Shown piece by piece: positions 1 to 64,000 of a stretch of 64,000 nucleotides of DNA. The translations under genes were made by a program, and so were the position numbers. The stretch's first letter is position 1, and the number at the start of each line of letters is the position of its first letter. This DNA is from Hydrogenophilales bacterium (GTDB lineage: Bacteria; Pseudomonadota; Gammaproteobacteria; Burkholderiales; Thiobacillaceae), in the NCBI GenBank assembly GCA_016195805.1, contig JACPYT010000002.1:124001-188000 (forward strand), given 5' to 3'. The notes under the pieces were generated by a model. The model searched no databases, was not told where the DNA came from, and saw nothing but the letters and a program-made list of their open reading frames with translations.

Positions 1-1518
<1,518 letters not shown>

Positions 1519-1579
1519 GAGCGGGGCTCGGTCGGGTCTTAACGCCGCCATGCGCCGGGCGTCAGATGGATTCAACCAA

Positions 1580-2056
1580 CTACTCGAAGGAGGCAAGCGT
1601 GGACGGGCGCGCCTCCGGCACGGCGACGCGCCGCGCACCGTCGAACCGCTCATGCCAGTAACGATCGCTGAGCCTGGAGATCATGACCGAGCCGGTGCGG
1701 CTGCTCGTGGCATGTACGAAGCGGTCATCGCCCAGATAGATGCCGACATGGGAGAACGCGTGGTTGAGGGTGTTGAAGAAAACCAGGTCGCCAGGCTGGA
1801 GATCGGATTGATCGAGCGGCTGCGTCGCTTCGCTGATCGCCCAGCTGTCGCGTGGCAGATTAATCCCGGTTATCTGTCGGAAGACGTGGTCGACGAAGCC
1901 GCTGCAATCGAGTCCGGTGTCGGGCGAGCTGCCGCCCAGCCGATACGGGCTGCCGACCAGGCTGACGGCATACATGGAGATGTCGTCGGACGGTGCGGCC
2001 TGCGCAGGCTGCGTGAGCAGAAAGGCCAGCACGGACAACAGCAGGACGGGCTTCAT
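1580..2056 (-). CDS. NlpC/P60 family cysteine peptidase, secreted
   Basis: Predicted cell-wall hydrolase of 158 residues. The N-terminus (residues 1-21, ending TQPAQAA) is a Sec signal peptide, so it should act in the periplasm on peptidoglycan stem peptides. The C40-family catalytic set is visible: Cys51 in LDCSGFV, His103 in SHVGIYLG and a third polar residue, His115 in FVHATSS. The PGDLVFF motif typical of the family precedes the catalytic His. It is a single-domain enzyme with no SH3 or LysM substrate-binding module. The sensor kinase gene follows 61 bp downstream, so the two may be co-transcribed, but nothing shows a functional link. The exact cleaved bond is unknown. Confidence 0.9.
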   Translation of the reverse strand: MKPVLLLSVLAFLLTQPAQAAPSDDISMYAVSLVGSPYRLGGSSPDTGLDCSGFVDHVFRQITGINLPRDSWAISEATQPLDQSDLQPGDLVFFNTLNHAFSHVGIYLGDDRFVHATSSRTGSVMISRLSDRYWHERFDGARRVAVPEARPSTLASFE

Positions 2057-2131
2057 CGAATGGCAATCTGCTCTATAGTTGAAGTGGAACTACGGCCAAA
2101 AGTGGCGAATCTTGACCCAGAGGACTGCACC

Positions 2132-2821
2132 ATGAGTGACGCAAACACACCGGCTTCAAGCGAAACCAGTATCCCCGATAATACCCGGCTTGTGCAATTG
2201 CACGATGAGGCCGCGGCAGCCGTGTCCGCGCCCGATCTGCACGAACGCGTGCGTGAATTGACCACGCGCGTGCTGCACGAACGGCGGATGGCGCTGAATG
2301 ACATACGCGAATTGGTGTCTGCCATTTCGTCCGGGGTGGGCAGCGGCCTGACCGCGCGCGGCGGCGAGATGAAAGATGGACTCAAGCAGGCAATTGCCGG
2401 GCTGGATGAGGCTGTCGGCAGCGCGGCGCAGGCAGCTTCCTATACCTTGCGCGAGGCGGCTACCCAGGGAAAAGCCTTCAAGGACAATGAACTGAAAGCC
2501 AGCCTGGAGCAGCTTCGTGACCTGGAGGCGCAGATTGTCGACGCCCTGAAGCAGACCGCCAGCCAATCGGGTGGCAAGCTCAAGGAAGAACTCGGCTATC
2601 TGATCGATCACATGAAGCACAGTGGTACCCGTACCGGCGAACAGGTGCGCGAAGCGCTTCAACAATTGGCGAGTGGCGTGAAAGCCAGCAGCGATGCGGG
2701 GCGAGCCGGGCTGAGCGAGTCGGCGAGCACGGCCACCGAGCGTTTGTCCCAGGTGGCAAGCGGTATCCTGGCGGCGCTGTCCGAGTCGCTCAAGCGGCAA
2801 AGCGAACGCCTGCGTTCCTGA
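2132..2821 (+). CDS. Helical hypothetical protein (DUF6781-like)
   Basis: A 229-residue soluble protein with no signal peptide or membrane segment. I chose ATG 2132 because the open frame continuing upstream to 1424 lies opposite the NlpC/P60 and kinase genes and has shadow-like composition. After a polar N-terminus the protein is almost all alpha-helical, Ala/Leu/Glu-rich and heptad-like (for example DNELKASLEQLRDLEAQIVDALKQ), with Gly-rich turns, resembling apolipoprotein-like or phasin-like helical bundles. From memory it resembles proteins annotated DUF6781 in betaproteobacteria; I cannot confirm that here. The UbiB/AarF-family gene follows 118 bp downstream in the same direction. Function unknown. 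Confidence 0.75.
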   Translation: MSDANTPASSETSIPDNTRLVQLHDEAAAAVSAPDLHERVRELTTRVLHERRMALNDIRELVSAISSGVGSGLTARGGEMKDGLKQAIAGLDEAVGSAAQAASYTLREAATQGKAFKDNELKASLEQLRDLEAQIVDALKQTASQSGGKLKEELGYLIDHMKHSGTRTGEQVREALQQLASGVKASSDAGRAGLSESASTATERLSQVASGILAALSESLKRQSERLRS

Positions 2822-2939
2822 CGCCTCATCGATCGGCAGCGGGGATTCACCCGCTGCGCCGCTTGCGGCTACAGCGGAGTCGTTGCCGCTTGAGCGGCTG
2901 CGGGTACACTCTCGGCATTACTGATTCCAAAAACCAACG

Positions 2940-4619
2940 ATGCTCTGGGAAACCATTTCGGTCGTGCGCGACCTGCCGCGATTGCATGAAATCGCTTCGG
3001 TGATGATCCGGTATGGCGGGGGCGACCTGGTGCGCGTCCTGGGCATCAGCGGCGCGCTGGAACGTGCCGGCCGGGTTCTGCACTGGCACAGTGCCAGCGA
3101 AATCAGCCAGCTTGAGGCCTCCGTACGCGTTCGCCGCGCGCTGGAAGAACTGGGCCCGACCTTCGTCAAGCTGGGGCAGGTGCTGGCGACGCGGGTGGAC
3201 ATGTTTCCGCCGCACTGGATCGCCGAATTCGAAAAGCTGCACAGTCATGTGCCGGCGGTGCCCTACGAGCAACTGCACCCCGACCTGGTGGTGGCTATCG
3301 GGGGCGAGCCCGACGAGGTATTTGCAGAATTCAACCCGGTACCGCTGGCGGCGGCATCCATCGCGCAGGTGCACCGCGCCACCCTCAAGGACGGCACGCG
3401 GGTCGTTGTCAAAATGCGCCGTCCCGGCATCGAAGGCGTGATCCGGGCCGACCTGCGCATCATGGAACACGCCGCCAAGCTGCTGGAAAGCGAAGTACCG
3501 GATTCGCGCCGCTACGACCCGGTGCAAATCGTTTCGCAGTTCCGCCGTTCGCTGAATCGCGAGCTCGACCTGGCGAAGGAGGCGCGCAACATCGACCAGT
3601 TCGCACGCCATTTTGCCGACGAGCCGCTGGTGGACATTCCCAAGGTGTACTGGGAATTCACCAATGAGCGCGTCAACGTGCAGGAAGAAATCGTCGGGAT
3701 GGCAGGCGTCTCTCCCGACAAGCTCCGTGCGTATGGGCTCGATCCGAAGCTGCTGGCGGCGCGCGGTGCCGACGCCGTGTTGCGCATGGTGCTGGAGCAC
3801 GGCTATTTTCATGCCGACCCCCATCCCGGCAATGTGCTGTTCCTGCCCGACAACCGTATCGGCATGATCGATTTCGGGATGGTGGGGATATTGACCGACC
3901 CCCGCCGCAACCAGATCGTCGATCTGCTGCACGCCCTGACGCGCAAGGACGAGCAGGGCCTGCTGCAGGTTCTGCTCGACTGGAGCGGCGAGTCGGTGGG
4001 TGATGAAGACCGCCTGGCCTACGACCTGGCGGAGCTGCTGCAAAGTTATGATGATCTGCAACTCAAGGACGTGAAAATCGGCGCACTGCTGAACGACATC
4101 ACGGCGGTCATGCGCGACAACAATCTGGTCCTGCCGGCCGACCTGACCCTGCTGTTCAAGACGCTGATCACGCTGGAGGGGCTCGGGCAGCAACTCGATC
4201 CCGAATTCCACATGATCGACCATGTGACGCCCTTCGTGGAACGCGTCATCCAGCAGCGTTATACGCCGCAGGCCTTGCTGGCGCGCGGGCGCAAGAGCGT
4301 GCGCGAGACGCTGGAGGTGCTGGCCGACGTGCCGCGCGACCTGCGGCATCTGTTACGGGATATGCGGCGGGGTCGGGTCAAGGTCGATCTCGACCTGAAA
4401 CGGCTGGACCAGTTCGGCCATCAACTGGACCGCGCCAGCAACCGGCTGACCATGGGCATCCTGACGGCCTCGCTGGTCGTCGGTTCCAGCATCATCATGA
4501 CGGTCAAGGGTGGCCCCCAGCTGTTCGGGTTGCCATTTTTCGGCCTGCTGGGATTCCTGATCGCGTTCTTCAACAGCCTCTGGATCATTTTTTCCATCTG
4601 GCGCTCGGGCAAGCACTGA
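2940..4619 (+). CDS. UbiB/AarF (ABC1/ADCK) family atypical kinase
   Basis: A 559-residue member of the UbiB atypical kinase-like family, which supports ubiquinone biosynthesis or lipid/quinone handling at the membrane. The family-specific KxGQ motif is present in TFVKLGQVLATR, with the A-rich nucleotide-binding loop (PLAAASIAQVH), the ion-pair Lys region VVVKMRRPG, the catalytic-loop HADPHPGNVLF and the metal-binding IDFGMVG. Two hydrophobic helices at the C-terminus (about residues 500-555) anchor it in the membrane, as in UbiB. The sequence differs enough from E. coli UbiB that it may be the AarF-like paralogue rather than the ubiquinone-operon UbiB; no ubiE or ubiJ gene is nearby, so no symbol is assigned. 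It converges on the GGDEF-EAL gene with an 8-bp gap. Confidence 0.88.
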   Translation: MLWETISVVRDLPRLHEIASVMIRYGGGDLVRVLGISGALERAGRVLHWHSASEISQLEASVRVRRALEELGPTFVKLGQVLATRVDMFPPHWIAEFEKLHSHVPAVPYEQLHPDLVVAIGGEPDEVFAEFNPVPLAAASIAQVHRATLKDGTRVVVKMRRPGIEGVIRADLRIMEHAAKLLESEVPDSRRYDPVQIVSQFRRSLNRELDLAKEARNIDQFARHFADEPLVDIPKVYWEFTNERVNVQEEIVGMAGVSPDKLRAYGLDPKLLAARGADAVLRMVLEHGYFHADPHPGNVLFLPDNRIGMIDFGMVGILTDPRRNQIVDLLHALTRKDEQGLLQVLLDWSGESVGDEDRLAYDLAELLQSYDDLQLKDVKIGALLNDITAVMRDNNLVLPADLTLLFKTLITLEGLGQQLDPEFHMIDHVTPFVERVIQQRYTPQALLARGRKSVRETLEVLADVPRDLRHLLRDMRRGRVKVDLDLKRLDQFGHQLDRASNRLTMGILTASLVVGSSIIMTVKGGPQLFGLPFFGLLGFLIAFFNSLWIIFSIWRSGKH

Positions 4620-4627
4620 GGTTCGGA

Positions 4628-6901
4628 TCAAACTGTGCAGGTGACGCCGGCAGCCTGTACGGCAAGGTGGGTGGCGATGTCCGCCAGCGGCACGGGTCGG
4701 CTCAGCAGATAACCCTGCACGTGGGCAATGCCGAGGCTTTCGACCTTGCGCAGAATGGCATCGGTTTCCACCCCCTCGGCCACCAATGAATAGCCGGCGT
4801 CGCTCATCATGCGCGCGAAGTCGGCCACCACCTGGCCGGCACGGTCGTCCTGCCCCAGCTTGTTCACCAGCGAAATGTCGAACTTGACCACGTCCACCGG
4901 CAGATCGACCAGATAGCGCAACGGCGAATAGCCGGTTCCGAAATCGTCCATGGCGATGCGGTAATTCACCGTACGCAACAGGTCGAGGTAGGTGCGTACT
5001 TCGACCATCTGCGTGATGAGCGAAGTTTCGGTGATTTCCAGCATCAGCGGGTGGCGGGCGTTGTGACGCGACAATTCCAGCAGCTGCGAAACGATTTCGG
5101 GATGCGAAATGCTCTGGGCAGACAGGTTGATCGACACGCCGATGCCAGGCGGCAGTTGTTGCGACGTGAGGTCGGCGTCGACCTGATTCAGAACCGCCAG
5201 ATCGAATTCGGCTTCCAGGCGGCGGCTGTTGATGACCGGCAGGAATGCATCCGGCTGGATGAGTTCGCCGTGGTAGCGGATGCGCGCCAGGGCCTCGTAA
5301 TAATCCACCTTGCAACCGGGCAGGGCATGGATGGACTGGTAGTGCATTTCGAGCATGCCGGGCGTAGCCAGGGCCTGGAAGAGGGCGCTGGTCTCGCGGC
5401 TGGCCACCAATGTCTGCGACGCACGCTCGGTATCCTCGCCATACAGTGCGACGCGGGTGCGCCCGGGCTGCTTCGCGGTATACATGGCGATGTCGGCCTG
5501 CTTGGGCAGGTCGTCGACATGCTCGAGCTGATCCGCCGCGCAGAAGGCAATGCCGATGCTGATGCCGACCGGCTCGTTGATCCCCAGATCGCTGAAGGCC
5601 GACGCGTCGAGCAGGCTCTGGCAGCGCTGCGCAATCTGTTTGGCCTGCGCGGGCGTGGTGCGCGACAGGAAAGTGGCGAATTCGTCGCCGCCTAGGCGGT
5701 ACAGGCGATCGTTGGCGCGGAGCGCCATCACCAGCGCATCGGCAATGATGCTGAGCACGCGGTCGCCCTTGGCGTGGCCGTAGGTGTCGTTGATGGTCTT
5801 GAAGCGGTCGCAGTCGAACAGCAGGAAGGCCACGCCTTGCGGCGAGGTTTTCAGTTCATGGCGGAAGCTTTCCCAGTCCTCTTCGTAGGCGCGCCGGTTG
5901 TGGCAACCGGTGAGCGCATCCTGGCGCGCCTGCGAGTGGAATTCGCGATTCTGGTGCTCCAGCGAGCCATGCAGTTCGCGTAATTGCAGCTGGTATTCGT
6001 ACAACGAGCGGCGGACATTTTCCAGCTCGCTGATGCGCATGGCCTGCGAACGCGAGGAATGAGGGCTGAACCGGCCATGCTGCATGGCATCGATATCCTG
6101 CGAAAGCTTGCGCAGCGGGCGCACCAACAGGCGGTTGTACACGACGAAGCCGAGCAGGGCGGTGACCATCAGGAGCACGAACAGCGCGAGCAGCGTGCGC
6201 GACAGGATGGTCTGGAAACGGAGCCGGTCGGGGTCGGGGCGGGCGCTGAATTTCAGTTTTGAGAACAGGTCGGACGCAGGCAGTTTTTCGCCTGGTTTGA
6301 GCGCCAGGCTGACGCTGGCGATGTCCGTGAAATGCAGGGACTCCTGCTGCAACAGGGCCGGCATGAAATCGAGCCGGATCAGACCGTAGCCGAGCAGGGA
6401 TTGCCGCCGCTCGTCGATATAGACCGGGAACGCGTGATACAAGGCCGTGACGCCTGCCTCGCCGACCAGCCAGCTTGAAGCTTGATGCGACGACACGCCT
6501 GCGGGTAGTCTGGCCGGCAGGCTGTTTTGTGTTGCGCTGGGCGCCAGCAGGGAACCCGAATGGGTGTACAGCGCCGCGCGGACAAATCGGCTGGGCAGAA
6601 TGCCGCTTTCATAGACCCGCTGGTCCCGCCAGTACGTGTAATACTCGGGCAACACCAGTTGTTGCCGGGTTTCGTCCCAGTTCGCCAGGCTGGTTGCCTG
6701 TTCATCCGTCTGGTTCAACAAACGCTGAACGGCCGCAGTCAGTTCGGATCGTGCCGCGTTCTGGTTGTGCTGCTCCAGGCTGCGCGTGACCGTACGCGTC
6801 TGATAGGCGGCAAAGCCGCCGATCAGGCTCACAAGTACCAGCAGCCCGGTAATGAAAGCGAGCGCGATCTGCTTGATGGAAATGGTGTCGGGCCATTTCA
6901 T
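4628..6901 (-). CDS. Membrane GGDEF-EAL c-di-GMP turnover protein
   Basis: A 757-residue bifunctional-type c-di-GMP enzyme. A membrane helix (about 11-33), a periplasmic CHASE4-like sensor region (about 40-230) and a second helix (about 233-256) with a HAMP-like linker lead to a GGDEF domain with intact GGDEF at 404-408 and an RxxD inhibitory site (RAND, 395-398). The EAL domain follows with EAL at 536-538, SINLSAQS, DDFGTG and AEGVET motifs. Both active sites look intact, so net synthesis or breakdown cannot be predicted. The start codon overlaps the stop of the upstream hydrolase gene by 4 bp (ATGA), so the two are translationally coupled and the hydrolase may shape the signal sensed in the periplasm. 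Confidence 0.93.
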   Translation of the reverse strand: MKWPDTISIKQIALAFITGLLVLVSLIGGFAAYQTRTVTRSLEQHNQNAARSELTAAVQRLLNQTDEQATSLANWDETRQQLVLPEYYTYWRDQRVYESGILPSRFVRAALYTHSGSLLAPSATQNSLPARLPAGVSSHQASSWLVGEAGVTALYHAFPVYIDERRQSLLGYGLIRLDFMPALLQQESLHFTDIASVSLALKPGEKLPASDLFSKLKFSARPDPDRLRFQTILSRTLLALFVLLMVTALLGFVVYNRLLVRPLRKLSQDIDAMQHGRFSPHSSRSQAMRISELENVRRSLYEYQLQLRELHGSLEHQNREFHSQARQDALTGCHNRRAYEEDWESFRHELKTSPQGVAFLLFDCDRFKTINDTYGHAKGDRVLSIIADALVMALRANDRLYRLGGDEFATFLSRTTPAQAKQIAQRCQSLLDASAFSDLGINEPVGISIGIAFCAADQLEHVDDLPKQADIAMYTAKQPGRTRVALYGEDTERASQTLVASRETSALFQALATPGMLEMHYQSIHALPGCKVDYYEALARIRYHGELIQPDAFLPVINSRRLEAEFDLAVLNQVDADLTSQQLPPGIGVSINLSAQSISHPEIVSQLLELSRHNARHPLMLEITETSLITQMVEVRTYLDLLRTVNYRIAMDDFGTGYSPLRYLVDLPVDVVKFDISLVNKLGQDDRAGQVVADFARMMSDAGYSLVAEGVETDAILRKVESLGIAHVQGYLLSRPVPLADIATHLAVQAAGVTCTV

Positions 6902-7752
6902 CGGGAAGTTCCCTGCGGGATGCCTTCAAGGAATTTGAGCGTATGGTCCAGCAAATCGAACTCGTGCTCGCCGTCCATGAAATGGCTGCCCCCATGCACG
7001 ACGACCATGGGAATCTGGATATGCTGCAAGACCTTGAGCCAGCCCTGTCCCAGCAAGCTGTCCGCATCGCCCATGATGAGTTGAACCCTGACCGGTGACT
7101 GCTTCAATGCGGTCAGCACGCTTGGCTGATCCCAACGCACATAGGACAGCAGGTCTTCTGGCGTCGAGGTGTATTTTCTGCAGAAGGACAAGCTCTGGGT
7201 GACCAGGGCACGCCGGTTGTTCCGTATGCGGTCTTCCAACTGGGCGATCAGGATCGGACGAGATGTCGCGCCGACCTGGGCTTCGACCAGCGAAGCGCCG
7301 ATATAGGCTTTGATTGCCGGATCCGGGTGGGTGCTCAGATACACCAGCAACTGCAGACTGCCAAAACTGTGGCCGACCAGCACGATGGAGCGATAGCCCT
7401 GCGATTTCAGCCAGTCCACCCAGTGCCCGATTTCGGCCACATCGTCATCCATGCCGTGTTTGTGCACCGCTTCGCACGCCAGGCTGTGCGTGCGGTTGGG
7501 AATGTTCAGGCTGAGGGTGGGCGACAAGACCGTATAGCCCGCATCCTGCAGGCCGCGGGCCAACGTGGTGACCGTGGGAAATTCGCGCGTCTGCAGAAAA
7601 CCGTGCAGCAGCAGCACGGCGGGTTTGCTGCGCTCGCCGATCAGGTATTCGGCATTGGCGGGGATCCCGGGGCGCATTTCCTGCTGGACGATGGACGCGT
7701 TCGCTGCGACTGGAAATACCGAGATCAGCAAGCAAAGCAGGTAGATGCGCAT
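6898..7752 (-). CDS. Secreted alpha/beta hydrolase (DUF3530-like)
   Basis: A 284-residue alpha/beta-fold hydrolase with a signal peptide (residues 1-19, cleaved near VAANA-SIV), so it should work in the periplasm. The oxyanion motif LLLHGFLQ, the nucleophile elbow GHSFGS and a late Asp/His pair (MGDADSLL and GGSHFMDGEH) give a plausible Ser-Asp-His triad. It resembles the DUF3530 or general lipase/esterase group; the substrate is unknown. It is the first gene of a two-gene operon with the GGDEF-EAL protein (4-bp overlap) and is divergent from the YoaA helicase with a 119-bp intergenic region. A periplasmic esterase coupled to a c-di-GMP sensor protein suggests, but does not prove, a shared role. 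Confidence 0.85.
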   Translation of the reverse strand: MRIYLLCLLISVFPVAANASIVQQEMRPGIPANAEYLIGERSKPAVLLLHGFLQTREFPTVTTLARGLQDAGYTVLSPTLSLNIPNRTHSLACEAVHKHGMDDDVAEIGHWVDWLKSQGYRSIVLVGHSFGSLQLLVYLSTHPDPAIKAYIGASLVEAQVGATSRPILIAQLEDRIRNNRRALVTQSLSFCRKYTSTPEDLLSYVRWDQPSVLTALKQSPVRVQLIMGDADSLLGQGWLKVLQHIQIPMVVVHGGSHFMDGEHEFDLLDHTLKFLEGIPQGTSR

Positions 7753-7871
7753 GGCAGGGCTGGATAGACGGAATCTATGAAACTAACGGCAATCAGCCGG
7801 CGAATCTGAAGTCCGCGCCAGCGATTCTGCCTGGGGCGAATGTTACACTCCCTTCTGAAATCTGATCCGAA

Positions 7872-9851
7872 ATGTCTGATCTGAAACATCTCTTTTCCCC
7901 CGATGGCGCGTGTGCCGCAGTCTTGCCAGGTTGGCGCGCACGACCGCAGCAATTGGCCATGGCCGAGGCGGTCGAGCGTGCAGTCACCGGCAACAGTGTA
8001 TTGCTGGCCGAAGCCGGCACTGGCACCGGCAAGACCCTGGCCTATCTGATTCCCGCCCTGCTGTCGGGCGGCAAGGTGGTGATCTCCACCGGCACCAAGG
8101 CGCTGCAGGACCAGCTGTTTCATCGCGACCTGCCGGCTGCGCGCCGCGCGCTCAAGTCGCCGGTCAAGGTGGCACTGCTGAAAGGCCGTGCCAACTACGT
8201 CTGCCACCATCACCTGCAGCGCAACCTGAGCGATGGCCGCTTCGCCAACCGCGACGATCCCGCGTGGCTCGCCAAGATCGCACGTTTTGCCGAAACCAGT
8301 ACCAGTGGCGACCGCGCCGAGGCCGAAGGCATCCCTGAAGATGCCACGGCCTGGCATTACGCGGTCTCCAGTCGCGACACCTGCCTCGGCAGCGAGTGCA
8401 GCCATTTCAAGGATTGCTTCGTGATGGCGGCGCGCAAGGCCGCCCTCGACGCCGAGGTCGTGGTGGTCAACCACCACCTGTTCTTTGCCGACCTGTGGCT
8501 GAAGGACGAGGGCGTCGCCGAGTTGCTGCCTGCCTGCAACACCGTGATTCTCGACGAGGCGCACCAACTGGCCGAAACCGCCGCACAGTTCTTCGGCGAG
8601 ACGCTGTCCGTAGCCCAACTGCTCGATCTGGCGGGCGATACCAAGCGACTGGCGGCGGTGAAGGCGGGCGACTTCCCGGCGCTGCGCCGTGCCGCGGAAG
8701 AGATGACCAAAGCCGCGCGCGACCTGCGCCTGGCGTTTCCGCAGAACCCCATCAAATCGACATTTACAGACCTGACGCGCTACGACAAATGGCCGGGCGC
8801 GTTGAAGGCCCTGTCTGCCGGTCTGGATGAAATGGTGAAGCTGCTGGAGAGTCAGGCCGAACGCGATGCCGACCTGAAAAACTGCTTCGAGCGTGCGCAG
8901 GCGGTGCAGGCCACCCTGGCCAGCTGGCAGCGCGACGACGACCCCGAGCATCCCCGTGTGCGCTGGCTGGAAACCACGTTGAGCTCGCTGCTGCTGCATG
9001 CGACACCCTTGTCGGTCGGCGCGATGTTCGGCGCCAGGCTCACCGAGCGCGCGCAGGCGTGGATCCTCACCTCGGCCACGCTTTCAGTGGGGGGCGACTT
9101 CACTCACCTGAAAACCCGCCTCGGTATCGAGACCGCGGAAACCCTGTGCGTCGACAGCCCCTTCGATTACCCGCGCCAGGGCGTGCTCTATGTGCCGCAA
9201 GGTTTGCCCGCGCCGAACACCCCCGAGTTCACCGATGCTGTCGTCGATGCCGCATTGCCGGTGCTGGAAGTCAGCCGTGGCCGCGCCTTCATCCTATTCA
9301 CCAGCCTGCGCGCGCTGGAAAAGGCGCGTGGCCTGTTGATCGATGCCTTCAAATTTCGCGGCTGGGACTATCCGCTGCTAGTGCAGGGCGACGCGCCGAA
9401 GAACGAACTCCTCGCCCGTTTTCAGAAAGCCGGCAACGCCGTGCTGCTGGGCAGCCAGAGTTTCTGGGAAGGCGTCGACATGCCCGGAGACGTGCTGTCG
9501 GTCGTCATCATCGACAAGCTGCCTTTTCAGCCGCCCGACGATCCGGTCGTCGCCGCACGCATCGCCCAGGCCGAGAAGAACGGCGGCAAGCCCTTCATGG
9601 ACTACCAGCTGCCTCACGCGGCGATCACGCTGAAACAGGGCGCCGGGCGGCTGATCCGCACCGAGACCGACCGGGGTGTGTTGATGATCTGCGATACGCG
9701 GTTGGCGGATAAGCCATATGGGCGCTTGCTGTTGAATGCGCTGCCGGCGATGACTAGGACAAGGAAGCTGGAGGTGGTGGAGAGGTTTTTCGCTTCGCAT
9801 GAAGCTTCGCCCGTCATTGCGAGCGAAGCGAAGCAATCCAGTGCGGGTTAG
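7872..9851 (+). CDS. yoaA: ATP-dependent helicase, DinG/YoaA type (XPD-like)
   Basis: A 659-residue superfamily 2 iron-sulfur helicase that unwinds DNA 5' to 3' during repair. Walker A GTGTGKT lies at 49-55, the DEAH box at 228-231, and four Cys positioned for a 4Fe-4S cluster at 111, 171, 176 and 182 (YVC, DTCLGSEC, KDC). The C-terminal helicase motifs include GSQSFWEGVDMPG and QGAGRLIR. The last dozen residues (VIASEAKQSS and following) are encoded by the left arm of the palindromic repeat at 9811-9989, which also supplies the stop codon, so the natural C-terminus was replaced or extended by a repeat insertion. Bcp converges from the right. Assignment as YoaA rather than DinG rests on length and overall style. 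Confidence 0.92.
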   Translation: MSDLKHLFSPDGACAAVLPGWRARPQQLAMAEAVERAVTGNSVLLAEAGTGTGKTLAYLIPALLSGGKVVISTGTKALQDQLFHRDLPAARRALKSPVKVALLKGRANYVCHHHLQRNLSDGRFANRDDPAWLAKIARFAETSTSGDRAEAEGIPEDATAWHYAVSSRDTCLGSECSHFKDCFVMAARKAALDAEVVVVNHHLFFADLWLKDEGVAELLPACNTVILDEAHQLAETAAQFFGETLSVAQLLDLAGDTKRLAAVKAGDFPALRRAAEEMTKAARDLRLAFPQNPIKSTFTDLTRYDKWPGALKALSAGLDEMVKLLESQAERDADLKNCFERAQAVQATLASWQRDDDPEHPRVRWLETTLSSLLLHATPLSVGAMFGARLTERAQAWILTSATLSVGGDFTHLKTRLGIETAETLCVDSPFDYPRQGVLYVPQGLPAPNTPEFTDAVVDAALPVLEVSRGRAFILFTSLRALEKARGLLIDAFKFRGWDYPLLVQGDAPKNELLARFQKAGNAVLLGSQSFWEGVDMPGDVLSVVIIDKLPFQPPDDPVVAARIAQAEKNGGKPFMDYQLPHAAITLKQGAGRLIRTETDRGVLMICDTRLADKPYGRLLLNALPAMTRTRKLEVVERFFASHEASPVIASEAKQSSAG

Positions 9852-9989
9852 ACGCGAAGCACCACTGAGTAGTTGTTGGCTTCGCTAGACCCCGGCCAAG
9901 GGTCGGCAGTTTAGCGAAGGTTCTAACTACTCGGGTTAGTGCTTCGCGCCTGACACAACTGGATTGCTTCGCTTCGCTCGCAATGACGG
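9811..9989. repeat. MITE-like palindromic repeat with 32-bp perfect terminal arms
   Basis: Bases 9811-9842 and 9958-9989 are exact reverse complements (32 of 32). Inside them a second, imperfect inverted pair (about 9851-9889 against 9909-9949) shares GCGAAGCAC, GAGTAGTT and CTTCGCTA blocks, so the whole 179 bp can fold into one long hairpin. The outer arm is the well-known genomic repeat that, when translated, reads VIASEAKQS. It codes for no protein, reads into the end of the yoaA-like gene, and sits between two convergent genes, where the hairpin could also act as a bidirectional terminator. Confidence 0.9.
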
Positions 9990-10005
9990 ATCGGGCGCCA
10001 CGCGC

Positions 10006-10461
10006 TCACAGCGTTCGCACAAACCCCAACACTTCCGCCGCATGCCCCGGCGCCTTCAAGCCGCGCCAGCTTTTTACCAACTTTCCATTCACATCGAACA
10101 CAAACGTGCTGCGCTCGACCCCGCGCACCTGTTTACCGTACATGTTCTTCAGCTTCATCACGCCGAACAGTTCGCAGACCTTTTCATCGGTATCGGCGAG
10201 CAGTTCGAACGGGAAACCGAACTCGGCCTTGAAGCCTTCATGTGACTTCAGGCTGTCGCGCGAAACGCCGACGACGAGGGTGTTGGCCTTGCCGAAGTCG
10301 GCGTAGAGGTCGCGGAATTCCTGGCCTTCGAGGGTGCAGCCGGAGGTGTTGTCCTTGGGATAGAAATAGACGACAACGTTCCTGTCGCGGTGGTCGGACA
10401 GTTTGAATGGGGTATTGCCGGTGGAGGGCAGTTCGAAATCGGTGATGACGGGTTCGCTCAT
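10006..10461 (-). CDS. bcp: Thioredoxin-dependent peroxiredoxin, Bcp/PrxQ type
   Basis: A 151-residue cytoplasmic thiol peroxidase that reduces H2O2 and organic peroxides. The peroxidatic Cys42 sits in NTSGCTLEG, followed by the conserved Arg in VSRDS. In E. coli Bcp a resolving Cys lies five residues after the peroxidatic Cys; here that position is Gln47, and the only other Cys is Cys96 (EKVCELFGV), so it looks like a one-Cys or atypical form. Smr and TrxB genes lie directly upstream on the same strand; a thioredoxin reductase next to a peroxiredoxin fits a redox supply role. It converges on the yoaA-like gene across the palindromic repeat. Confidence 0.93.
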   Translation of the reverse strand: MSEPVITDFELPSTGNTPFKLSDHRDRNVVVYFYPKDNTSGCTLEGQEFRDLYADFGKANTLVVGVSRDSLKSHEGFKAEFGFPFELLADTDEKVCELFGVMKLKNMYGKQVRGVERSTFVFDVNGKLVKSWRGLKAPGHAAEVLGFVRTL

Positions 10462-10474
10462 GGCGGGTCTCTCT

Positions 10475-11134
10475 TTATCGTGACGAGGATTTCAGTAAAA
10501 CGATGACGGCGCCGGCGCCGCCATCGACGGTGCGCGCCTGGCAGAACGCGAGGACGTCCTCGCGTTGCATCAGCCAGTGGCGCACCTTGTTCTTCAGAAC
10601 TGGCAGGCGGTTTTTCGAGCCGTGGCCCTTGCCGTGGATGATGCGCACGCAGCGGCGGTCTTCGAGCATGCAGCGATTGAGGAAGGCGGCCAGCGCGAGG
10701 CGGGCTTCGTCGCCGGTATGGCCGTGCAGATCGAGTTCGCCCTTGATGACCCAAGCGCCGCGCCGCAGTTTCCGGAGTGCGGCGGTGGGTACGCCGGGGC
10801 GCGAGAAAAACAGTTCTTCGCCGGTGGAGACGGCGGCTTCCCAGTCCCACGGATCGGACAGGGCGTCGACCAGCACTTGGCGCTCGTCGGCCCGCCGTTG
10901 ATGGGCAACAGGTTTGGGGCGCGGGCGCGGGATGTCGGCGCGATTCGCTGGTGGCAGGGGAACGGCGTCGGCGACGGCACGGCGGAACAGCATGGCGCCG
11001 TCCGGTTGGGGTTTGGGTTTAGGCGGTGCCTGCTGCAGCGTGGCAGGCGCCGCGGCCTGCTCGCGCAGCGCGCGGCGCACGCGTGCCAGCGCCTCGAACG
11101 AGGCCGGCGCGAGCGCGCTGCGGCTGCGCTTCAT
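10475..11134 (-). CDS. Smr-domain protein
   Basis: A 219-residue protein with a disordered, Pro/Arg-rich N-terminal half and a C-terminal Smr domain. Smr hallmarks are LDLHGHTGDEAR and IIHGKGHGSKNRLPVLKNKVRHWL, spanning about residues 130-219. Smr domains nick nucleic acid or act at stalled or collided ribosomes; this stand-alone short form resembles E. coli SmrA/YdaL or SmrB. I chose ATG 11134 because the longer frame to 11326 runs opposite to, and inside, trxB, whose stop ends at 11136. With a 1-bp gap (TGAGATG) after trxB the two genes are almost certainly co-transcribed, and bcp follows 13 bp downstream. Confidence 0.88.
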   Translation of the reverse strand: MKRSRSALAPASFEALARVRRALREQAAAPATLQQAPPKPKPQPDGAMLFRRAVADAVPLPPANRADIPRPRPKPVAHQRRADERQVLVDALSDPWDWEAAVSTGEELFFSRPGVPTAALRKLRRGAWVIKGELDLHGHTGDEARLALAAFLNRCMLEDRRCVRIIHGKGHGSKNRLPVLKNKVRHWLMQREDVLAFCQARTVDGGAGAVIVLLKSSSR

Positions 11135-11135
11135 C

Positions 11136-12218
<1,083 letters not shown>

Positions 12219-12240
12219 TCATCGTCTCGCCACCTCATGG

Positions 12241-12255
12241 ATTATCCGGGATAAT
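12241..12255. promoter_or_regulatory. Perfect palindrome over a putative ftsK -10 element
   Basis: ATTATCC-G-GGATAAT is a perfect 7+7 inverted repeat 27 bp upstream of the ftsK start. Its right arm reads GATAAT, a good -10 box, so a bound factor could block ftsK transcription. The rest of the trxB-ftsK intergenic region (12096-12282) shows no further clear signal. Confidence 0.4.
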
Positions 12256-12282
12256 CAGGGCACTTTTGCTGCTTGAGTTCCC

Positions 12283-14559
12283 ATGGCGCGTCCCGCTTCC
12301 CGTTCCTCGACTCCTTTATCGCCCCGTATGCAACGTCTGCTGCGCGAAGCCCGCGCCCTGCTGGTAGGCTGCGCGGCGCTGCTGCTGGCGGCAATCCTGC
12401 TCACCCACAATGCGTCCGACCCGGGCTTCAGCACGACCGGCGATGGCGGTCCGCTGCACAACCTGGGCGGACGCTTCGGCGCGTGGCTGTCGGATCTGCT
12501 GCTGATGCTGTTCGGCGTGTCGGCCTGGTGGTGGGTGGGGCTGGCGGCGGCCTATGTCATCCATACCTTCCGCCATCTCGATGAAACCCCGCTGGCAGGC
12601 GGCCGGCAGCGCTGGCTGAAACTGGGCGGATTCGGCTTGCTGTTGCTGGCCAGCACCGGCATCGAATGGCTGCGCACCTGGCACTGGGCGGTGACGCTGC
12701 CGGACGCACATGGCGGCGTTCTGGGTGCGGGATTGGGCGCAGCTGCGGGCACGCTGCTCGGTTTCACTGGCGGCTCGCTGATCCTGCTGCTGCTGATGGC
12801 GGTCGGATTCAGCCTGTTCACCGGCGTGTCGTGGCTCAGCATGGCCGAGCGCACCGGCGCGGGGGTGGAGTGGGCCTGGTGGACGTCGATCCGGACCTGG
12901 CAGGCCTACCGCGACCGCAAGCTGGGCGAAGCGGCGCAGCAGAAACGCGAAGCCAAAGTGTCGGTGGAAAAGAAAAAGCGCGTCGAGGCACCGCCCATCC
13001 GCATCGAGCCGGTGGTGAAGGAAGTACCGCAGTCCGAGCGCGCCGTCACCGAGAAACAGGCACCGCTGTTCTCCGATCTGCCCGATTCACCGCTGCCGCC
13101 GCTGCATCTGCTCGATCCGGCCGACGAGGCGGTGGAAACCGCGAGCCCCGAGGCGCTCGAGTTCACTTCGCTGATGATCGAGCGCAAGCTTGCCGAATTC
13201 GGCGTCGAGGTGAAGGTCGTATCGGCCTCGCCCGGCCCGGTCATCACACGCTACGAAATCGAGCCGGCCACCGGCGTGAAGGGCAGCCAGATCGTCAACC
13301 TGGCGAAGGATCTCGCGCGCACGCTGTCGGTGATCAGCATCCGCGTGGTCGAGGCGATCCCCGGCAAGCACACCATGGGGCTGGAGATTCCCAACCCCAA
13401 GCGGCAGATCGTGCGGCTGTCGGAAATTCTTGGCTCCAAGGCCTATCACGACAGCCCGAGTCCATTGACCGTCACGCTGGGCAAGGACATCGCCGGCAAC
13501 CCGGTGGTGGCCGATCTGGGCAAGATGCCGCACCTGCTGGTGGCGGGTACCACCGGCTCGGGTAAATCGGTCGGCGTCAACGCCATGATCCTGTCGCTGG
13601 TGTACAAGTCCGACCCCAGCGCGGTGCGCATGATCATGGTCGATCCCAAGATGCTGGAGCTGTCGATCTACGAAGGCATCCCGCATCTGCTGGCGCCGGT
13701 GGTCACCGACATGAAGCAGGCCGCCAGCGCGCTCAACTGGTGCGTGGGCGAAATGGAGCGGCGCTACAAGCTGCTGTCGGCGGTCGGCGTGCGAAACCTC
13801 GCCGGCTATAACCAGAAGGTGCGCGACGCGAAGAAGGCCGGCACGCCGCTGACGCATCCGTTCAGCCTGACGCCTGACAATCCCGAGCCGCTCGAGACCA
13901 TGCCGATGATCGTGGTGATGATCGACGAACTGGCCGACCTCATGATGGTGGTCGGCAAGAAGGTCGAGGAACTGATCGCACGGCTGGCGCAGAAGGCGCG
14001 CGCGGCGGGCATCCACCTAATCCTGGCGACGCAGCGGCCGTCGGTCGACGTCATCACCGGCCTCATCAAAGCCAACATCCCGACGCGCATCGCCTTCCAG
14101 GTGTCGAGCAAGATCGACTCGCGCACCATCCTCGACCAGATGGGCGCCGAGGCGCTGCTGGGGCAGGGCGACATGCTCTACCTGCCGCCCGGAACCGGCC
14201 TGCCGCAGCGGGTGCACGGCGCCTTCGTGTCGGATAACGAAGTCCATCGTGTCGTCGACTATCTGAAGTCGCTGGGCGAACCCGAATACATCGAAGGCGT
14301 GCTCGAGTCTCCGGAAGAGGGCGGCGAGGGCGGCGGCGAATACGGCGAGGCCGGCGCCGAAGCCGACCCGCTATACGACCAGGCCGTCGCCTACGTGCTG
14401 AAGTCGCGCCGCGCGTCGATCTCGTCGGTGCAGCGCCAGCTGCGCATCGGCTACAACCGCGCCGCGCGCATGATCGAGGACATGGAACGCGCGGGACTGG
14501 TATCGGCGATGCAGTCGAACGGCAACCGCGACGTGTTGGCGCCCGGAGGCGAGGCATGA
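12283..14559 (+). CDS. ftsK: DNA translocase FtsK
   Basis: A 758-residue septal DNA pump that couples division to chromosome dimer resolution. The N-terminal membrane domain (about residues 20-190) has four hydrophobic segments, followed by a short charged linker of roughly 80 residues, far shorter than in E. coli FtsK (about 1330 residues in all). The motor domain has Walker [11 protein letters not shown] and Walker [17 protein letters not shown], and the C-terminal gamma winged helix ([31 protein letters not shown] and following residues) reads polar sequences. Its stop overlaps the ispD start by 4 bp (ATGA), an unexpected coupling of a division gene to isoprenoid genes. trxB lies divergently upstream. 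Confidence 0.97.
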
Positions 14560-15257
14560 AGTTCTACGCACTCATTCCCGCGGCCGGCTCGGGTTCACGC
14601 ATGGGTGGGGCCATCGAAAAGCAGTACATGCCGCTCAATTCGGTTCCCATGATTGCGCACGCGATGATGGTGCTGGCACGCGAGCCGAGAATCACCAGAC
14701 TGTTCGTCGTGCTGTCGCCCACCGACAAGCGCTGGAACAACTACGAATGGCAGGGCTGGGAAGAACGCATCGAGGTGCTGCGCTGCGGCGGGGCCACCCG
14801 CGCCGAAACGGTGCTGAACGGCCTCGACGCCATCTCCAAGGTCTGTGCAGCAGACGACTGGGTGCTGGTACACGATGCCGCGCGGCCCTGTCTGCCGGAT
14901 GACATGCTGGGCAAGTTGCTGGATGAAGTAGCGGATGACCCGGTTGGCGGTCTGCTCGCCGTGCCGGTGGCGGACACCCTCAAGCGCGCCGCTGCCGATA
15001 TTGCAACCGGCACGCGTGCGGAAGTTACCGTGCCGCGTGCCGGCCTGTGGCAGGCGCAAACCCCGCAGATGTTCCGCCATGGCAAGTTGACCGAAGCGCT
15101 ACGTAGCGCGGGCAGTGACATGACCGACGAGGCTTCGGCGATCGAACAGCTCGGGCTGCAGCCGCGGCTGGTCGAATCCGACAGCCGCAACCTCAAGGTC
15201 ACCTATCCGCAGGACCTGGAGTTGGCGGGCCTGATCCTGGGGAAGCTGAATGAATGA
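14556..15257 (+). CDS. ispD: 2-C-methyl-D-erythritol 4-phosphate cytidylyltransferase
   Basis: A 233-residue IspD of the MEP isoprenoid pathway, transferring CMP to methylerythritol phosphate. The nucleotide-binding N-terminus [12 protein letters not shown] with the following EKQY, the VHDAARPC motif and TPQMFR are all intact and the length is normal. It starts inside the ftsK stop codon (ATGA) and overlaps ispF by 8 bp, so ftsK, ispD, ispF and thpR form one translationally coupled string. Confidence 0.97.
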
Positions 15258-15732
15258 CTTCAGGGTCGGCCACGGCTTCGACGTCCACGCCTTCGCCGAG
15301 CAGCGCAAGCTCATCCTCGGCGGCGTCGAGATTCCCTACGAGCGAGGGCTGGCCGGCCATTCCGACGCCGACGTGCTGCTGCACGCGATCTGCGACGCGC
15401 TGCTGGGCGCGGCGGGCCTGGGCGACATCGGCCGGCATTTCCCGGACACCGACCCCGCGTTTTCCGGCATCGACAGCCGCATCCTGCTGCGCCGCGTTGC
15501 CGAACAATTGCAGCAACGCGGCTGGCGCGTCGGCAACGTCGATGCCACCCTCATCGCGCAGGCGCCGAAGATGGCGCCGCACATCGCGCGCATGACCGCC
15601 CACATCGCCGACGACCTCGGCATCGCCATCGACCGCGTCAACGTCAAGGCCACCACCACCGAGAAACTCGGTTTCACCGGACGCGGCGAAGGCATTGCGG
15701 CCGAGGCGGTGTGCCTGATCGAGCGTGGCTGA
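15250..15732 (+). CDS. ispF: 2-C-methyl-D-erythritol 2,4-cyclodiphosphate synthase
   Basis: A 160-residue IspF, two steps after IspD in the MEP pathway (the IspE kinase gene is not in this window). The zinc-binding and active-site motif [11 protein letters not shown] is at the N-terminus, [11 protein letters not shown] follows, and the C-terminal [18 protein letters not shown] closes the site. Length is typical. It overlaps ispD by 8 bp and the next gene, thpR, also by 8 bp. Confidence 0.97.
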
Positions 15733-16324
15733 AGCAGATCTGACCGAGCCCCATCCGCCCAGGCCGGACACACTGCGCCTGTTCTTTGCCCTGTGGCCGG
15801 ACGACGCCACGCGCGACGCGCTCAACCGCACCGGCAAGTGGCTGCACCAGCACTGGGGCGGGCGACGCATGCGTGCCGACACCCTGCACATCACCCTGGC
15901 CTTTCTCGGCAGTACGCCGGCCGAGCAGCTGAATACCCTGGTTGCCTGCGCCGATGGCGTCGAGGTCGAGGCGTTCGAGCTGCTTCTCGACCAGGCCGGC
16001 TACTGGCGGCATAACCGCATCGGCTGGCTCGGGGCGAGCGACCCGCCTCCGCAACACTTCGCGCTGGTGACGGCGCTGAATGGCGCATTGCAGGCAACCG
16101 GTTTCCCCGTCGATGCGCGACCGCACGTGCCGCATGTCACCCTGTTGCGCAAAACGGCCGGCGGCGAGGTGCCGGCGTGTTCATCGGTGCGCTGGCCGGT
16201 GAGCGATTTCGTGCTGGTGAAGTCGGCCACCGACCCCGACGGCGCGCATTATGAAGTGATCCGGCGTTGGCCGCTGACTCAGGAAGGTGCGAAAAAAAGC
16301 CGTGCCGACTCGACAGCGGCGTGA
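15725..16324 (+). CDS. thpR: RNA 2',3'-cyclic phosphodiesterase (2'-5' RNA ligase family)
   Basis: A 199-residue protein of the 2H phosphoesterase superfamily. Both catalytic HxTx motifs are present: HITL in LHITLAFLG and HVTL in [11 protein letters not shown]. The family opens 2',3'-cyclic phosphates on RNA and can form 2'-5' links in vitro. The start is GTG at 15725, overlapping the ispF stop by 8 bp; this start gives the expected length. The physiological RNA substrate is unknown. tRNA-Val follows 27 bp after the stop. Confidence 0.92.
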
Positions 16325-16351
16325 CGTTTCGGTTATGATGCGCCCCGCATT

Positions 16352-16428
16352 AGGCGCGTAGCTCAGCTGGTTAGAGCACCACCTTGACATGGTGGGGGTC
16401 GTTGGTTCGAGTCCAATCGCGCCTACCA
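16352..16428 (+). tRNA. tRNA-Val (anticodon GAC)
   Basis: A 77-nt cloverleaf with the CCA end encoded. The acceptor stem AGGCGCG pairs with CGCGCCT; the anticodon stem CCACC/GGTGG encloses the loop TTGACAT, giving anticodon GAC at 16386-16388; the T-arm contains GGTTCGAGTCC. It reads Val GUC codons. It lies between thpR and thrS. Confidence 0.97.
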
Positions 16429-16581
16429 AATATATAAGGGTCGGGATGACCTGGTTTCAAGAGGGGCTGAACTGCCCACGGAGGTTGCGAAATGTCACCG
16501 CGAACTAGTCAGGCTATCACTGGATAACACCCGGCGCATAGCTGTTCGCAGGCATACTGCAATCTTCAAACTGTACTATCT

Positions 16582-16608
16582 AAAAGCGCGGCCGGTCCGC
16601 GCTTTTTT
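16582..16608 (+). terminator. Intrinsic terminator between tRNA-Val and thrS
   Basis: A 10-bp perfect stem (16582-16591 with 16597-16606; AAAAGCGCGG/CCGCGCTTTT) around a 5-nt loop CCGGT, ending in six T. It should end the tRNA-Val transcript. It sits 23 bp before the thrS start, so a thrS promoter upstream of it would have to read through it, which leaves attenuation as an alternative role. The remaining 16429-16581 stretch shows no gene. Confidence 0.85.
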
Positions 16609-16630
16609 CATTTCCGGAGTCAGAAGAAAA

Positions 16631-18544
16631 ATGGTCAACGTCACGCTTCCCGATGGTTCGATCCGCCAGTTCGAATCGCCGGTCACGGTCGCGCAGGTCG
16701 CGGCGAGCATCGGTACCGGGCTCGCCAAGGCGGCGCTTGCCGGCAAGGTCGACGGCAGGCTGGTCGACACCAGCCATCTCATCGGCGCCGACGCCCAGCT
16801 GGCGATCGTCACGGCCAAGGATGCGGAGGCGCTAGACCTCATCCGCCACGACGCCGCGCACATCATGGCCCAGGCAGTGCAGGAGCTCTATCCGGGCACG
16901 CAGGTGACGATCGGCCCGGCGATCGAGGACGGCTTCTACTACGACTTCGCGCGCGAGACGCCCTTCACGCCTGAAGACCTGGATAAGATCGAAAAGCGCA
17001 TGGACGAGATCGTCAAGCGCGACCTCCCCATCGTGCGCGAGGTATGGGAGCGCGAGGACGCCAAGCGGGCGTTCGCCGAGCTCGGCGAGACCTACAAGGT
17101 GCAGATCATCGACGAGGTGATTCCCAAGGGCGAAGAACTCTCGATCTACCGCCAGGGCGACTGGTTCGACGTCTGCCGCGGCCCGCACCTGCCATCGACC
17201 GGCAAGCTGCCGCGCGCGTTCAAGCTGATGAAGCTGGCCGGCGCATACTGGCGCGGCGATTCGAAGAACGCGATGCTGCAGCGCATCTACGGCACCGCTT
17301 GGGCGAAGAAGGAGGACCTCGAGGCCTACCTGCATCGGCTGGAGGAGGCCGAGAAGCGTGACCATTGCCGGCTGGCGAAGCAGCTCGACCTGCTCCATAT
17401 GCAGGACGAGGCGCCGGGCATGGTGTTCTGGCACCCCAAGGGCTGGATCGTGTGGCAGCAGATCGAGCAGTACATGCGGCAGAAGTTCGTCGAGTACGGC
17501 TACCAGGAAGTGCGCACCCCGGCGGTGATGGACCGCACGTTGTGGGAGAAGTCGGGCCACTGGGACAATTACCGCGACAACATGTTCACGACGTCGTCGG
17601 AGAACCGCGACTACGCTGTGAAGCCGATGAACTGCCCCGGCCACGTTCAGATCTTCAATTCCGGCCTGCATTCCTACCGCGATCTGCCGCTGCGCTTGGC
17701 CGAATTCGGCTCGTGTCACAGGAACGAACCCTCGGGCGCGCTGCATGGCATCATGCGCGTGCGCGGCTTCACCCAGGACGACGCCCACATCTTCTGCATG
17801 GAAGAGCAGGTCGAGCAGGAGGTGGCCGACTTCATCGTCATGCTGCAGAAGGTCTACGCCGACTTCGGCTTCCATGACGTGCTGGTCAAGCTGTCGACCC
17901 GGCCGGACAAGCGCGTCGGCTCCGACGAGAGCTGGGACAGGGCCGAGGCCGCGCTCGCCGCCGCGCTGGAGAAGAACGGCCTGGCCTTCGACCTGCAGCC
18001 GGGCGAGGGGGCGTTCTACGGACCGAAGATCGAGTTCACCCTGAAGGATACGTTGGGCCGTCTGTGGCAGTGCGGCACGATTCAGCTGGATTTCAACCTG
18101 CCGGTTCGCCTCGGCGCCGAGTTCGTCGCCGAGGACAACAGCCGCAAGATCCCGGTGATGCTGCATCGCGCCATCCTCGGTTCGATGGAGCGCTTCATCG
18201 GCATCCTGATCGAGCACCATGCCGGCAACTTCCCGCTGTGGCTGGCGCCGGTGCAGGTGATGGTCCTGAATATCAGCGAGCGCCAGGCCGAGTACGCCCA
18301 GCAAGTCGTGCAGGCGCTGCGCGACGCCGGCATCCGCGCGGTGTCGGACTTGAGTAATAACAAAATTACCTATAAAATTCGCGAACATAGCTTGCAGAAG
18401 CTGCCTTATCAGGTGGTCGTCGGCGACAAGGAGATGGAGACCGGTGTGGTCGCCGTCCGCGCCCGCGGCAACCAGGACCTGGGGCAGTTCGGTTTGGATG
18501 ACTTGATTGCGCGCCTGAAAGCGGAAACGCTGGCGCGTCAGTAA
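16631..18544 (+). CDS. thrS: Threonine--tRNA ligase
   Basis: A 637-residue class II aminoacyl-tRNA synthetase charging tRNA-Thr. It has the full bacterial layout: TGS domain (residues 1-62, [15 protein letters not shown]), the SAD editing domain with [10 protein letters not shown] near residue 75 and a late Cys motif ([13 protein letters not shown]), the catalytic core with NCPGHVQIF and class II motifs 2 and 3 ([15 protein letters not shown] and [13 protein letters not shown]), and the anticodon-binding domain. It heads the thrS-infC-rpmI-rplT-pheS-pheT-ihfA block. Confidence 0.98.
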
Positions 18545-18647
18545 CAGCGGTCAAACAAGGCGTTGGGGCCCCCATGATTGGGACTCGGCCCCGCGCCTTC
18601 TTTAGTTTGACCTTTTTGCCTCGGCGCTTGGCGTCAGGTTTTTATTT

Positions 18648-18659
18648 GGAGAACGACTC

Positions 18660-18662
<3 letters not shown>
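18648..18662 (+). promoter_or_regulatory. infC ribosome-binding site and AUC start codon
   Basis: GGA(G) at 18648-18651 lies 8-9 bp before ATC at 18660-18662. In this frame there is a TAG at 18603 and no ATG, GTG or TTG before the conserved N-terminus of IF-3, so translation must begin at a non-standard codon, most simply AUC. IF-3 itself rejects such starts, which is the classic basis of infC autoregulation (AUU in E. coli). Confidence 0.85.
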
Positions 18663-19184
<522 letters not shown>

Positions 19185-19304
19185 GTTTCGAGACCGGCGT
19201 TTCTCGGACCCCTTGGGTCAAAAACGCCACAATACGTGCAGTCGGGTAGGTGAAGCATTCCGCGTCGCGGGGTCACCTGACCGCATGAAATAAAAGGAAG
19301 CATC
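19185..19304 (+). promoter_or_regulatory. Candidate L20-type leader before rpmI
   Basis: The infC-rpmI gap can fold: GGTAGGTGA near 19244 pairs imperfectly with TCACCTGACC near 19274, next to the rpmI ribosome-binding site AAAGGAAG. In enteric bacteria L20 represses rpmI-rplT through such a leader. The fold here is suggestive only. Confidence 0.3.
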
Positions 19305-19502
19305 ATGCCTAAGATGAAAAGCAAGAGCGGCGCCGCCAAGCGGTTCCGCGCGCTGGGCGGTGGCGGGTTCAAGCGCTCGCACGCGTTCATGCGTCACATT
19401 CTCACCAAGAAGAGCACCAAGCGTAAGCGCCAGTTGCGCGGCATGGAAACCGTCAATGCCAGCAACCACAAAGCGGTTGCACGCATGTTGCCCTACGCAT
19501 AA
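19305..19502 (+). CDS. rpmI: 50S ribosomal protein L35
   Basis: A 65-residue, very basic protein starting [14 protein letters not shown], with the family pattern of Lys/Arg clusters ([12 protein letters not shown]). Normal length. It has a strong ribosome-binding site (AAAGGAAG) and sits 12 bp before rplT. Confidence 0.98.
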
Positions 19503-19514
19503 AGGAGAGAAAGC

Positions 19515-19874
19515 ATGCCACGCGTCAAACGGGGTGTAACCGCCCGCGCCAGCCACAAGAAAATCCTCGATGCCGCCAAAGGCTATCGCGGTCGTCGCAA
19601 GAACGTATTCCGCGTCGCCAACGAAGCGGTGATGAAGGCCGGTCAGTACCAGTACCGCGACCGTCGTCAGCGCAAGCGCCAGTTCCGCGCATTGTGGATT
19701 GCCCGTATCAACGCCGCTTCGCGTCAGCACGGTCTGACCTACAGCGTGTTCATGAACGGCCTGTCCCGCGCCGAAATCGGCATCGACCGCAAGGTATTGT
19801 CCGACATCGCGATTTTCGACAAGGACGCCTTTGCCAAGATCGTCGATCAGGTCAAGGCCAAGCTCGCTGCGTAA
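19515..19874 (+). CDS. rplT: 50S ribosomal protein L20
   Basis: A 119-residue protein starting [16 protein letters not shown], of normal length, with the basic N-terminal tail and globular C-terminal half ([26 protein letters not shown]). It is needed for early 50S assembly and is the usual autoregulator of the rpmI-rplT mRNA. A strong terminator follows 19 bp after the stop. Confidence 0.98.
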
Positions 19875-19893
19875 GCAACATCGAAGCAACAAG

Positions 19894-19917
19894 AAAAGGC
19901 CGCAAGGCCTTTTTTTG
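19894..19917 (+). terminator. Intrinsic terminator after rplT
   Basis: AAAAGGCC (19894-19901), GCAA tetraloop, GGCCTTTT (19906-19913), followed by more T. The flanking CAACAA and TTGTTG can extend the stem. It separates infC-rpmI-rplT from pheST. Confidence 0.9.
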
Positions 19918-19938
19918 TTGGTGCTGCCCCCTGAAAAG

Positions 19939-21064
<1,126 letters not shown>

Positions 21065-21080
21065 TTAGAGCGCATTCATC

Positions 21081-23426
21081 ATGCAATTCCCCGAATCCTG
21101 GCTGCGCAATCTTGTCAATCCCCCGCTGGATACCGCTCAACTCGCCCATGTCGTGACCATGGCCGGGCTGGAGGTGGAAGCCCTGACGCCGGCCGCGCCG
21201 CCATTCAACAACGTGGTGGTGGCCGAGATCCTGTCGGCGGAGAAACATCCCGACGCCGATCGCCTGCGTGTATGTCAGGTCGACGTCGGCGAAGCGACCC
21301 CGGTCACCATCGTGTGCGGCGCGCCGAATGCGGCGGCCGGCCTCAAGGTGCCGTGCGCGCGTCCGGGAGCGAAGCTGCCCGGGATCGAAATCAAGGTCGC
21401 CAAAGTGCGTGGGGTCGAATCCTTCGGCATGCTGTGTTCGACCAAGGAACTGGGCCTGGAGGGGGCGGCAGACGGCCTCATGGTGCTGCCTGACGATGCG
21501 CCGGTGGGCGAGGATTTCCGCACCTGGTTGAATCTCGACGATACCCTCATCACCCTGAAGCTCACCCCCAACCGTGCAGATTGTCTATCCATGCAGGGAC
21601 TGGCACGTGAAATCGGCGCGATCACCGGCGCCGAAGTGCGGCTGCCGCAGATCGTCGAGGTCGAGAGCCGGATTCAGGACGTAGTTCCGGTGCAGGTGTC
21701 GGCTGCGGACGCCTGTCCGCTCTATCTGGGACGCGTGGTGCGCGGCATCAACGCACAGGCCACCACCCCGCGCTGGATGGCGGAACGGCTCGAACGCAGC
21801 GGCATCCGCCCGTTGCTGGCGCCGGTCGACATCACCAATTACGTGCTGCTCGAACTCGGGCAGCCGATGCATGCCTTCGCCCTGTCGCGCCTGAACGGCG
21901 GCATCGAGGTGCGGCTGGCTCGCCCGGGTGAAACGCTGGAGCTGCTGAACGGCCAGACCGCCGAACTCGCGCCCGACATGCTTGTGGTCGCCGATGCCAG
22001 CGGCCCGGTGGCCCTGGCCGGGATCATGGGCGGACAACCAAGCAGTGTGGAGCGTTTCACGGTCGATGTATTTCTGGAGGCCGCGTTCTTCGCGCCGACG
22101 GCGATCGCCGGCCGCGCGCGCCGGCTGGGCCTGTCCACCGATTCGTCGCACCGTTTCGAGCGCGGCGTCGATTTCGGCGCCACCCGCCAGGCGATGGAGC
22201 GTGCGACTCAACTGCTGATCGACATCTGCGGGGGGCGGGCCGGCCCGATTACCGAGGCAGCCGCCGAACTGCCGCAACGGCAGCCGATCACGCTGCGGCT
22301 GGCGCGCCTGAAGCGTGTGGCCGGCGTCGAAATGAGCGCCGACCAGGTTGCACGCGACCTCGCCGCGCTCGGCGCCCACGTCGAACGCCAGGACGATCGC
22401 CTCATCGTGGCCCCGCCGAGTTTCCGCTTCGACCTGGCGATCGAGGAAGACCTGATCGAGGAGGCGGTGCGCCTGTACGGTTACGACAATATTCCGGCGC
22501 AGCCGCCGGCCGCGCCGTCGCGCATGCTGCCGCAGGACGAAACCGCGCTGGCCGACGACGTTCTGCGCCAGATGCTGGTCGACCTGGATTACCAGGAAGT
22601 CATCACCTACAGCTTCGTCGACCCGGCGTGGGAAACGGCGCTCGATGCCGCCGCCCGTCCGCTGCAGCTGGCCAACCCCATCGCCAGCCAACTGTCGGCG
22701 ATGCGTACCACCCTGTGGGGCGGCCTGATCGAGACGCTGCGCCACAACCTCAACCGTCAGCAGGAACGGGTGCGGATATTCGAACTGGGGCGGGTGTATA
22801 CGTCGCAGGCCGAGCAGCCGATGAAACTGGGCGGGCTGGTCTATGGCGACGTGTTGCCTGAGCAGTGGGGCGCGCCGTCGCACCGCGTGGATTTCTTCGA
22901 CCTCAAGGGCGACCTCGAGCGCTTGTTCGGGCATGCGCTCGATACGCAGCGCGGTACGCATCCTGCGCTGCATCCTGGGCAGTGCGCCGAGGTGTGGGTC
23001 AACGGCCGCGCCATCGGCTGGATCGGCGCGCTGCATCCGCGACTGGTGCAGGCATTCGACCTGCCCGCCGTGCCGGTGCTGTTCGAACTCGACAGCCAGG
23101 TGCTCGTCCAGCGCTGCCTGCCGCGCCATGCGAGCCTGTCGCGTTTCCCGCTGGTGCGGCGCGATCTGGCGTTTGTGCTGGATGCCCATACGCCGGCCGG
23201 CGAACTGCTGGCCGCCTTGCGCGAGGTGGCGCCTGGCCGGATCCAATCGATCGAGGTATTCGATGATTACCGCGGAAAAGGCGTGGCGGAAAACCAAAAA
23301 AGCCTTGCTATCCGGGTAGTTATGCAAGATACTGAACGCACATTGACGGATCAGGATGTGGAGGATGCAGTGCAGAAACTGGTCAGTGCCGCGCTTCGTC
23401 AGTGCAATGCCAGTTTGCGTGCGTAG
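21081..23426 (+). CDS. pheT: Phenylalanine--tRNA ligase beta subunit
   Basis: A 781-residue partner of PheS that binds tRNA-Phe and edits mischarged tyrosine. It carries the N-terminal OB-fold tRNA-binding domain (about 39-150, ILSAEKHPDADRLRVCQVDVG), the B3/B4 editing module (STDSSHRFERGVDF), B5, the catalytic-like domain and the C-terminal FDX-ACB anticodon-binding domain (SRFPLVRRDLAFVLD through RGKGVAENQKSLAIRV). Length is typical. ihfA follows after 67 bp. Confidence 0.98.
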   Translation: MQFPESWLRNLVNPPLDTAQLAHVVTMAGLEVEALTPAAPPFNNVVVAEILSAEKHPDADRLRVCQVDVGEATPVTIVCGAPNAAAGLKVPCARPGAKLPGIEIKVAKVRGVESFGMLCSTKELGLEGAADGLMVLPDDAPVGEDFRTWLNLDDTLITLKLTPNRADCLSMQGLAREIGAITGAEVRLPQIVEVESRIQDVVPVQVSAADACPLYLGRVVRGINAQATTPRWMAERLERSGIRPLLAPVDITNYVLLELGQPMHAFALSRLNGGIEVRLARPGETLELLNGQTAELAPDMLVVADASGPVALAGIMGGQPSSVERFTVDVFLEAAFFAPTAIAGRARRLGLSTDSSHRFERGVDFGATRQAMERATQLLIDICGGRAGPITEAAAELPQRQPITLRLARLKRVAGVEMSADQVARDLAALGAHVERQDDRLIVAPPSFRFDLAIEEDLIEEAVRLYGYDNIPAQPPAAPSRMLPQDETALADDVLRQMLVDLDYQEVITYSFVDPAWETALDAAARPLQLANPIASQLSAMRTTLWGGLIETLRHNLNRQQERVRIFELGRVYTSQAEQPMKLGGLVYGDVLPEQWGAPSHRVDFFDLKGDLERLFGHALDTQRGTHPALHPGQCAEVWVNGRAIGWIGALHPRLVQAFDLPAVPVLFELDSQVLVQRCLPRHASLSRFPLVRRDLAFVLDAHTPAGELLAALREVAPGRIQSIEVFDDYRGKGVAENQKSLAIRVVMQDTERTLTDQDVEDAVQKLVSAALRQCNASLRA

Positions 23427-23493
23427 CGCAAGAATCGAGTTGGCGCGTGCCTGACGCGATTTTTTACCAGCCATCCCAGACAAACATACAAGC

Positions 23494-23805
23494 ATGACCA
23501 CCCTCACCAAAGCTGATCTGGCCGAACTGCTGTTCGAAAAAGTGGGTTTGAACAAACGCGAGGCCAAGGATGTCGTCGAATCGTTTTTCGACGAAATCCG
23601 CCTGTCGCTCGAAAAGGGCGACATCGTCAAGCTGTCCGGCTTCGGCAATTTCCAGTGCCGCGAGAAACCGCAGCGCCCGGGCCGCAATCCCAAAACCGGC
23701 GAAGAGATGCCGATTTCCGCGCGTCGCGTGGTGACCTTCCACGCCAGCCAGAAACTCAAGTCGCAAGTCGAAGGCGCCCAGGTTGGAACGCCCAGCGCGG
23801 AGTGA
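23494..23805 (+). CDS. ihfA: Integration host factor subunit alpha
   Basis: A 103-residue DNA-bending protein of the HU/IHF family, forming a heterodimer with IhfB. It shows the N-terminal dimer helices ([31 protein letters not shown]) and the beta-arm tip [18 protein letters not shown] with the intercalating Pro. The pheT-ihfA order is conserved. IHF often assists sigma-54 promoters, two of which are proposed in this window. The 3' end overlaps the next gene by 23 bp. Confidence 0.97.
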
Positions 23806-24163
23806 ACTCCCGCCGATCCCGGCCAAACGCTATTTCACCATCGGTGAAGTGTCCGAGCTGTGCGCCGTCAAGGCGCACGTGCTGCGCTACTGGGAGCAGG
23901 AGTTCACCCAGTTGCGCCCGGTCAAGCGGCGCGGCAACCGGCGCTACTACCAGCATCACGAAGTCCTGCTGATCCGCCGCATCCGCGAACTGCTGTACGA
24001 AGAAGGCTTCACCATCAGCGGTGCACGCCAGCGCCTGGAGCACGATGCCGAAGCGGGCCAGTCGCCCGAGGCGGTGCCGCACGCCCTCGCGGTGCCGGCC
24101 GGCGCTCCCGATGTCGCGAAACTACGTGCCGAGATCAACGCGATCCTCAAAATATTGGGCTGA
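23783..24163 (+). CDS. MerR-family transcriptional regulator
   Basis: A 126-residue regulator with a MerR winged helix at residues 14-85 ([25 protein letters not shown], then [19 protein letters not shown]) and a short C-terminal helix ending [14 protein letters not shown]-like. No metal-binding Cys pattern is evident, so the effector is unknown. Translation appears to start at TTG 23783, inside ihfA, suggesting coupling; no better in-frame start precedes the DNA-binding domain. A MerR gene after ihfA is a conserved betaproteobacterial arrangement. Confidence 0.85.
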
Positions 24164-24210
24164 CGGGCTTCCGCCCGGCACGTCACCTCTGTTAGAATCT
24201 CGGGCTTCGT

Positions 24211-24287
24211 CGGGGCGTAGCGCAGCCTGGTAGCGCACCTGCATGGGGTGCAGGGGGTCGGAAGTTCGAATCTTCTCGCCCCGACCA
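24211..24287 (+). tRNA. tRNA-Pro (anticodon GGG)
   Basis: A 77-nt cloverleaf with encoded CCA. Acceptor CGGGGCG pairs with CGCCCCG; anticodon stem CCTGC/GCAGG encloses ATGGGGT, giving GGG at 24245-24247; the T-loop is GTTCGAATC. It reads Pro CCC codons. Confidence 0.97.
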
Positions 24288-24422
24288 ACAAATCAAAGAA
24301 TCTGGGTCGGGTCATGCCGGCCCTTTTTCTTTTCGGCGACAGAAACCCTGTTGCCGTCGTGTCATCAGCAATGCTTGGTAGAGGCACTATATTTACCGTT
24401 TGTTCAATATCAGGAGAGAGTT

Positions 24423-25007
24423 ATGGAACACACCTTGCCCGCACTGCCCTTCGCCATGGATGCGCTCGCACCGCACATGTCCAAGGAAACCTTCGAATAC
24501 CACTATGCCAAGCACCATCAGGCCTACGTGACCAACCTCAACAACCTCATCAAGGGCACCGACTTCGAGAGCAAGTCGCTCGAGGAGATCGTCAAGAGCG
24601 CGCCCGCCGGCGGCGTCTACAACAACGCCGCCCAGGTGTGGAACCACACCTTCTTCTGGAACTGCCTGACCCCCAATGGCGGCGGCGCCCCCGCCGGCGC
24701 CCTGGCCGACGCCATCAACAAGAAATGGGGCTCGCTCGACGAATTCAAGAAGGCCTTCCAGACCAGCGCCGTGGGCAACTTCGGTTCCGGCTGGACCTGG
24801 CTGGTGAAGAAGGCCGACGGCTCGGTCGACATCGTCAACATGGGCGCCGCCGGCACCCCGCTGACCACCGGCGACAAGGCCCTGCTGTGCGTCGACGTGT
24901 GGGAGCACGCCTACTACATCGACTACCGCAACCTGCGTCCCAAGTTCGTCGAGACCTTCCTCAACAACCTGGCGAACTGGAAGTTTGCGGAAGCGAATTT
25001 TGCCTGA
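24423..25007 (+). CDS. sodB: Superoxide dismutase, Fe type
   Basis: A 194-residue cytoplasmic Fe/Mn superoxide dismutase. Metal ligands are His27, His75, Asp158 and His162 (DVWEHAYY). Gln71 in AAQVWNHTFFW is the iron-type signature position, so iron is the likely metal. I chose ATG 24423, preceded by AGGAGAGAG; the longer open frame would begin inside the tRNA-Pro gene. A strong terminator follows. Confidence 0.96.
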   Translation: MEHTLPALPFAMDALAPHMSKETFEYHYAKHHQAYVTNLNNLIKGTDFESKSLEEIVKSAPAGGVYNNAAQVWNHTFFWNCLTPNGGGAPAGALADAINKKWGSLDEFKKAFQTSAVGNFGSGWTWLVKKADGSVDIVNMGAAGTPLTTGDKALLCVDVWEHAYYIDYRNLRPKFVETFLNNLANWKFAEANFA

Positions 25008-25046
25008 GTTGTGTTCAGGAAGCCTTGCGCTTCCGAGGCTGAAATG

Positions 25047-25076
25047 AAAACCGGGGCTACGTGCCCCGGTTTTGTT
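25047..25076 (+). terminator. Intrinsic terminator after sodB
   Basis: An 11-bp perfect stem, AAAACCGGGGC (25047-25057) with GCCCCGGTTTT (25063-25073), and loop TACGT, followed by GTTTTGTT. The T-rich flanks on both strands allow it also to stop the leftward Mrr-like transcript that ends at 25144. Confidence 0.9.
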
Positions 25077-25143
25077 TTGTTAACGTTCGAGCTCACGCGC
25101 TGGCGTAGCCGGTCGCGTGGAACCGGTTGTTATGTTGCTCTGT

Positions 25144-26334
25144 TTATCGAAGCCCAAACTCAGCAATGATCGCGGGTCTGCTTGCAAGGAGGCGCTCCAA
25201 ATGGCTTTCGGGCCACATCTCAATTCGGAGGGCGCTATCGGATTGGTTGTGCTTTTCTACAACCGCAACCGCATCCGACGTAAACCGTCCAGAGGTGGCA
25301 ATAACGTGAATGTCGACTCTGGGCGGCTCCCAGAGCTTCATTTGTTCCTTGAGCGTAGCTATATCGGCTGGCGCGACACTCTTGGACTGCCAATGTTTGC
25401 ACTGAATGATGACTCGTTGCCTTAGTGTTCCACCCAGAGGGTCAGCATAGACACGATACACAGATAGATCGCGTCCACGATCAGGAGCATTTGTCTTCAT
25501 CAACCATTCTGGATTCTCGTAGCCGCTCTCAGATGAGATAAGAACAAAAGTCAGACGTTCAAATTCTTCGTCGGTCAAGCTTTCCCACTTGAGCCTTGTT
25601 GCCACCGGACCTCTCGGCTTCGCGCTTACCAAAGTGCCTAGGTCCTCGATTTCCACCGGGACTGGCTCCTTTTCACCGTACATTGACTTACGCAAACCGG
25701 CTTTGACGCTTGGCCAGTCGTGCTCGATGATGTCGTGAAGATCATTAAGCATTCCGAAATGCATATGCCGATGCAGATCTGACCAACGAGCAGGTTTCGC
25801 GACACTACTCCCGAGAAGCGTTGCAATTTGAGCTACGTTTTCCTTCAACTGCTCAAACTCATCATCAGTAATAACTTCATTGGAGGGTTCATCGCCTTCC
25901 AGCAGTTTGCTGAGGTTGCGAAGGTTTGTGTCAATAGCGTCAACGAGCTCTATGAGAGCGTCCCGGATAAGCTCGCGCCGCTTTTGATTGAAGCGATAGC
26001 GATATTCGCGAAGTAACCGGGATGGTTCCCCAATCTGGCGCTCGACGGACACAATGCATTCAATCTCACCGACCTCCTGCGCATCCAATCGGTTTTGTGC
26101 AATTTCATCCAACTCCATGAGTGTGATTTCTGGCTTCCATCCGTCAATCTTCGGAAGCGCGGTAACCAAGGCATCCAAGTTCCGGCAATTGGTTTCATAG
26201 TCAGGGTTATCACCGAAGGCTATACCACTTGGTATGGCCGATTCGATCTCGGCCAGCAGCTTCTCGGCCTTAACAAGATTTGCCTCTGCGGCCTCAAAGT
26301 GCCGAAGTGCAGCATTTAATGGGCTATCAGACAT
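25144..26334 (-). CDS. Mrr-like restriction endonuclease, solitary
   Basis: A 396-residue protein with a long helical, partly coiled-coil N-terminal region (about 1-240) and a C-terminal PD-(D/E)xK nuclease domain of the Mrr type (about 248-396). The nuclease core shows LTDEEFERLTFVLI (core helix), Asp289 in DRGRDLSVYR and Gln311-Cys-Lys313 in VIIQCKHW, the D...QxK arrangement of type IV enzymes that cut modified DNA. No methyltransferase or specificity gene is adjacent. Base composition is visibly more AT-rich than its neighbours, and the gene sits alone between sodB and an unrelated leftward operon, both signs of horizontal gain. Target and phage or plasmid defence role are inferred. Confidence 0.8.
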   Translation of the reverse strand: MSDSPLNAALRHFEAAEANLVKAEKLLAEIESAIPSGIAFGDNPDYETNCRNLDALVTALPKIDGWKPEITLMELDEIAQNRLDAQEVGEIECIVSVERQIGEPSRLLREYRYRFNQKRRELIRDALIELVDAIDTNLRNLSKLLEGDEPSNEVITDDEFEQLKENVAQIATLLGSSVAKPARWSDLHRHMHFGMLNDLHDIIEHDWPSVKAGLRKSMYGEKEPVPVEIEDLGTLVSAKPRGPVATRLKWESLTDEEFERLTFVLISSESGYENPEWLMKTNAPDRGRDLSVYRVYADPLGGTLRQRVIIQCKHWQSKSVAPADIATLKEQMKLWEPPRVDIHVIATSGRFTSDAVAVVEKHNQSDSALRIEMWPESHLERLLASRPAIIAEFGLR

Positions 26335-26377
26335 TCAATCCCTGCCATTGGCAAAAGCAACATAACAGTTATTCAGG

Positions 26378-26391
26378 GGACCCATGGGTCC
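26378..26391. repeat. 14-bp perfect palindrome upstream of the Mrr-like gene
   Basis: GGACCCATGGGTCC, followed within 5 bp on the plus strand by six T. It lies 44 bp upstream of the Mrr-like start, where it could be an operator or the end of a lost rightward gene. The rest of 26335-26520 is AT-rich and has no visible gene. Confidence 0.4.
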
Positions 26392-26520
26392 GGACGTTTT
26401 TTAATATAGAGACAGGATGTTGTCGTTAGCTTATTGATCGGTAAGCGATACTGATTACATCGGTCTCCATATTACTTCATGAAAAGCTGACGCTGCCTTA
26501 CTGCAGGCAGTCGTGGACTT

Positions 26521-27198
26521 TCATTTCGCGTCACCGTCCGCCAGCCGCAGGATCTCGCGGTAGCCACCCGCAACCAGTGCCCGCGCTTCGTCCAGCAGTT
26601 CCGTGCTGTCCGCATCCGCCGTTTCATCGCCGTCGAGCCGACGCAGCATCGCGGTCCAGCGTGTGCGCTGGTTGGCCACGGTCTTCGGTGCGGTGAGACC
26701 TTGGCGCCGGAGTTCGGCGGCGCGGCTGACGAGGCGGAATTTTGCTGCCTCCAGTTGTGGCGGCAGCGGCAGGGATAGATTGAACGCGATATCGACACGG
26801 TAGGGCGCCTCGACGGACGCATCTGGCTGCGGCGGCGGCCGCCATGACAGTGCATCCGGGCCGGGTGCGCTCTGCGCCGGGTCGAGCGGGAATTTGTAGA
26901 AGCCCCATTTGGCACCCATCCAGCATTCGAGCAGCACGCGCTCGTCTTCCACTACGCACAGTTCGCCAGTGGGCGCAGCGAGGTCGGCGTCGCCCGGCAG
27001 CGGGCCGTAGGCGCGCGGGTCCTGCTTCCATCTTGAAAAGTCGCGCTGGGGCGGGGCGCCGTAGTCGGCTTCGAGTGCGCGCCAGATCGCGATGAAGCGA
27101 AGATAGTCGGCGCGGTAATCCGGGTTGCGGCGCAGGAATTCCCACGCCCACTGGTCGCGCGTCAGCGTGGCGCAATAGGCGTAGGTTTCGGCCTCCAT
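26521..27198 (-). CDS. DUF6499/DUF2285-like protein
   Basis: A 225-residue soluble protein starting MEAETYAYCATLTRDQWAWEFLRRNPDYRADY. The WAWEFLRRNPDYR block is the hallmark of the DUF6499 (transcriptional-regulator-like) domain, usually seen with DUF2285 on integrative elements; the part around WGFYKFPLDPAQSAPGPDALSW also resembles those proteins. I chose ATG 27198 because the upstream open frame lies antisense in phase with the lipoprotein gene and is low-complexity. It follows the lipoprotein gene with only 1 bp between (stop ends at 27200), so it is the last gene of the selD-egtD-selO string. Function unknown; the family match is from memory of the motif. Confidence 0.65.
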   Translation of the reverse strand: MEAETYAYCATLTRDQWAWEFLRRNPDYRADYLRFIAIWRALEADYGAPPQRDFSRWKQDPRAYGPLPGDADLAAPTGELCVVEDERVLLECWMGAKWGFYKFPLDPAQSAPGPDALSWRPPPQPDASVEAPYRVDIAFNLSLPLPPQLEAAKFRLVSRAAELRRQGLTAPKTVANQRTRWTAMLRRLDGDETADADSTELLDEARALVAGGYREILRLADGDAK

Positions 27199-27199
27199 G

Positions 27200-27922
27200 T
27201 CAGATCGGCAGGAACAGCATGCTGGTGACGTTGACGACACCGAAGCGGATCGCCCGGTTGCTCTTGTCTTCGACGATTTTCGCCAGCGTGTCCTGGTTGC
27301 CGATGAGCTTGCCGAATTCGCGCTCGAAGCTGAGATTGGCGACGCCATTCCCGTCGGAGCCATTGGACAGCAGCAGGGGTTCGCCGCGCGGGTTTTGCGC
27401 GGTAGCGAGCTTCCACACCACGGCCTCGGTGTTGCGCGTGGCATTGTAGAGTTTCTGTGCGTCGACATCGGTCAGCCGATAAAACTCGGTGTGATGGTTG
27501 AATGCCGCCATGTGCATCACCAGCAGGCCATTCATCAGCGCCTTCACCCGATCGCCGGTGTAATCCTCGCGCCACGCATCGCGCAGGCAGGCTTCCCAGT
27601 CGAGATTCCTTTGCGAGGACAGATGCCAGTGGGGCAGGGGCTGGAACAGGGCCGCGGTCGCCGCGTCTGCGCTGGCATAACCCGATTTTCGCCATTCGCC
27701 GGGATTGCGGCGGTAGAGCTTGAGCGTCAGGGCTTCGAGGCTGGCAAGGACGGCCTGCTGGTGGATTTCGATGACCTCGTCGACATCGCTCTTGGCCAGA
27801 TCGAGGAGGCTGAAACTGCGTACGCTGCTGCTGCCGTCCTTGCGCTGGATGACCGGGCTGCTGCAGGCGGCAAGCAGGAGGGCGGGCAACAGGCAGGCGG
27901 ACAGGGCAGCGATGCGGTTCAC
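27200..27922 (-). CDS. Putative lipoprotein
   Basis: A 240-residue protein with a lipoprotein signal peptide: hydrophobic stretch 4-19 and lipobox Leu17-Ala18-Ala19-Cys20 (LLAAC). Ser follows the Cys, favouring the outer membrane. The mature part is mixed alpha/beta with no motif I recognise (DLAKSDVDEVIEIHQQAVLASLEALTLKLYRRNP, then HMAAFNHHTEFYRLTD). It overlaps the selO stop side by 4 bp and precedes the DUF6499-like gene by 1 bp. Function unknown. Confidence 0.82.
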   Translation of the reverse strand: MNRIAALSACLLPALLLAACSSPVIQRKDGSSSVRSFSLLDLAKSDVDEVIEIHQQAVLASLEALTLKLYRRNPGEWRKSGYASADAATAALFQPLPHWHLSSQRNLDWEACLRDAWREDYTGDRVKALMNGLLVMHMAAFNHHTEFYRLTDVDAQKLYNATRNTEAVVWKLATAQNPRGEPLLLSNGSDGNGVANLSFEREFGKLIGNQDTLAKIVEDKSNRAIRFGVVNVTSMLFLPI

Positions 27923-29385
27923 GACGAGCAGCTTACCTCAATCTTTCTCGCCCAGTCGGGCGGCTCGGCGGCGTAGGATTCGTATTCCGGCTGCTCGTCG
28001 AATGGGCGGGCCAGCAGCGCATGCAGGCGGTTGACCTCGCTGTAGTCGCGTTCGTCCGCCGCGCGGCGGATGGCGATCTCGGCCAAGTGGTTGCGCAGGA
28101 TGTACTTGGGGTTGAGCGCGCGCATCGCCCGGCTGCGTTCGGTGTCGCTTGGGCTGTGTCGGCGCAGCTCGGCGCCATAGCGTAAAGCCCAGGCGTCGAA
28201 GCCCGCGCGGTCGAGGAAGAGGTCGCGCAGCGGAACATTCACCGCTTCAGGCATGCTGTCGAAATCACACAGGCGGCGCAGGAAGATCGTGTAGTCGACG
28301 CGGTTCTGTGCCAGCAGTTGCAGCGCATCCATGATGAGACTGGACGCTTCGCTACCGGGTGGCAGGCCGAATTTGGCAGCCATGCGCTCAAGGTAAGCCT
28401 TGCCGAACACCTGCGGGTATTCGCTGATCGCCTGCGATGCGGTTTCCACCGACATCAGCGGCACCAGCGCCTGCGCCAGCTTGGTGAGGTTCCACGCGGC
28501 GACGTCGGGCTGCTGGTCGAAGGCGTAGCGGCCGCCGGTGTCGGAGTGGTTGCAGACGTAGCCGGGATCGAAGGCGTCGAGAAAGCCGAACGGGCCGTAG
28601 TCGAGCGTGAGGCCGAGGATGGACATGTTGTCGGTGTTCATCACCCCATGCGAGAAGCCGATCGCCTGCCATTGCGCCATCAGCTCGGCGGTGCGCAGTG
28701 CCACCTGGCGCAGGAATTCGGGGTAGGGGTCGGCCAGCGTCGCCAGCTCGGGGTAATAGCGCGCGATGACGTAGTCGGCCAGGTGTCGGATCGACTCGAC
28801 CTGGTTGCGGTAGTAGAACACCTCGAAGGAGCCGAAGCGCACGAAGCTTGGCGCCAGCCGCGTGACCAGCGCGGCGGTTTCCTCGTCCTCGCGGTACACC
28901 GGGCGGTCGCTGCCGACGATGCACAGCGCGCGCGTGGTGGGGATGCCGAGCGCGTGCATCGCCTCGGAACAGAGGAATTCGCGGATGCTCGAACGCAGCA
29001 CCGCGCGACCGTCGCCGCCGCGCGAGTAGGGGGTGCGGCCGGCGCCTTTCAGCTGAACTTCCCAGCCTTCGCCCGCAGCATTCCGCACTTCGCCCAGCAG
29101 GATCGCGCGGCCGTCGCCCAGCTGCGGCACGTAGTGGCCGAACTGGTGGCCGGCGTACAACGCGGCGAGTGCGTCCATGCCCGGCAGCAGCTGATTGCCC
29201 GCCAGCGTCTCGATCAGTTCGGGCCGGTTCATTTCGCTGGCGTCCAGGTCGAGCAGCGCCAGCGCCTCCGGGCTGTAGCAGACCAGATAGGGGTCGGGAA
29301 CGGGCGTCGGGCAGACGCGCGAATAATAGGCCTCGGGCAGACGGGCAAAGCCGTTGTCGAAGACGAGCGATTCAAGTTTCGGCAT
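27919..29385 (-). CDS. selO: Protein adenylyltransferase SelO
   Basis: A 488-residue SelO (YdiU) pseudokinase-fold enzyme that transfers AMP to hydroxyl side chains of proteins and helps oxidative stress responses. The family motif KGAGRTPYSRGGDGRAVLRSSIREFL, the FGHYVPQLGDGRA loop and MNTDNMSILGLTLDYGPFGFLD are intact. The protein ends in Cys-Ser-Ser (Cys486), the place where animal SelO carries selenocysteine, so here the residue is ordinary Cys. It lies 51 bp after egtD, downstream of selD, and overlaps the lipoprotein gene by 4 bp. Its presence beside selenium-handling genes is notable because SelO itself needs no selenium here. Confidence 0.95.
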   Translation of the reverse strand: MPKLESLVFDNGFARLPEAYYSRVCPTPVPDPYLVCYSPEALALLDLDASEMNRPELIETLAGNQLLPGMDALAALYAGHQFGHYVPQLGDGRAILLGEVRNAAGEGWEVQLKGAGRTPYSRGGDGRAVLRSSIREFLCSEAMHALGIPTTRALCIVGSDRPVYREDEETAALVTRLAPSFVRFGSFEVFYYRNQVESIRHLADYVIARYYPELATLADPYPEFLRQVALRTAELMAQWQAIGFSHGVMNTDNMSILGLTLDYGPFGFLDAFDPGYVCNHSDTGGRYAFDQQPDVAAWNLTKLAQALVPLMSVETASQAISEYPQVFGKAYLERMAAKFGLPPGSEASSLIMDALQLLAQNRVDYTIFLRRLCDFDSMPEAVNVPLRDLFLDRAGFDAWALRYGAELRRHSPSDTERSRAMRALNPKYILRNHLAEIAIRRAADERDYSEVNRLHALLARPFDEQPEYESYAAEPPDWARKIEVSCSS

Positions 29386-29436
29386 GCGCCGATTTTAAGG
29401 CCTCGTACGGACTGAACGACCCGTCCGGCTTCAGGG

Positions 29437-30384
29437 TTACCGCGAGTCGTACAACTGGACCGCGAACCCGTCCTGCTGCCATTCGCCGGCCAGGTGCCAT
29501 CCGGCGCGGCTCGCAAGGATGCCGAACTCGTCGCAGCGGAACTTGTAGGAGTGTTCGGTGTGCAGCGTTTCGCCCAGCGCGAAATGGAAGCGCTCGCCCG
29601 CGACGGTCACGTCCTGTTCGGCGAGACTGACGAGATGCATTTCGATGCGGCCTTCGACCGGGTTGTAGAAGGCGTAGTGGCGGAAGCCGGCCAGATCGAA
29701 GTCGGCGCCCAGTTCGCGGTTGAGGCGTGCGAGCAGATTGAGGTTGAAGGCCGCAGTGATGCCGGCTGCGTCGTTGTAGGCGGCGTGCAGCTGCTGCGGG
29801 TCCTTCTTGAGATCGAAGCCAATCAGCAATTGTCCCGCCGCGCCGGCCAGTTGGCGAAAGCGCGCGAGCAGGGCGGTCGCCGCATCGGGCGGGAAATTGC
29901 CGATGCTGGAGCCGGGGTAGTAGACGAGCCGCCGGCCTGCCGGCAGCCAGGGGGCTGCCGCCTCCAGGTCGCTGAGGAAGTCCATGGCCAGCGCCGTGAC
30001 GGCAAGCTTCGGGTAGTCGCGGGAGACAGCTTGTGCCGCTGCGGCCAGAGGACCGCCGGCGATGTCGATCACGGTGAGATGGGTGGGGTGCAGGGCATCG
30101 AGCAGCAGGCGCACCTTGATACAGTCGCCGGCACCCGGCTCGACGAGGCAGTCCACCTCGCCGATGGCGGTGGCGATATCGGGCAGGCGCGCGGCCATCA
30201 GGGTCTGTTCGGTGCGGCAGAGCGCATATTCGGGCTGCGCGCAGATGGCCTCGAACAGGCGACAGCCCGACTCGTCGTAGAAGTATTTCGGCGGAATCGC
30301 CTTCGGGTTGGCGGCGAGGCCGGCCAGCACGTCGGCGCGCAAATCGTTGCGCGCGGCGGGAAAGTCCTGGAAGGTGAACGACAC
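29437..30384 (-). CDS. egtD: L-histidine N-alpha-methyltransferase
   Basis: A 315-residue SAM-dependent methyltransferase that trimethylates histidine to hercynine, the precursor of ergothioneine and selenoneine. Family motifs include PPKYFYDESGCRLFEAIC, EYALCRTEQTLM, LVEPGAGDCIKVRLLLD (SAM site) and YYPGSSIGNF. The start is GTG 30384, placed immediately after the selD stop (TGAGTG, no gap), so the pair is translationally coupled. With selD upstream and the divergent SenA-like gene, hercynine most likely feeds selenoneine, possibly ergothioneine. Confidence 0.93.
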   Translation of the reverse strand: MSFTFQDFPAARNDLRADVLAGLAANPKAIPPKYFYDESGCRLFEAICAQPEYALCRTEQTLMAARLPDIATAIGEVDCLVEPGAGDCIKVRLLLDALHPTHLTVIDIAGGPLAAAAQAVSRDYPKLAVTALAMDFLSDLEAAAPWLPAGRRLVYYPGSSIGNFPPDAATALLARFRQLAGAAGQLLIGFDLKKDPQQLHAAYNDAAGITAAFNLNLLARLNRELGADFDLAGFRHYAFYNPVEGRIEMHLVSLAEQDVTVAGERFHFALGETLHTEHSYKFRCDEFGILASRAGWHLAGEWQQDGFAVQLYDSR

Positions 30385-31455
30385 TCAGGCCGCGACCGCA
30401 ACGTGGCGGCCGGCCTGGAGCCGGCCGATTTCCGTCGCGCGGTCGAAGCCATTGCGGCGGAAGGCGTCGAACACGGCGTCCCGGGATTCCGGCGCGCAGC
30501 TCACCAGCAGCCCGCCGCTGGTCTGCGGGTCGGTCAGCAGGGCGCGCTGCCAGTCGGCGATGCCGTTGGCCATTTGCACCTCGCTGCCATAGCTCGCCCA
30601 GTTGCGCTCGCTGGCGCCGGTGATGTGGCCGCCCTGCGCGAGTTCGCCGACTCCCGGCAAGAGCGGCACCCGGCCCAGTTCGACGCGCGCAGCCAGCTGT
30701 GACGCGCGGGTGAGTTCGAGCAGGTGGCCGAGCAGGCCGAAGCCGGTGATGTCGGTCATCGCGTTCACGCCGTCGATTCCCGCCAGCTCGGCGCCCGCGG
30801 TATTGAGCTGGGTGGTGGCGGCAATCATCGCTGCGTACTGGTCGGCGCTCAGCAGGCCTTTTTTCAGCGCCGCGCTGTAGATGCCCACGCCCAGCGGCTT
30901 GCCGAGTATCAGGCAGTCGCCGTCCTGGCCACCGCCGTTCTGCTTGACCTTGCGCGGATTCACCACACCGATGCCGACCAGGCCGTAGATCGGCTCCGGC
31001 GCGTCGATCGAATGGCCGCCGGCGATGGGAATCCCCGCTGCCTTGCAGACCGATTCGCCGCCGGCGAGGATTTGCCGGATGACGTCGTTGGGCAGCTTGC
31101 CGATCGGCATGCCGACGATGGCCAGCGCGAACAGCGGGCGCCCGCCCATGGCGTAGACGTCGGACAAGGCATTGGTGGCGGCGATGCGGCCGAACTCGAA
31201 GGGGTCGTCGACGATGGGCATGAAGAAATCGGTGGTCGCCACGATCGCCTGCTCGTCGTTCAATCGGTAGACCGCGGCGTCGTCGCCGTGCTCGATCCCC
31301 ACCAGCAGGTCGGGATAGGCCGCTGCCAGATTCGAGGCAAACGGCGTGTCGGCCAGAATGTCGCGCAACACCGCGGGAGAAATCTTGCAGCCGCAGCCGC
31401 CGCCGTGGGAGAACTGGGTCAGCCGGATGGGATCGTTGGGAGTGGGGTTGCTCAT
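30385..31455 (-). CDS. selD: Selenide, water dikinase (selenophosphate synthase)
   Basis: A 356-residue SelD making selenophosphate from selenide and ATP. The flexible N-terminal active-site loop is HGGGCGCKI, with catalytic Cys21 (Sec in some bacteria) and Lys24; no UGA lies in this loop. Later motifs VGIEHGDDAAVYRL, ATTDFFMPIVDDPFEFGRIAATNALSDVYAMGG and GGHSIDAPEPIYGL are typical. Selenophosphate can serve selenocysteine, selenouridine or selenosugar synthesis; no selA, selB or selenouridine synthase gene is in the window. Direct coupling to egtD and the divergent SenA-like gene argue for the SenC role in selenoneine synthesis, perhaps shared with other uses. Confidence 0.95.
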   Translation of the reverse strand: MSNPTPNDPIRLTQFSHGGGCGCKISPAVLRDILADTPFASNLAAAYPDLLVGIEHGDDAAVYRLNDEQAIVATTDFFMPIVDDPFEFGRIAATNALSDVYAMGGRPLFALAIVGMPIGKLPNDVIRQILAGGESVCKAAGIPIAGGHSIDAPEPIYGLVGIGVVNPRKVKQNGGGQDGDCLILGKPLGVGIYSAALKKGLLSADQYAAMIAATTQLNTAGAELAGIDGVNAMTDITGFGLLGHLLELTRASQLAARVELGRVPLLPGVGELAQGGHITGASERNWASYGSEVQMANGIADWQRALLTDPQTSGGLLVSCAPESRDAVFDAFRRNGFDRATEIGRLQAGRHVAVAA

Positions 31456-31518
31456 GGTCCGATTTCGCCTGTCGAGAGTGGGCGCCTAGAATGAAGTGGC
31501 TACAGTGCTTTATATAAC
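31456..31518. promoter_or_regulatory. Divergent promoter region between selD and senA-like gene
   Basis: Only 63 bp separate the two starts. TAGAAT at 31487-31492 is a fair -10 box for the rightward gene; TATATAA at 31511-31517 abuts its ATG and could be the -10 for selD on the other strand. No Shine-Dalgarno sequence precedes the rightward ATG. Tight sharing suggests joint control. Confidence 0.4.
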
Positions 31519-32676
31519 ATGAACCGACCCCGACCCGTCAGCGGATATTCCGCGGCGCAACTCATCGACCGGCTGGCGCAGGCGCGTGGCCGGCTGCGCG
31601 CGCTCATCGACCGCCTGCCCGCGGATGGCTGGCTGGGGCCACGCGCTGGCCATCTGAACCCGCCGCTGTGGGAGTATGGGCACATCGTCTGGTTCCAGGA
31701 ACGCTGGTGCCTGCGCGAACGGCCCGACGGCACCTGCGGCCCCAGCCTGCTGCGTGACGCCGACGCCCTTTACGATTCGTCGCATGTGCCACACGATAGT
31801 CGCTGGGACCTGCCGCTGCTGCAACCGGCGGCGGTCGACGACTACGCCGAAGCGGTCGCCGCCGCCATGGCAGACCGCTTGCATGGCGGCTTCGACAACG
31901 ATATCGCCTACTTCGCCGAACTGTGTCTCTATCACGAGCTGATGCACATCGAGGCATGGTGGATGGCGTTCCAGAACCTGGGCTATGCGCCGCCCGAGCT
32001 TGCTGACATCGCCGTTCCCCAGTCTGCACAACGCCTGACGCTCCTTGGTGGCGAGGTGGAACTCGGCAGCGGATCCGATGCGGGCTTCATCTTCGACAAT
32101 GAAAAATGGCGCCACACGGTGCCGGTTTCCGCGTTCGACATCGACGCGAGCCCGGTGTCGGAGGCGGCCTTCGCCGAATTCGTCGATGCGGGCGGCTACC
32201 AGCGCAAGGCGGCGTGGTCGGAAGCCGGCTGGGCCTGGCGCACGGCCAGCGAAGCCGGCCACCCGCTGTACTGGCGTCAGGAAAAGGGCGGTTGGCAGGC
32301 GCGCCGCTTCGATCGCTGGCTACCCTTGCGTGCGGATGTCCCCATGCTGCACGTGAACCGTTACGAGGCCGAGGCCTGTGCGGCGTGGCTGGGCCGGCGC
32401 CTGCCCACGGCTGCGCAGTGGCGGTGCGCGACGACGCAGCAGGCGTTCGACTGGGGCGGTGCGTGGGAGTGGCTGCGCGATCCGTTCGCGCCGTATCCGG
32501 GCTTTGCGCCCGATCCCTACCGCGACTATTCGCAGCCCTGGTTCCACACGCATGGGGAATTGCGCGGCGGCGGGCCGGTGACCGATGGGTCGCTGAAATA
32601 CCCCGGTTTCCGCAATTTCTACTTGCCCGAGCGGCGCGATCCCTTCGCCGGTTTTCGTACCGCGAGCGCGGATTGA
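31519..32676 (+). CDS. senA: SenA-like non-heme iron enzyme (selenoneine synthase / EgtB family)
   Basis: A 385-residue protein with an N-terminal DinB-like helical domain and a C-terminal FGE-sulfatase domain, the EgtB/SenA fold. Iron ligands are His55 (WEYGHIVWFQE) and His139/His143 (YHELMHIEAW). The C-terminus ends FRNFYLPERRDPFAGFRTA as in the family. The text around LNPPLWEYGHIVWFQERW and DSSHVPHDSRWDLPL is closer to what I recall of SenA, which makes the C-Se bond of selenoneine, than to mycobacterial EgtB. The neighbours selD (SenC role) and egtD support SenA; the glycosyltransferase SenB is missing from the window. The alternative is a sulfur-using EgtB for ergothioneine. It converges with moaA, 7 bp apart. 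Confidence 0.75.
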   Translation: MNRPRPVSGYSAAQLIDRLAQARGRLRALIDRLPADGWLGPRAGHLNPPLWEYGHIVWFQERWCLRERPDGTCGPSLLRDADALYDSSHVPHDSRWDLPLLQPAAVDDYAEAVAAAMADRLHGGFDNDIAYFAELCLYHELMHIEAWWMAFQNLGYAPPELADIAVPQSAQRLTLLGGEVELGSGSDAGFIFDNEKWRHTVPVSAFDIDASPVSEAAFAEFVDAGGYQRKAAWSEAGWAWRTASEAGHPLYWRQEKGGWQARRFDRWLPLRADVPMLHVNRYEAEACAAWLGRRLPTAAQWRCATTQQAFDWGGAWEWLRDPFAPYPGFAPDPYRDYSQPWFHTHGELRGGGPVTDGSLKYPGFRNFYLPERRDPFAGFRTASAD

Positions 32677-32683
32677 GACGGCT

Positions 32684-33685
32684 TCAGCCGCCGGTCATCG
32701 ACATGAAGCGCAGGATCTTCGCCGGTGCTTCGCGGAATTCGTGGCGTTCCGGCTTGAGGTTGATCGCGTCGAGAATCGCGGCGTCGAGTTCGGTGTCCGA
32801 ACAGCCGCCGCGCAGCAGCGGGCGGAATTCGAATTTCTCCTCCTGCCCCAGGCACATGTAGGCGGTGCCGTCGACGGCGATGCGGATGCGGTTGCAGGTC
32901 TCGCAGAAATGCTGCGAGATGGGCGTGATGAAACCGACGTTGAAGCGGCCGTCCGGCGTGCCGAGATAGCGTGCGGGGCCAGCGCCGGGCAGGGTGGTTT
33001 CGATCAGGTCGAACTGTGCGCGCAGGCGTTCCTTCACCGGCTGCAGATCGAGGTATTCGGCGTTGCGGCCAGTGGCGCCCATCGGCATCGCCTCGATCAG
33101 CCGCAGCACGAAGCCGCGCTGCATGCAGAAGGCGACCATTTCGTCGATTTCGTCGTCGTTGGTGCCGGCGAGCGCCACCATGTTGAGCTTGATCGGCGCG
33201 AAGCCCGCATCCTGCGCGGCGGCGAGGCCGGCCATCACTTTGGCCAACACATCGCGGCCGTTGATCTTTTCCACGCGTGCCTGCTGCAGCGAGTCGAGGC
33301 TGACGTTGAGCCGCGTCACCCCGGCGGCCTTCAGCGTCTGCGCGTGGCGGTCGAGCTGGGTGGCATTGGTGGACAGCGACAGGTCCTCGATTCCGGGCAG
33401 GGCGGCAATGCGCCCGGCAAGTCCGGCGATGTCGCGCCGCAGCAGCGGCTCGCCGCCGGTCAGGCGGATGCGGCGCACCCCCAGCCGCGCAAACGCGCCG
33501 ACCAGGCGTTCGATCTCGTCGAAGTCGAGCCAGTGCGCGGGCTCCTCGAAGCCCTTGAAGCCTTCCGGCATGCAGTAGCTGCAGCGCAGGTCGCAACGGT
33601 CCGTCACCGACAGCCGAACGTAGTCGATGCGGCGGCCGAACTGGTCGACGAGGCCGGGCTGGTCGGGTGGAACGGCTGCGTTCAT
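32684..33685 (-). CDS. moaA: GTP 3',8-cyclase MoaA
   Basis: A 333-residue radical SAM enzyme that starts molybdenum-cofactor synthesis by rearranging GTP. The N-terminal cluster motif is Cys31-x3-Cys35-x2-Cys38 (DRCDLRCSYC), the second C-terminal cluster uses HFCETCNRIR and MCLG, and the chain ends in Gly-Gly, needed for activity. TGGEPLLRRD is the SAM-contact motif. It is transcribed away from mobB-moeA-moaD-moaE; a ModE-box-like palindrome lies 20 bp upstream of its start. Confidence 0.97.
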   Translation of the reverse strand: MNAAVPPDQPGLVDQFGRRIDYVRLSVTDRCDLRCSYCMPEGFKGFEEPAHWLDFDEIERLVGAFARLGVRRIRLTGGEPLLRRDIAGLAGRIAALPGIEDLSLSTNATQLDRHAQTLKAAGVTRLNVSLDSLQQARVEKINGRDVLAKVMAGLAAAQDAGFAPIKLNMVALAGTNDDEIDEMVAFCMQRGFVLRLIEAMPMGATGRNAEYLDLQPVKERLRAQFDLIETTLPGAGPARYLGTPDGRFNVGFITPISQHFCETCNRIRIAVDGTAYMCLGQEEKFEFRPLLRGGCSDTELDAAILDAINLKPERHEFREAPAKILRFMSMTGG

Positions 33686-33704
33686 GGAGGCGCTTGGCAG
33701 GAAC

Positions 33705-33730
33705 GGGTTATATATGAAAAAATATAACCC
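33705..33730. promoter_or_regulatory. ModE-box-like operator between moaA and mobB
   Basis: GGGTTATAT (33705-33713) and ATATAACCC (33722-33730) form a perfect 9-bp inverted repeat with an 8-bp spacer. The 8+8+8 spacing of GGTTATAT-N8-ATATAACC matches what I recall of the E. coli ModE operator (CGTTATAT-N8-xxATAACG). It lies 20 bp from the moaA start and 40 bp from the mobB start, placed to control both divergent units in response to molybdate. Confidence 0.65.
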
Positions 33731-33770
33731 TATTCAGTCGGATAGGCAATGTACGCATGAAAGTGCCACC

Positions 33771-34271
33771 ATGAAAATTTTTGGCATCGCAGGCTACAGC
33801 GGCAGCGGCAAGACCACGCTGATCGAGCGCGTGCTGCCGCTGCTGGCCGCGCGCGGCCTGAAGGTGACGGTGATCAAGCATACCCACCACGACTTCGACA
33901 TCGACCGGCCCGGCAAGGACAGCTGGCGCGCGCGGGCGGCAGGCGCGGCCGCCGTGCTGCTGGCCTCCGACCACCGCACCGCGGTGCTGACCGAGCATCG
34001 CGGCATGCCGCCGCGGCTCGACGATCTGCTGGCCAGGCTGCCACCGTGCGACCTGGTGCTGGTTGAAGGTTACAAGCGCGAGGCCATTCCCAAGCTGGAA
34101 GTGCACCGAGCAGAAACCGCCAGGCCCTGGCTGTTTCCCGGCGACCCGAATATTCTGGCGGTGGCGTCCGATGTCGCACCACCCGATGATTTCTCCCGCA
34201 TCGACATCGATGCCGTTCAACAACTTGCCGACTTCATCCTGACCCATGCTCTCAGCCAGCCAACTGCTTGA
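33771..34271 (+). CDS. mobB: Molybdopterin-guanine dinucleotide biosynthesis protein MobB
   Basis: A 166-residue P-loop GTPase that helps nucleotide attachment to molybdopterin. Walker A GYSGSGKTT is at residues 8-16, followed by VTVIKHTHHDFDIDRPGKDSWRAR and LVLVEGYKREAIPKLEVHR, both family hallmarks. I chose ATG 33771; the longer open frame crosses the operator palindrome and the moaA start. It overlaps moeA by 26 bp. MobA is not in the window. Confidence 0.94.
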   Translation: MKIFGIAGYSGSGKTTLIERVLPLLAARGLKVTVIKHTHHDFDIDRPGKDSWRARAAGAAAVLLASDHRTAVLTEHRGMPPRLDDLLARLPPCDLVLVEGYKREAIPKLEVHRAETARPWLFPGDPNILAVASDVAPPDDFSRIDIDAVQQLADFILTHALSQPTA

Positions 34272-35439
34272 TGCCCTGCTCGAACGCGCGCGCAGCGTGA
34301 CCGCCACCGAAACCGTCGCGGTGACCACCGCGCTCGGACGCGTGCTCGCCGTGCCGCAAACCTCTGCGATCACCGTGCCGCCGCTCGACAACAGCGCGAT
34401 GGACGGCTACGCCGTGCGCGTCGCCGACGTAGCAGCGGCCGGCATGAAATTGCCGGTGTCGCAGCGCATCCTGGCCGGCACGGTCGGCCAGTCCTTGCGG
34501 CCCGCTACCGCCGCGCGTATCTTCACCGGCGCGCCGGTGCCGCCGGGCGCCGATGCCGTGCTGATGCAGGAATACTGCTACGCCGAGGGTGACGATGTCG
34601 TCATCAACGCGCTGCCGCGGCCGGGCGAGAATATCCGCCGCGCCGGCGAGGACATCGAGGCCGGCGCGCAGGTGCTCGCCGCCGGCACCCGCATCGGCGC
34701 CGCCGAGATGGGACTCGCCGCTTCGGTCGGGCTGGCCGAATTGCCGGTGTTCCGGCGGCTGAAGGTCGCATGCTTCTTCACCGGAGACGAATTGGTGACG
34801 CCGGGTGTCCCCCTTGCGCCTGGCCAGATCTACAACTCCAACCGCTATACACTGGCCGGCCTGATAAGCAGCCTCGGCTGTGAACTGGTCGACCTCGGCA
34901 TCGTGCCCGACACGCTGGAAGCGACAGAGGCCGCGCTGGCGCGCGCGGCGCGCGAGGCCGACGTCGTCATCACCAGCGGCGGCGTCTCGGTGGGCGAGGC
35001 CGATTACGTGAAGGCCGCGGTCGAGAAGCTCGGCCGCATAGAGATGTGGAAAGTGGCGATGAAGCCCGGCAAGCCGCTGGTCTACGGACGCGTGAACGAT
35101 GCCGACTTCATCGGCCTGCCGGGCAACCCGGTGTCGGCCTTCGTCACCTTCTGCCTGTTCGTGCGGCCGTTCTTATTGAAGCGTATGGGCGCCGGCAATG
35201 TGCTGTATCGCGCATTCCCGGTCAAAGCGGATTTTGACTGGAGCAAACCCGGCGCACGCCGCGAATTCCTGCGCGCGCGCATTCAGAACACCGGCGGCGT
35301 GGCGATCTATCCCAACCAGAGCTCGGGTGTGCTGACCTCGTGCGCGTGGGCCGACGGTCTCGTCGATATCGAGATCGGCCAGACCGTTCGACCGGGCGAC
35401 TGGGTACGCTTCATTCCCTTTGCGGAGTTGCTGTCGTGA
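34246..35439 (+). CDS. moeA: Molybdopterin molybdenumtransferase MoeA
   Basis: A 397-residue enzyme inserting molybdate into adenylylated molybdopterin. Motifs PPLDNSAMDGYAVR, RIFTGAPVPPGADAV, CFFTGDELV, SNRYTLAGLI, SGGVSVGEADYVK and GLPGNPVSAFVTF are all present; length is normal. Its start lies within mobB and its stop overlaps moaD by 4 bp, so the mobB-moeA-moaD-moaE unit is translationally coupled. Confidence 0.97.
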   Translation: MLSASQLLDALLERARSVTATETVAVTTALGRVLAVPQTSAITVPPLDNSAMDGYAVRVADVAAAGMKLPVSQRILAGTVGQSLRPATAARIFTGAPVPPGADAVLMQEYCYAEGDDVVINALPRPGENIRRAGEDIEAGAQVLAAGTRIGAAEMGLAASVGLAELPVFRRLKVACFFTGDELVTPGVPLAPGQIYNSNRYTLAGLISSLGCELVDLGIVPDTLEATEAALARAAREADVVITSGGVSVGEADYVKAAVEKLGRIEMWKVAMKPGKPLVYGRVNDADFIGLPGNPVSAFVTFCLFVRPFLLKRMGAGNVLYRAFPVKADFDWSKPGARREFLRARIQNTGGVAIYPNQSSGVLTSCAWADGLVDIEIGQTVRPGDWVRFIPFAELLS

Positions 35440-35687
35440 AACTGCACGTGCTGTATTTCGCCCGCCTGCGCGAACGTTTTGGCGTGGCAGAGGAAACCCT
35501 GGATTTCACGGGCGCCACCGCTGCCGATCTGATTTCCCAGTTGCAGGCGCGCGGCGGCGTGTGGGCGGAGGAACTGGCGGCAGGCCGGGCGTTCCGAGTG
35601 GCGGTCAACCAGGACATCGTTGCGCTCGACGCGGCTGTGCCGGACCAAGCCGAAGTCGCGATCTTTCCGCCGGTCACCGGAGGCTGA
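35436..35687 (+). CDS. moaD: Molybdopterin synthase small subunit MoaD
   Basis: An 83-residue ubiquitin-fold sulfur carrier ending in the Gly-Gly tail (FPPVTGG) that is thiocarboxylated to supply sulfur to precursor Z. The start is GTG 35436, overlapping the moeA stop (GTGA), and gives the right N-terminus (KLHVLYFARLRERFG). moaE follows 2 bp downstream. Confidence 0.95.
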   Translation: MKLHVLYFARLRERFGVAEETLDFTGATAADLISQLQARGGVWAEELAAGRAFRVAVNQDIVALDAAVPDQAEVAIFPPVTGG

Positions 35688-35689
35688 GC

Positions 35690-36145
35690 ATGAAGATCCT
35701 GGTCCAGAGCGAAGCTTTCGATCTTGGTGCCGAGGTGGCGGCGTTGAGCCAAGGCCGTACCGACATTGGCGCGATTGCCAGCTTCGTCGGGCTGGCACGC
35801 GGCATGAATGATGGCAGCGGCGTGCAGGCGATGACGCTGGAACACTATCCGGGCATGACGGAAAAAGCGCTGGCCAGACTGGTAGAAGAAGCAAGGTCAC
35901 GCTGGACGCTGCTCGACGTGACGGTGATCCACCGCGTCGGCCGTCTGCTGCCGGGCGACTCGATCGTGCTGGTGGTGGTGGTCAGCCGCCATCGCGGCGA
36001 GGCGTTTGCCGCCTGCGAATACCTCATGGATGCCCTCAAAACCCGCGCGCCGTTCTGGAAGAAGGAAGAAACCCAGGAGGGCGAGCGCTGGGTCGAGGCG
36101 CGCGCCAGCGACGACGCGGCGGCGGCACGCTGGATCGAGCCTTGA
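35690..36145 (+). CDS. moaE: Molybdopterin synthase catalytic subunit MoaE
   Basis: A 151-residue catalytic partner of MoaD. Family motifs GAIASFVGLAR, LEHYPGMTEKAL, VTVIHRVGRLLPGDSIVLVVV, RHRGEAFAACEYLMDALKTRAPFWKKE with the active-site lysines are intact. I chose ATG 35690, two bases after moaD. It ends the cofactor operon; cytochrome b561 follows after 132 bp. Confidence 0.96.
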   Translation: MKILVQSEAFDLGAEVAALSQGRTDIGAIASFVGLARGMNDGSGVQAMTLEHYPGMTEKALARLVEEARSRWTLLDVTVIHRVGRLLPGDSIVLVVVVSRHRGEAFAACEYLMDALKTRAPFWKKEETQEGERWVEARASDDAAAARWIEP

Positions 36146-36277
36146 GGCGTCCCGGCAGACCGGCTGCGGGCATAATCACGCTGGCGCAGCAGGGTTCATC
36201 TACCTTGCAGATGCTGCCGGATGCCTGTCCCGGCGAAACACGAACACAATGGGAAACACTTTGAACCTGGAGAGAGC

Positions 36278-36817
36278 ATGACTTCCGCAATGCGTTATTC
36301 GACCCCCGCCATTGCGCTGCACTGGCTGGTGGCCCTGTTGATCTTCGTGGCGTTTCCGCTCGGTCTGTACATGGCCGATCTGCCCTTGTCGCCGCAGAAG
36401 CTCAAGCTCTTCAGTTATCACAAATGGATCGGTGTAACCGTGTTCATGCTGGCGGGGCTGCGCGTAGTATGGCGGCTGACGCACCAGCCGCCGGCGCTGC
36501 CCGACAACATGGCCGGCTGGCAGCGCCGCGCCAGCGCAGCCGTGCATGGCCTGCTGTATCTGCTGATTCTGGTGATCCCCGTGTCGGGCTGGCTGATGAG
36601 CTCTGCCGAGGGCGTCCAGACCGTGTGGTTCGGCGTGCTGCCCTTGCCCGATTTGATCGGCAAGGACAAGGCTCTGGGTGAAGTGCTTGGCGAGATACAC
36701 GAGACGCTGAACTACACGATGCTTGCCCTGGTCGTCCTGCATGTGGCCGGAGCCCTGCAGCATCATTTCATCGAACGTCAGCCGTTTTTGCAGCGCATGA
36801 GCTGGAGCAAGCGATAA
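36278..36817 (+). CDS. Cytochrome b561 (CybB family)
   Basis: A 179-residue membrane cytochrome with four hydrophobic helices and candidate heme-binding His residues in IALHWLVALL, YHKWIGV, AVHGLLYLL and LHVAGALQHHFI. The family passes electrons from quinol, for example to superoxide. ATG 36278 follows a clear GGAGAGAG site. A periplasmic YceI protein is encoded next in the same direction; b561 and YceI often pair, but here a 487-bp gap with its own promoter separates them. Confidence 0.92.
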   Translation: MTSAMRYSTPAIALHWLVALLIFVAFPLGLYMADLPLSPQKLKLFSYHKWIGVTVFMLAGLRVVWRLTHQPPALPDNMAGWQRRASAAVHGLLYLLILVIPVSGWLMSSAEGVQTVWFGVLPLPDLIGKDKALGEVLGEIHETLNYTMLALVVLHVAGALQHHFIERQPFLQRMSWSKR

Positions 36818-37304
36818 GGGGGACCGCAACGGTTTTCCCCTGTTGATCCAGGTGCGTGGCGCGGGCCACGCCATGCCTTTCTACCCTGTGCCGTGCCTCC
36901 GATGAGTTGCGGTATCCCGCCCCTTCCATAACCCCTTACAACTGCGTACCCACGTGCGTTCAGCACGTAGGGCGATGCCTACGTTCCCATTGCAGCGTCT
37001 CAATGTCCAGTCGAGCGTGTCTTGCCATTTTGTCCGCCACAAGCAAGCCGGATGCCTTCAGGTTCGTCGAAGCGTGTCAGCTTTCCGTCAGCTTGTGCCC
37101 CAGTCCTCGGCAGGGTCCGGACACTCGAAAAAAACCAAACAGTTGTTTTTATTGATTATTTTTTGTTGTTCTTGTGTGGCGGGCTGCGGGCACAAGCGTT
37201 GCAGCAAGTCCGAGGCTCCCTGGTGAATGCGACGGCCGGGAGGGTCGGGCGGCGTGGCCGCCAGACAAATGTATCCCGGTGTTCACCTTTACAAGGAGCA
37301 TCAG
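36818..37304 (+). other. 487-bp intergenic region before the YceI gene, no gene seen
   Basis: Holds no convincing ORF. Two dyads, ACGTGC-N5-GCACGT (36952-36968) and ACGTAGG-N6-CCTACGT (36965-36984), overlap each other. An AT-rich tract (about 37128-37172), including TTGATT whose complement AATCAA is the IHF core, precedes a sigma-54-like promoter at 37188-37203. This dyad, bend, -24/-12 order is the layout of an enhancer-driven sigma-54 promoter. Confidence 0.45.
37188..37203 (+). promoter_or_regulatory. Candidate sigma-54 promoter for the YceI gene
   Basis: GGGCACAAGCGTTGCA has the GG-N10-GC core (GG 37189-37190, GC 37201-37202) and differs from TGGCACG-N4-TTGCA at two positions. It would start transcription near 37214, about 90 bp before the ATG. 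Confidence 0.55.
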
Positions 37305-37907
37305 ATGAAACGTTTTGTCATGTTGACCGCGCTTGTTGTCTGTGCAGCGTCTGCCGAAGCTGCACCCGAGACCTATGTCATCGACAACAGCCGTACCACT
37401 TCGCAATTCAGCTATCGCTATCTGGGACTCTCGAACCAGACGCAGCGATTCGAAAAGATCAGCGGTACCGTGGTATTCGATCCCGCCACCCAGTCCGGAT
37501 CGGCCGACGTGACCATCGACGCCACTTCGGTCAACACCGGGCAGACCTTGCTGGATGCACAGATGCGGGCCGCGGATTTCTTCGATACCGCCAACTATCC
37601 CGTGATCACGTTCAAGTCCAGCAAGATGATTCTGAGCGGTGAACAATCGAGCTTGTCGGGCGAACTTACGATCAAGGGCGTGACCCGGCCGGTGACGCTC
37701 GCCGTGACCCACTTCCTGTGCATGCAGGAGCCTTCTTTGCAGGCGGAAACCTGTGGTGCCCAGGCGTCCGTTACGGTCAGGCGCTCGGATTTCAACATGG
37801 GCAAGTATCCCTTCCTCGTCAGCAACGACATCACGTTGAATCTTGCGTTCAAGGCGGTCAAGGCACAGTCTTACATGCAGGTGGCGAGTCGCGATTCTGG
37901 CCGGTAA
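37305..37907 (+). CDS. YceI family periplasmic lipid-binding protein
   Basis: A 200-residue secreted lipocalin-like protein. A signal peptide (residues 1-20, cleaved near AEA-APE) is followed by the YceI beta-barrel with YVIDNSRTTSQFSYRYLGLSNQTQRFEKISGTV, ADFFDTANYPVITFKSSK, LTIKGVTRPVTL and FNMGKYPFLVSNDITLNL. The family binds isoprenoid quinones or fatty amides. ATG 37305 has a good AAGGAG site. The cytochrome b561 gene upstream supports a periplasmic quinone-linked role, and the promoter suggests sigma-54 control. Confidence 0.94.
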   Translation: MKRFVMLTALVVCAASAEAAPETYVIDNSRTTSQFSYRYLGLSNQTQRFEKISGTVVFDPATQSGSADVTIDATSVNTGQTLLDAQMRAADFFDTANYPVITFKSSKMILSGEQSSLSGELTIKGVTRPVTLAVTHFLCMQEPSLQAETCGAQASVTVRRSDFNMGKYPFLVSNDITLNLAFKAVKAQSYMQVASRDSGR

Positions 37908-37945
37908 AAGGGCTAAAATGGCGTTTTGCCGGTCGAAACGCCTCC

Positions 37946-39889
37946 GTGGAATCCCATCAACTCGAACTGCTCGCGCCCGCGCGCGATGCCGACATCGGCA
38001 TCGAAGCCGTCAACCACGGCGCCGATGCGGTGTATATCGGCGGGCCGTCGTTCGGCGCGCGTGCGGCGGCGTCCAACGAGATAGCCGACATCGCGCGGCT
38101 GACGGCGTATGCGCATCGTTTCAATGCGCGCGTGTTCGTCACCCTCAACACCATCCTTGCCGACGACGAGCTGGAACCGGCGCGCCGGCAGATCCATCAG
38201 CTCTACGAGGCCGGGGTCGACGCGCTGATCATCCAGGACATGGGGCTGCTGGAACTCGACCTGCCGCCGATCCAGCTGCACGCCAGCACCCAGACCGACA
38301 TCCGCACGCCGGACAAGGCGCGCTTCCTGCAGGACGTGGGGCTGAGTCAAATCGTGCTGGCGCGCGAGCTCGATCTGAAACAGATCGCCGCAATCCGCGC
38401 TGCCCTGCGGCCCGATACCACGCTGGAATTCTTCGTCCATGGCGCGTTGTGCGTCGCCTACAGCGGCCAGTGCTACATCAGCCACGCTCACACCGGTCGC
38501 AGCGCCAATCGCGGCGACTGCTCGCAGGCCTGCCGCCTGCCGTACCAGGTCACCGACATGGAGGGGCGCATCGTTGCGCACGACAAGCACGTGCTGTCGA
38601 TGAAGGACAACAACCAGAGCGACAACCTCGATGCGCTGATCGACGTCGGCATCCGCAGTTTCAAGATCGAGGGCCGCTACAAGGACATGGGCTACGTGAA
38701 GAACATCACCGCCCATTACCGCACGCTGCTCGACCAGATCATCGAACGCCGCCCGGAATTCGCACGGGCGTCCTCAGGACGCACCACGTTCAACTTCACG
38801 CCCGACCCCAACCAGAACTTCAACCGCGGGTTCACCGACTACTTCGTCGGCGGCCGCCAGGCCGACATCGGCGCGTTCGATACGCCGAAGAACCCCGGCC
38901 TGCCGATCGGCCACGTGACGAAGCTCGGCGACAAGTGGGTGCAACTGGAAACCGACGACCCTGCCACGGTGCTCAACAATGGCGACGGCCTCTGCTACTA
39001 CACCTTGCAGAAGGACCTGGCCGGCCTCGCGATCAACCGGGCAGAGAGGATGGGCGAGGGTGTGTGGCGCGTGTTTCCGAAGGATCCGCTGGCGAGCTTC
39101 AAGGACTTGCGAGCGGGCACGCTGGTCAACCGCAATCGGGACATGAACTGGATGCGCATGCTGGACAAGCCATCCAGCGAACGCCGCATCGGCGTGTGGC
39201 TGAGGCTGGCTGAAACCCCAGAGGGATTTTCACTGACGCTGACGGACGAAGACGGCCACAGCGCAACGGTGAATGCCGTGCACGCCAAGGAGCCGGCCAG
39301 GGAGGCCGCCAAAGCCGAGGCTACCTTGCGCGAGCATCTGGGTAAATTCGGGGCCACGCACTTTGCCCCGATGGGTATCGCGCTGGAGCTGGCACAAGTC
39401 TGGTTCATCCCGGCATCCTTCCTCAATGCCCTGCGCCGCGATGCGGTGGCCGCACTGGACGCCGCCCGATCAGTGGCGTATCGGCGCCCGTCACGCGCGC
39501 AGGCAGTCGAGCCGCCGGCGATTTACCCCGAGGATGCGCTGAGCTATCTGGCCAACGTCTACAACCACAAGGCGCGTGATTTCTACGCGAAACACGGCGT
39601 CAAGGTCATCGCGGCCGCGTACGAAAGCCACGAGGAGACTGGCGAAGTCTCGCTGATGATCACCAAGCACTGCGTGCGCTATTCGCTCTCCCTGTGTCCC
39701 AAGCAGGCCAAGGGCGTCACCGGCGTGCAGGGCACGGTGCGCGCCGCCCCGCTGACGCTGATCAACGGCAGCGAGAAACTCACCCTGCGTTTCGATTGCA
39801 AGCCGTGCGAAATGCACGTGGTAGGGAAACTGAAGCCGGCAGTCGCAAAAAGCAGCGCGCCGATGACGTTCTACAAGACGCGGCCCTGA
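37946..39889 (+). CDS. rlhA: 23S rRNA 5-hydroxycytidine-forming U32 peptidase family protein
   Basis: A 647-residue RlhA (YdcP) protein, which with prephenate-derived metabolites and iron hydroxylates C2501 of 23S rRNA. The sequence follows E. coli YdcP closely: LELLAPARDADIGIEAVNHGADAVYIGGPSFGAR, FFVHGALCVAYSGQCYISHA, GDCSQACRLPY, SFKIEGRYKDMGYVKNITAHYR, and C-terminal KHCVRYSLSLCPKQ and FDCKPCEMHV. The Cys set (GQCYIS, DCSQAC, plus late Cys) fits an iron-sulfur centre. I chose GTG 37946; the longer frame runs through the YceI gene out of phase. It converges with the DUF599 gene. Confidence 0.93.
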   Translation: MESHQLELLAPARDADIGIEAVNHGADAVYIGGPSFGARAAASNEIADIARLTAYAHRFNARVFVTLNTILADDELEPARRQIHQLYEAGVDALIIQDMGLLELDLPPIQLHASTQTDIRTPDKARFLQDVGLSQIVLARELDLKQIAAIRAALRPDTTLEFFVHGALCVAYSGQCYISHAHTGRSANRGDCSQACRLPYQVTDMEGRIVAHDKHVLSMKDNNQSDNLDALIDVGIRSFKIEGRYKDMGYVKNITAHYRTLLDQIIERRPEFARASSGRTTFNFTPDPNQNFNRGFTDYFVGGRQADIGAFDTPKNPGLPIGHVTKLGDKWVQLETDDPATVLNNGDGLCYYTLQKDLAGLAINRAERMGEGVWRVFPKDPLASFKDLRAGTLVNRNRDMNWMRMLDKPSSERRIGVWLRLAETPEGFSLTLTDEDGHSATVNAVHAKEPAREAAKAEATLREHLGKFGATHFAPMGIALELAQVWFIPASFLNALRRDAVAALDAARSVAYRRPSRAQAVEPPAIYPEDALSYLANVYNHKARDFYAKHGVKVIAAAYESHEETGEVSLMITKHCVRYSLSLCPKQAKGVTGVQGTVRAAPLTLINGSEKLTLRFDCKPCEMHVVGKLKPAVAKSSAPMTFYKTRP

Positions 39890-39946
39890 ACGGTCCTTCG
39901 AACGGGGCGGGCAGGCGATTCGATGAACCGGCCTGCCGCTCAGGCT

Positions 39947-40687
39947 TTACTTGGCGTACATGGAAACGACCGGCGGCGCGTTTTGCGACGACGCGGCGGA
40001 TTCGCTTCCGGATTCGCATATCTCCTGGCATTCGCTGCGGTCGAGCCGGTAGAGGGCAAGGACCAGACCGACCGTCGAGATCAGCAGGAAGTAGGGGCCG
40101 AACAGCCAGAACACCATCGGAATGGCGAAAAAGAAGGCCCGCATGCCAATCGCGAACATGTTGCCGGCGCGATTCAAGCGGTGCGCAACCGCCTTCGGCG
40201 ACAGCGTGTGGTGCGTGCCATGTTCCGGCACGTTCACCATGAACAGCACGTGATTGGCCAGCCGCACCGACATGGCGAAGGCGAAGAAGGCGACGATGAA
40301 GGTGACCAGCAGCAGCATGACCTTCAGGATCCACAATTCGGTGGCATGCGAACCGCCGATGCTCAGAACGTGCCAGCTGTGCGAGATGTTTTCGGCCTGG
40401 CCGGACAGCGTTAGCGTGCCGATGATGAGCAGCCCCGCGGTCGAGGCCATGAGGGAGGGGGCCATGATGAAGTTGCGCAGCGTCTGTACCGCCATGATGT
40501 CCTTGGTGGAGTTGCTGCGCATGATGTGTTCCACCCACAGCCTGCGTGCCAGGGCGTTGACGCCGTGGATGCTGTAGGTGGGGTTTTCCCGCACCTTCAT
40601 GTTGAGAAAGAAGTAATAAGCGGCAACGCATGCAGCGCTGATCACGAACGCTACAAGATCGGTTTCAAATTCGGCAAACAATTCCAT
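39947..40687 (-). CDS. DUF599 integral membrane protein
   Basis: A 246-residue protein with about four membrane helices (8-28, about 78-100, 115-140 and 190-215), resembling DUF599 proteins (NPTYSIHGVNALARRLWVEHIMRSNSTKDIMAVQTLRNFIMAPSLMAS and the following TAGLLIIG). Function of the family is unknown. It lies 53 bp after the 64-residue ORF on the same strand with no terminator between, so both should be transcribed from the sigma-54 promoter at 40974-40989. Confidence 0.85.
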   Translation of the reverse strand: MELFAEFETDLVAFVISAACVAAYYFFLNMKVRENPTYSIHGVNALARRLWVEHIMRSNSTKDIMAVQTLRNFIMAPSLMASTAGLLIIGTLTLSGQAENISHSWHVLSIGGSHATELWILKVMLLLVTFIVAFFAFAMSVRLANHVLFMVNVPEHGTHHTLSPKAVAHRLNRAGNMFAIGMRAFFFAIPMVFWLFGPYFLLISTVGLVLALYRLDRSECQEICESGSESAASSQNAPPVVSMYAK

Positions 40688-40740
40688 CCTCTCGGTTTCC
40701 TGGTCGATTCATCGGTCATATGGGTGGGGCAGAGCGCCTG

Positions 40741-40935
40741 CTAGGCGCCCTGGGCATGCCGGAACGCCGGCGCAGCAGAAGACGTGTCGGCCGTTGCGGA
40801 AACCGATCCGTGCTGGGCCAGGTTGGGGCCTGCAGCAGGGGGGAAGTCGGTCTGGCGCAGCAGGACGTTGAATTCATGCTGGTTGCCGGCATTCGCGAAG
40901 GTCAGGGCATTGAGGATTTTGGTCATAAGCTTCAT
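40741..40935 (-). CDS. Small 64-residue protein behind a sigma-54 promoter
   Basis: ATG 40935, preceded by GAGAAC, opens a 64-residue ORF starting MKLMTKILNALTFANAGNQH; the longer open frame from 41076 would run through the promoter. The first 35 residues look like one amphipathic helix plus a turn, and the rest is Ala/Pro/Ser-rich and probably disordered. No signal peptide or known domain. The main evidence that it is real is the near-consensus -24/-12 element 39 bp upstream and the DUF599 gene in operon downstream. Function unknown; no family recognised. Confidence 0.6.
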   Translation of the reverse strand: MKLMTKILNALTFANAGNQHEFNVLLRQTDFPPAAGPNLAQHGSVSATADTSSAAPAFRHAQGA

Positions 40936-40973
40936 GGCGTTCTCACAATCAGGGTGGTTGTTGCCACTAAAAC

Positions 40974-40989
40974 TGCATATTGCGTGCCA
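40974..40989 (-). promoter_or_regulatory. Sigma-54 (-24/-12) promoter for the small gene and DUF599
   Basis: Read leftward, TGGCACGCAATATGCA matches TGGCACG-N4-TTGCA with one mismatch and keeps GG-N10-GC (GG 40988-40987, GC 40976-40975). Transcription would begin near 40964, about 28 bp before the ATG. Confidence 0.8.
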
Positions 40990-41054
40990 TGTATATAACT
41001 CTATGTTTATAAGGTAATTAATGTTTTTGTGCTTGGGTGTCCAGGTCTTTGCAT

Positions 41055-41069
41055 GTTGCTTAATGCAAC
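41055..41069. promoter_or_regulatory. Activator dyad, site A (GTTGC-N5-GCAAC)
   Basis: GTTGC-TTAAT-GCAAC, a 15-bp perfect dyad centred about 98 bp upstream of the predicted sigma-54 start site, the normal distance for an enhancer-binding protein. Identical in arms and spacing to site B. Confidence 0.6.
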
Positions 41070-41121
41070 GAGTCATTTTGGCTGATGATTTGTAACTTTA
41101 TGTAAACAAAATGAAAAACGA

Positions 41122-41145
41122 GTTGCCGCACGCGGCTGTTGCAAC
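41122..41145. promoter_or_regulatory. Degenerate dyads between sites A and B
   Basis: GTTGC-CGCAC-GCGGC (41122-41136) keeps one full arm of the dyad; GTTGCAAC (41138-41145) has both arms fused without spacer. They may be weaker sites or half-sites for the same regulator. Confidence 0.35.
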
Positions 41146-41156
41146 CTGTGTTATTT

Positions 41157-41171
41157 GTTGCAAATTGCAAC
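41157..41171. promoter_or_regulatory. Activator dyad, site B (GTTGC-N5-GCAAC)
   Basis: GTTGC-AAATT-GCAAC, 102 bp from site A (centre to centre) and directly abutting TATACT (41172-41177), a likely -10 box for the kinase gene. Binding here could repress the kinase-regulator operon while serving as a distal enhancer for the leftward promoter. Confidence 0.6.
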
Positions 41172-41212
41172 TATACTGGGGGTGTTGACGACAACGGCTG
41201 GAGGGTCGATCC

Positions 41213-42730
41213 GTGATGCCTGCAATTCGAGGTGCTTTTCTGCGCCATTCCCTGCGAGGGAAAATCACGCTGGGCTATTACGCGGTGGCGGCGATCATTC
41301 TGGTGGCGTCCCTGTTTTTCGTGGGAGAGTTGCGTACGCTGGAAGCGCGGGTGGTCCTGGGACAGCGCGCTACCGATCTGTTCAACACCGTGCTGGAGAT
41401 ACGCCGGTTCGAGCGCAACTACTTCCTGCACCACCAGGCCGCCGATCTTGAGGAAAACGCGGCGTACATCAAGCTTGCCAAGACCATGCTCACGGACAAT
41501 CGGGCGGACTTCCTGGCGATCGCCACGCCGGCACGCCTGGGTGAATTGCATACGCTCCTCAGCGACTATCAGCAGCAGATGTCGGCCTTCGCTGCCGTCG
41601 AGCCGCCGCCGCTCGAACGGGAGCCCCGGGTGCGTACCCTGGGGCAGGAACTGGTCGCCATCGCCGAGGACATGGCGGGCTCGGAACGGCGCCAGATCCA
41701 GACGACCCTGGCCTCTTTCCGTACGCTGCTGCTGGGCGTCATTCTGAGCATGGCGCTGCTGATCGTGGTCATCGGCCGCGCGCTGTCGCTACGGGTCGTC
41801 AGGCCGCTGAAAGAGATGGAAACCAGCGTGGCGGCGATTTCCGCCAACCGGCGCGAGACGCTGTCCGCACCGTCGGACGATCGCGAGATCCTGTCCATCA
41901 TCACGGCCTTCAACCATATGCTGAAGGAACTGGACCTGCGGCAAAAATCGCTGATGCGCTCGGAGCGGCTGGCCTCGCTGGGCACCATGCTTTCGGGCGT
42001 GGCCCATGAACTGAACAACCCGTTGTCGAACATTTCGACCTCCTGCCAGATCCTGTTGGAAGAAGTCGGCGAGTGCGATGCGGCGACGCAGAAGATGTAT
42101 CTGGCTCAGATCGACCAGCAGACGGAACGGGCGCGCAACATCGTCCGCTCGTTGCTGGATTTCTCCCGCGAACGGGCATTCCGGAAGGAGTCGGTGTTGC
42201 TGAGAGCACTCGTCGCGCAGACGGTCGGCTTCGTGCGCGGCGAAGTGTCGGCCAAGTCGGTGGTGCGCCTGGCCATTCCGGAGGACCTGCGTGTGCTGGC
42301 TGATGCACAGCGCCTGCAGCAGGTATTCGTGAACCTGATTCGCAATGCCATGGAGGGATTGGGTCCGCAGGGGCGAATCGATATTTCTGCGCAGATCGTG
42401 CACGCCAGCGAGCCGCCGGCAGGCACCGCGCTGGGCGAGGGGTGCGAGATGAAAGGGGAAATGGTGGAAATCCTGGTTGCAGACAGCGGGCCGGGCATCG
42501 CGCCGGATATTCTGCCGCGCATTTTCGATCCGTTCTTTACCACCAAGGACGTCGGCCACGGCATGGGGCTGGGGCTGTTCGTCGTGTATGAAATCGTCGA
42601 TGAGCATGGCGGCTGCATTGCCGTGCAGAGCACGCCGGGCCAGGGCGCGACGTTCTGCATCCGTCTGCCGCACGAAGAACGTGGCGCCGGGACCGCGGCC
42701 GGTGCGAGCGGCGACAAGGGAGCGCAATGA
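41213..42730 (+). CDS. Membrane sensor histidine kinase, NtrB-like
   Basis: A 505-residue kinase with two membrane helices (about 18-38 and 171-192) around a helical periplasmic sensor, a HAMP segment (193-245), and a kinase core: His265 in SGVAHELNNPLSNI, N-box NLIRNAMEG, G1 DSGPGI, F-box DPFFTTK and G2 GMGLGLFVV. The HELNNPL box is typical of kinases that pair with sigma-54 activators. The start is GTG 41213 or the adjacent ATG 41216, behind GGAGGG. It overlaps the response-regulator gene by 4 bp. The signal is unknown. Confidence 0.94.
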   Translation: MMPAIRGAFLRHSLRGKITLGYYAVAAIILVASLFFVGELRTLEARVVLGQRATDLFNTVLEIRRFERNYFLHHQAADLEENAAYIKLAKTMLTDNRADFLAIATPARLGELHTLLSDYQQQMSAFAAVEPPPLEREPRVRTLGQELVAIAEDMAGSERRQIQTTLASFRTLLLGVILSMALLIVVIGRALSLRVVRPLKEMETSVAAISANRRETLSAPSDDREILSIITAFNHMLKELDLRQKSLMRSERLASLGTMLSGVAHELNNPLSNISTSCQILLEEVGECDAATQKMYLAQIDQQTERARNIVRSLLDFSRERAFRKESVLLRALVAQTVGFVRGEVSAKSVVRLAIPEDLRVLADAQRLQQVFVNLIRNAMEGLGPQGRIDISAQIVHASEPPAGTALGEGCEMKGEMVEILVADSGPGIAPDILPRIFDPFFTTKDVGHGMGLGLFVVYEIVDEHGGCIAVQSTPGQGATFCIRLPHEERGAGTAAGASGDKGAQ

Positions 42731-44091
42731 TGGAAGCAAGCCTGCTGATCGTGGACGACGAGGAGATCGCATTGCGCAATCTCCAGCATGTGATGGGGAA
42801 GGAGGGTTACCGGGTCACTGCCACCCAGAGTGGCGCGACTGCCGTCTCGCTGCTCGAGTCGCAGCGCTTCGACGTGGTCCTCACCGATCTGCGCATGGAA
42901 GGCGTGGACGGCATGGACGTGCTGAAGAAAAGCCGTGAACTGCAACCGGAGGCTGAAGTCATTTTCATCACCGGCTACGCGACGGCTGAATCCGCCGTGC
43001 AGGCGCTGAAGCACGGCGCGTTCTACTACATCGCCAAACCGTTCCGCCTCGACGAGGTGCGCAAGGTGGTGGCCGAGGCGCTGGAGAAAGTCCGGCTGCG
43101 CCGCGAAAACGACGAATTGCGCCGCGAGGTGGCGGGCTATCGGGAGGGCGAGGGGATCGTCACCCAGGATGTCGAGGTGCAGCGGCTGCTGGACATGGCA
43201 CGGCAGATCGCGCCAACGGACTGCAGCGTGCTCATCACGGGCGAGAGCGGAACCGGCAAGGAGCTGTTTGCAAAATATCTTCACAAGCACAGCACACGGG
43301 CCGCGGGCCCCTACGTCGCGATCAACTGCGGCGCATTCAGCGAGCAATTGCTGGCGAATGAGCTGTTCGGGCATGAGAAAGGCGCGTTTACCGGAGCCGC
43401 CACCCTGAAAAAGGGCCTGATCGAGGTGAGTTCGGGCGGCACGCTGTTTCTCGATGAAGTGACGGAAATGACGCCGTCCATGCAGGTCAAGCTGCTGCGC
43501 GTGCTGCAGGAAAAGGAAGTGTTGCGGGTGGGCGGCACACGGCCGGTGAAGTGCGACGTGCGTGTGCTGGCGGCCACCAATCGCGACGTCAACGAGGCAG
43601 TGAAGAATGGAAGCTTTCGCGAAGACCTCTATTTCCGGCTGAACGTGGTGAATCTGCATATCCCGCCGCTGTCGCAGCGGAAAGGCGATATCCCTCTCCT
43701 TGCACAGCATTTCCTGCTCAAGTACGCGGGCCGGATGAAGAAGCCGGTCACGCGGATCTCCAGCGAGGTGATGGCGCTGCTGGTGGATTACCCGTTTCCC
43801 GGCAATGTTCGCGAACTGGAGAACCTGATCGAGCGGGGCACGGCTATGGCGCAAGGCGACACCATCGAAGCGACGCATCTGCCGGAAACGCTGCAGAAGC
43901 GGGTGGGCTTCGACTTCCGCAAGGTCGGAGGGCGCCTGCCTACGCTGGATGAACAGGAACAAACCTACATCAGCCGGGTACTGGATGAAGTGCAGGGCAA
44001 CCAGACGGCGGCGGCGCAGATTCTCGGCATCAACCGTGCTTCGTTGTGGCGCAAGCTCAAGGCGCGGCGGGGCGAAGGCTCGTCCCAATGA
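42727..44091 (+). CDS. Sigma-54-dependent response regulator, NtrC family
   Basis: A 454-residue activator with a receiver domain (phospho-acceptor Asp54 in VLTDLRMEG, Lys104 in IAKPF), an AAA+ domain with Walker A GESGTGKE (172-179) and the sigma-54 contact loop GAFTGA (219-224), and a C-terminal Fis-type helix-turn-helix (QTAAAQILGINRASLWRKLK). All parts needed to activate a sigma-54 promoter are intact. Translationally coupled to the kinase (4-bp overlap). The candidate binding sites GTTGC-N5-GCAAC lie upstream of the kinase and opposite a sigma-54 promoter. Confidence 0.96.
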   Translation: MMEASLLIVDDEEIALRNLQHVMGKEGYRVTATQSGATAVSLLESQRFDVVLTDLRMEGVDGMDVLKKSRELQPEAEVIFITGYATAESAVQALKHGAFYYIAKPFRLDEVRKVVAEALEKVRLRRENDELRREVAGYREGEGIVTQDVEVQRLLDMARQIAPTDCSVLITGESGTGKELFAKYLHKHSTRAAGPYVAINCGAFSEQLLANELFGHEKGAFTGAATLKKGLIEVSSGGTLFLDEVTEMTPSMQVKLLRVLQEKEVLRVGGTRPVKCDVRVLAATNRDVNEAVKNGSFREDLYFRLNVVNLHIPPLSQRKGDIPLLAQHFLLKYAGRMKKPVTRISSEVMALLVDYPFPGNVRELENLIERGTAMAQGDTIEATHLPETLQKRVGFDFRKVGGRLPTLDEQEQTYISRVLDEVQGNQTAAAQILGINRASLWRKLKARRGEGSSQ

Positions 44092-44134
44092 ATCAGGTCT
44101 TTTCCCGTGTCGGGGCCGGTTGTCGGCCGCACCT

Positions 44135-44470
44135 TCAGGCGCTTCGACCTGGCAGGTCCTGTGCCAGTTTCTGCATGAATGCGGTGTGTCGAGCCTCGGC
44201 TTTTTGATACGCGGCGATGAGCTGCTCGGCATCGGGCGTAAGCCGGCTGCCGGCCGGGTCACTGGCAACCAGCGGGATGCCCCAGGCCGAATTCATCGCA
44301 TCCACTGCGTCCCACGCGGCCTTGTAGCTCATCTTCATCGTCTTGGCGGCCTTCGAGATGGAGCCGGTTTCACGAATGCGCTGCAGCAGTTCGACGCGCC
44401 CCCGGCCGAGAAAGTTCTTGCCATCCAGCGTCAGCCAGAAACGGCCATCTGCCCTGAGTTGCGTGTCCAT
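44135..44470 (-). CDS. Single-domain ModE-like regulator
   Basis: A 111-residue winged-helix protein matching the DNA-binding half of ModE: LGRGRVELLQRIRETGSISKAAKTMKMSYKAAWDAVDAMN aligns well with the E. coli ModE helix-turn-helix (GSISxxAKxxxxSYKxAWDA). The molybdate-binding MOP domains are absent and the wing is short. ATG 44470 is preferred to the upstream ATG 44494. Such short proteins may bind DNA without sensing molybdate directly or may work with a second protein. The ModE-box-like site at 33705-33730 is a plausible target. It converges on the response-regulator gene. Confidence 0.85.
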   Translation of the reverse strand: MDTQLRADGRFWLTLDGKNFLGRGRVELLQRIRETGSISKAAKTMKMSYKAAWDAVDAMNSAWGIPLVASDPAGSRLTPDAEQLIAAYQKAEARHTAFMQKLAQDLPGRSA

Positions 44471-44551
44471 GCGGCGAGTGTAGCAAACGACCATTGCGGT
44501 TCGACCACGCGCGGCAGAAAATCACGGTTTGCAATATTTCAGGAGAGCCCC

Positions 44552-45010
44552 ATGAAAAAATTCCTCGCTGTATGCGCGATCGCATGTATGCCTCTTTCTG
44601 CGCTGGCTGCCGATGCCTACACGGTCCTGTTCAAGACTCAGGGAACATTCCAGGATGTGCGCGATTCGCTTCAGTTCGCGATCGAGGGCAAGGGACTCAA
44701 GATCAATCACACCAACAAGATCGCCGAAATGCTGGCGCGCACCGGCCCGGAGATCGGCGCAACCCGGCAGGTGTACGTCGATGGCGAACAGTTCGAGTTC
44801 TGCAGCGCCACCATTTCCCGCAAGATGATGGAGGCCGATCCGAATGCGATGGTGATGTGCCCCTACATCGTGTCGGTGTACACAGTTCCGAACGACAAGA
44901 GCGTCTATATCGCCTACCGCAAGCCCGGGCCCACCAGGAATCCGGCGCTGAAGAAAGCGCTGGCCGACGTGGAAAAGCTGCTTAACGACATCATCAAGCA
45001 GGCGATGTGA
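44552..45010 (+). CDS. Secreted DUF302 protein
   Basis: A 152-residue protein with a signal peptide (residues 1-20, ending LSALA-ADA), followed by a DUF302 domain (TVLFKTQGTFQDVRDSLQFAIEGKGLKINHTNKIAEML through CPYIVSVYTVPNDKSVYIAYRKP). The upstream open frame from 43949 is a shadow of the response-regulator gene. AGGAGAG precedes the ATG. Role unknown, probably periplasmic. Confidence 0.88.
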   Translation: MKKFLAVCAIACMPLSALAADAYTVLFKTQGTFQDVRDSLQFAIEGKGLKINHTNKIAEMLARTGPEIGATRQVYVDGEQFEFCSATISRKMMEADPNAMVMCPYIVSVYTVPNDKSVYIAYRKPGPTRNPALKKALADVEKLLNDIIKQAM

Positions 45011-45115
45011 GGGTGCGCCGGTCCTGGCGCGCCCACAACGTGCATGCCAGGGCGAAGGTGAATTGGAACGGCTGCATTAGAATGGCGGCATGATTCCGCC
45101 CGCCGCCTGCCCGCC

Positions 45116-45490
45116 ATGACTGCCTTCCTCGCCATTGGCCTCGGCGCGGCCATCGGCGCCTGGCTGCGCTGGGGCTTTGGGTTGTGGCTGAACCCGATCT
45201 ACCCTGCGATGCCGCTCGGCACGCTGGCCGCGAACCTGATCGGCGGCTATGTCATCGGCCTGTCGATCGCATGGTTTTCCGAACACCCCGGGCTGCCGCC
45301 GGAAGCGCGGCTGTTCATGATCACCGGCCTGCTCGGCGGCCTCACCACCTTTTCCACGTTCTCCGCCGAAGTCGTCACCGCGCTGATGCGCGGCCTCTGG
45401 ATGACCGGCGGCCTGATTGCCCTGACCCACATGACCGGTTCCTTCCTTGCTACCGCGCTGGGGTTTTATACGATGAGGTTCTTCAAATGA
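45116..45490 (+). CDS. crcB: Fluoride exporter CrcB (Fluc)
   Basis: A 124-residue, four-helix dual-topology fluoride channel. Family motifs [27 protein letters not shown] and the phenylalanine-box region [16 protein letters not shown] are intact. It overlaps the DUF190 gene by 4 bp, an association seen widely. The 105 bp upstream hold a short GC hairpin (45083-45099) but not a convincing fluoride riboswitch. Confidence 0.95.
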
Positions 45491-45798
45491 ACGTTGTCTG
45501 CCTGCAGGTGTTTGTGTCCGAAGCCAGCCGCCATCACGGCAAACTGACCTATGAGTGGTTGCTCGACGCCGCGCAGGGGCTTGGCATCACGGGCGGCTCG
45601 GCGTTTGGCACGTTGGCCGGATTTGGCCGTCACAGCCGCCACGACGCGGGCTTTTTCGAATTGGCGGGCGAGTTGCCGGTGGTGGTCGAGTTCTTCGTCG
45701 AGGCGGCGATCGCTGATCAGTTGCTGAAAGTCATTTCCGACGCCGGGCTGAAACTGGTTTACGCCAAACTGCCGGCCGAACTCGGCGTCACCTCCTGA
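45487..45798 (+). CDS. DUF190 protein (PII-like fold)
   Basis: A 103-residue cytosolic protein of the DUF190 family, starting [30 protein letters not shown] with [15 protein letters not shown] and [16 protein letters not shown] motifs. DUF190 proteins resemble PII signal proteins and usually sit beside crcB, perhaps as a regulator. Coupled to crcB through ATGA; the TauE/SafE gene follows 7 bp downstream. Confidence 0.9.
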
Positions 45799-45805
45799 TT
45801 CCGTC

Positions 45806-46555
45806 GTGCTCGACCAGATCGTCCTGTTTGCCGCCTCGCTGACGGCAAACTTCTTCTCGGCCCTGTCCGGCGGCGGCGCCGGCCTGATCCAGTTTCCCAT
45901 CCTGATCTTTCTCGGGCTGCCCTTCGGCGTGGCGCTGGCCACGCACAAGATCGCCAGCGTCTCGCTCGGTCTGGGCGCCACGCTCAGGCACCTGAAGACA
46001 TCGCATCTCGAACGCCGTTTCTCGCTGATCATCCTGGGTGCGGGACTGCCGGGCGTGGTGCTGGGTGCAATGACGATCCTGCATATCCCCGAGCGTATTG
46101 CCACCCTGGCGCTGGGTGTCCTGACGCTGGGGCTCGGCCTGTATTCGGTGTTCAGGCCCACGCTCGGCATGGAACACCTGCCCCGGAACCAGCAGGGTGC
46201 CGCGCTCGTCGGCGGCATGGCGGGCCTCTTCGTCGTCGGCTTTCTCAACGGCTCGATCACCAGCGGTACCGGGCTCTTTCTGACTGTCTGGCTGATCCGC
46301 TGGTTCGGCCTCGATTACACCCGCGCGGTGGCCTATACGCTGATCCTCTGTGGGCTGGTCTGGAACGGTACCGGTGCGCTGGTGCTGGGCGTGATCGGGA
46401 CCGTGGCGTGGGGCTGGATGCCGGCGCTGCTGGCGGGCTCGATCCTCGGCGGCTACCTCGGCAGCCACCTCGCCATCCGCAAAGGCAATCTGTGGATCAA
46501 GCGGTCGTTCGAGATCGTGACGATCCTGATCGGGCTGAAGCTGATCGTCGGTTAG
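45806..46555 (+). CDS. TauE/SafE family permease
   Basis: A 249-residue membrane protein with about seven to eight helices and the family repeats GGGAGLIQFPILIFLGLPFGVALATHKIAS and NGSITSGTGLFLTVWLIRWFGLDYTRAVAYTL. Members move sulfite, sulfonates or other anions, but the substrate is not readable from sequence. GTG start 45806. It ends the crcB-DUF190-TauE string and converges on the response-regulator GGDEF gene. Confidence 0.9.
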   Translation: MLDQIVLFAASLTANFFSALSGGGAGLIQFPILIFLGLPFGVALATHKIASVSLGLGATLRHLKTSHLERRFSLIILGAGLPGVVLGAMTILHIPERIATLALGVLTLGLGLYSVFRPTLGMEHLPRNQQGAALVGGMAGLFVVGFLNGSITSGTGLFLTVWLIRWFGLDYTRAVAYTLILCGLVWNGTGALVLGVIGTVAWGWMPALLAGSILGGYLGSHLAIRKGNLWIKRSFEIVTILIGLKLIVG

Positions 46556-46580
46556 GGCGTGAAATCAGTATTAACACGCC

Positions 46581-48185
46581 CTAATCGTCGCTGCTGTGGA
46601 TGCGGTTGCGGCCGCCGTGTTTGGCCTGGTAGAGCGCTTCGTCCGCGGCCTTGATCAGCGCGTCGCCGGTTTGATGGAGCGGATAGGTGGCGATGCCGCC
46701 GCTGGCGGTCGCAAGGAAATGGGTGTCGCGGTAGGGATGGCGGATCTGCGCGAAATCCCGGCGGATGCGATCCACGATGCCGTACGCCTGTTCGGCGTCG
46801 GTATGCGGCAGGCCGATGAGGAATTCCTCGCCGCCGTAGCGGCAGAGGATGTCGTGCTTGCGCAGGCGCTGCTTGAGCAGCCACGACAGGCTGCGGATGA
46901 CCTGGTCGCCGACCGGGTGGCCGTAGGTGTCGTTGACCTGCTTGAAATGGTCGATGTCCATCATCACCACCGACAGGAAACCGCCTTCGTGCGCGACGCC
47001 GGACAGCACCATGTCGAGCGTGTTCTTGCCGCTGGAGTGGTTGAGCAGGCCAGTCAGGCTGTCGTGGTACATCGAGCGGCGCAACGCGCGGTAGCGCTCG
47101 ATCTTGCTCATGATGATGGTGTTCAGGAACACCGGGTTGAACGGCTTGGTGAGGAAATGGTCGCCGCCCAGCCGCATGGCGTCGACCTGCAGGGCGACGT
47201 TGGTTTCGCCGGACAGGTAGACGATGGGCATGCTGAGGAATTCGTTGTGCTGGCGGATGATGCGCGCGACCTCGACGCCCGTGCAGTTGGGCATGTACAT
47301 GTCCATCAGGATCAGGTCCGGATTGAACTGCTTGAGCGCGCTCAGCGTTTGGCGCGGATCGTTGACGATCTCGGACACGATCTGGTTTTCCTGCAGCGTG
47401 CGGCGGATCAGGTGGCTGGCAGTCTTGGAGTCCTCCACGATCAGTACGCGGTACGCCTCCTGCTCGTGCCGCTCGTTCAGTTCCATGATGTGCTCGATGA
47501 TGGCATGCGGGGGCGTACCTTCCAGCAGGCAGCTGTCGCAACCGCCGCTCAGGACCTGCTGCAGCTGCTCGAAATCGGAGCGTACCCCGAGGCAGATCAG
47601 CTGTCCCATCTCGAATCGCTGCCGCAGCGCCTGGATCCGGGTGCGCCACTCGGTTTCCGGCAGGCTGCTCATGTCGAGCAGCAGCAGGGGCGCCACGCCC
47701 GCGCTGTCCGGCAACGCTTGTTCCCAGGTGATGAATCCGGCCGACATGCCGAAATAGCCGAGTTGTGCCTCCAGACCGGTCCAGGCAGCCCGGTTGTGTG
47801 CGATCAGCCAGGTCTGGCCGATCCGCACGGCATTGGGTAGGGCGTGTTGCGGATCCTGGGCGTGCTCGGCGAGGCCTGCCGTTGCCGAAGCGTGGGCCTG
47901 GGTCATGCGCGCCAGCGCGCGTACGCGCTCGTTCAGATCATTCAGCGCGGCCTGTGGCAGCGGGTGCCCGACATCCTTGTTGAACAGCGCGAGCGTGACC
48001 TGTTCCAACTGATGGCTGGCGTGGTGCAAGGCCGTGATGCCCTTGTCGATCAGGAATTCGGTGAAGCTGTTGATGGATACGGCCAGTTCCACGAAGCTCT
48101 CGAAGCTCGGTTCCGTCTGATAACGCCGCCAGGTGTTAGACAGAGCCTGGTTTTTCTGCAGGAGTTCTTCGGGAGGGCAAAACAT
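46581..48185 (-). CDS. Response-regulator diguanylate cyclase (PleD-like)
   Basis: A 534-residue cytosolic c-di-GMP synthase. The N-terminal 130 residues are helical and unassigned, 131-235 look like a degenerate receiver domain (acceptor region LLLLDMSSLP), 246-365 form an intact receiver (Asp295 in LILMDMYMPN, Lys347 in LTKPF), and the GGDEF domain carries GGEEF at 451-455 with RxxD inhibitory site RKHD at 442-445. Domain order matches PleD. The partner kinase is not adjacent. It faces the TauE gene convergently. Confidence 0.94.
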   Translation of the reverse strand: MFCPPEELLQKNQALSNTWRRYQTEPSFESFVELAVSINSFTEFLIDKGITALHHASHQLEQVTLALFNKDVGHPLPQAALNDLNERVRALARMTQAHASATAGLAEHAQDPQHALPNAVRIGQTWLIAHNRAAWTGLEAQLGYFGMSAGFITWEQALPDSAGVAPLLLLDMSSLPETEWRTRIQALRQRFEMGQLICLGVRSDFEQLQQVLSGGCDSCLLEGTPPHAIIEHIMELNERHEQEAYRVLIVEDSKTASHLIRRTLQENQIVSEIVNDPRQTLSALKQFNPDLILMDMYMPNCTGVEVARIIRQHNEFLSMPIVYLSGETNVALQVDAMRLGGDHFLTKPFNPVFLNTIIMSKIERYRALRRSMYHDSLTGLLNHSSGKNTLDMVLSGVAHEGGFLSVVMMDIDHFKQVNDTYGHPVGDQVIRSLSWLLKQRLRKHDILCRYGGEEFLIGLPHTDAEQAYGIVDRIRRDFAQIRHPYRDTHFLATASGGIATYPLHQTGDALIKAADEALYQAKHGGRNRIHSSDD

Positions 48186-48342
48186 TGAGGATAAGTTTTC
48201 TAATGATTTATTATTTATTCGGATTATCGCGCTTTATGGGGTGGTTTGGCCAATCGGGTTGCTGCGGCCTGGCTGCCCACAGCGAGGCTGGGTGCAATTC
48301 CAAGTGGTTCGGTGAACGTGTCTCCATCTTTCGCTGCGCCGC

Positions 48343-49290
48343 CTATTCGCCTGTCCCGTCCGCCTCCAGCCGCAAATACTGGTCGTAGGCATTGATCCGG
48401 TTGGCTTCGTTGAACGCCGGCATGTCGCGATACTTCGACCAATCGGTTTTTTCGTAGGCTTCGTCGAAGGGGACAAGGTTGCGGGCCGCCTCGCCCATCC
48501 TGGTGCGCAGATAGCTCAGATAGTCGCGGGTGAAGACGAGATCGGCGCGCGGTGTTCGCGAGGGGACGCCATGGCCGGGGACGAGAATTTTCGGGTGCAC
48601 CGCGATCAGCTTGTCGAGCGCGGCGATCCAGGCGCGGCTGTCGGCGTCGCCGACAAACGGGATACGGCCGCGAAACACCACGTCGCCGGCATAGAGCACG
48701 CCATCCTCCCTGACCAGCATCGCAAGATCCTCCTTCGTGTGGGCCGGGCCGACGTGGCGCAGGGCGAAGTGCAGGCCGCCCATCTCGAACTCGGTGTCGC
48801 CATCCACGAAATGGTCCGCTTCCAGCAGGTGCGTGTTGTCATCGACCCAGGGAAACAGGGCTTCCTTGCGCTGGGCCAGGCGCAAGGCTGCGTCCTCGGT
48901 ACGGGTCGCGCCTTCGGCGGCGCGATGGGCCCAGATCTCAGCCCCCTGCGCCTTGAAAATCTGCAGGCCGTAGAAATGGTCGGCGTGGTAATGGCTGACG
49001 ATCACCCGCCGGATCGGCTGCCGGGTGATGGTACGGATCAGGCCGAGCAGTTTCTCGGCCAGCGGCGGCGAGGCGAGGGCATCGAAGACGACCACGCCGT
49101 CGCGGGTGACGACAAACCCGGCATTGGACATGAAGCCCTGGTTTTCGCTGGAGGCCGCACCCGGCAGGCCCTGCACGAAATAGCTGTGCGCGCCCAGGCG
49201 TACGGCTTTCATGGGTATGGTGACGTCGTTGGCGGCGTGCGCAGCGGGCAGCAGGCCGAGACACAACAGGGTGAACAGCAGGCGAATCAT
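48343..49290 (-). CDS. Secreted MBL-fold metallo-hydrolase
   Basis: A 315-residue protein with a signal peptide (1-20) and a metallo-beta-lactamase fold. The zinc motif is SHYHADHFYG (His100, His102, Asp104, His105), with HVGPAHTKEDL, YAGDVVF and PGHGVPSRT as the later metal ligands. It resembles the quinoprotein-relay/SoxH-type periplasmic hydrolases of lithotrophs. It overlaps the 3' end of the large GGDEF-EAL gene by 4 bp, so it is translated from the same mRNA. Substrate unknown. The 157 bp beyond its start to 48186 hold no gene. Confidence 0.9.
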   Translation of the reverse strand: MIRLLFTLLCLGLLPAAHAANDVTIPMKAVRLGAHSYFVQGLPGAASSENQGFMSNAGFVVTRDGVVVFDALASPPLAEKLLGLIRTITRQPIRRVIVSHYHADHFYGLQIFKAQGAEIWAHRAAEGATRTEDAALRLAQRKEALFPWVDDNTHLLEADHFVDGDTEFEMGGLHFALRHVGPAHTKEDLAMLVREDGVLYAGDVVFRGRIPFVGDADSRAWIAALDKLIAVHPKILVPGHGVPSRTPRADLVFTRDYLSYLRTRMGEAARNLVPFDEAYEKTDWSKYRDMPAFNEANRINAYDQYLRLEADGTGE

Positions 49291-52200
49291 GGCAGGCTCC
49301 TCCGGATGGCGGGCGGCATTATAGGTACGTGGCTTGGCTGGCCGGATGCGGGGCGCACCCGTTGCGTGCGCGCCCAGGCCTCAAAAAGGGTGGGCGGCTG
49401 CGGCTTGTTGAACAGGTAGCCTTGGTAGGCCTGGCAGCCATGGCCGGCGAGGAAGGCATGCTGCGCCTCGGTTTCCACCCCTTCCGCCACCACGGCCAGA
49501 TTCAGGCTCTGCCCCAGGGCAAGAATGCTGTGCGCAATGGAGGCATCGTTGGGGTCGCTCAGCACGTCGCGCACGAACGACTGGTCGATCTTGATTTCGT
49601 CGAGCGGCAGCCGCTTCAGATAGGCCAGCGAAGAATAGCCGGTGCCGAAATCGTCGAGAGAGAAACCGATGCCGCGTGCCTTCAGCGCGCCCATCTTGAC
49701 GATGGTTTCCTCCATGTTGTCCACCAGCAGACTTTCGGTCAGCTCGAGCTTGAGCCGCTGCGGATCGGCGCCGGTCCGGTCGAGCGTCTGCAACACCTGG
49801 GCGACGAAATCCGGCTGGCGGAACTGGCGAGCGCTGACATTGACTGCCAGGTTGAGCGACGCCATGTGCGGCAGGGCCGCCCAGGCCACCAGTTGCGCGC
49901 AGGCGATCTCCAGCACCCGTTGGCCGATCGGCAGGATCAGGCCGGTTTCCTCGGCCAGCGGGATGAACGAGGCGGGCGCAATCCAGCCGTGTTTAGGATG
50001 CGGCCAGCGCAATAGCGCTTCGGCTCCGCAGATACGGCCGAGGCTGTCGACCTGCGCCTGGTAATGCAACTCGAAGGACTGGTCCTGCAGGGCCTTGCGC
50101 AGGTCGGCCTCCAGTTCGGCGCGGGCGGCCACTACCGCCTGCATGGCCGGGTCGAAGAATCGCAGGGCGTTGCGGCCCTGCGCCTTGGACTGGTACATGG
50201 CGAGATCGGCGCGTTGCAGCAATTCGTCCGGCGTGACAGGCTGGTCGTTGAAGAGCGTGACGCCGATGCTGGACGTGCAGTGGTGGCCATAATTGGCCAG
50301 CTGGAAGGGGTCGGTGAAGCTGGCGAGGATTTTCTCGCCCACGGCCGTCGCGAGCGCGGCGGCTTCGCTCGGCGTGGAGGCCAGGTTCTCCAGCACGATC
50401 ACGAATTCGTCGCCGCCCAGGCGCGCCAGGGTGTCGCTCTTGCGCAGGCAGGTCTGCAGGCGCTGGGCAATCTGCTGCAGCAGCAGGTCGCCGATGGCAT
50501 GGCCCAGCGTGTCGTTCAGCGTCTTGAAATTGTCGACGTCGATGAACAGCAGCGCACCCACCTGCCGGCTGCGTTCCTCGATCGCCAGTGCATGCTGCAG
50601 GCGGTCGCGCAGCAACTGGCGGTTGGGGAGGCCGGTGAGATGGTCGTAAAAGGCCAGCTGCTGGATTTCGCGCTCGGCGGCCTTGCGTTCGGTGATGTCG
50701 GTGTTGATCGCCAGGATGGCGTCAGGCACCTGCTGCTCGTCGCGCAACAGGGTCCAGTGGGCTTCGGCAGTGAGGGCGCTGCCGTCCTTGCGCAGCTGGA
50801 CGATTTCGCCGCTCCACTCCCCTTGCTCCACCACCTTGCGCGTGCTCTCGTGAAAGGACTCCGGGTCGGCATACAGCAGCATTTCGATCGACTGGCCGAT
50901 CACTTCGTCGCGCGTCCAGCCATACAGGCGTTCGGCCCCCTTGTTCCAGTAGCGGATGACATGATCGACGCCGCGCACCACGATGGCATCCTGCGCCTTG
51001 TCGAGTAGCGAGGCCTGTTGCCGGATATGGGCATCGGCGGCCTGGCGCTCGAGTTCCGAGGCCACGCGGGTGGCGAATATCTGCAGCGTCGAGGTGATGA
51101 AGGTCGTATCCTGCAGGGGATGGCTGAACAGCACGAACAACTGCCCGATCGGCTGGCCGGCCGAATTGTCCAGGCGGTGCCCGACATAAGCCTGCGCGCG
51201 CCGCGAACTGAGTTCGGCGGTGCACGGGAAAAGTTCGCTGACACGGCCAGGGATCACGTAGTTGATCGCGTTGCTGAGGTGTTGGCAGGGCGTGCCGGCG
51301 AGCGGGTACGTGAAATTGGGGATCAGCTGTCCATTGACGTAAGCCACCTCGGTGCGTGCCGACGCCGGCTCGCCGGGCTGGATACGCGCGATGACGCCGG
51401 CGTCGGCCCCCATCGCCGCGGTCATGTTGCGCACCAGATCCTCGAAGAAGGCATTACCCGAATCGGCGGATACGCCGGCGGCAATTTTCAGCACGGCGGC
51501 CTGGATCCGGTCCTGCTCGATGCGGTTGCGCAGGGCGCCCAGAGCGAACGTCAGGTCGTCGGTCAGTTCCTGCAGCAGGCGCACCTCGTCGGGGCCGGTG
51601 TCGTGAACCTGGGGCGAGAACAGGGCGAATATTCCATAAGTACGCTGCCCGTCGTGCAACGGCAGCACCACCAAGCTGCGATAGCCATGGCGCAATGCGG
51701 CATCGAGCCAGGGCTGGAAGCTGGCGTCGCGTTGCAGGTCTTCGACGACCACGGTCTGATTGCTGCGCAATGCCCGCCCCACCGGACCGCGGCCCACCGC
51801 CGTGTCGGCGGACCGGCTGAGCTGGATATCCTTGAGATAGCCGGCACCCACGCCGGCATGGGCCATGGGGCGTATCGCCTGCCCGGCGTCGTCCTGCGCG
51901 TAACCGACCCAGGCCATGCGATAACCGCCGACCTCGACCGCAATGCGGCAGATGTCATTCAGCAGCGCTTGCTCGTCGGTCGCATGGATGACCGCCTCGT
52001 TGCAGGCGCTCCGCACGCGCAGGGCGCGGTTGAGTCGGGCCAGTTCCAGTTCCGCGTCATTGCGGCTGGTAAGGTCGGTCATGCCGCCGACCATGCGGAT
52101 GGCACGCCTGTTGCCGTCGCGGATCACCGATCCGCGATCGAGTACGTAGGCATAGCGGCCGTCCTTGCGCTGAAAACGGTATTCGGCCGACCAGTTCTCC

Positions 52201-52871
52201 CCGCCGTTGTCGATCACCTCGCGAATGCCCTTCACTACGCGGTCCTGATCGGCAGGATGCAGATGCATCGTCCAGGAACGGCTGTCGGCGGGGAGGTCGG
52301 CCGGCGCGTGGCCGAAAGTGTTCTGCATGCCTTCGTTCCACCCGATGCGGTCAGCGACCAGATCCCAGTCCCAGATGGTGTCGGAGGTGACGCGCGCGAC
52401 GGTCTTGAAGCGCTCCTCGCTTTCGTACAGCGCCCGCTGGGACCGTTTGCGCTCGGTGATGTCGCGTTGCACCGCCACGAAGTGGGTGTGCCGGCCCGCA
52501 GCGTCGGTGACGGGGACGATATCGAGTTCGATCCAGACGGGTTCGCCGGCCTTGGTGTAGTTGACGAGTTCGCTGCGGACCGGCTGCCGGTTTTCCAGCG
52601 CGGCGCGGATGCGGTCGAGTTCGCCGCGGTCGGTCAGCGGGCCCTGCAGGAAGCGTGGCGACTTTCCCAGCACCTCATCGCGCCGATAGCCGGTGAGGCG
52701 TTCGAACGCGTCATTGACGAACACGATACGCGGCCCCGGCTCGTCATGCGGATCGGCCTCCGTGATGAGTACGATATCGTTCAGGCGGGCGACGCATGCC
52801 TCCAGTAGAGCAAGCTGCTGCTGTGCCAGCTTGCCGTCATCCGCTCCGGCAAGATCGTCTGGGCTAGACAT
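49287..52871 (-). CDS. Multidomain PAS-GAF-GGDEF-EAL c-di-GMP protein
   Basis: A 1194-residue soluble signalling protein. Order: PAS (about 20-145, with RFLQGPLTDRGELD of LOV-like type but no flavin Cys visible), PAS_3 (about 150-275), two GAF domains (about 285-450 and 455-620), PAS (about 635-755), GGDEF (motif 819-823; RxxD site RKSD just before) and EAL (EALLRW from 951; NVSARQF, DDFGTGYSS, KIDQSFVR). All catalytic motifs look intact. No membrane segment, so inputs are cytosolic small molecules or redox. The MBL gene follows with 4-bp overlap. Confidence 0.94.
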   Translation of the reverse strand: MSSPDDLAGADDGKLAQQQLALLEACVARLNDIVLITEADPHDEPGPRIVFVNDAFERLTGYRRDEVLGKSPRFLQGPLTDRGELDRIRAALENRQPVRSELVNYTKAGEPVWIELDIVPVTDAAGRHTHFVAVQRDITERKRSQRALYESEERFKTVARVTSDTIWDWDLVADRIGWNEGMQNTFGHAPADLPADSRSWTMHLHPADQDRVVKGIREVIDNGGENWSAEYRFQRKDGRYAYVLDRGSVIRDGNRRAIRMVGGMTDLTSRNDAELELARLNRALRVRSACNEAVIHATDEQALLNDICRIAVEVGGYRMAWVGYAQDDAGQAIRPMAHAGVGAGYLKDIQLSRSADTAVGRGPVGRALRSNQTVVVEDLQRDASFQPWLDAALRHGYRSLVVLPLHDGQRTYGIFALFSPQVHDTGPDEVRLLQELTDDLTFALGALRNRIEQDRIQAAVLKIAAGVSADSGNAFFEDLVRNMTAAMGADAGVIARIQPGEPASARTEVAYVNGQLIPNFTYPLAGTPCQHLSNAINYVIPGRVSELFPCTAELSSRRAQAYVGHRLDNSAGQPIGQLFVLFSHPLQDTTFITSTLQIFATRVASELERQAADAHIRQQASLLDKAQDAIVVRGVDHVIRYWNKGAERLYGWTRDEVIGQSIEMLLYADPESFHESTRKVVEQGEWSGEIVQLRKDGSALTAEAHWTLLRDEQQVPDAILAINTDITERKAAEREIQQLAFYDHLTGLPNRQLLRDRLQHALAIEERSRQVGALLFIDVDNFKTLNDTLGHAIGDLLLQQIAQRLQTCLRKSDTLARLGGDEFVIVLENLASTPSEAAALATAVGEKILASFTDPFQLANYGHHCTSSIGVTLFNDQPVTPDELLQRADLAMYQSKAQGRNALRFFDPAMQAVVAARAELEADLRKALQDQSFELHYQAQVDSLGRICGAEALLRWPHPKHGWIAPASFIPLAEETGLILPIGQRVLEIACAQLVAWAALPHMASLNLAVNVSARQFRQPDFVAQVLQTLDRTGADPQRLKLELTESLLVDNMEETIVKMGALKARGIGFSLDDFGTGYSSLAYLKRLPLDEIKIDQSFVRDVLSDPNDASIAHSILALGQSLNLAVVAEGVETEAQHAFLAGHGCQAYQGYLFNKPQPPTLFEAWARTQRVRPASGQPSHVPIMPPAIRRSLP

Positions 52872-53088
52872 GGATTCCTGGCGAGGGAACGCTACATGCG
52901 CGCTGGGGATGTCGTCGCATGGGTCGGGTCGATCCGGTCGGGGATGTCATGGCGGGACAGGGCGGCTGCAATACCTCATTTACGTCCATTTCGCGGCCGA
53001 ACTTGAAAGGGCGGGACGGATGGAATGGCGCGCATCGGGCAGGGCGTGGCTGTGGTATCTTCTCGCGTTGTAGAAGGGGGTCGCATCC

Positions 53089-53616
53089 GTGTTCAAGAAA
53101 CAGTGGCCGGCATTCGTGCTGGCGTTCGTACTGCCGATACTGGCGGTTTTCTGGTGGTGGGGCGGGTTCAGTACGGTCAGCGTGACCGAAACCGTGGCCG
53201 GGCCCTACCGGTATGCCTATCTCGATTATGAAGGCCCGATCAGCAACATGCGCAAATCACAGCGCACCGCGCTGGACAGGTTCACCGAAGCCCGGGTGGC
53301 GGCGGGTGACACGATCAGCGTGATCCTGACCGATCCGCGCGCCGGCAACGGCAAGGTGCAGGCGCAGTTGGGTTACCTCCTGGCCGACGATGCTGCGATC
53401 CCTGCAGGCCTCAAGGAAGGCCGTATCGGACGCCGCCCGGTCTACGCGGCGCAGGTCCAGGCGGCGGTGCTGCTGGCGCCGTCCAAGGCCTACCAGGCGC
53501 TGGCTGACACGCTGAAACTGCTCGGCAAGGGCATCGTCATGCCGACGGTCGAGCTGTATCGCCCGGCAGGCAAGGCTGACCGGATCGGCGTCTTCACCCT
53601 GGAAATGAATCGCTGA
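53089..53616 (+). CDS. Membrane-anchored GyrI-like protein
   Basis: A 175-residue protein with one N-terminal membrane helix (about 7-27) and a C-terminal domain resembling GyrI/AraC effector-binding folds (YRYAYLDYEGPISNMRKSQRTALDRFTEA, ending DRIGVFTLEMNR). GTG start 53089. The domain usually binds small ligands; here it would face the periplasm. It overlaps the next gene by one base. Confidence 0.75.
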   Translation: MFKKQWPAFVLAFVLPILAVFWWWGGFSTVSVTETVAGPYRYAYLDYEGPISNMRKSQRTALDRFTEARVAAGDTISVILTDPRAGNGKVQAQLGYLLADDAAIPAGLKEGRIGRRPVYAAQVQAAVLLAPSKAYQALADTLKLLGKGIVMPTVELYRPAGKADRIGVFTLEMNR

Positions 53617-54533
53617 TGGCGTTCTTCTCCGTCCTTGCTGCCATCGTGCTCGAGCATCTGCGCCCATTGCGGCAGCCGTTGCCGCATTATCAGCGTTACA
53701 CCCTTTTCATCCATTGGCTCGAGCGCAAGCTCAACGCCGGCGAATACAGCCATGGTGTCATTGCCTGGACACTGGCGGTCGGGCCGGTTCTGGTGGGAGT
53801 ATGGCTGGTTTTTTTTCTGCTCGGTGGCATCAGCCCGTTTCTCGGCTGGGTGTGGAATGTGGCGGTGCTGTATCTGACCCTCGGGTTCAAGTATTTCAGC
53901 GATGATGCCGAACGCATCGCGCGACTGCTGCGGGCGGGCGAACTCGATGCGGCACGCGCGCAGCTTGGCGGCTGGCGCGGTGGCGATGCCAGCCAGTTCA
54001 GCGCCGACGACATCGCGCGTGTCACCATCGAACAGGTGATGGCTGCAAGCCAGCGCCAGATGTTCGGCATGCTGTTCTGGTTCGTGCTGCTGCTGCCGCT
54101 GGGGCCGGTCGGTGCAGTGCTGTTCCGCACCGCCTCGATCCTGGCGCGGCGCTGGACCGACTCGCGCGGGCGCTTCGGCCTGTGCGCGCAGCGTATCTTT
54201 CATTTCATCAACTGGCTGCCCGCGCGGCTCACCGCGCTGACCTACGCCATTGCCGGCAATTTCGAGGATGCGACCTACAGCTGGCGAACCCAGGCTGACA
54301 GTTGGCCGGAAGTGGAAGAGGGCGTGGTGCTGGCCGCGGGTGCCGGCGCCATGGGCGTGAAACTGGGGCAGAGCGTCAACGTGGGCGGGGAAACCGTATG
54401 GCGGCCCGAACTCGGCACCGGCCAGGCGCCCGACGCCGACTGCATCGACAGCGCGGTCAGCATGATCTGGCGCGGTCTGGTGATCTGGCTGGTGGCCGGG
54501 CTGTTGATCGTCATCGCCGGCTGGGTTTCTTAA
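53616..54533 (+). CDS. CobD/CbiB family membrane protein
   Basis: A 305-residue membrane protein of the CobD/CbiB family (RIFHFINWLPARLTALTYAIAGNFEDATYSWRTQA motif), with about four helices. In cobalamin synthesis CbiB attaches the aminopropanol arm, but no other cobalamin genes are here, and similar stand-alone copies resemble AmpE. The catalytic role is therefore uncertain. It starts one base inside the previous gene and is followed 6 bp later by the SpmAB-like gene. Confidence 0.82.
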   Translation: MAFFSVLAAIVLEHLRPLRQPLPHYQRYTLFIHWLERKLNAGEYSHGVIAWTLAVGPVLVGVWLVFFLLGGISPFLGWVWNVAVLYLTLGFKYFSDDAERIARLLRAGELDAARAQLGGWRGGDASQFSADDIARVTIEQVMAASQRQMFGMLFWFVLLLPLGPVGAVLFRTASILARRWTDSRGRFGLCAQRIFHFINWLPARLTALTYAIAGNFEDATYSWRTQADSWPEVEEGVVLAAGAGAMGVKLGQSVNVGGETVWRPELGTGQAPDADCIDSAVSMIWRGLVIWLVAGLLIVIAGWVS

Positions 54534-54539
54534 GGTTCC

Positions 54540-55778
54540 ATGCTCAACGCGCTGTGGGTCGGCTTTTTCCTGGTCGCCTTTCTGATCGCGCTGTTCAAAC
54601 TGGTTTTCCTCGGCGACGCCGGCGTGTTCGCCGCGCTGGTCAAGGCGCTGTTCGACAGCAGCAAGACGGCGTTTGAAATCGCCCTCGGCCTCACCGGCGT
54701 GATGGCGCTGTGGCTGGGAGTGATGAAGGTCGGCGAGCGTGCCGGCATGCTCGACGTCCTGACGCGCGGCCTGGCGCCGCTGTTCCGCCGCCTGTTCCCC
54801 GACGTGCCGCCCAACCATCCTGCGCTCGGCGCGATGACCATGAACATGGGCGCCAACATGCTGGGACTGGACAATGCCGCGACCCCGCTCGGCATCAAGG
54901 CGATGCAGGAACTGCAGAAGCTCAATCCTTCGTCCGACACCGCCAGCGACGCGCAAATCCTGTTTCTGGTGATCAATACCGCGTCGGTGACCCTGCTGCC
55001 GGTCACCATCTTCACCTTTCGCGCGCAGCTCGGCGCCGCCGATCCCACCGACGTCTTCGTGCCGCTGCTCATCACCACCTACATCGGCACCCTGACCGGG
55101 ATCCTGGTCACCGGCCTGTTCCAGCGCCTGCATCTGTGGAACCGCGTCACCATGGCCTATCTCGGCGGCGCCACCGCGCTGATCGGCGGCCTGGTCGCGT
55201 ATTTTTCCAGCCTCGACGCCGCCGAGATGACGCGGCAGTCAGCCATCCTCAGCAACGTCGTGCTGTCCGGTCTCATCGTCCTGTTCCTGCTGATGGCGGT
55301 GTGGCGCCGCGTCAATGCCTACGAAGCCTTCATCGAGGGGGCGAAGGAAGGCTTTCACACGGCCGTCACGATCATTCCGTATCTTGTCGCGATGCTGGTG
55401 GCGATCGGCGTGTTCCGCGCCAGCGGCGCACTTGACCTGCTGATGAACGGCGTGCGCAGCGCGGTGCTGGCACTGGGTTTCGACGCGCGCTGGGTCGACG
55501 CGCTGCCCACCGCGTTGATGAAGCCGTTTTCAGGCAGCGGCGCGCGTGCCATGATGATCGACACCATGCAGGCCCACGGCGCCGATTCCTTTGCGGGACG
55601 GCTCGCCTCCATCGTGCAGGGGAGCACCGAGACGACGTTCTACGTGCTGGCCGTGTACTTCGGCGCAGTCGGCATCAAGCGTGTGCGTCATGCCGTCACC
55701 TGCGGACTGATCGCCGACGTCGCTGGCATCCTCGCCGCCATCGGCATGGCCTACCTCTTTTTTGGCAAGTCTGCATGA
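54540..55778 (+). CDS. SpmA-SpmB-like nucleoside-recognition membrane protein
   Basis: A 412-residue protein that joins the two Gate/nucleoside-recognition domains found as SpmA and SpmB in Bacillus. N-terminal half: NMGANMLGLDNAATPLGIKAMQELQ; C-terminal half: GSGARAMMIDTMQAHGADSF and QGSTETTFYVLAVYFGAVGIKR, with about eight membrane helices. Despite the spore-maturation name, its role in Gram-negative bacteria is unknown, probably transport. It overlaps ppx by 4 bp. Confidence 0.88.
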   Translation: MLNALWVGFFLVAFLIALFKLVFLGDAGVFAALVKALFDSSKTAFEIALGLTGVMALWLGVMKVGERAGMLDVLTRGLAPLFRRLFPDVPPNHPALGAMTMNMGANMLGLDNAATPLGIKAMQELQKLNPSSDTASDAQILFLVINTASVTLLPVTIFTFRAQLGAADPTDVFVPLLITTYIGTLTGILVTGLFQRLHLWNRVTMAYLGGATALIGGLVAYFSSLDAAEMTRQSAILSNVVLSGLIVLFLLMAVWRRVNAYEAFIEGAKEGFHTAVTIIPYLVAMLVAIGVFRASGALDLLMNGVRSAVLALGFDARWVDALPTALMKPFSGSGARAMMIDTMQAHGADSFAGRLASIVQGSTETTFYVLAVYFGAVGIKRVRHAVTCGLIADVAGILAAIGMAYLFFGKSA

Positions 55779-57250
55779 AAACCTACGACACCCTTGCCGC
55801 CGTCGACCTCGGGTCCAACTCCTTCCGCTTGGAAGTGGCGCGGGTTGCCGGCGACCAGCTCTACCCGCTCGATTCGCTGAAGGAAACCGTGCGCCTGGCC
55901 GGCGGGCTCGGCGACGACAAGCGGCTCGACGAAGCTGCCCAGGAACGCGCGCTGGCCTGCCTGCAGCGTTTCGGCGAACGCCTACGCGGCCTATCGCCGG
56001 AAGCGATCCGCTGCGTCGGCACCTCGGCGCTGCGCGTCGCCAAGAATGCCGGCGAATTCATTCCCAGGGCCGAAGCCGCGCTCGGGCATCCGATCGAGAT
56101 CGTCGCCGGGCGCGAGGAGGCGCGCCTGATCTATCTGGGTGTCGCGCATTCGCTGCCGGCCTCGCCCGACCGCCGCCTGGTCGTCGACATCGGCGGCGGC
56201 TCCACCGAATTCATCATCGGCCACGGGCTGAAACCGCACGAGCGTGAAAGCCTGCACATGGGCTGCGTGAACTTCTCGCAGCGCTACTTCGCCGGCGGGG
56301 CCGTCGACAAGGCGGCGCTCAAGGCCGCCGAGACGGCGGCCCGTGTCGAGGTCGAGCGCATCGCCCGCGAGTTTTCCCGGGGCAACTGGCAGCAGGCCGT
56401 GGGTTCCAGCGGCACCGCACGCGCGCTGCGCGAAATCCTCGAACAATGCGGCTGGTCGGCGCACGGCATCACTGCCGACGGCCTTGCCCAGCTGCGTGCC
56501 CAGTTCATCCGGGCCGGGCATCTCGATGCACTCGAACTGCCCGGCCTGACGCGCGACCGCCGCCCGGTCATCGCCGGCGGCTTCGCCATCATGGCCGGCC
56601 TGTTCGCCGAGCTTGAGATCGAGCAGATGGACGTCGCCGAAACCGCCATGCGCGAAGGCATCCTCTACGACCTCTTGGGGCGCTTCCACCAGCACGACAT
56701 GCGCGAGGCGACGGTGGACGAGTTCATGCGCCGCTATCACATCGACACCCGCCAGGCGGCACGCGTCAATCAGGTGGCGATGAAACTGCTGGCCGCCAGC
56801 GGCGGCGGCGACGAAAACGACATGCGCTTTCTGGACTGGGCCGCGCGCCTGCACGAAATCGGGCTCATGGTGTCGCACGGCGGTTACCACCGCCATTCCG
56901 GCTACATCCTTGAAAACGCCGACATGCCCGGCTTCTCTCGTACCGACCAGGCGCGCCTGGCGCTGCTGGCGCGGGCCCAGCGCGGCGCGCTGACGAAGCT
57001 GCCGGCCTTCGCCGCCGGCATGGTGCCGGACAATGACCGCCTGCTGGTGTGGCTGCTGCGGCAGGCGGTCATTCTCTGCCGCAACCGTGCCGAACCGCGC
57101 CTACCCGATGTCAGCGTGGAAGCGAGCAGCAAGCGCTTCCGTCTGACCCTGCCCGAAGGCTGGCTGGAGCGCCGCCCGCTTACCCAGCGTGCGCTGGAAG
57201 AGGAGGCGGTGCATTGGCACGCGGTGGGGATGAAATACGTGTTCGGCTAG
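55775..57250 (+). CDS. Exopolyphosphatase / pppGpp phosphatase (Ppx/GppA)
   Basis: A 491-residue member of the Ppx/GppA family, degrading polyphosphate or pppGpp. The actin-like phosphate-binding motifs AAVDLGSNSFRLEVARV, VVDIGGGSTEFIIG and GSSGTARAL are present, followed by the C-terminal HD-like helical domain (LDWAARLHEIGLMVSHGGYHRHSGYIL). Sequence alone does not separate Ppx from GppA. Coupled to the SpmAB-like gene. A weak hairpin (57261-57274, GGCCT/AGGCC, then GTTTT) may terminate it. Confidence 0.93.
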   Translation: MKTYDTLAAVDLGSNSFRLEVARVAGDQLYPLDSLKETVRLAGGLGDDKRLDEAAQERALACLQRFGERLRGLSPEAIRCVGTSALRVAKNAGEFIPRAEAALGHPIEIVAGREEARLIYLGVAHSLPASPDRRLVVDIGGGSTEFIIGHGLKPHERESLHMGCVNFSQRYFAGGAVDKAALKAAETAARVEVERIAREFSRGNWQQAVGSSGTARALREILEQCGWSAHGITADGLAQLRAQFIRAGHLDALELPGLTRDRRPVIAGGFAIMAGLFAELEIEQMDVAETAMREGILYDLLGRFHQHDMREATVDEFMRRYHIDTRQAARVNQVAMKLLAASGGGDENDMRFLDWAARLHEIGLMVSHGGYHRHSGYILENADMPGFSRTDQARLALLARAQRGALTKLPAFAAGMVPDNDRLLVWLLRQAVILCRNRAEPRLPDVSVEASSKRFRLTLPEGWLERRPLTQRALEEEAVHWHAVGMKYVFG

Positions 57251-57510
57251 GCCGTTGCCCGGCCTCGACAGGCCCGTTTTACCCTGACAGCGGCCTTGCC
57301 GTCCCTTCGCGCGTCGACGTTGACGACGCAACACCTGCGGGCCATTTCCTCGTACCGGCAAGTCATGCCTGTCATTCCCCGGGACGCAGCAACTTCCGCC
57401 ATGGCGCCGGAACCACGCGTTTCCTGGTCCCAACGCAAGGTAACGCGATGGCATATGGGTGATGCGAGGCAGCGTCTAGCCATTCGATTTCCATGTTGAA
57501 TACGTCATAT

Positions 57511-57529
57511 ATATCGATCAAATCGATAT
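57511..57529. promoter_or_regulatory. Perfect palindrome upstream of cfa
   Basis: ATATCGAT-CAA-ATCGATAT, an 8+8 inverted repeat with 3-bp spacer, 21 bp upstream of the proposed -35 box. A likely regulator-binding site. Confidence 0.5.
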
Positions 57530-57548
57530 GTAATACCTAAAAACTTCG

Positions 57549-57578
57549 TTTGAAAAATATATTTCAAATACATATTCT
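57549..57578 (+). promoter_or_regulatory. cfa promoter with overlapping palindrome
   Basis: TTGAAA (57550-57555) and TATTCT (57573-57578) are 17 bp apart, a fair sigma-70 promoter. The -35 box lies within TTTGAAA-N6-TTTCAAA (57549-57568), so a repressor there would block it. Confidence 0.5.
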
Positions 57579-57610
57579 GGGCGCCTCAATTTCTTGAAAG
57601 GGGGGGCTCG

Positions 57611-58783
57611 ATGCAAAGGGATGAAGCCTTGACTTTGGCGCCTGCCGGGAATCGGCCGGTGCGGCAGGAACCGCCAGCTGTCATTCGGGACCTCGCAACT
57701 GAAGCGGGAATTTCGATCAACGGCGATGCCCCGTGGGATATCCAAGTGCTCGATGAGCGCGTCTACCGGCTTGTCCTGACGAAAGGATCGCTCGGTTTCG
57801 GCGAGGCCTACATGGACGGGATGTGGGAGTGCGAACGTCTGGATCAGCTCTTCCATCGCCTGCTGAGCAGTAATGCCGAAGAACAGATCGACAACGGGTC
57901 GAAACTTCGCCTGCTGGGTGAAATCCTGCGCCACAGCCTGTTCAATCTCCAATCCAGCCGGCGCGCCTTCCAGGTCGGGGAGCAGCACTACGACATCGGC
58001 AACGACGTGTTCGAAGCCATGCTCGATCCCACCATGAGCTATTCCTGCGCCTACTGGCACAACGCGGCCGGGCTGCGGGATGCGCAACAGAAAAAACTCG
58101 ACATGATCTGCCGCAAGCTGGAGCTGCGTCCCGGCGAACGCCTGCTCGAGATCGGCTGTGGGTGGGGCGGACTGGCCCATTTCGCCGCGACGCACTACGG
58201 GGTCGAGGTGGTCGGCATCACCGTCTCCAGGGAGCAGCAGAAGCTGGCCCGGGCGCGTTGTGCTGGGCTGCCGGTGTCCATCGAGCTGATGGACTATCGA
58301 GACCTTGGCGAAACGTTCGACAAGGTCGTCTCGGTCGGCATGTTCGAACACGTCGGCCCCAAGAACTACGCGGTCTATTTCGACACGGCCCATCGCGCAC
58401 TCAAGGATGATGGCCTGTTCCTCCTGCATACCATCGGCAACGACGTCACCTCGGCGAAGACCGATCCCTGGATCGACAAATACATCTTCCCGAACGGCAA
58501 GTTGCCGTCGGCGCGGGAGATTGCCTCAGCGGTGGAGCGCCGCTTCCTGGTCGAGGACTGGCAAAACTTCGGGCCGGATTACGACCGTACCCTCATGGCG
58601 TGGTGGGAGAATTTCGACACGGCCTGGCCCTTCCTGGAGGCCAAATACGGCAAGCGTTTCTACCGCATGTGGAAATACTATCTGATGAGCTGCGCGGGTT
58701 TCTTCCGCTCCCGTCAGGGGCAACTCTGGCAACTGGTCCTCAGCAAGCGGGAGAGGGATAGCATATATCGCTCGGTGCGATGA
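57611..58783 (+). CDS. cfa: Cyclopropane-fatty-acyl-phospholipid synthase
   Basis: A 390-residue SAM-dependent enzyme that converts membrane unsaturated fatty acids to cyclopropane forms, often for stress or stationary phase. Motifs GEAYMDGMWECERLDQLFHRLL, HYDIGNDVFEAMLDPTMSYSCAYW, the SAM site LLEIGCGWGGLAHFAA, EHVGPKNYAVYFD and GNDVTSAKTDPWIDKYIFPNGKLPS are intact. A G-rich tract precedes ATG 57611. It stands alone with its own palindrome-marked promoter and converges on the GST gene. Confidence 0.96.
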   Translation: MQRDEALTLAPAGNRPVRQEPPAVIRDLATEAGISINGDAPWDIQVLDERVYRLVLTKGSLGFGEAYMDGMWECERLDQLFHRLLSSNAEEQIDNGSKLRLLGEILRHSLFNLQSSRRAFQVGEQHYDIGNDVFEAMLDPTMSYSCAYWHNAAGLRDAQQKKLDMICRKLELRPGERLLEIGCGWGGLAHFAATHYGVEVVGITVSREQQKLARARCAGLPVSIELMDYRDLGETFDKVVSVGMFEHVGPKNYAVYFDTAHRALKDDGLFLLHTIGNDVTSAKTDPWIDKYIFPNGKLPSAREIASAVERRFLVEDWQNFGPDYDRTLMAWWENFDTAWPFLEAKYGKRFYRMWKYYLMSCAGFFRSRQGQLWQLVLSKRERDSIYRSVR

Positions 58784-58926
58784 GGCGCCGAACGAAATAC
58801 GCGGGAGCTTCCGTCGAGATCGACACGCCGGGAATCGTGCATATTCAAGGTGTCACTGATCGAGGCTGAATATCGTTCTTCGGTCCGGGGATGGCCGGCC
58901 GTCCCGCGCTGGCCGCCCTGATTGCG

Positions 58927-59718
58927 TCACAAGCCCAATTCCGCGTCGGTCGCGCTGTGCTCGTACTTGTTCCGGGGTGGCCACGGACGGATTCGCCAGT
59001 CAGGCTCGAAGGCCATAGACGACCGCCCGCGGCCAGGAGGCAGCGTGCCGTTGCCCGCACCCTTCGAGTAGTCGTAATAGAGTTTGACCACTTCTTCCTG
59101 GGTCGTTTGCTGCGCGGCCGGATGCGCGAGGCAGGCATCGATCCACGTGCGGACGCGCGCGTAGCGCGGCTCATCGGGCAGCGCGAAATTTTCGTAGTAC
59201 TCGAGAAACCAGAACCGCTGGAAGAAGGGCGTGAAAACCGTCTCCGCCCACCCGAACGACTCGAAGAGGAATGGGCCGGCTGGCGCATGCTCCAGCAGAA
59301 AGTCATTCAGCTGCGCATACTGCTGCAGCATGCCTTCCCGGAGCGCATCGCGGCGTGCAGGATCCTGGTTCATCAGCCACAGATAGCCCTGGCTGAAGAA
59401 GTCTCCATCCATCCGTGTCAGCATGTTCTCCACTGCGCGCCGGTAGGGGTCGCGCTGGGCGACCGGGCGCTCCGGATAGCTGTCCTCGAGATACTGCAGG
59501 ATGACCAGGCTTTCCTTGATGATGCGGCCGTCGGCCGTCTCCAGGATCGGCAGCGCCGTGGTGCCGCGGGTCTTTTGCAGCAGCCAGTCAGGCCGGGCCC
59601 GGGTAATGTCGATCACCTGAAAATCGATTTCGTCGCGTCGGCCCTTCAGCGTCAGCAGGATTTCAATACGCTGGCAGAAAGGGCAGACGGGGATGTGGTA
59701 GAGGGTCGTATGCGCCAT
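58927..59718 (-). CDS. Glutathione S-transferase family protein
   Basis: A 263-residue protein with a thioredoxin-fold N-terminal domain containing CPFC (Cys12/Cys15) in YHIPVCPFCQRIEILL and the cis-Pro TTALPILETADGRIIKESLVILQYLED glutathione-binding segment, then an all-helical C-terminal domain. A Cys-based active site suggests an omega- or Lambda-type thiol transferase or glutathionyl lyase. I chose ATG 59718; the longer frame upstream is low-quality and crosses a hairpin. The 149 bp beyond contain a 7-bp hairpin (59821-59842) and no gene. Confidence 0.9.
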   Translation of the reverse strand: MAHTTLYHIPVCPFCQRIEILLTLKGRRDEIDFQVIDITRARPDWLLQKTRGTTALPILETADGRIIKESLVILQYLEDSYPERPVAQRDPYRRAVENMLTRMDGDFFSQGYLWLMNQDPARRDALREGMLQQYAQLNDFLLEHAPAGPFLFESFGWAETVFTPFFQRFWFLEYYENFALPDEPRYARVRTWIDACLAHPAAQQTTQEEVVKLYYDYSKGAGNGTLPPGRGRSSMAFEPDWRIRPWPPRNKYEHSATDAELGL

Positions 59719-59867
59719 GGGTGCATGGGTGCGATGGGATAAGCGGGCTTCAGGTGAAGCGTTCAAGCGGCGCATACACGGCCGTGCGCCAGGCACGATT
59801 ATCGCCGATGCCTGCAGGGGCAGGCCTACTGCAGCAGGCCTGTTTGGGGGTTGGCTGTGGGGATGTC

Positions 59868-60350
59868 CTACATCGGGGCGCGGGCATTGCGCTCGCCGCT
59901 CACCCCGTCGGAAGCGGTACGGATATCGGGGATAGCCAAGGCGTGACGTTTCGAACCGCCTGTGGACATCCGGATCATCGCTTCCGCGTGCACGACAAAT
60001 CGCGTCAGCGTCGCGCATTTCTCGCGACAGGCACAGCGTCGATCCTCGATCAGCCGGGACACCGTCACTGCGAGCGCATCGCATGCATTCATCAGGCGCT
60101 CAAACCCCGCCGCCCTGGCGCACTCGCGCAAGCGCATCAGCGCCAGGGCGTAGGCCGTGATTCCGTCTTCGGTCAACGTATCGGGATGGGTAAAGCATTG
60201 ATGAGAGACGAGATTGCCCATGTCGTTCAGGGCATCCACTGCCGCCGTAACCAAATCCTCGGGCGCACCCGGACTCGGTACGCGCTCCATGCAGGCTGCA
60301 GACACGATACCGATCCGATGCTTTGAACTCAGATATTGCATGTTGCGCAT
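59868..60350 (-). CDS. Hypothetical protein
   Basis: A 160-residue soluble, mostly helical protein with six Cys, four of them in the second half (LMNACDAL, RRCACREKC). The central part (AYALALMRLRECARAAGFERLMNACDALAVTVSRLIED) looks like a helical hairpin of Hpt-like character but lacks the phospho-His motif. No family recognised. Start may be ATG 60350 or 60341. The 283 bp on to 60633 show no gene or clear signal. Confidence 0.6.
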   Translation of the reverse strand: MRNMQYLSSKHRIGIVSAACMERVPSPGAPEDLVTAAVDALNDMGNLVSHQCFTHPDTLTEDGITAYALALMRLRECARAAGFERLMNACDALAVTVSRLIEDRRCACREKCATLTRFVVHAEAMIRMSTGGSKRHALAIPDIRTASDGVSGERNARAPM

Positions 60351-60633
60351 GGCTGATCCCCTGATTGTCGAGACGGCCAGCGGGTTTTGTACGTGCAGGG
60401 CTGGCTGCCCTATTACGGCGGATGCGGGTCAAACTTTAACTTCCGTACCACTATAGGATGGTTTGTTTGTACTACAAGCCGAATGGGCTCACCCGAGTGC
60501 CCGCGAGGAGAGTCTTGGCCTCGCCGTGCGGGAGGAGCGGGGTTCAGGGGGAGGGGATGCGATCGGCGCCGCTTCAAGGCGGTCGTTCAGGAATAGCCGG
60601 GCCCGGCGCTTCTGATTCTCGCGGTTATCGGTT

Positions 60634-61194
60634 TCAGTGCACGGCGCCCTCTTGATCCTCCTTGCCGTGGGATTCCGACTTGTGCGTGAGATAGAGCGCC
60701 AGCCCGACCAGGGCGATGCCACCGCCGAGATAGAGCAGATCGAGCGAGGTCGCCAGCTTCATCTTCAGCGCTTCCTCGAACAGGGTGACGATGAGAATCA
60801 TCAGGATCACCTTGGCCAGGCGGGCCTTCAGGTCGTCCAGGCTCTCGATCACCAGGATCTTGCTCGATGCCTTGCTGCCGCGGGCTTCGTCGATATCGCT
60901 GACGAACAGCTCGTACATGCCCAGAGCGAAAATCAGCATGAAGGTGGCGAGCAGGTAGCCGTCCACCACCTCGACCACGTGCGTGATGGTCTCATCGTGG
61001 ATCGCCTTGCGGGTGTCGGCGGCCAGGGACGGATCGGCGTAATGCAGCATGTGGCCGACCAGATAGATCACATCCACCGTGGCCATGTAGAAAATGGCGG
61101 TAGCCGCCGCCATGCTGGCCACCACCGCGACCACCACGACGAAGCGGCCGCTCCATAGGGTTTTCTCAAAAATCAGTTCGATCAGTTTCAGCAT
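60634..61194 (-). CDS. UPF0114 (YqhA) family membrane protein
   Basis: A 186-residue protein with about four membrane helices and the UPF0114 pattern: FEKTLWSGRFVVVVAVVASMAAATAIFY, VVEVVDGYLLATFMLIFALGMYELFVS, LKARLAKVILMILIVTLFEEALKM. I chose ATG 61194, which fits the family; the longer frame adds a non-conserved 36 residues. Function unknown. The GGDEF gene lies 110 bp upstream on the same strand. Confidence 0.88.
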   Translation of the reverse strand: MLKLIELIFEKTLWSGRFVVVVAVVASMAAATAIFYMATVDVIYLVGHMLHYADPSLAADTRKAIHDETITHVVEVVDGYLLATFMLIFALGMYELFVSDIDEARGSKASSKILVIESLDDLKARLAKVILMILIVTLFEEALKMKLATSLDLLYLGGGIALVGLALYLTHKSESHGKEDQEGAVH

Positions 61195-61304
61195 GGGGAT
61201 TTTCCGCCCGGTTCGATGGACGCCGGGCTGTTGGGACAAAAGGGGCGCTGCGTCGTTGGCGACACGCAGTTCGATGGGGATGCATTCTATTCGATGCGGC
61301 ACGC

Positions 61305-62441
61305 CTAGAGGGCATGCGTCTGATCCCGGCCAAGCGACTTCGACTTGTAGAGCGCCTTGTCCGCCCGGGTCAGCAAGGCATTCAGGGAGTCGTCCTGGCC
61401 CAGCCAGGACGACACGCCAATGCTGACCGACCAGGCGACGGGCTGGCCGTTTCCGCCCGTTTCATGAAGGCGATTCGCGACCAGCAGGGCCTGTTCAAGA
61501 TTCGTGTCAGGGAGAATGGCCATGAATTCATCTCCCCCGAAGCGCGTCAGCTGATCCGATCCCCGGAGCGAGGCCTTTGTCCTGGTCGCGAAGTCGACCA
61601 GGACCCTGTCGCCTTCGAGATGGCCATGCGTGTCGTTGATCTCCTTGAAGTTGTCCAGATCGATAAACATGATCGACAGCGTGTTTCCATGACGTCTGGC
61701 GTGGGCGATCTCGCGCTCCAGTTCCTCGATCGCCGCATTCTTGTTGAGGCATCGGGTCAGCCCGTCGTGGCGACTGATGAATTCCAGATCGTGCCGCAGC
61801 TTTTCCGAAGCGAGCATGATGAAGCTGATCGCGCCGAGCGGGATCGTCAGGGCAGGGATCGCGAAATAGGCAAGCTGCGCGATCGAGGCGCCAAAGAAAC
61901 TGATGGGCGGATCCAGGCCAAAGACCAGGGTGACCAGGCGGAGGGTCCGCAGCCCGGCCAGGATCGTCAGCAGAAAGACAAGGACATGACGTCCCGCCGT
62001 GCGGGGGAATACACGCAGGATCAGCAGCAGCTGGTCCAGGATGACGATCAGCGTGAACAGGACTAGGGTCGCCACGCGCACCTTGATATCGGGCTGGACA
62101 TACGTGAACCAGACGAACAGGGCGACGTACGCAAGCACAAACAGGAACAGCAGTTTGCGGTCGTATTGCGGCGGCACCCCGGCGAACTTCCGAGTGCCGA
62201 GGTTCATCACCATGAAGGCAACCAGGAGCAGCAGGTTGGCCAGGACGATGCTGAACAGATCGGGGATATGGTCGCGCGCGATGAACAGCGGAAAGGCCAG
62301 CGTGATGGCGAGCGCGGTCCCGCTCCATTCGCGCAGGCCCTGGATGGTCTTGGGGTAGGTCTGCGCAATGATGAACAGAATCACGCTCATGGCCGTCGCC
62401 ACGAAAAACGAAATGAGCAGAATGAGTAACGGCGGATTCAT
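61305..62441 (-). CDS. Membrane diguanylate cyclase
   Basis: A 378-residue protein with an N-terminal block of about seven membrane helices (residues 4-215) and a C-terminal GGDEF domain: DLDNFKEINDTHGHLEGD, GGDEF at 302-306 and inhibitory site RGSD just before. No EAL domain, so a synthase of c-di-GMP. ATG 62441 is preferred over the TTG at 62477 because it starts directly before the first helix (NPPLLILLISFFVATAMSV). The seven-helix input resembles MASE-type sensors without a clear match. Confidence 0.92.
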   Translation of the reverse strand: MNPPLLILLISFFVATAMSVILFIIAQTYPKTIQGLREWSGTALAITLAFPLFIARDHIPDLFSIVLANLLLLVAFMVMNLGTRKFAGVPPQYDRKLLFLFVLAYVALFVWFTYVQPDIKVRVATLVLFTLIVILDQLLLILRVFPRTAGRHVLVFLLTILAGLRTLRLVTLVFGLDPPISFFGASIAQLAYFAIPALTIPLGAISFIMLASEKLRHDLEFISRHDGLTRCLNKNAAIEELEREIAHARRHGNTLSIMFIDLDNFKEINDTHGHLEGDRVLVDFATRTKASLRGSDQLTRFGGDEFMAILPDTNLEQALLVANRLHETGGNGQPVAWSVSIGVSSWLGQDDSLNALLTRADKALYKSKSLGRDQTHAL

Positions 62442-62519
62442 CGGTAAGGCTTGTGGGGTGGGATCGCTTCCGGTCAAGCAGAGCGATCGGGGATGTTCGG
62501 GCTGGGTTTTTTGATGGTT

Positions 62520-62936
62520 CTATCTGGAGGGCTTGCGGCAGATCGGCCCCTCGATCGGGTTTTCGACGCTGTGCGCGATCGCGGTCGCAATCTCGTGGAC
62601 TTCCTCGGGCGTGAAATGCTCGAACAGGCGGCGCGCGATCGGGGGCGGAATGCGGACGGTGCGGGTCGAGCCGTCCGCCAGCGTCACCGTGACGCCGGCG
62701 GCGGCGTGGCTGACCAGTTCCGCGTCCGATTCGGCGCGCAGCATCTGCTCGTCCATGATCGCGTCGTACTCGGCCTCGAGGGCCTCTTCCAGCGCGTCGT
62801 CCATCCCGTCCGGAAGCGCGACCACGAAGCCGTCGATCTCGTCCTTCCGTACCGTGCCGGCGATTCCGCGCGCAGCCGCGAACGCCACGAACCGGTCGCG
62901 CAGCGCCTCGTCAAAAAACATGTATTCGACCGCCAT
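62520..62936 (-). CDS. Hypothetical protein, acidic
   Basis: A 138-residue acidic soluble protein starting MAVEYMFFDEALRDRFVAFAAARG. The first 75 residues resemble an ACT-like or ferredoxin-like alpha/beta fold (FVVALPDGMDDALEEALEAEYDAIMDEQ), then a beta-rich stretch (GVTVTLADGSTRTVRIPP) and a C-terminal helix. No family recognised. GC-rich coding style matches its neighbours, which supports it as a real gene. Confidence 0.72.
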   Translation of the reverse strand: MAVEYMFFDEALRDRFVAFAAARGIAGTVRKDEIDGFVVALPDGMDDALEEALEAEYDAIMDEQMLRAESDAELVSHAAAGVTVTLADGSTRTVRIPPPIARRLFEHFTPEEVHEIATAIAHSVENPIEGPICRKPSR

Positions 62937-63026
62937 CCTTCAATCCCCAATGCCTCGTTGCAAAGCCACGCAGCGAGGATAAGCGCCCGCACCGCCGCGT
63001 GGCAAGCGCAGGCGCGCCATGGGCCG

Positions 63027-63677
63027 TTATGCGCCGGCCCGGCGGGCCGTCATCAGGAACACCGGGTAGTCCCGTGTTCCGCCCTCGCGTTCCCTGGCGA
63101 TGCTGAACACGGTCTGGAATTGGGCATCGGCAAACCCTGCTTGTTCGGCACGCCGGCCCAGGTCGGTCCGGTCGAAGCCATGGTGCACGTCGACCCCGAT
63201 GCCGTGAAACGAGCCGTCTTCCGAGTCCAGGTCGGCGATGCAGAGATACCCGCCGGGATTCAGCAGGTCGTGGAATACGCGCAGGATGTGGTTGGTGTCG
63301 GGAACATGGTGCAGCGTCATCGAGGTGACGATCAGGTCGAAGCGCTGCGCCGGCGGCGGGTCGACGAGCAGGTCCAGCTTCACCGGCGTCATGTGCGTCA
63401 CGCCCTGCGCCGCGATCTTCTCAGCCACCACGTCGAGCATGCCGCTCGAACTGTCCGCCAGCAGGATCGCGCCGAGTGCGTCCTTGAGCGGGAAGGACAG
63501 CAGGCCCGTGCCGCAGCCGTAATCGAAGGCGCTCATCTGTCGATTCAAAGGCACGGCCTTGCGGATGGCTTCGGCAATCTTCAGCCCGCGTTCCCGAAAT
63601 ACCGGGTTGTCGTCCCACTGGCGGGCTTTTGCGTCGAAGTGGGCGGCGTCGAGTGGGATGGGTTGGGGTGTGCTCAT
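63027..63677 (-). CDS. SAM-dependent methyltransferase, class I
   Basis: A 216-residue methyltransferase with motif I FDYGCGTGLLSFPL, motif II ILLADSSSGMLDVV, and motif III DLIVTSMTLHHVPDT, with a typical Rossmann order. Substrate unknown; resembles UbiE/YafE-type small-molecule enzymes. ATG 63677 is preferred to the upstream ATG 63695, which adds six residues. The glycosylase gene ends 34 bp upstream on the same strand. Confidence 0.88.
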   Translation of the reverse strand: MSTPQPIPLDAAHFDAKARQWDDNPVFRERGLKIAEAIRKAVPLNRQMSAFDYGCGTGLLSFPLKDALGAILLADSSSGMLDVVAEKIAAQGVTHMTPVKLDLLVDPPPAQRFDLIVTSMTLHHVPDTNHILRVFHDLLNPGGYLCIADLDSEDGSFHGIGVDVHHGFDRTDLGRRAEQAGFADAQFQTVFSIAREREGGTRDYPVFLMTARRAGA

Positions 63678-63711
63678 GGGATATGGAATAGACAAGTGAC
63701 TTGCGGCTGCC

Positions 63712-64000
63712 TCAATTTTGCAGCACGGCCGCCCAGCGTGTCAGCTTTTCTTCGAACGGCATGGCCGCATGGGCCGGGCTGGTCGAGGGCAGCGTTTCGA
63801 TGCGGATGGCGAGGCGCGTGGCCGGCAGGCCGGGCAGCACGAGACGGCGGTAGAGCTCGGCCGCCTTGGCGCCGTTGAAGCAGATCAGCCCGATGCCCGG
63901 ATGGGACGCGATGAACGCGGCGAAGTCGTTGGGCACCACGCTCGAATGCACGATCGATGCGTCGAGGCTGCCCGGCCGTCGCGCTGCGGCGCAAACGTCC
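63712..64000 (-). CDS. DNA-deoxyinosine/uracil-DNA glycosylase family, partial
   Basis: The C-terminal 95 residues of a gene whose start lies beyond the right edge. The visible part, read in one frame from base 64000, includes DVCAAARRPGSLDASIVHSSVVPNDF, ICFNGAKAAELYRRL and LPSTSPAHAAMPFEEKL, typical of the hypoxanthine-DNA glycosylase branch of the UDG superfamily; the N-terminal catalytic GSxPG motif would be outside. It removes deaminated bases from DNA. Confidence 0.85.
   Translation of the reverse strand, partial: DVCAAARRPGSLDASIVHSSVVPNDFAAFIASHPGIGLICFNGAKAAELYRRLVLPGLPATRLAIRIETLPSTSPAHAAMPFEEKLTRWAAVLQN

Follow-up and report, generated by a model that had tools for sequence, protein, structure and literature searches.

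The locus described here is probably a sigma-54 two-component circuit dedicated to a single target, and a pared-down representative of a kinase/activator family that stands at inorganic-anion transport genes; we put the probability of this reading at roughly 0.65. It lies in a 64,000-nucleotide stretch (the window) of the genome of a Hydrogenophilales bacterium, a sulfur oxidiser of the Thiobacillus type, and comprises the following features:

39947..40687, minus strand: DUF599 membrane protein (PF04654 in Pfam), 246 aa, related to EdgA
40741..40935, minus strand: FAN (name coined here), a 64-aa ORF, the first gene behind the sigma-54 box
40974..40989, minus strand: sigma-54 -24/-12 box TGGCACGCAATATGCA, one mismatch, kept in the clade
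41055..41069, no strand: dyad 1 GTTGCTTAATGCAAC, centre -99, proposed activator site of the FAN-DUF599 promoter
41157..41171, no strand: dyad 2 GTTGCAAATTGCAAC, centre -201, directly before TATACT, proposed autoregulatory site
41172..41177, plus strand: TATACT, the -10-like box of the kinase gene, abutting dyad 2
41213..42730, plus strand: histidine kinase, 505 aa, with HAMP, HisKA and HATPase_c
42727..44091, plus strand: NtrC-type response regulator, 454 aa, with receiver, Sigma54_activat and Fis-type HTH

The kinase and activator genes (41213-44091), whose frames share 4 bases, form one operon divergent from FAN and DUF599. The initial annotation, whose span of 40741-44091 leaves the DUF599 gene outside, had placed a 64-residue ORF and a DUF599 gene behind a sigma-54 box and opposite this pair, and every element it named was found: the box, read leftward from 40989 to 40974, departs from the consensus at one position; two exact GTTGC-N5-GCAAC dyads are centred at -99 and -201 (previously given as about 98 and 200 bp upstream), the second abutting the kinase -10; and the activator retains Asp54 (in LTDLR), the Walker A motif GESGTGKE at 172 and GAFTGA at 219. 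The predicted start site precedes the FAN start by 28 nt, counting the GC of the box as -13/-12. SulP, TauE and Hyf-like genes are absent from the window's divergent operon, which holds FAN and DUF599 only; a TauE/SafE gene lies downstream in the window (45806-46555), outside that operon.

Two membrane segments (18-36 and 169-187) flank a periplasmic domain of ~130 aa in the kinase, followed by the HAMP, HisKA and HATPase_c domains recognised by Pfam. In the activator, all three domains match Pfam above cut-off and carry the receiver Asp, the AAA+ GAFTGA and Walker A motifs and the Fis-type HTH of an NtrC-type response regulator, and 57 of the 58 extracted family activators carry SLWRKLK in their recognition helix, the remaining one being an incomplete sequence. 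A single rpoN gene in the window's genome (one Sigma54_DBD match) accompanies the predicted -24/-12 target promoter. Each of the curated NCBIfam cut-offs shown exceeds the activator's score (AtoC, 455.7 of 714; NtrC, 404.2 of 558.6; PrsR, 382 of 502.6; ZraR, 375.9 of 760), and on these scores it is rejected as an equivalog of any of the four.

For comparison across the family, 80 of 211 relatives were kept, with organisms assigned by record title; counts of boxes, dyads and kinase-start dyads refer to 80, 79 and 81 loci, respectively (window included), as set by short flanks, and expectations come from first-order Markov resamplings that ignore the relatedness of loci. Judged by window statistics alone, the promoter box does not stand out: 13 matches occur at ≤2 mismatches (9.7 expected), including two at one mismatch. 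A chance match is nevertheless rejected on its conservation in relatives. A score of at least 19 of 22 is reached on the divergent strand in 56/80 loci and on the other strand in 3/80 (3.7 expected), and in the 23 loci whose kinases adjoin DUF599 without SulP (the DUF599-only clade) all divergent boxes score at least 17, the weakest being that of L111 at 17, a value that about one third of shuffled regions also reach. The TauE group and the unlabelled group, most of whose members are Nitrospirota, reach even a score of 17 in only 8/18 loci; because 32% of shuffled regions do as well, a divergent sigma-54 promoter is unsupported there, and most Nitrospirota-type loci are without such a box.

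The circuit also behaves as a unit within the genus Thiobacillus, represented by 36 genomes from named relatives. A close kinase (≥76% identity), FAN (E≤1e-20) and DUF599 occur together in the same 12 genomes and in 0 of the 24 others, 12 of which carry a distant kinase homologue instead (30-43% identity, or 38% partial); some of these absences are uncertain because several genomes are incomplete (70-90%). SulP is found in 36/36 genomes, with or without the circuit, a point against the preferred reading. Loss of the dyads and of the -24/-12 element among relatives, which the initial annotation had offered as grounds for discarding its reading, is not what we see: both are conserved in close relatives. 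At the level of sequence, this conservation leaves no remaining doubt that the elements of the locus are real, and the earlier reading is supported. Absent from that reading were two points, to which we now turn: the association of the family at large with SulP, Hyf-like, TauE and DabA genes, and the chloride-export hint from EdgA.

The window's kinase and activator are homologous to the SulP/Hyf/TauE-linked family as defined here. In a quick, midpoint-rooted tree, from which L155 and L176 were left out (kinase incomplete), the 23 DUF599-only kinases group together in a single clade (SH-aLRT 99) with L119 as its sister; L107 had been placed in the DUF599-only group by hand, the operon rule having missed its DUF599, and L119 likewise in a DUF599-plus-SulP group. 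At L119, FAN-DUF599 is followed by SulP-HyfB-HyfC-HyfE-HyfF, each unit preceded by a separate set of dyads and a separate sigma-54 box, with dyad centres 71 and 273 bp upstream of SulP. Setting the DUF599-only group aside leaves 58 loci: SulP is present in 44 (in six of these, L157, L161, L165, L166, L172 and L175, as matches of 237-307 residues only), Hyf-like, i.e. complex-I-type, subunits in 16, TauE (TauE/SafE) in 9 and DabA in 3 (L149, L159 and L170, by similarity to a 70-residue fragment matching PF10070). Hexapeptide genes, called gamma-carbonic-anhydrase-like from their repeats alone, and NuoL/HyfB-like genes also stand beside kinase/activator relatives. Neighbour labels derive from blastp to clusters labelled in this analysis. 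The SulP, DUF599, TauE, NuoL/HyfB and HyfC types were confirmed on examples in Pfam, while the HyfE example had no Pfam match at E≤1e-5; HyfE and HyfF are the names we take these neighbours to bear.

Because relatives of the switch adjoin bicarbonate- or sulfate-type transporters, an anion-handling role is hinted for FAN and DUF599. The DUF599 assignment itself is firm (E 5.6e-63; 212.6 bits versus a Pfam gathering threshold of 27), and its structure model shows long membrane-type helices at a mean pLDDT of 70.7. A known fold could not be assigned, with no Foldseek match in the PDB at E≤0.001 and a best PDB sequence match at E 0.15. EdgA of Methylobacterium, like the window's protein a PF04654 member, the likeness being at Pfam family level, was mutated along with clcA, secY and besA in strains adapting to dichloromethane (PMC4271186).

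The circuit might instead be dedicated to a function unrelated to anion transport, such as an envelope, membrane-potential or redox response, with the SulP, Hyf and TauE neighbours of distant relatives reflecting repeated target swapping. Targets do vary strongly on the tree (22 label changes for six groups), the operon of the window's clade is without a known transporter, and transport by DUF599 is putative. We nonetheless regard this as unlikely, given that SulP or TauE is present in 46/58 loci outside the clade (a count that leaves out L140, L141, L153, L156, L173 and L174, where TauE lies ~3.4-6.4 kb off, past another gene), that DUF599 adjoins SulP not only in L119 but also in L129, L151 and L154, and that, in the accessible text of their paper, its authors consider EdgA likely to act in chloride export, a suspected role (PMC4271186). 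Counting against the preferred reading, 28 SulP genes away from the kinase have an upstream dyad in 3 cases only (0.1 expected) and a strong box in 4 (1.45 expected), and the SulP-Hyf cluster of the window's own genome, on another contig, has neither by strict patterns.

FAN is the least familiar component. Its first ~33 residues are conserved (ILNALxFANVxNLxEFxxLLRQ), it has no family in Pfam, NCBIfam or PHROGs, and relatives occur in 26/149 genomes. Phage origin is rejected, with no relative on viral contigs (searched with an approximate query sequence) and no PHROG, and a fold assignment fails on a weak model of two short helices and a best E of 2.5 in a PDB profile search. That model's low confidence (pLDDT 58.9), the missing family match and a poorly constrained C-terminal half (pN/pS 0.79) would suit a 64-codon ORF that is a leader or small RNA region encoding no functional protein, leaving DUF599 as the sole relevant product. 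Such a reading seems distinctly improbable to us: pN/pS is 0.46 in the N-terminal part (91 non-independent pairs for both values), pointing to constraint at the protein level; at E<1e-3 the motif is found again in 10 of the 19 loci L119-L137, where the gene behind it is mostly SulP and not DUF599, and at other loci longer proteins in this position begin with it; and an Rfam search for an RNA element at the locus gave no match at gathering threshold.

The single-target aspect of our preferred reading, that of a dedicated circuit, rests on the dyads. Exact GTTGC-N5-GCAAC occurs three times in the 2.96-Mb genome, twice at the locus, 102 bp apart, and once inside a 572-aa ORF; restricting the core to A/T throughout and allowing ≤1 mismatch again gives three, two of them at the locus, and the reversed control pattern gives zero. 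Because no exact A/T-core dyad occurs in the genome apart from the two at this locus, we infer a single-target circuit, in keeping with its initial description as self-contained, and on the A/T-core pattern a regulon of many targets is rejected. Allowing one mismatch yields 3 dyads in the window versus 3.9 expected, which is not remarkable, and any core with one mismatch gives 108 genome-wide versus 62 for the reversed control. Across the family, dyads with ≤1 mismatch stand at the kinase start in 69/81 loci, Nitrospirota included (0.69 expected), the window's being exact; they number 83 sites in 79 regions (1.7 expected), and pairs spaced 95-112 bp occur in 19 loci versus 0 expected. Within the DUF599-only clade, 16/23 members have two such dyads ~100 bp apart, four have one and three none, and TATACT directly follows the dyad in 10 close relatives (L097-L106), as it does in the window. 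Conservation over two phyla, a form of footprinting, backs the idea that the activator would bind the dyads; the pairing is read from sequence and one or both dyads are missing in 7/23 clade members, yet binding by some other regulator is very improbable, as the dyads track the kinase/activator family over Betaproteobacteria and Nitrospirota and A/T-core dyads hardly occur elsewhere in the window's genome, as expected for a neighbour-encoded regulator.

In the circuit we propose, the membrane kinase would sense a periplasmic or membrane cue and phosphorylate the activator at Asp54, which would then bind GTTGCAWWWTGCAAC dyads. From the -99 dyad it would turn on the presumably RpoN-dependent FAN-DUF599 promoter, and the dyad abutting the kinase -10 may let it regulate the operon that encodes it. 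The membrane protein DUF599 would act on a small anion (bicarbonate, chloride or a sulfur oxyanion), with FAN, small and presumably helical, serving as partner or regulator of this transporter. In relatives, SulP and the Hyf-like complex would likewise come under the activator; the genes for both lie elsewhere in the window's genome. The presumed direction of change in the window's lineage is towards fewer targets.

A wider proposal is tentative and, in our view, somewhat doubtful. The kinases and activators may form an undescribed sigma-54 two-component family with GTTGCAWWWTGCAAC as its operator, governing the transport of inorganic anions or inorganic carbon in Betaproteobacteria that oxidise sulfur and, from promoters arranged differently, in Nitrospirota; FAN, free or fused before a USP-like domain (a weak label: 3loq at E 0.0026 in one group, 1jmv at E 0.22 in the other), would be the family's own regulator associated with the transporter, and DUF599 would serve the SulP/Hyf pathway as a channel or carrier for small anions. 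If true, this would provide a regulator with a precisely defined operator, along with a relative in culture whose circuit is intact (L105, Thiobacillus thioparus DSM 505), offer a way into DUF599 and the FAN peptide, two families to which no function has been assigned, and bear on how inorganic-carbon or sulfur-anion transport is sensed and controlled in non-cyanobacterial chemolithoautotrophs.

Among known systems, NtrB/NtrC, AtoS/AtoC, ZraS/ZraR and PrsK/PrsR share with the window the receiver, the GAFTGA AAA+ domain and the Fis-type HTH of the activator, a HAMP HisKA/HATPase kinase, upstream dyads and a -24/-12 promoter. To our knowledge, the operator and targets here are unlike those of all four. 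EdgA shares its Pfam family with the window's DUF599, which stands in a predicted sigma-54 circuit, whereas the accessible text of PMC4271186 reports none for EdgA. In Thiomicrospira pelophila, SulP-CS and DAC (DabA-DabB) rescued E. coli without carbonic anhydrases, whereas its other SulP and Chr did not (PMC12628692); the terms sigma, two-component, histidine kinase and regulator are absent from the accessible text of that paper. More generally, an earlier report of sigma-54-controlled SulP or DIC genes was not found in the accessible text of open-licence PMC papers (including PMC12628692, PMC10880623, PMC6458275, PMC4271186 and PMC13349389). None of the genes of the SulP and DAC inorganic-carbon systems of chemolithoautotrophs lies in the window's operon, but such genes do adjoin the family relatives of its kinase.

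The initial annotation described the locus as a sigma-54-controlled pair of genes, a small ORF and a DUF599 gene, lying divergent from a kinase and an NtrC-like activator, with two dyads in between. All of these elements are present in the sequence, where they are arranged as follows (FAN is our name for the 64-aa product of the small ORF):

Starting at 40989, minus strand, sigma-54 box TGGCACGCAATATGCA, one mismatch to the sigma-54 consensus
40935-40741, minus strand, small ORF (FAN), 64 codons, starting 28 nt downstream of the predicted start site
40687-39947, minus strand, DUF599 gene, 53 bp past the small ORF
Centred at -99, dyad GTTGCTTAATGCAAC, exact match
Centred at -201, dyad GTTGCAAATTGCAAC, exact match, with the kinase's -10-like box TATACT directly 3′ of it
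Plus strand, kinase, 505 aa, divergent from FAN and DUF599
Plus strand, activator, 454 aa, sharing a four-base frame overlap with the kinase

The promoter box by itself would not be beyond chance in the window, in which 13 matches with at most two mismatches were found and 9.7 are expected. The exact dyads are beyond chance, since two of the only three copies of GTTGC-N5-GCAAC in the 2.96-Mb genome fall at this locus (the third lies within a 572-aa ORF). Dyads with an A/T core and at most one mismatch likewise number three genome-wide, two of them here, and the reversed control pattern, searched with the same tolerance, has no match in the genome.

Homologues of the kinase sensor occur in 61 of 149 genomes. 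From 211 stretches with kinase relatives in named genomes, the best 80 were retained (L097-L176), among them loci of Sulfuricella, Sulfuritalea, Rhodocyclaceae, Gallionellaceae and Nitrospirae. Of 80 loci, 56 have a sigma-54 box scoring at least 19 of 22 on the divergent strand and three have one on the other strand (3.7 expected). Among loci with TauE or unlabelled neighbours, only eight of 18 have a box score of at least 17, which is near chance and leaves the sigma-54 arrangement unsupported in these groups. Dyads with at most one mismatch number 83 across 79 regions versus 1.7 expected, pairs spaced 95-112 bp apart recur at 19 loci versus none in shuffles, and 69 of 81 loci have a kinase-start dyad, against 0.69 expected. 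The motif SLWRKLK in the recognition helix is present in 57 of 58 extracted activators, the remaining one being incomplete. Taken together, the conservation of box, dyads, kinase-start dyad and helix motif indicates that the dyads are most likely bound by the adjacent activator, which would then autoregulate at the kinase dyad and activate at the sigma-54 promoter. The initial annotation had proposed such binding and suggested a comparison with related genomes, in which both its account and this inference hold.

Within 100 genomes searched, the small protein is present in 18, all of one genus and including the window's own, and DUF599 and the kinase adjoin it in all 18 loci; a profile search found it in 26 of 149 genomes, extending to one further family and to four more genera within its own. 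Named relatives, Thiobacillus MAGs and the strain Thiobacillus thioparus DSM 505, place the window in or beside Thiobacillus. Of 36 genomes of the genus, 12 have all three of a close kinase (at least 76% identity), the small ORF (E≤1e-20) and DUF599, and the remaining 24 have none of them; one of these 24, G004, shows a weak similarity to the small ORF (E 9.6e-4) at the head of a longer protein. The N-terminal part of FAN is under protein-level constraint (pN/pS 0.46) and its tail less so (0.79), both values being drawn from 91 non-independent pairs. Beyond DUF599 lies a long ORF (37718-39889, plus strand), presumably a U32-type peptidase, whose cluster members adjoin DUF599 in many loci of the genus.

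A FAN peptide (E<1e-3) precedes the kinase in 22 of 22 loci from L097 to L118 and in 10 of 19 from L119 to L137. In six further loci (L066, L089, L090, L093, L094 and L096), a FAN-like helix forms the N-terminal head of a 171-231-aa protein whose second part weakly resembles universal stress proteins (USP; 3loq, E 0.0026), possibly a fused form of the small protein.

In a quick-search, midpoint-rooted tree of 79 kinases, the 23 DUF599-only loci form one clade (SH-aLRT 99), the sister of which is L119, from a Rhodocyclaceae MAG. There, a single strand carries FAN, DUF599, SulP, HyfB, HyfC, HyfE and HyfF in succession. Since its SulP gene has its own sigma-54 box (TGGCACGGCATCTGCT, L119 positions 6996-6981), with an exact and a one-mismatch dyad centred 273 and 71 bp upstream of the box, L119 resembles two neighbouring units, each under activator control. 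A SulP gene in L160 is likewise preceded by a box, with a dyad 83 bp farther upstream, and DUF599 adjoins SulP in L129, L151 and L154 as well. Among 28 SulP genes away from the kinase, only three have a dyad (0.1 expected) and four a strong box (1.45 expected). On the simplest reading, the window's lineage retained FAN-DUF599 with its regulator and lost the adjoining transporter unit, a direction that we infer from the quick-search tree and its midpoint root. The window's genome has one SulP gene, on another contig (C1, near 210 kb), in a cluster with a gamma-carbonic-anhydrase-like hexapeptide protein, HyfB, HyfC, HyfE, HyfF and a complex-I 30-kDa-like protein (L179:7298-16000), where strict patterns found neither dyad nor sigma-54 box. 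SulP relatives (55-100% identity) occur in all 36 genomes of the genus, whether the circuit is present or absent.

Outside the DUF599-only group, the flanks of 58 loci, labelled by blastp, hold SulP permeases (44), USP-like proteins (18), Hyf-like subunits (16), TauE/SafE (9), gamma-carbonic-anhydrase-like hexapeptide proteins (6), DUF599 (4) and DabA (3). In Nitrospirota-type loci (L140, L141, L153, L156, L161, L165, L172 and others), TauE, a small membrane protein (cluster c23) and often a USP-like block lie near the kinase, and the pre-kinase dyad is retained as GTTGCTTTTTGCAAT or similar. A model of DUF599 (pLDDT 70.7, built from only 23 sequences) gave no fold match at E≤0.001. Excerpts of a study of dichloromethane-evolved Methylobacterium list mutations in edgA, a DUF599 gene, alongside clcA, secY and besA, and its authors consider EdgA probably involved in chloride export (PMC4271186). 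Combined with the gene neighbourhood (SulP, TauE, Hyf and DabA), this hint favours small-anion transport, with bicarbonate, chloride or a sulfur oxyanion as candidate substrates. SulP transporters handle diverse compounds, according to one source (PMC10880623); in Thiomicrospira pelophila, according to another, SulP-CS and DAC serve inorganic carbon and the other SulP gave no rescue (PMC12628692).

Downstream of the activator (45116-46555, plus strand) lie CrcB (PF02537), DUF190 and a TauE/SafE protein, and the CrcB and TauE/SafE clusters (c22, c8) recur near the same place in several loci of the genus. CrcB belongs to the fluoride channel family, which makes this a second small-anion gene group beside the circuit. 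Adjoining the activator (44135-44494, minus strand) is an HTH protein of 119 aa (LysR/ModE N-terminal type), which falls under the ModE cut-off in NCBIfam.

Searches of open-licence PMC papers turned up no prior report. Beyond the initial annotation, this analysis adds the setting within a wider family, the operator and a specific hypothesis for the two orphan proteins; the circuit is NtrC-type two-component control, a known sort of system rather than a new kind.
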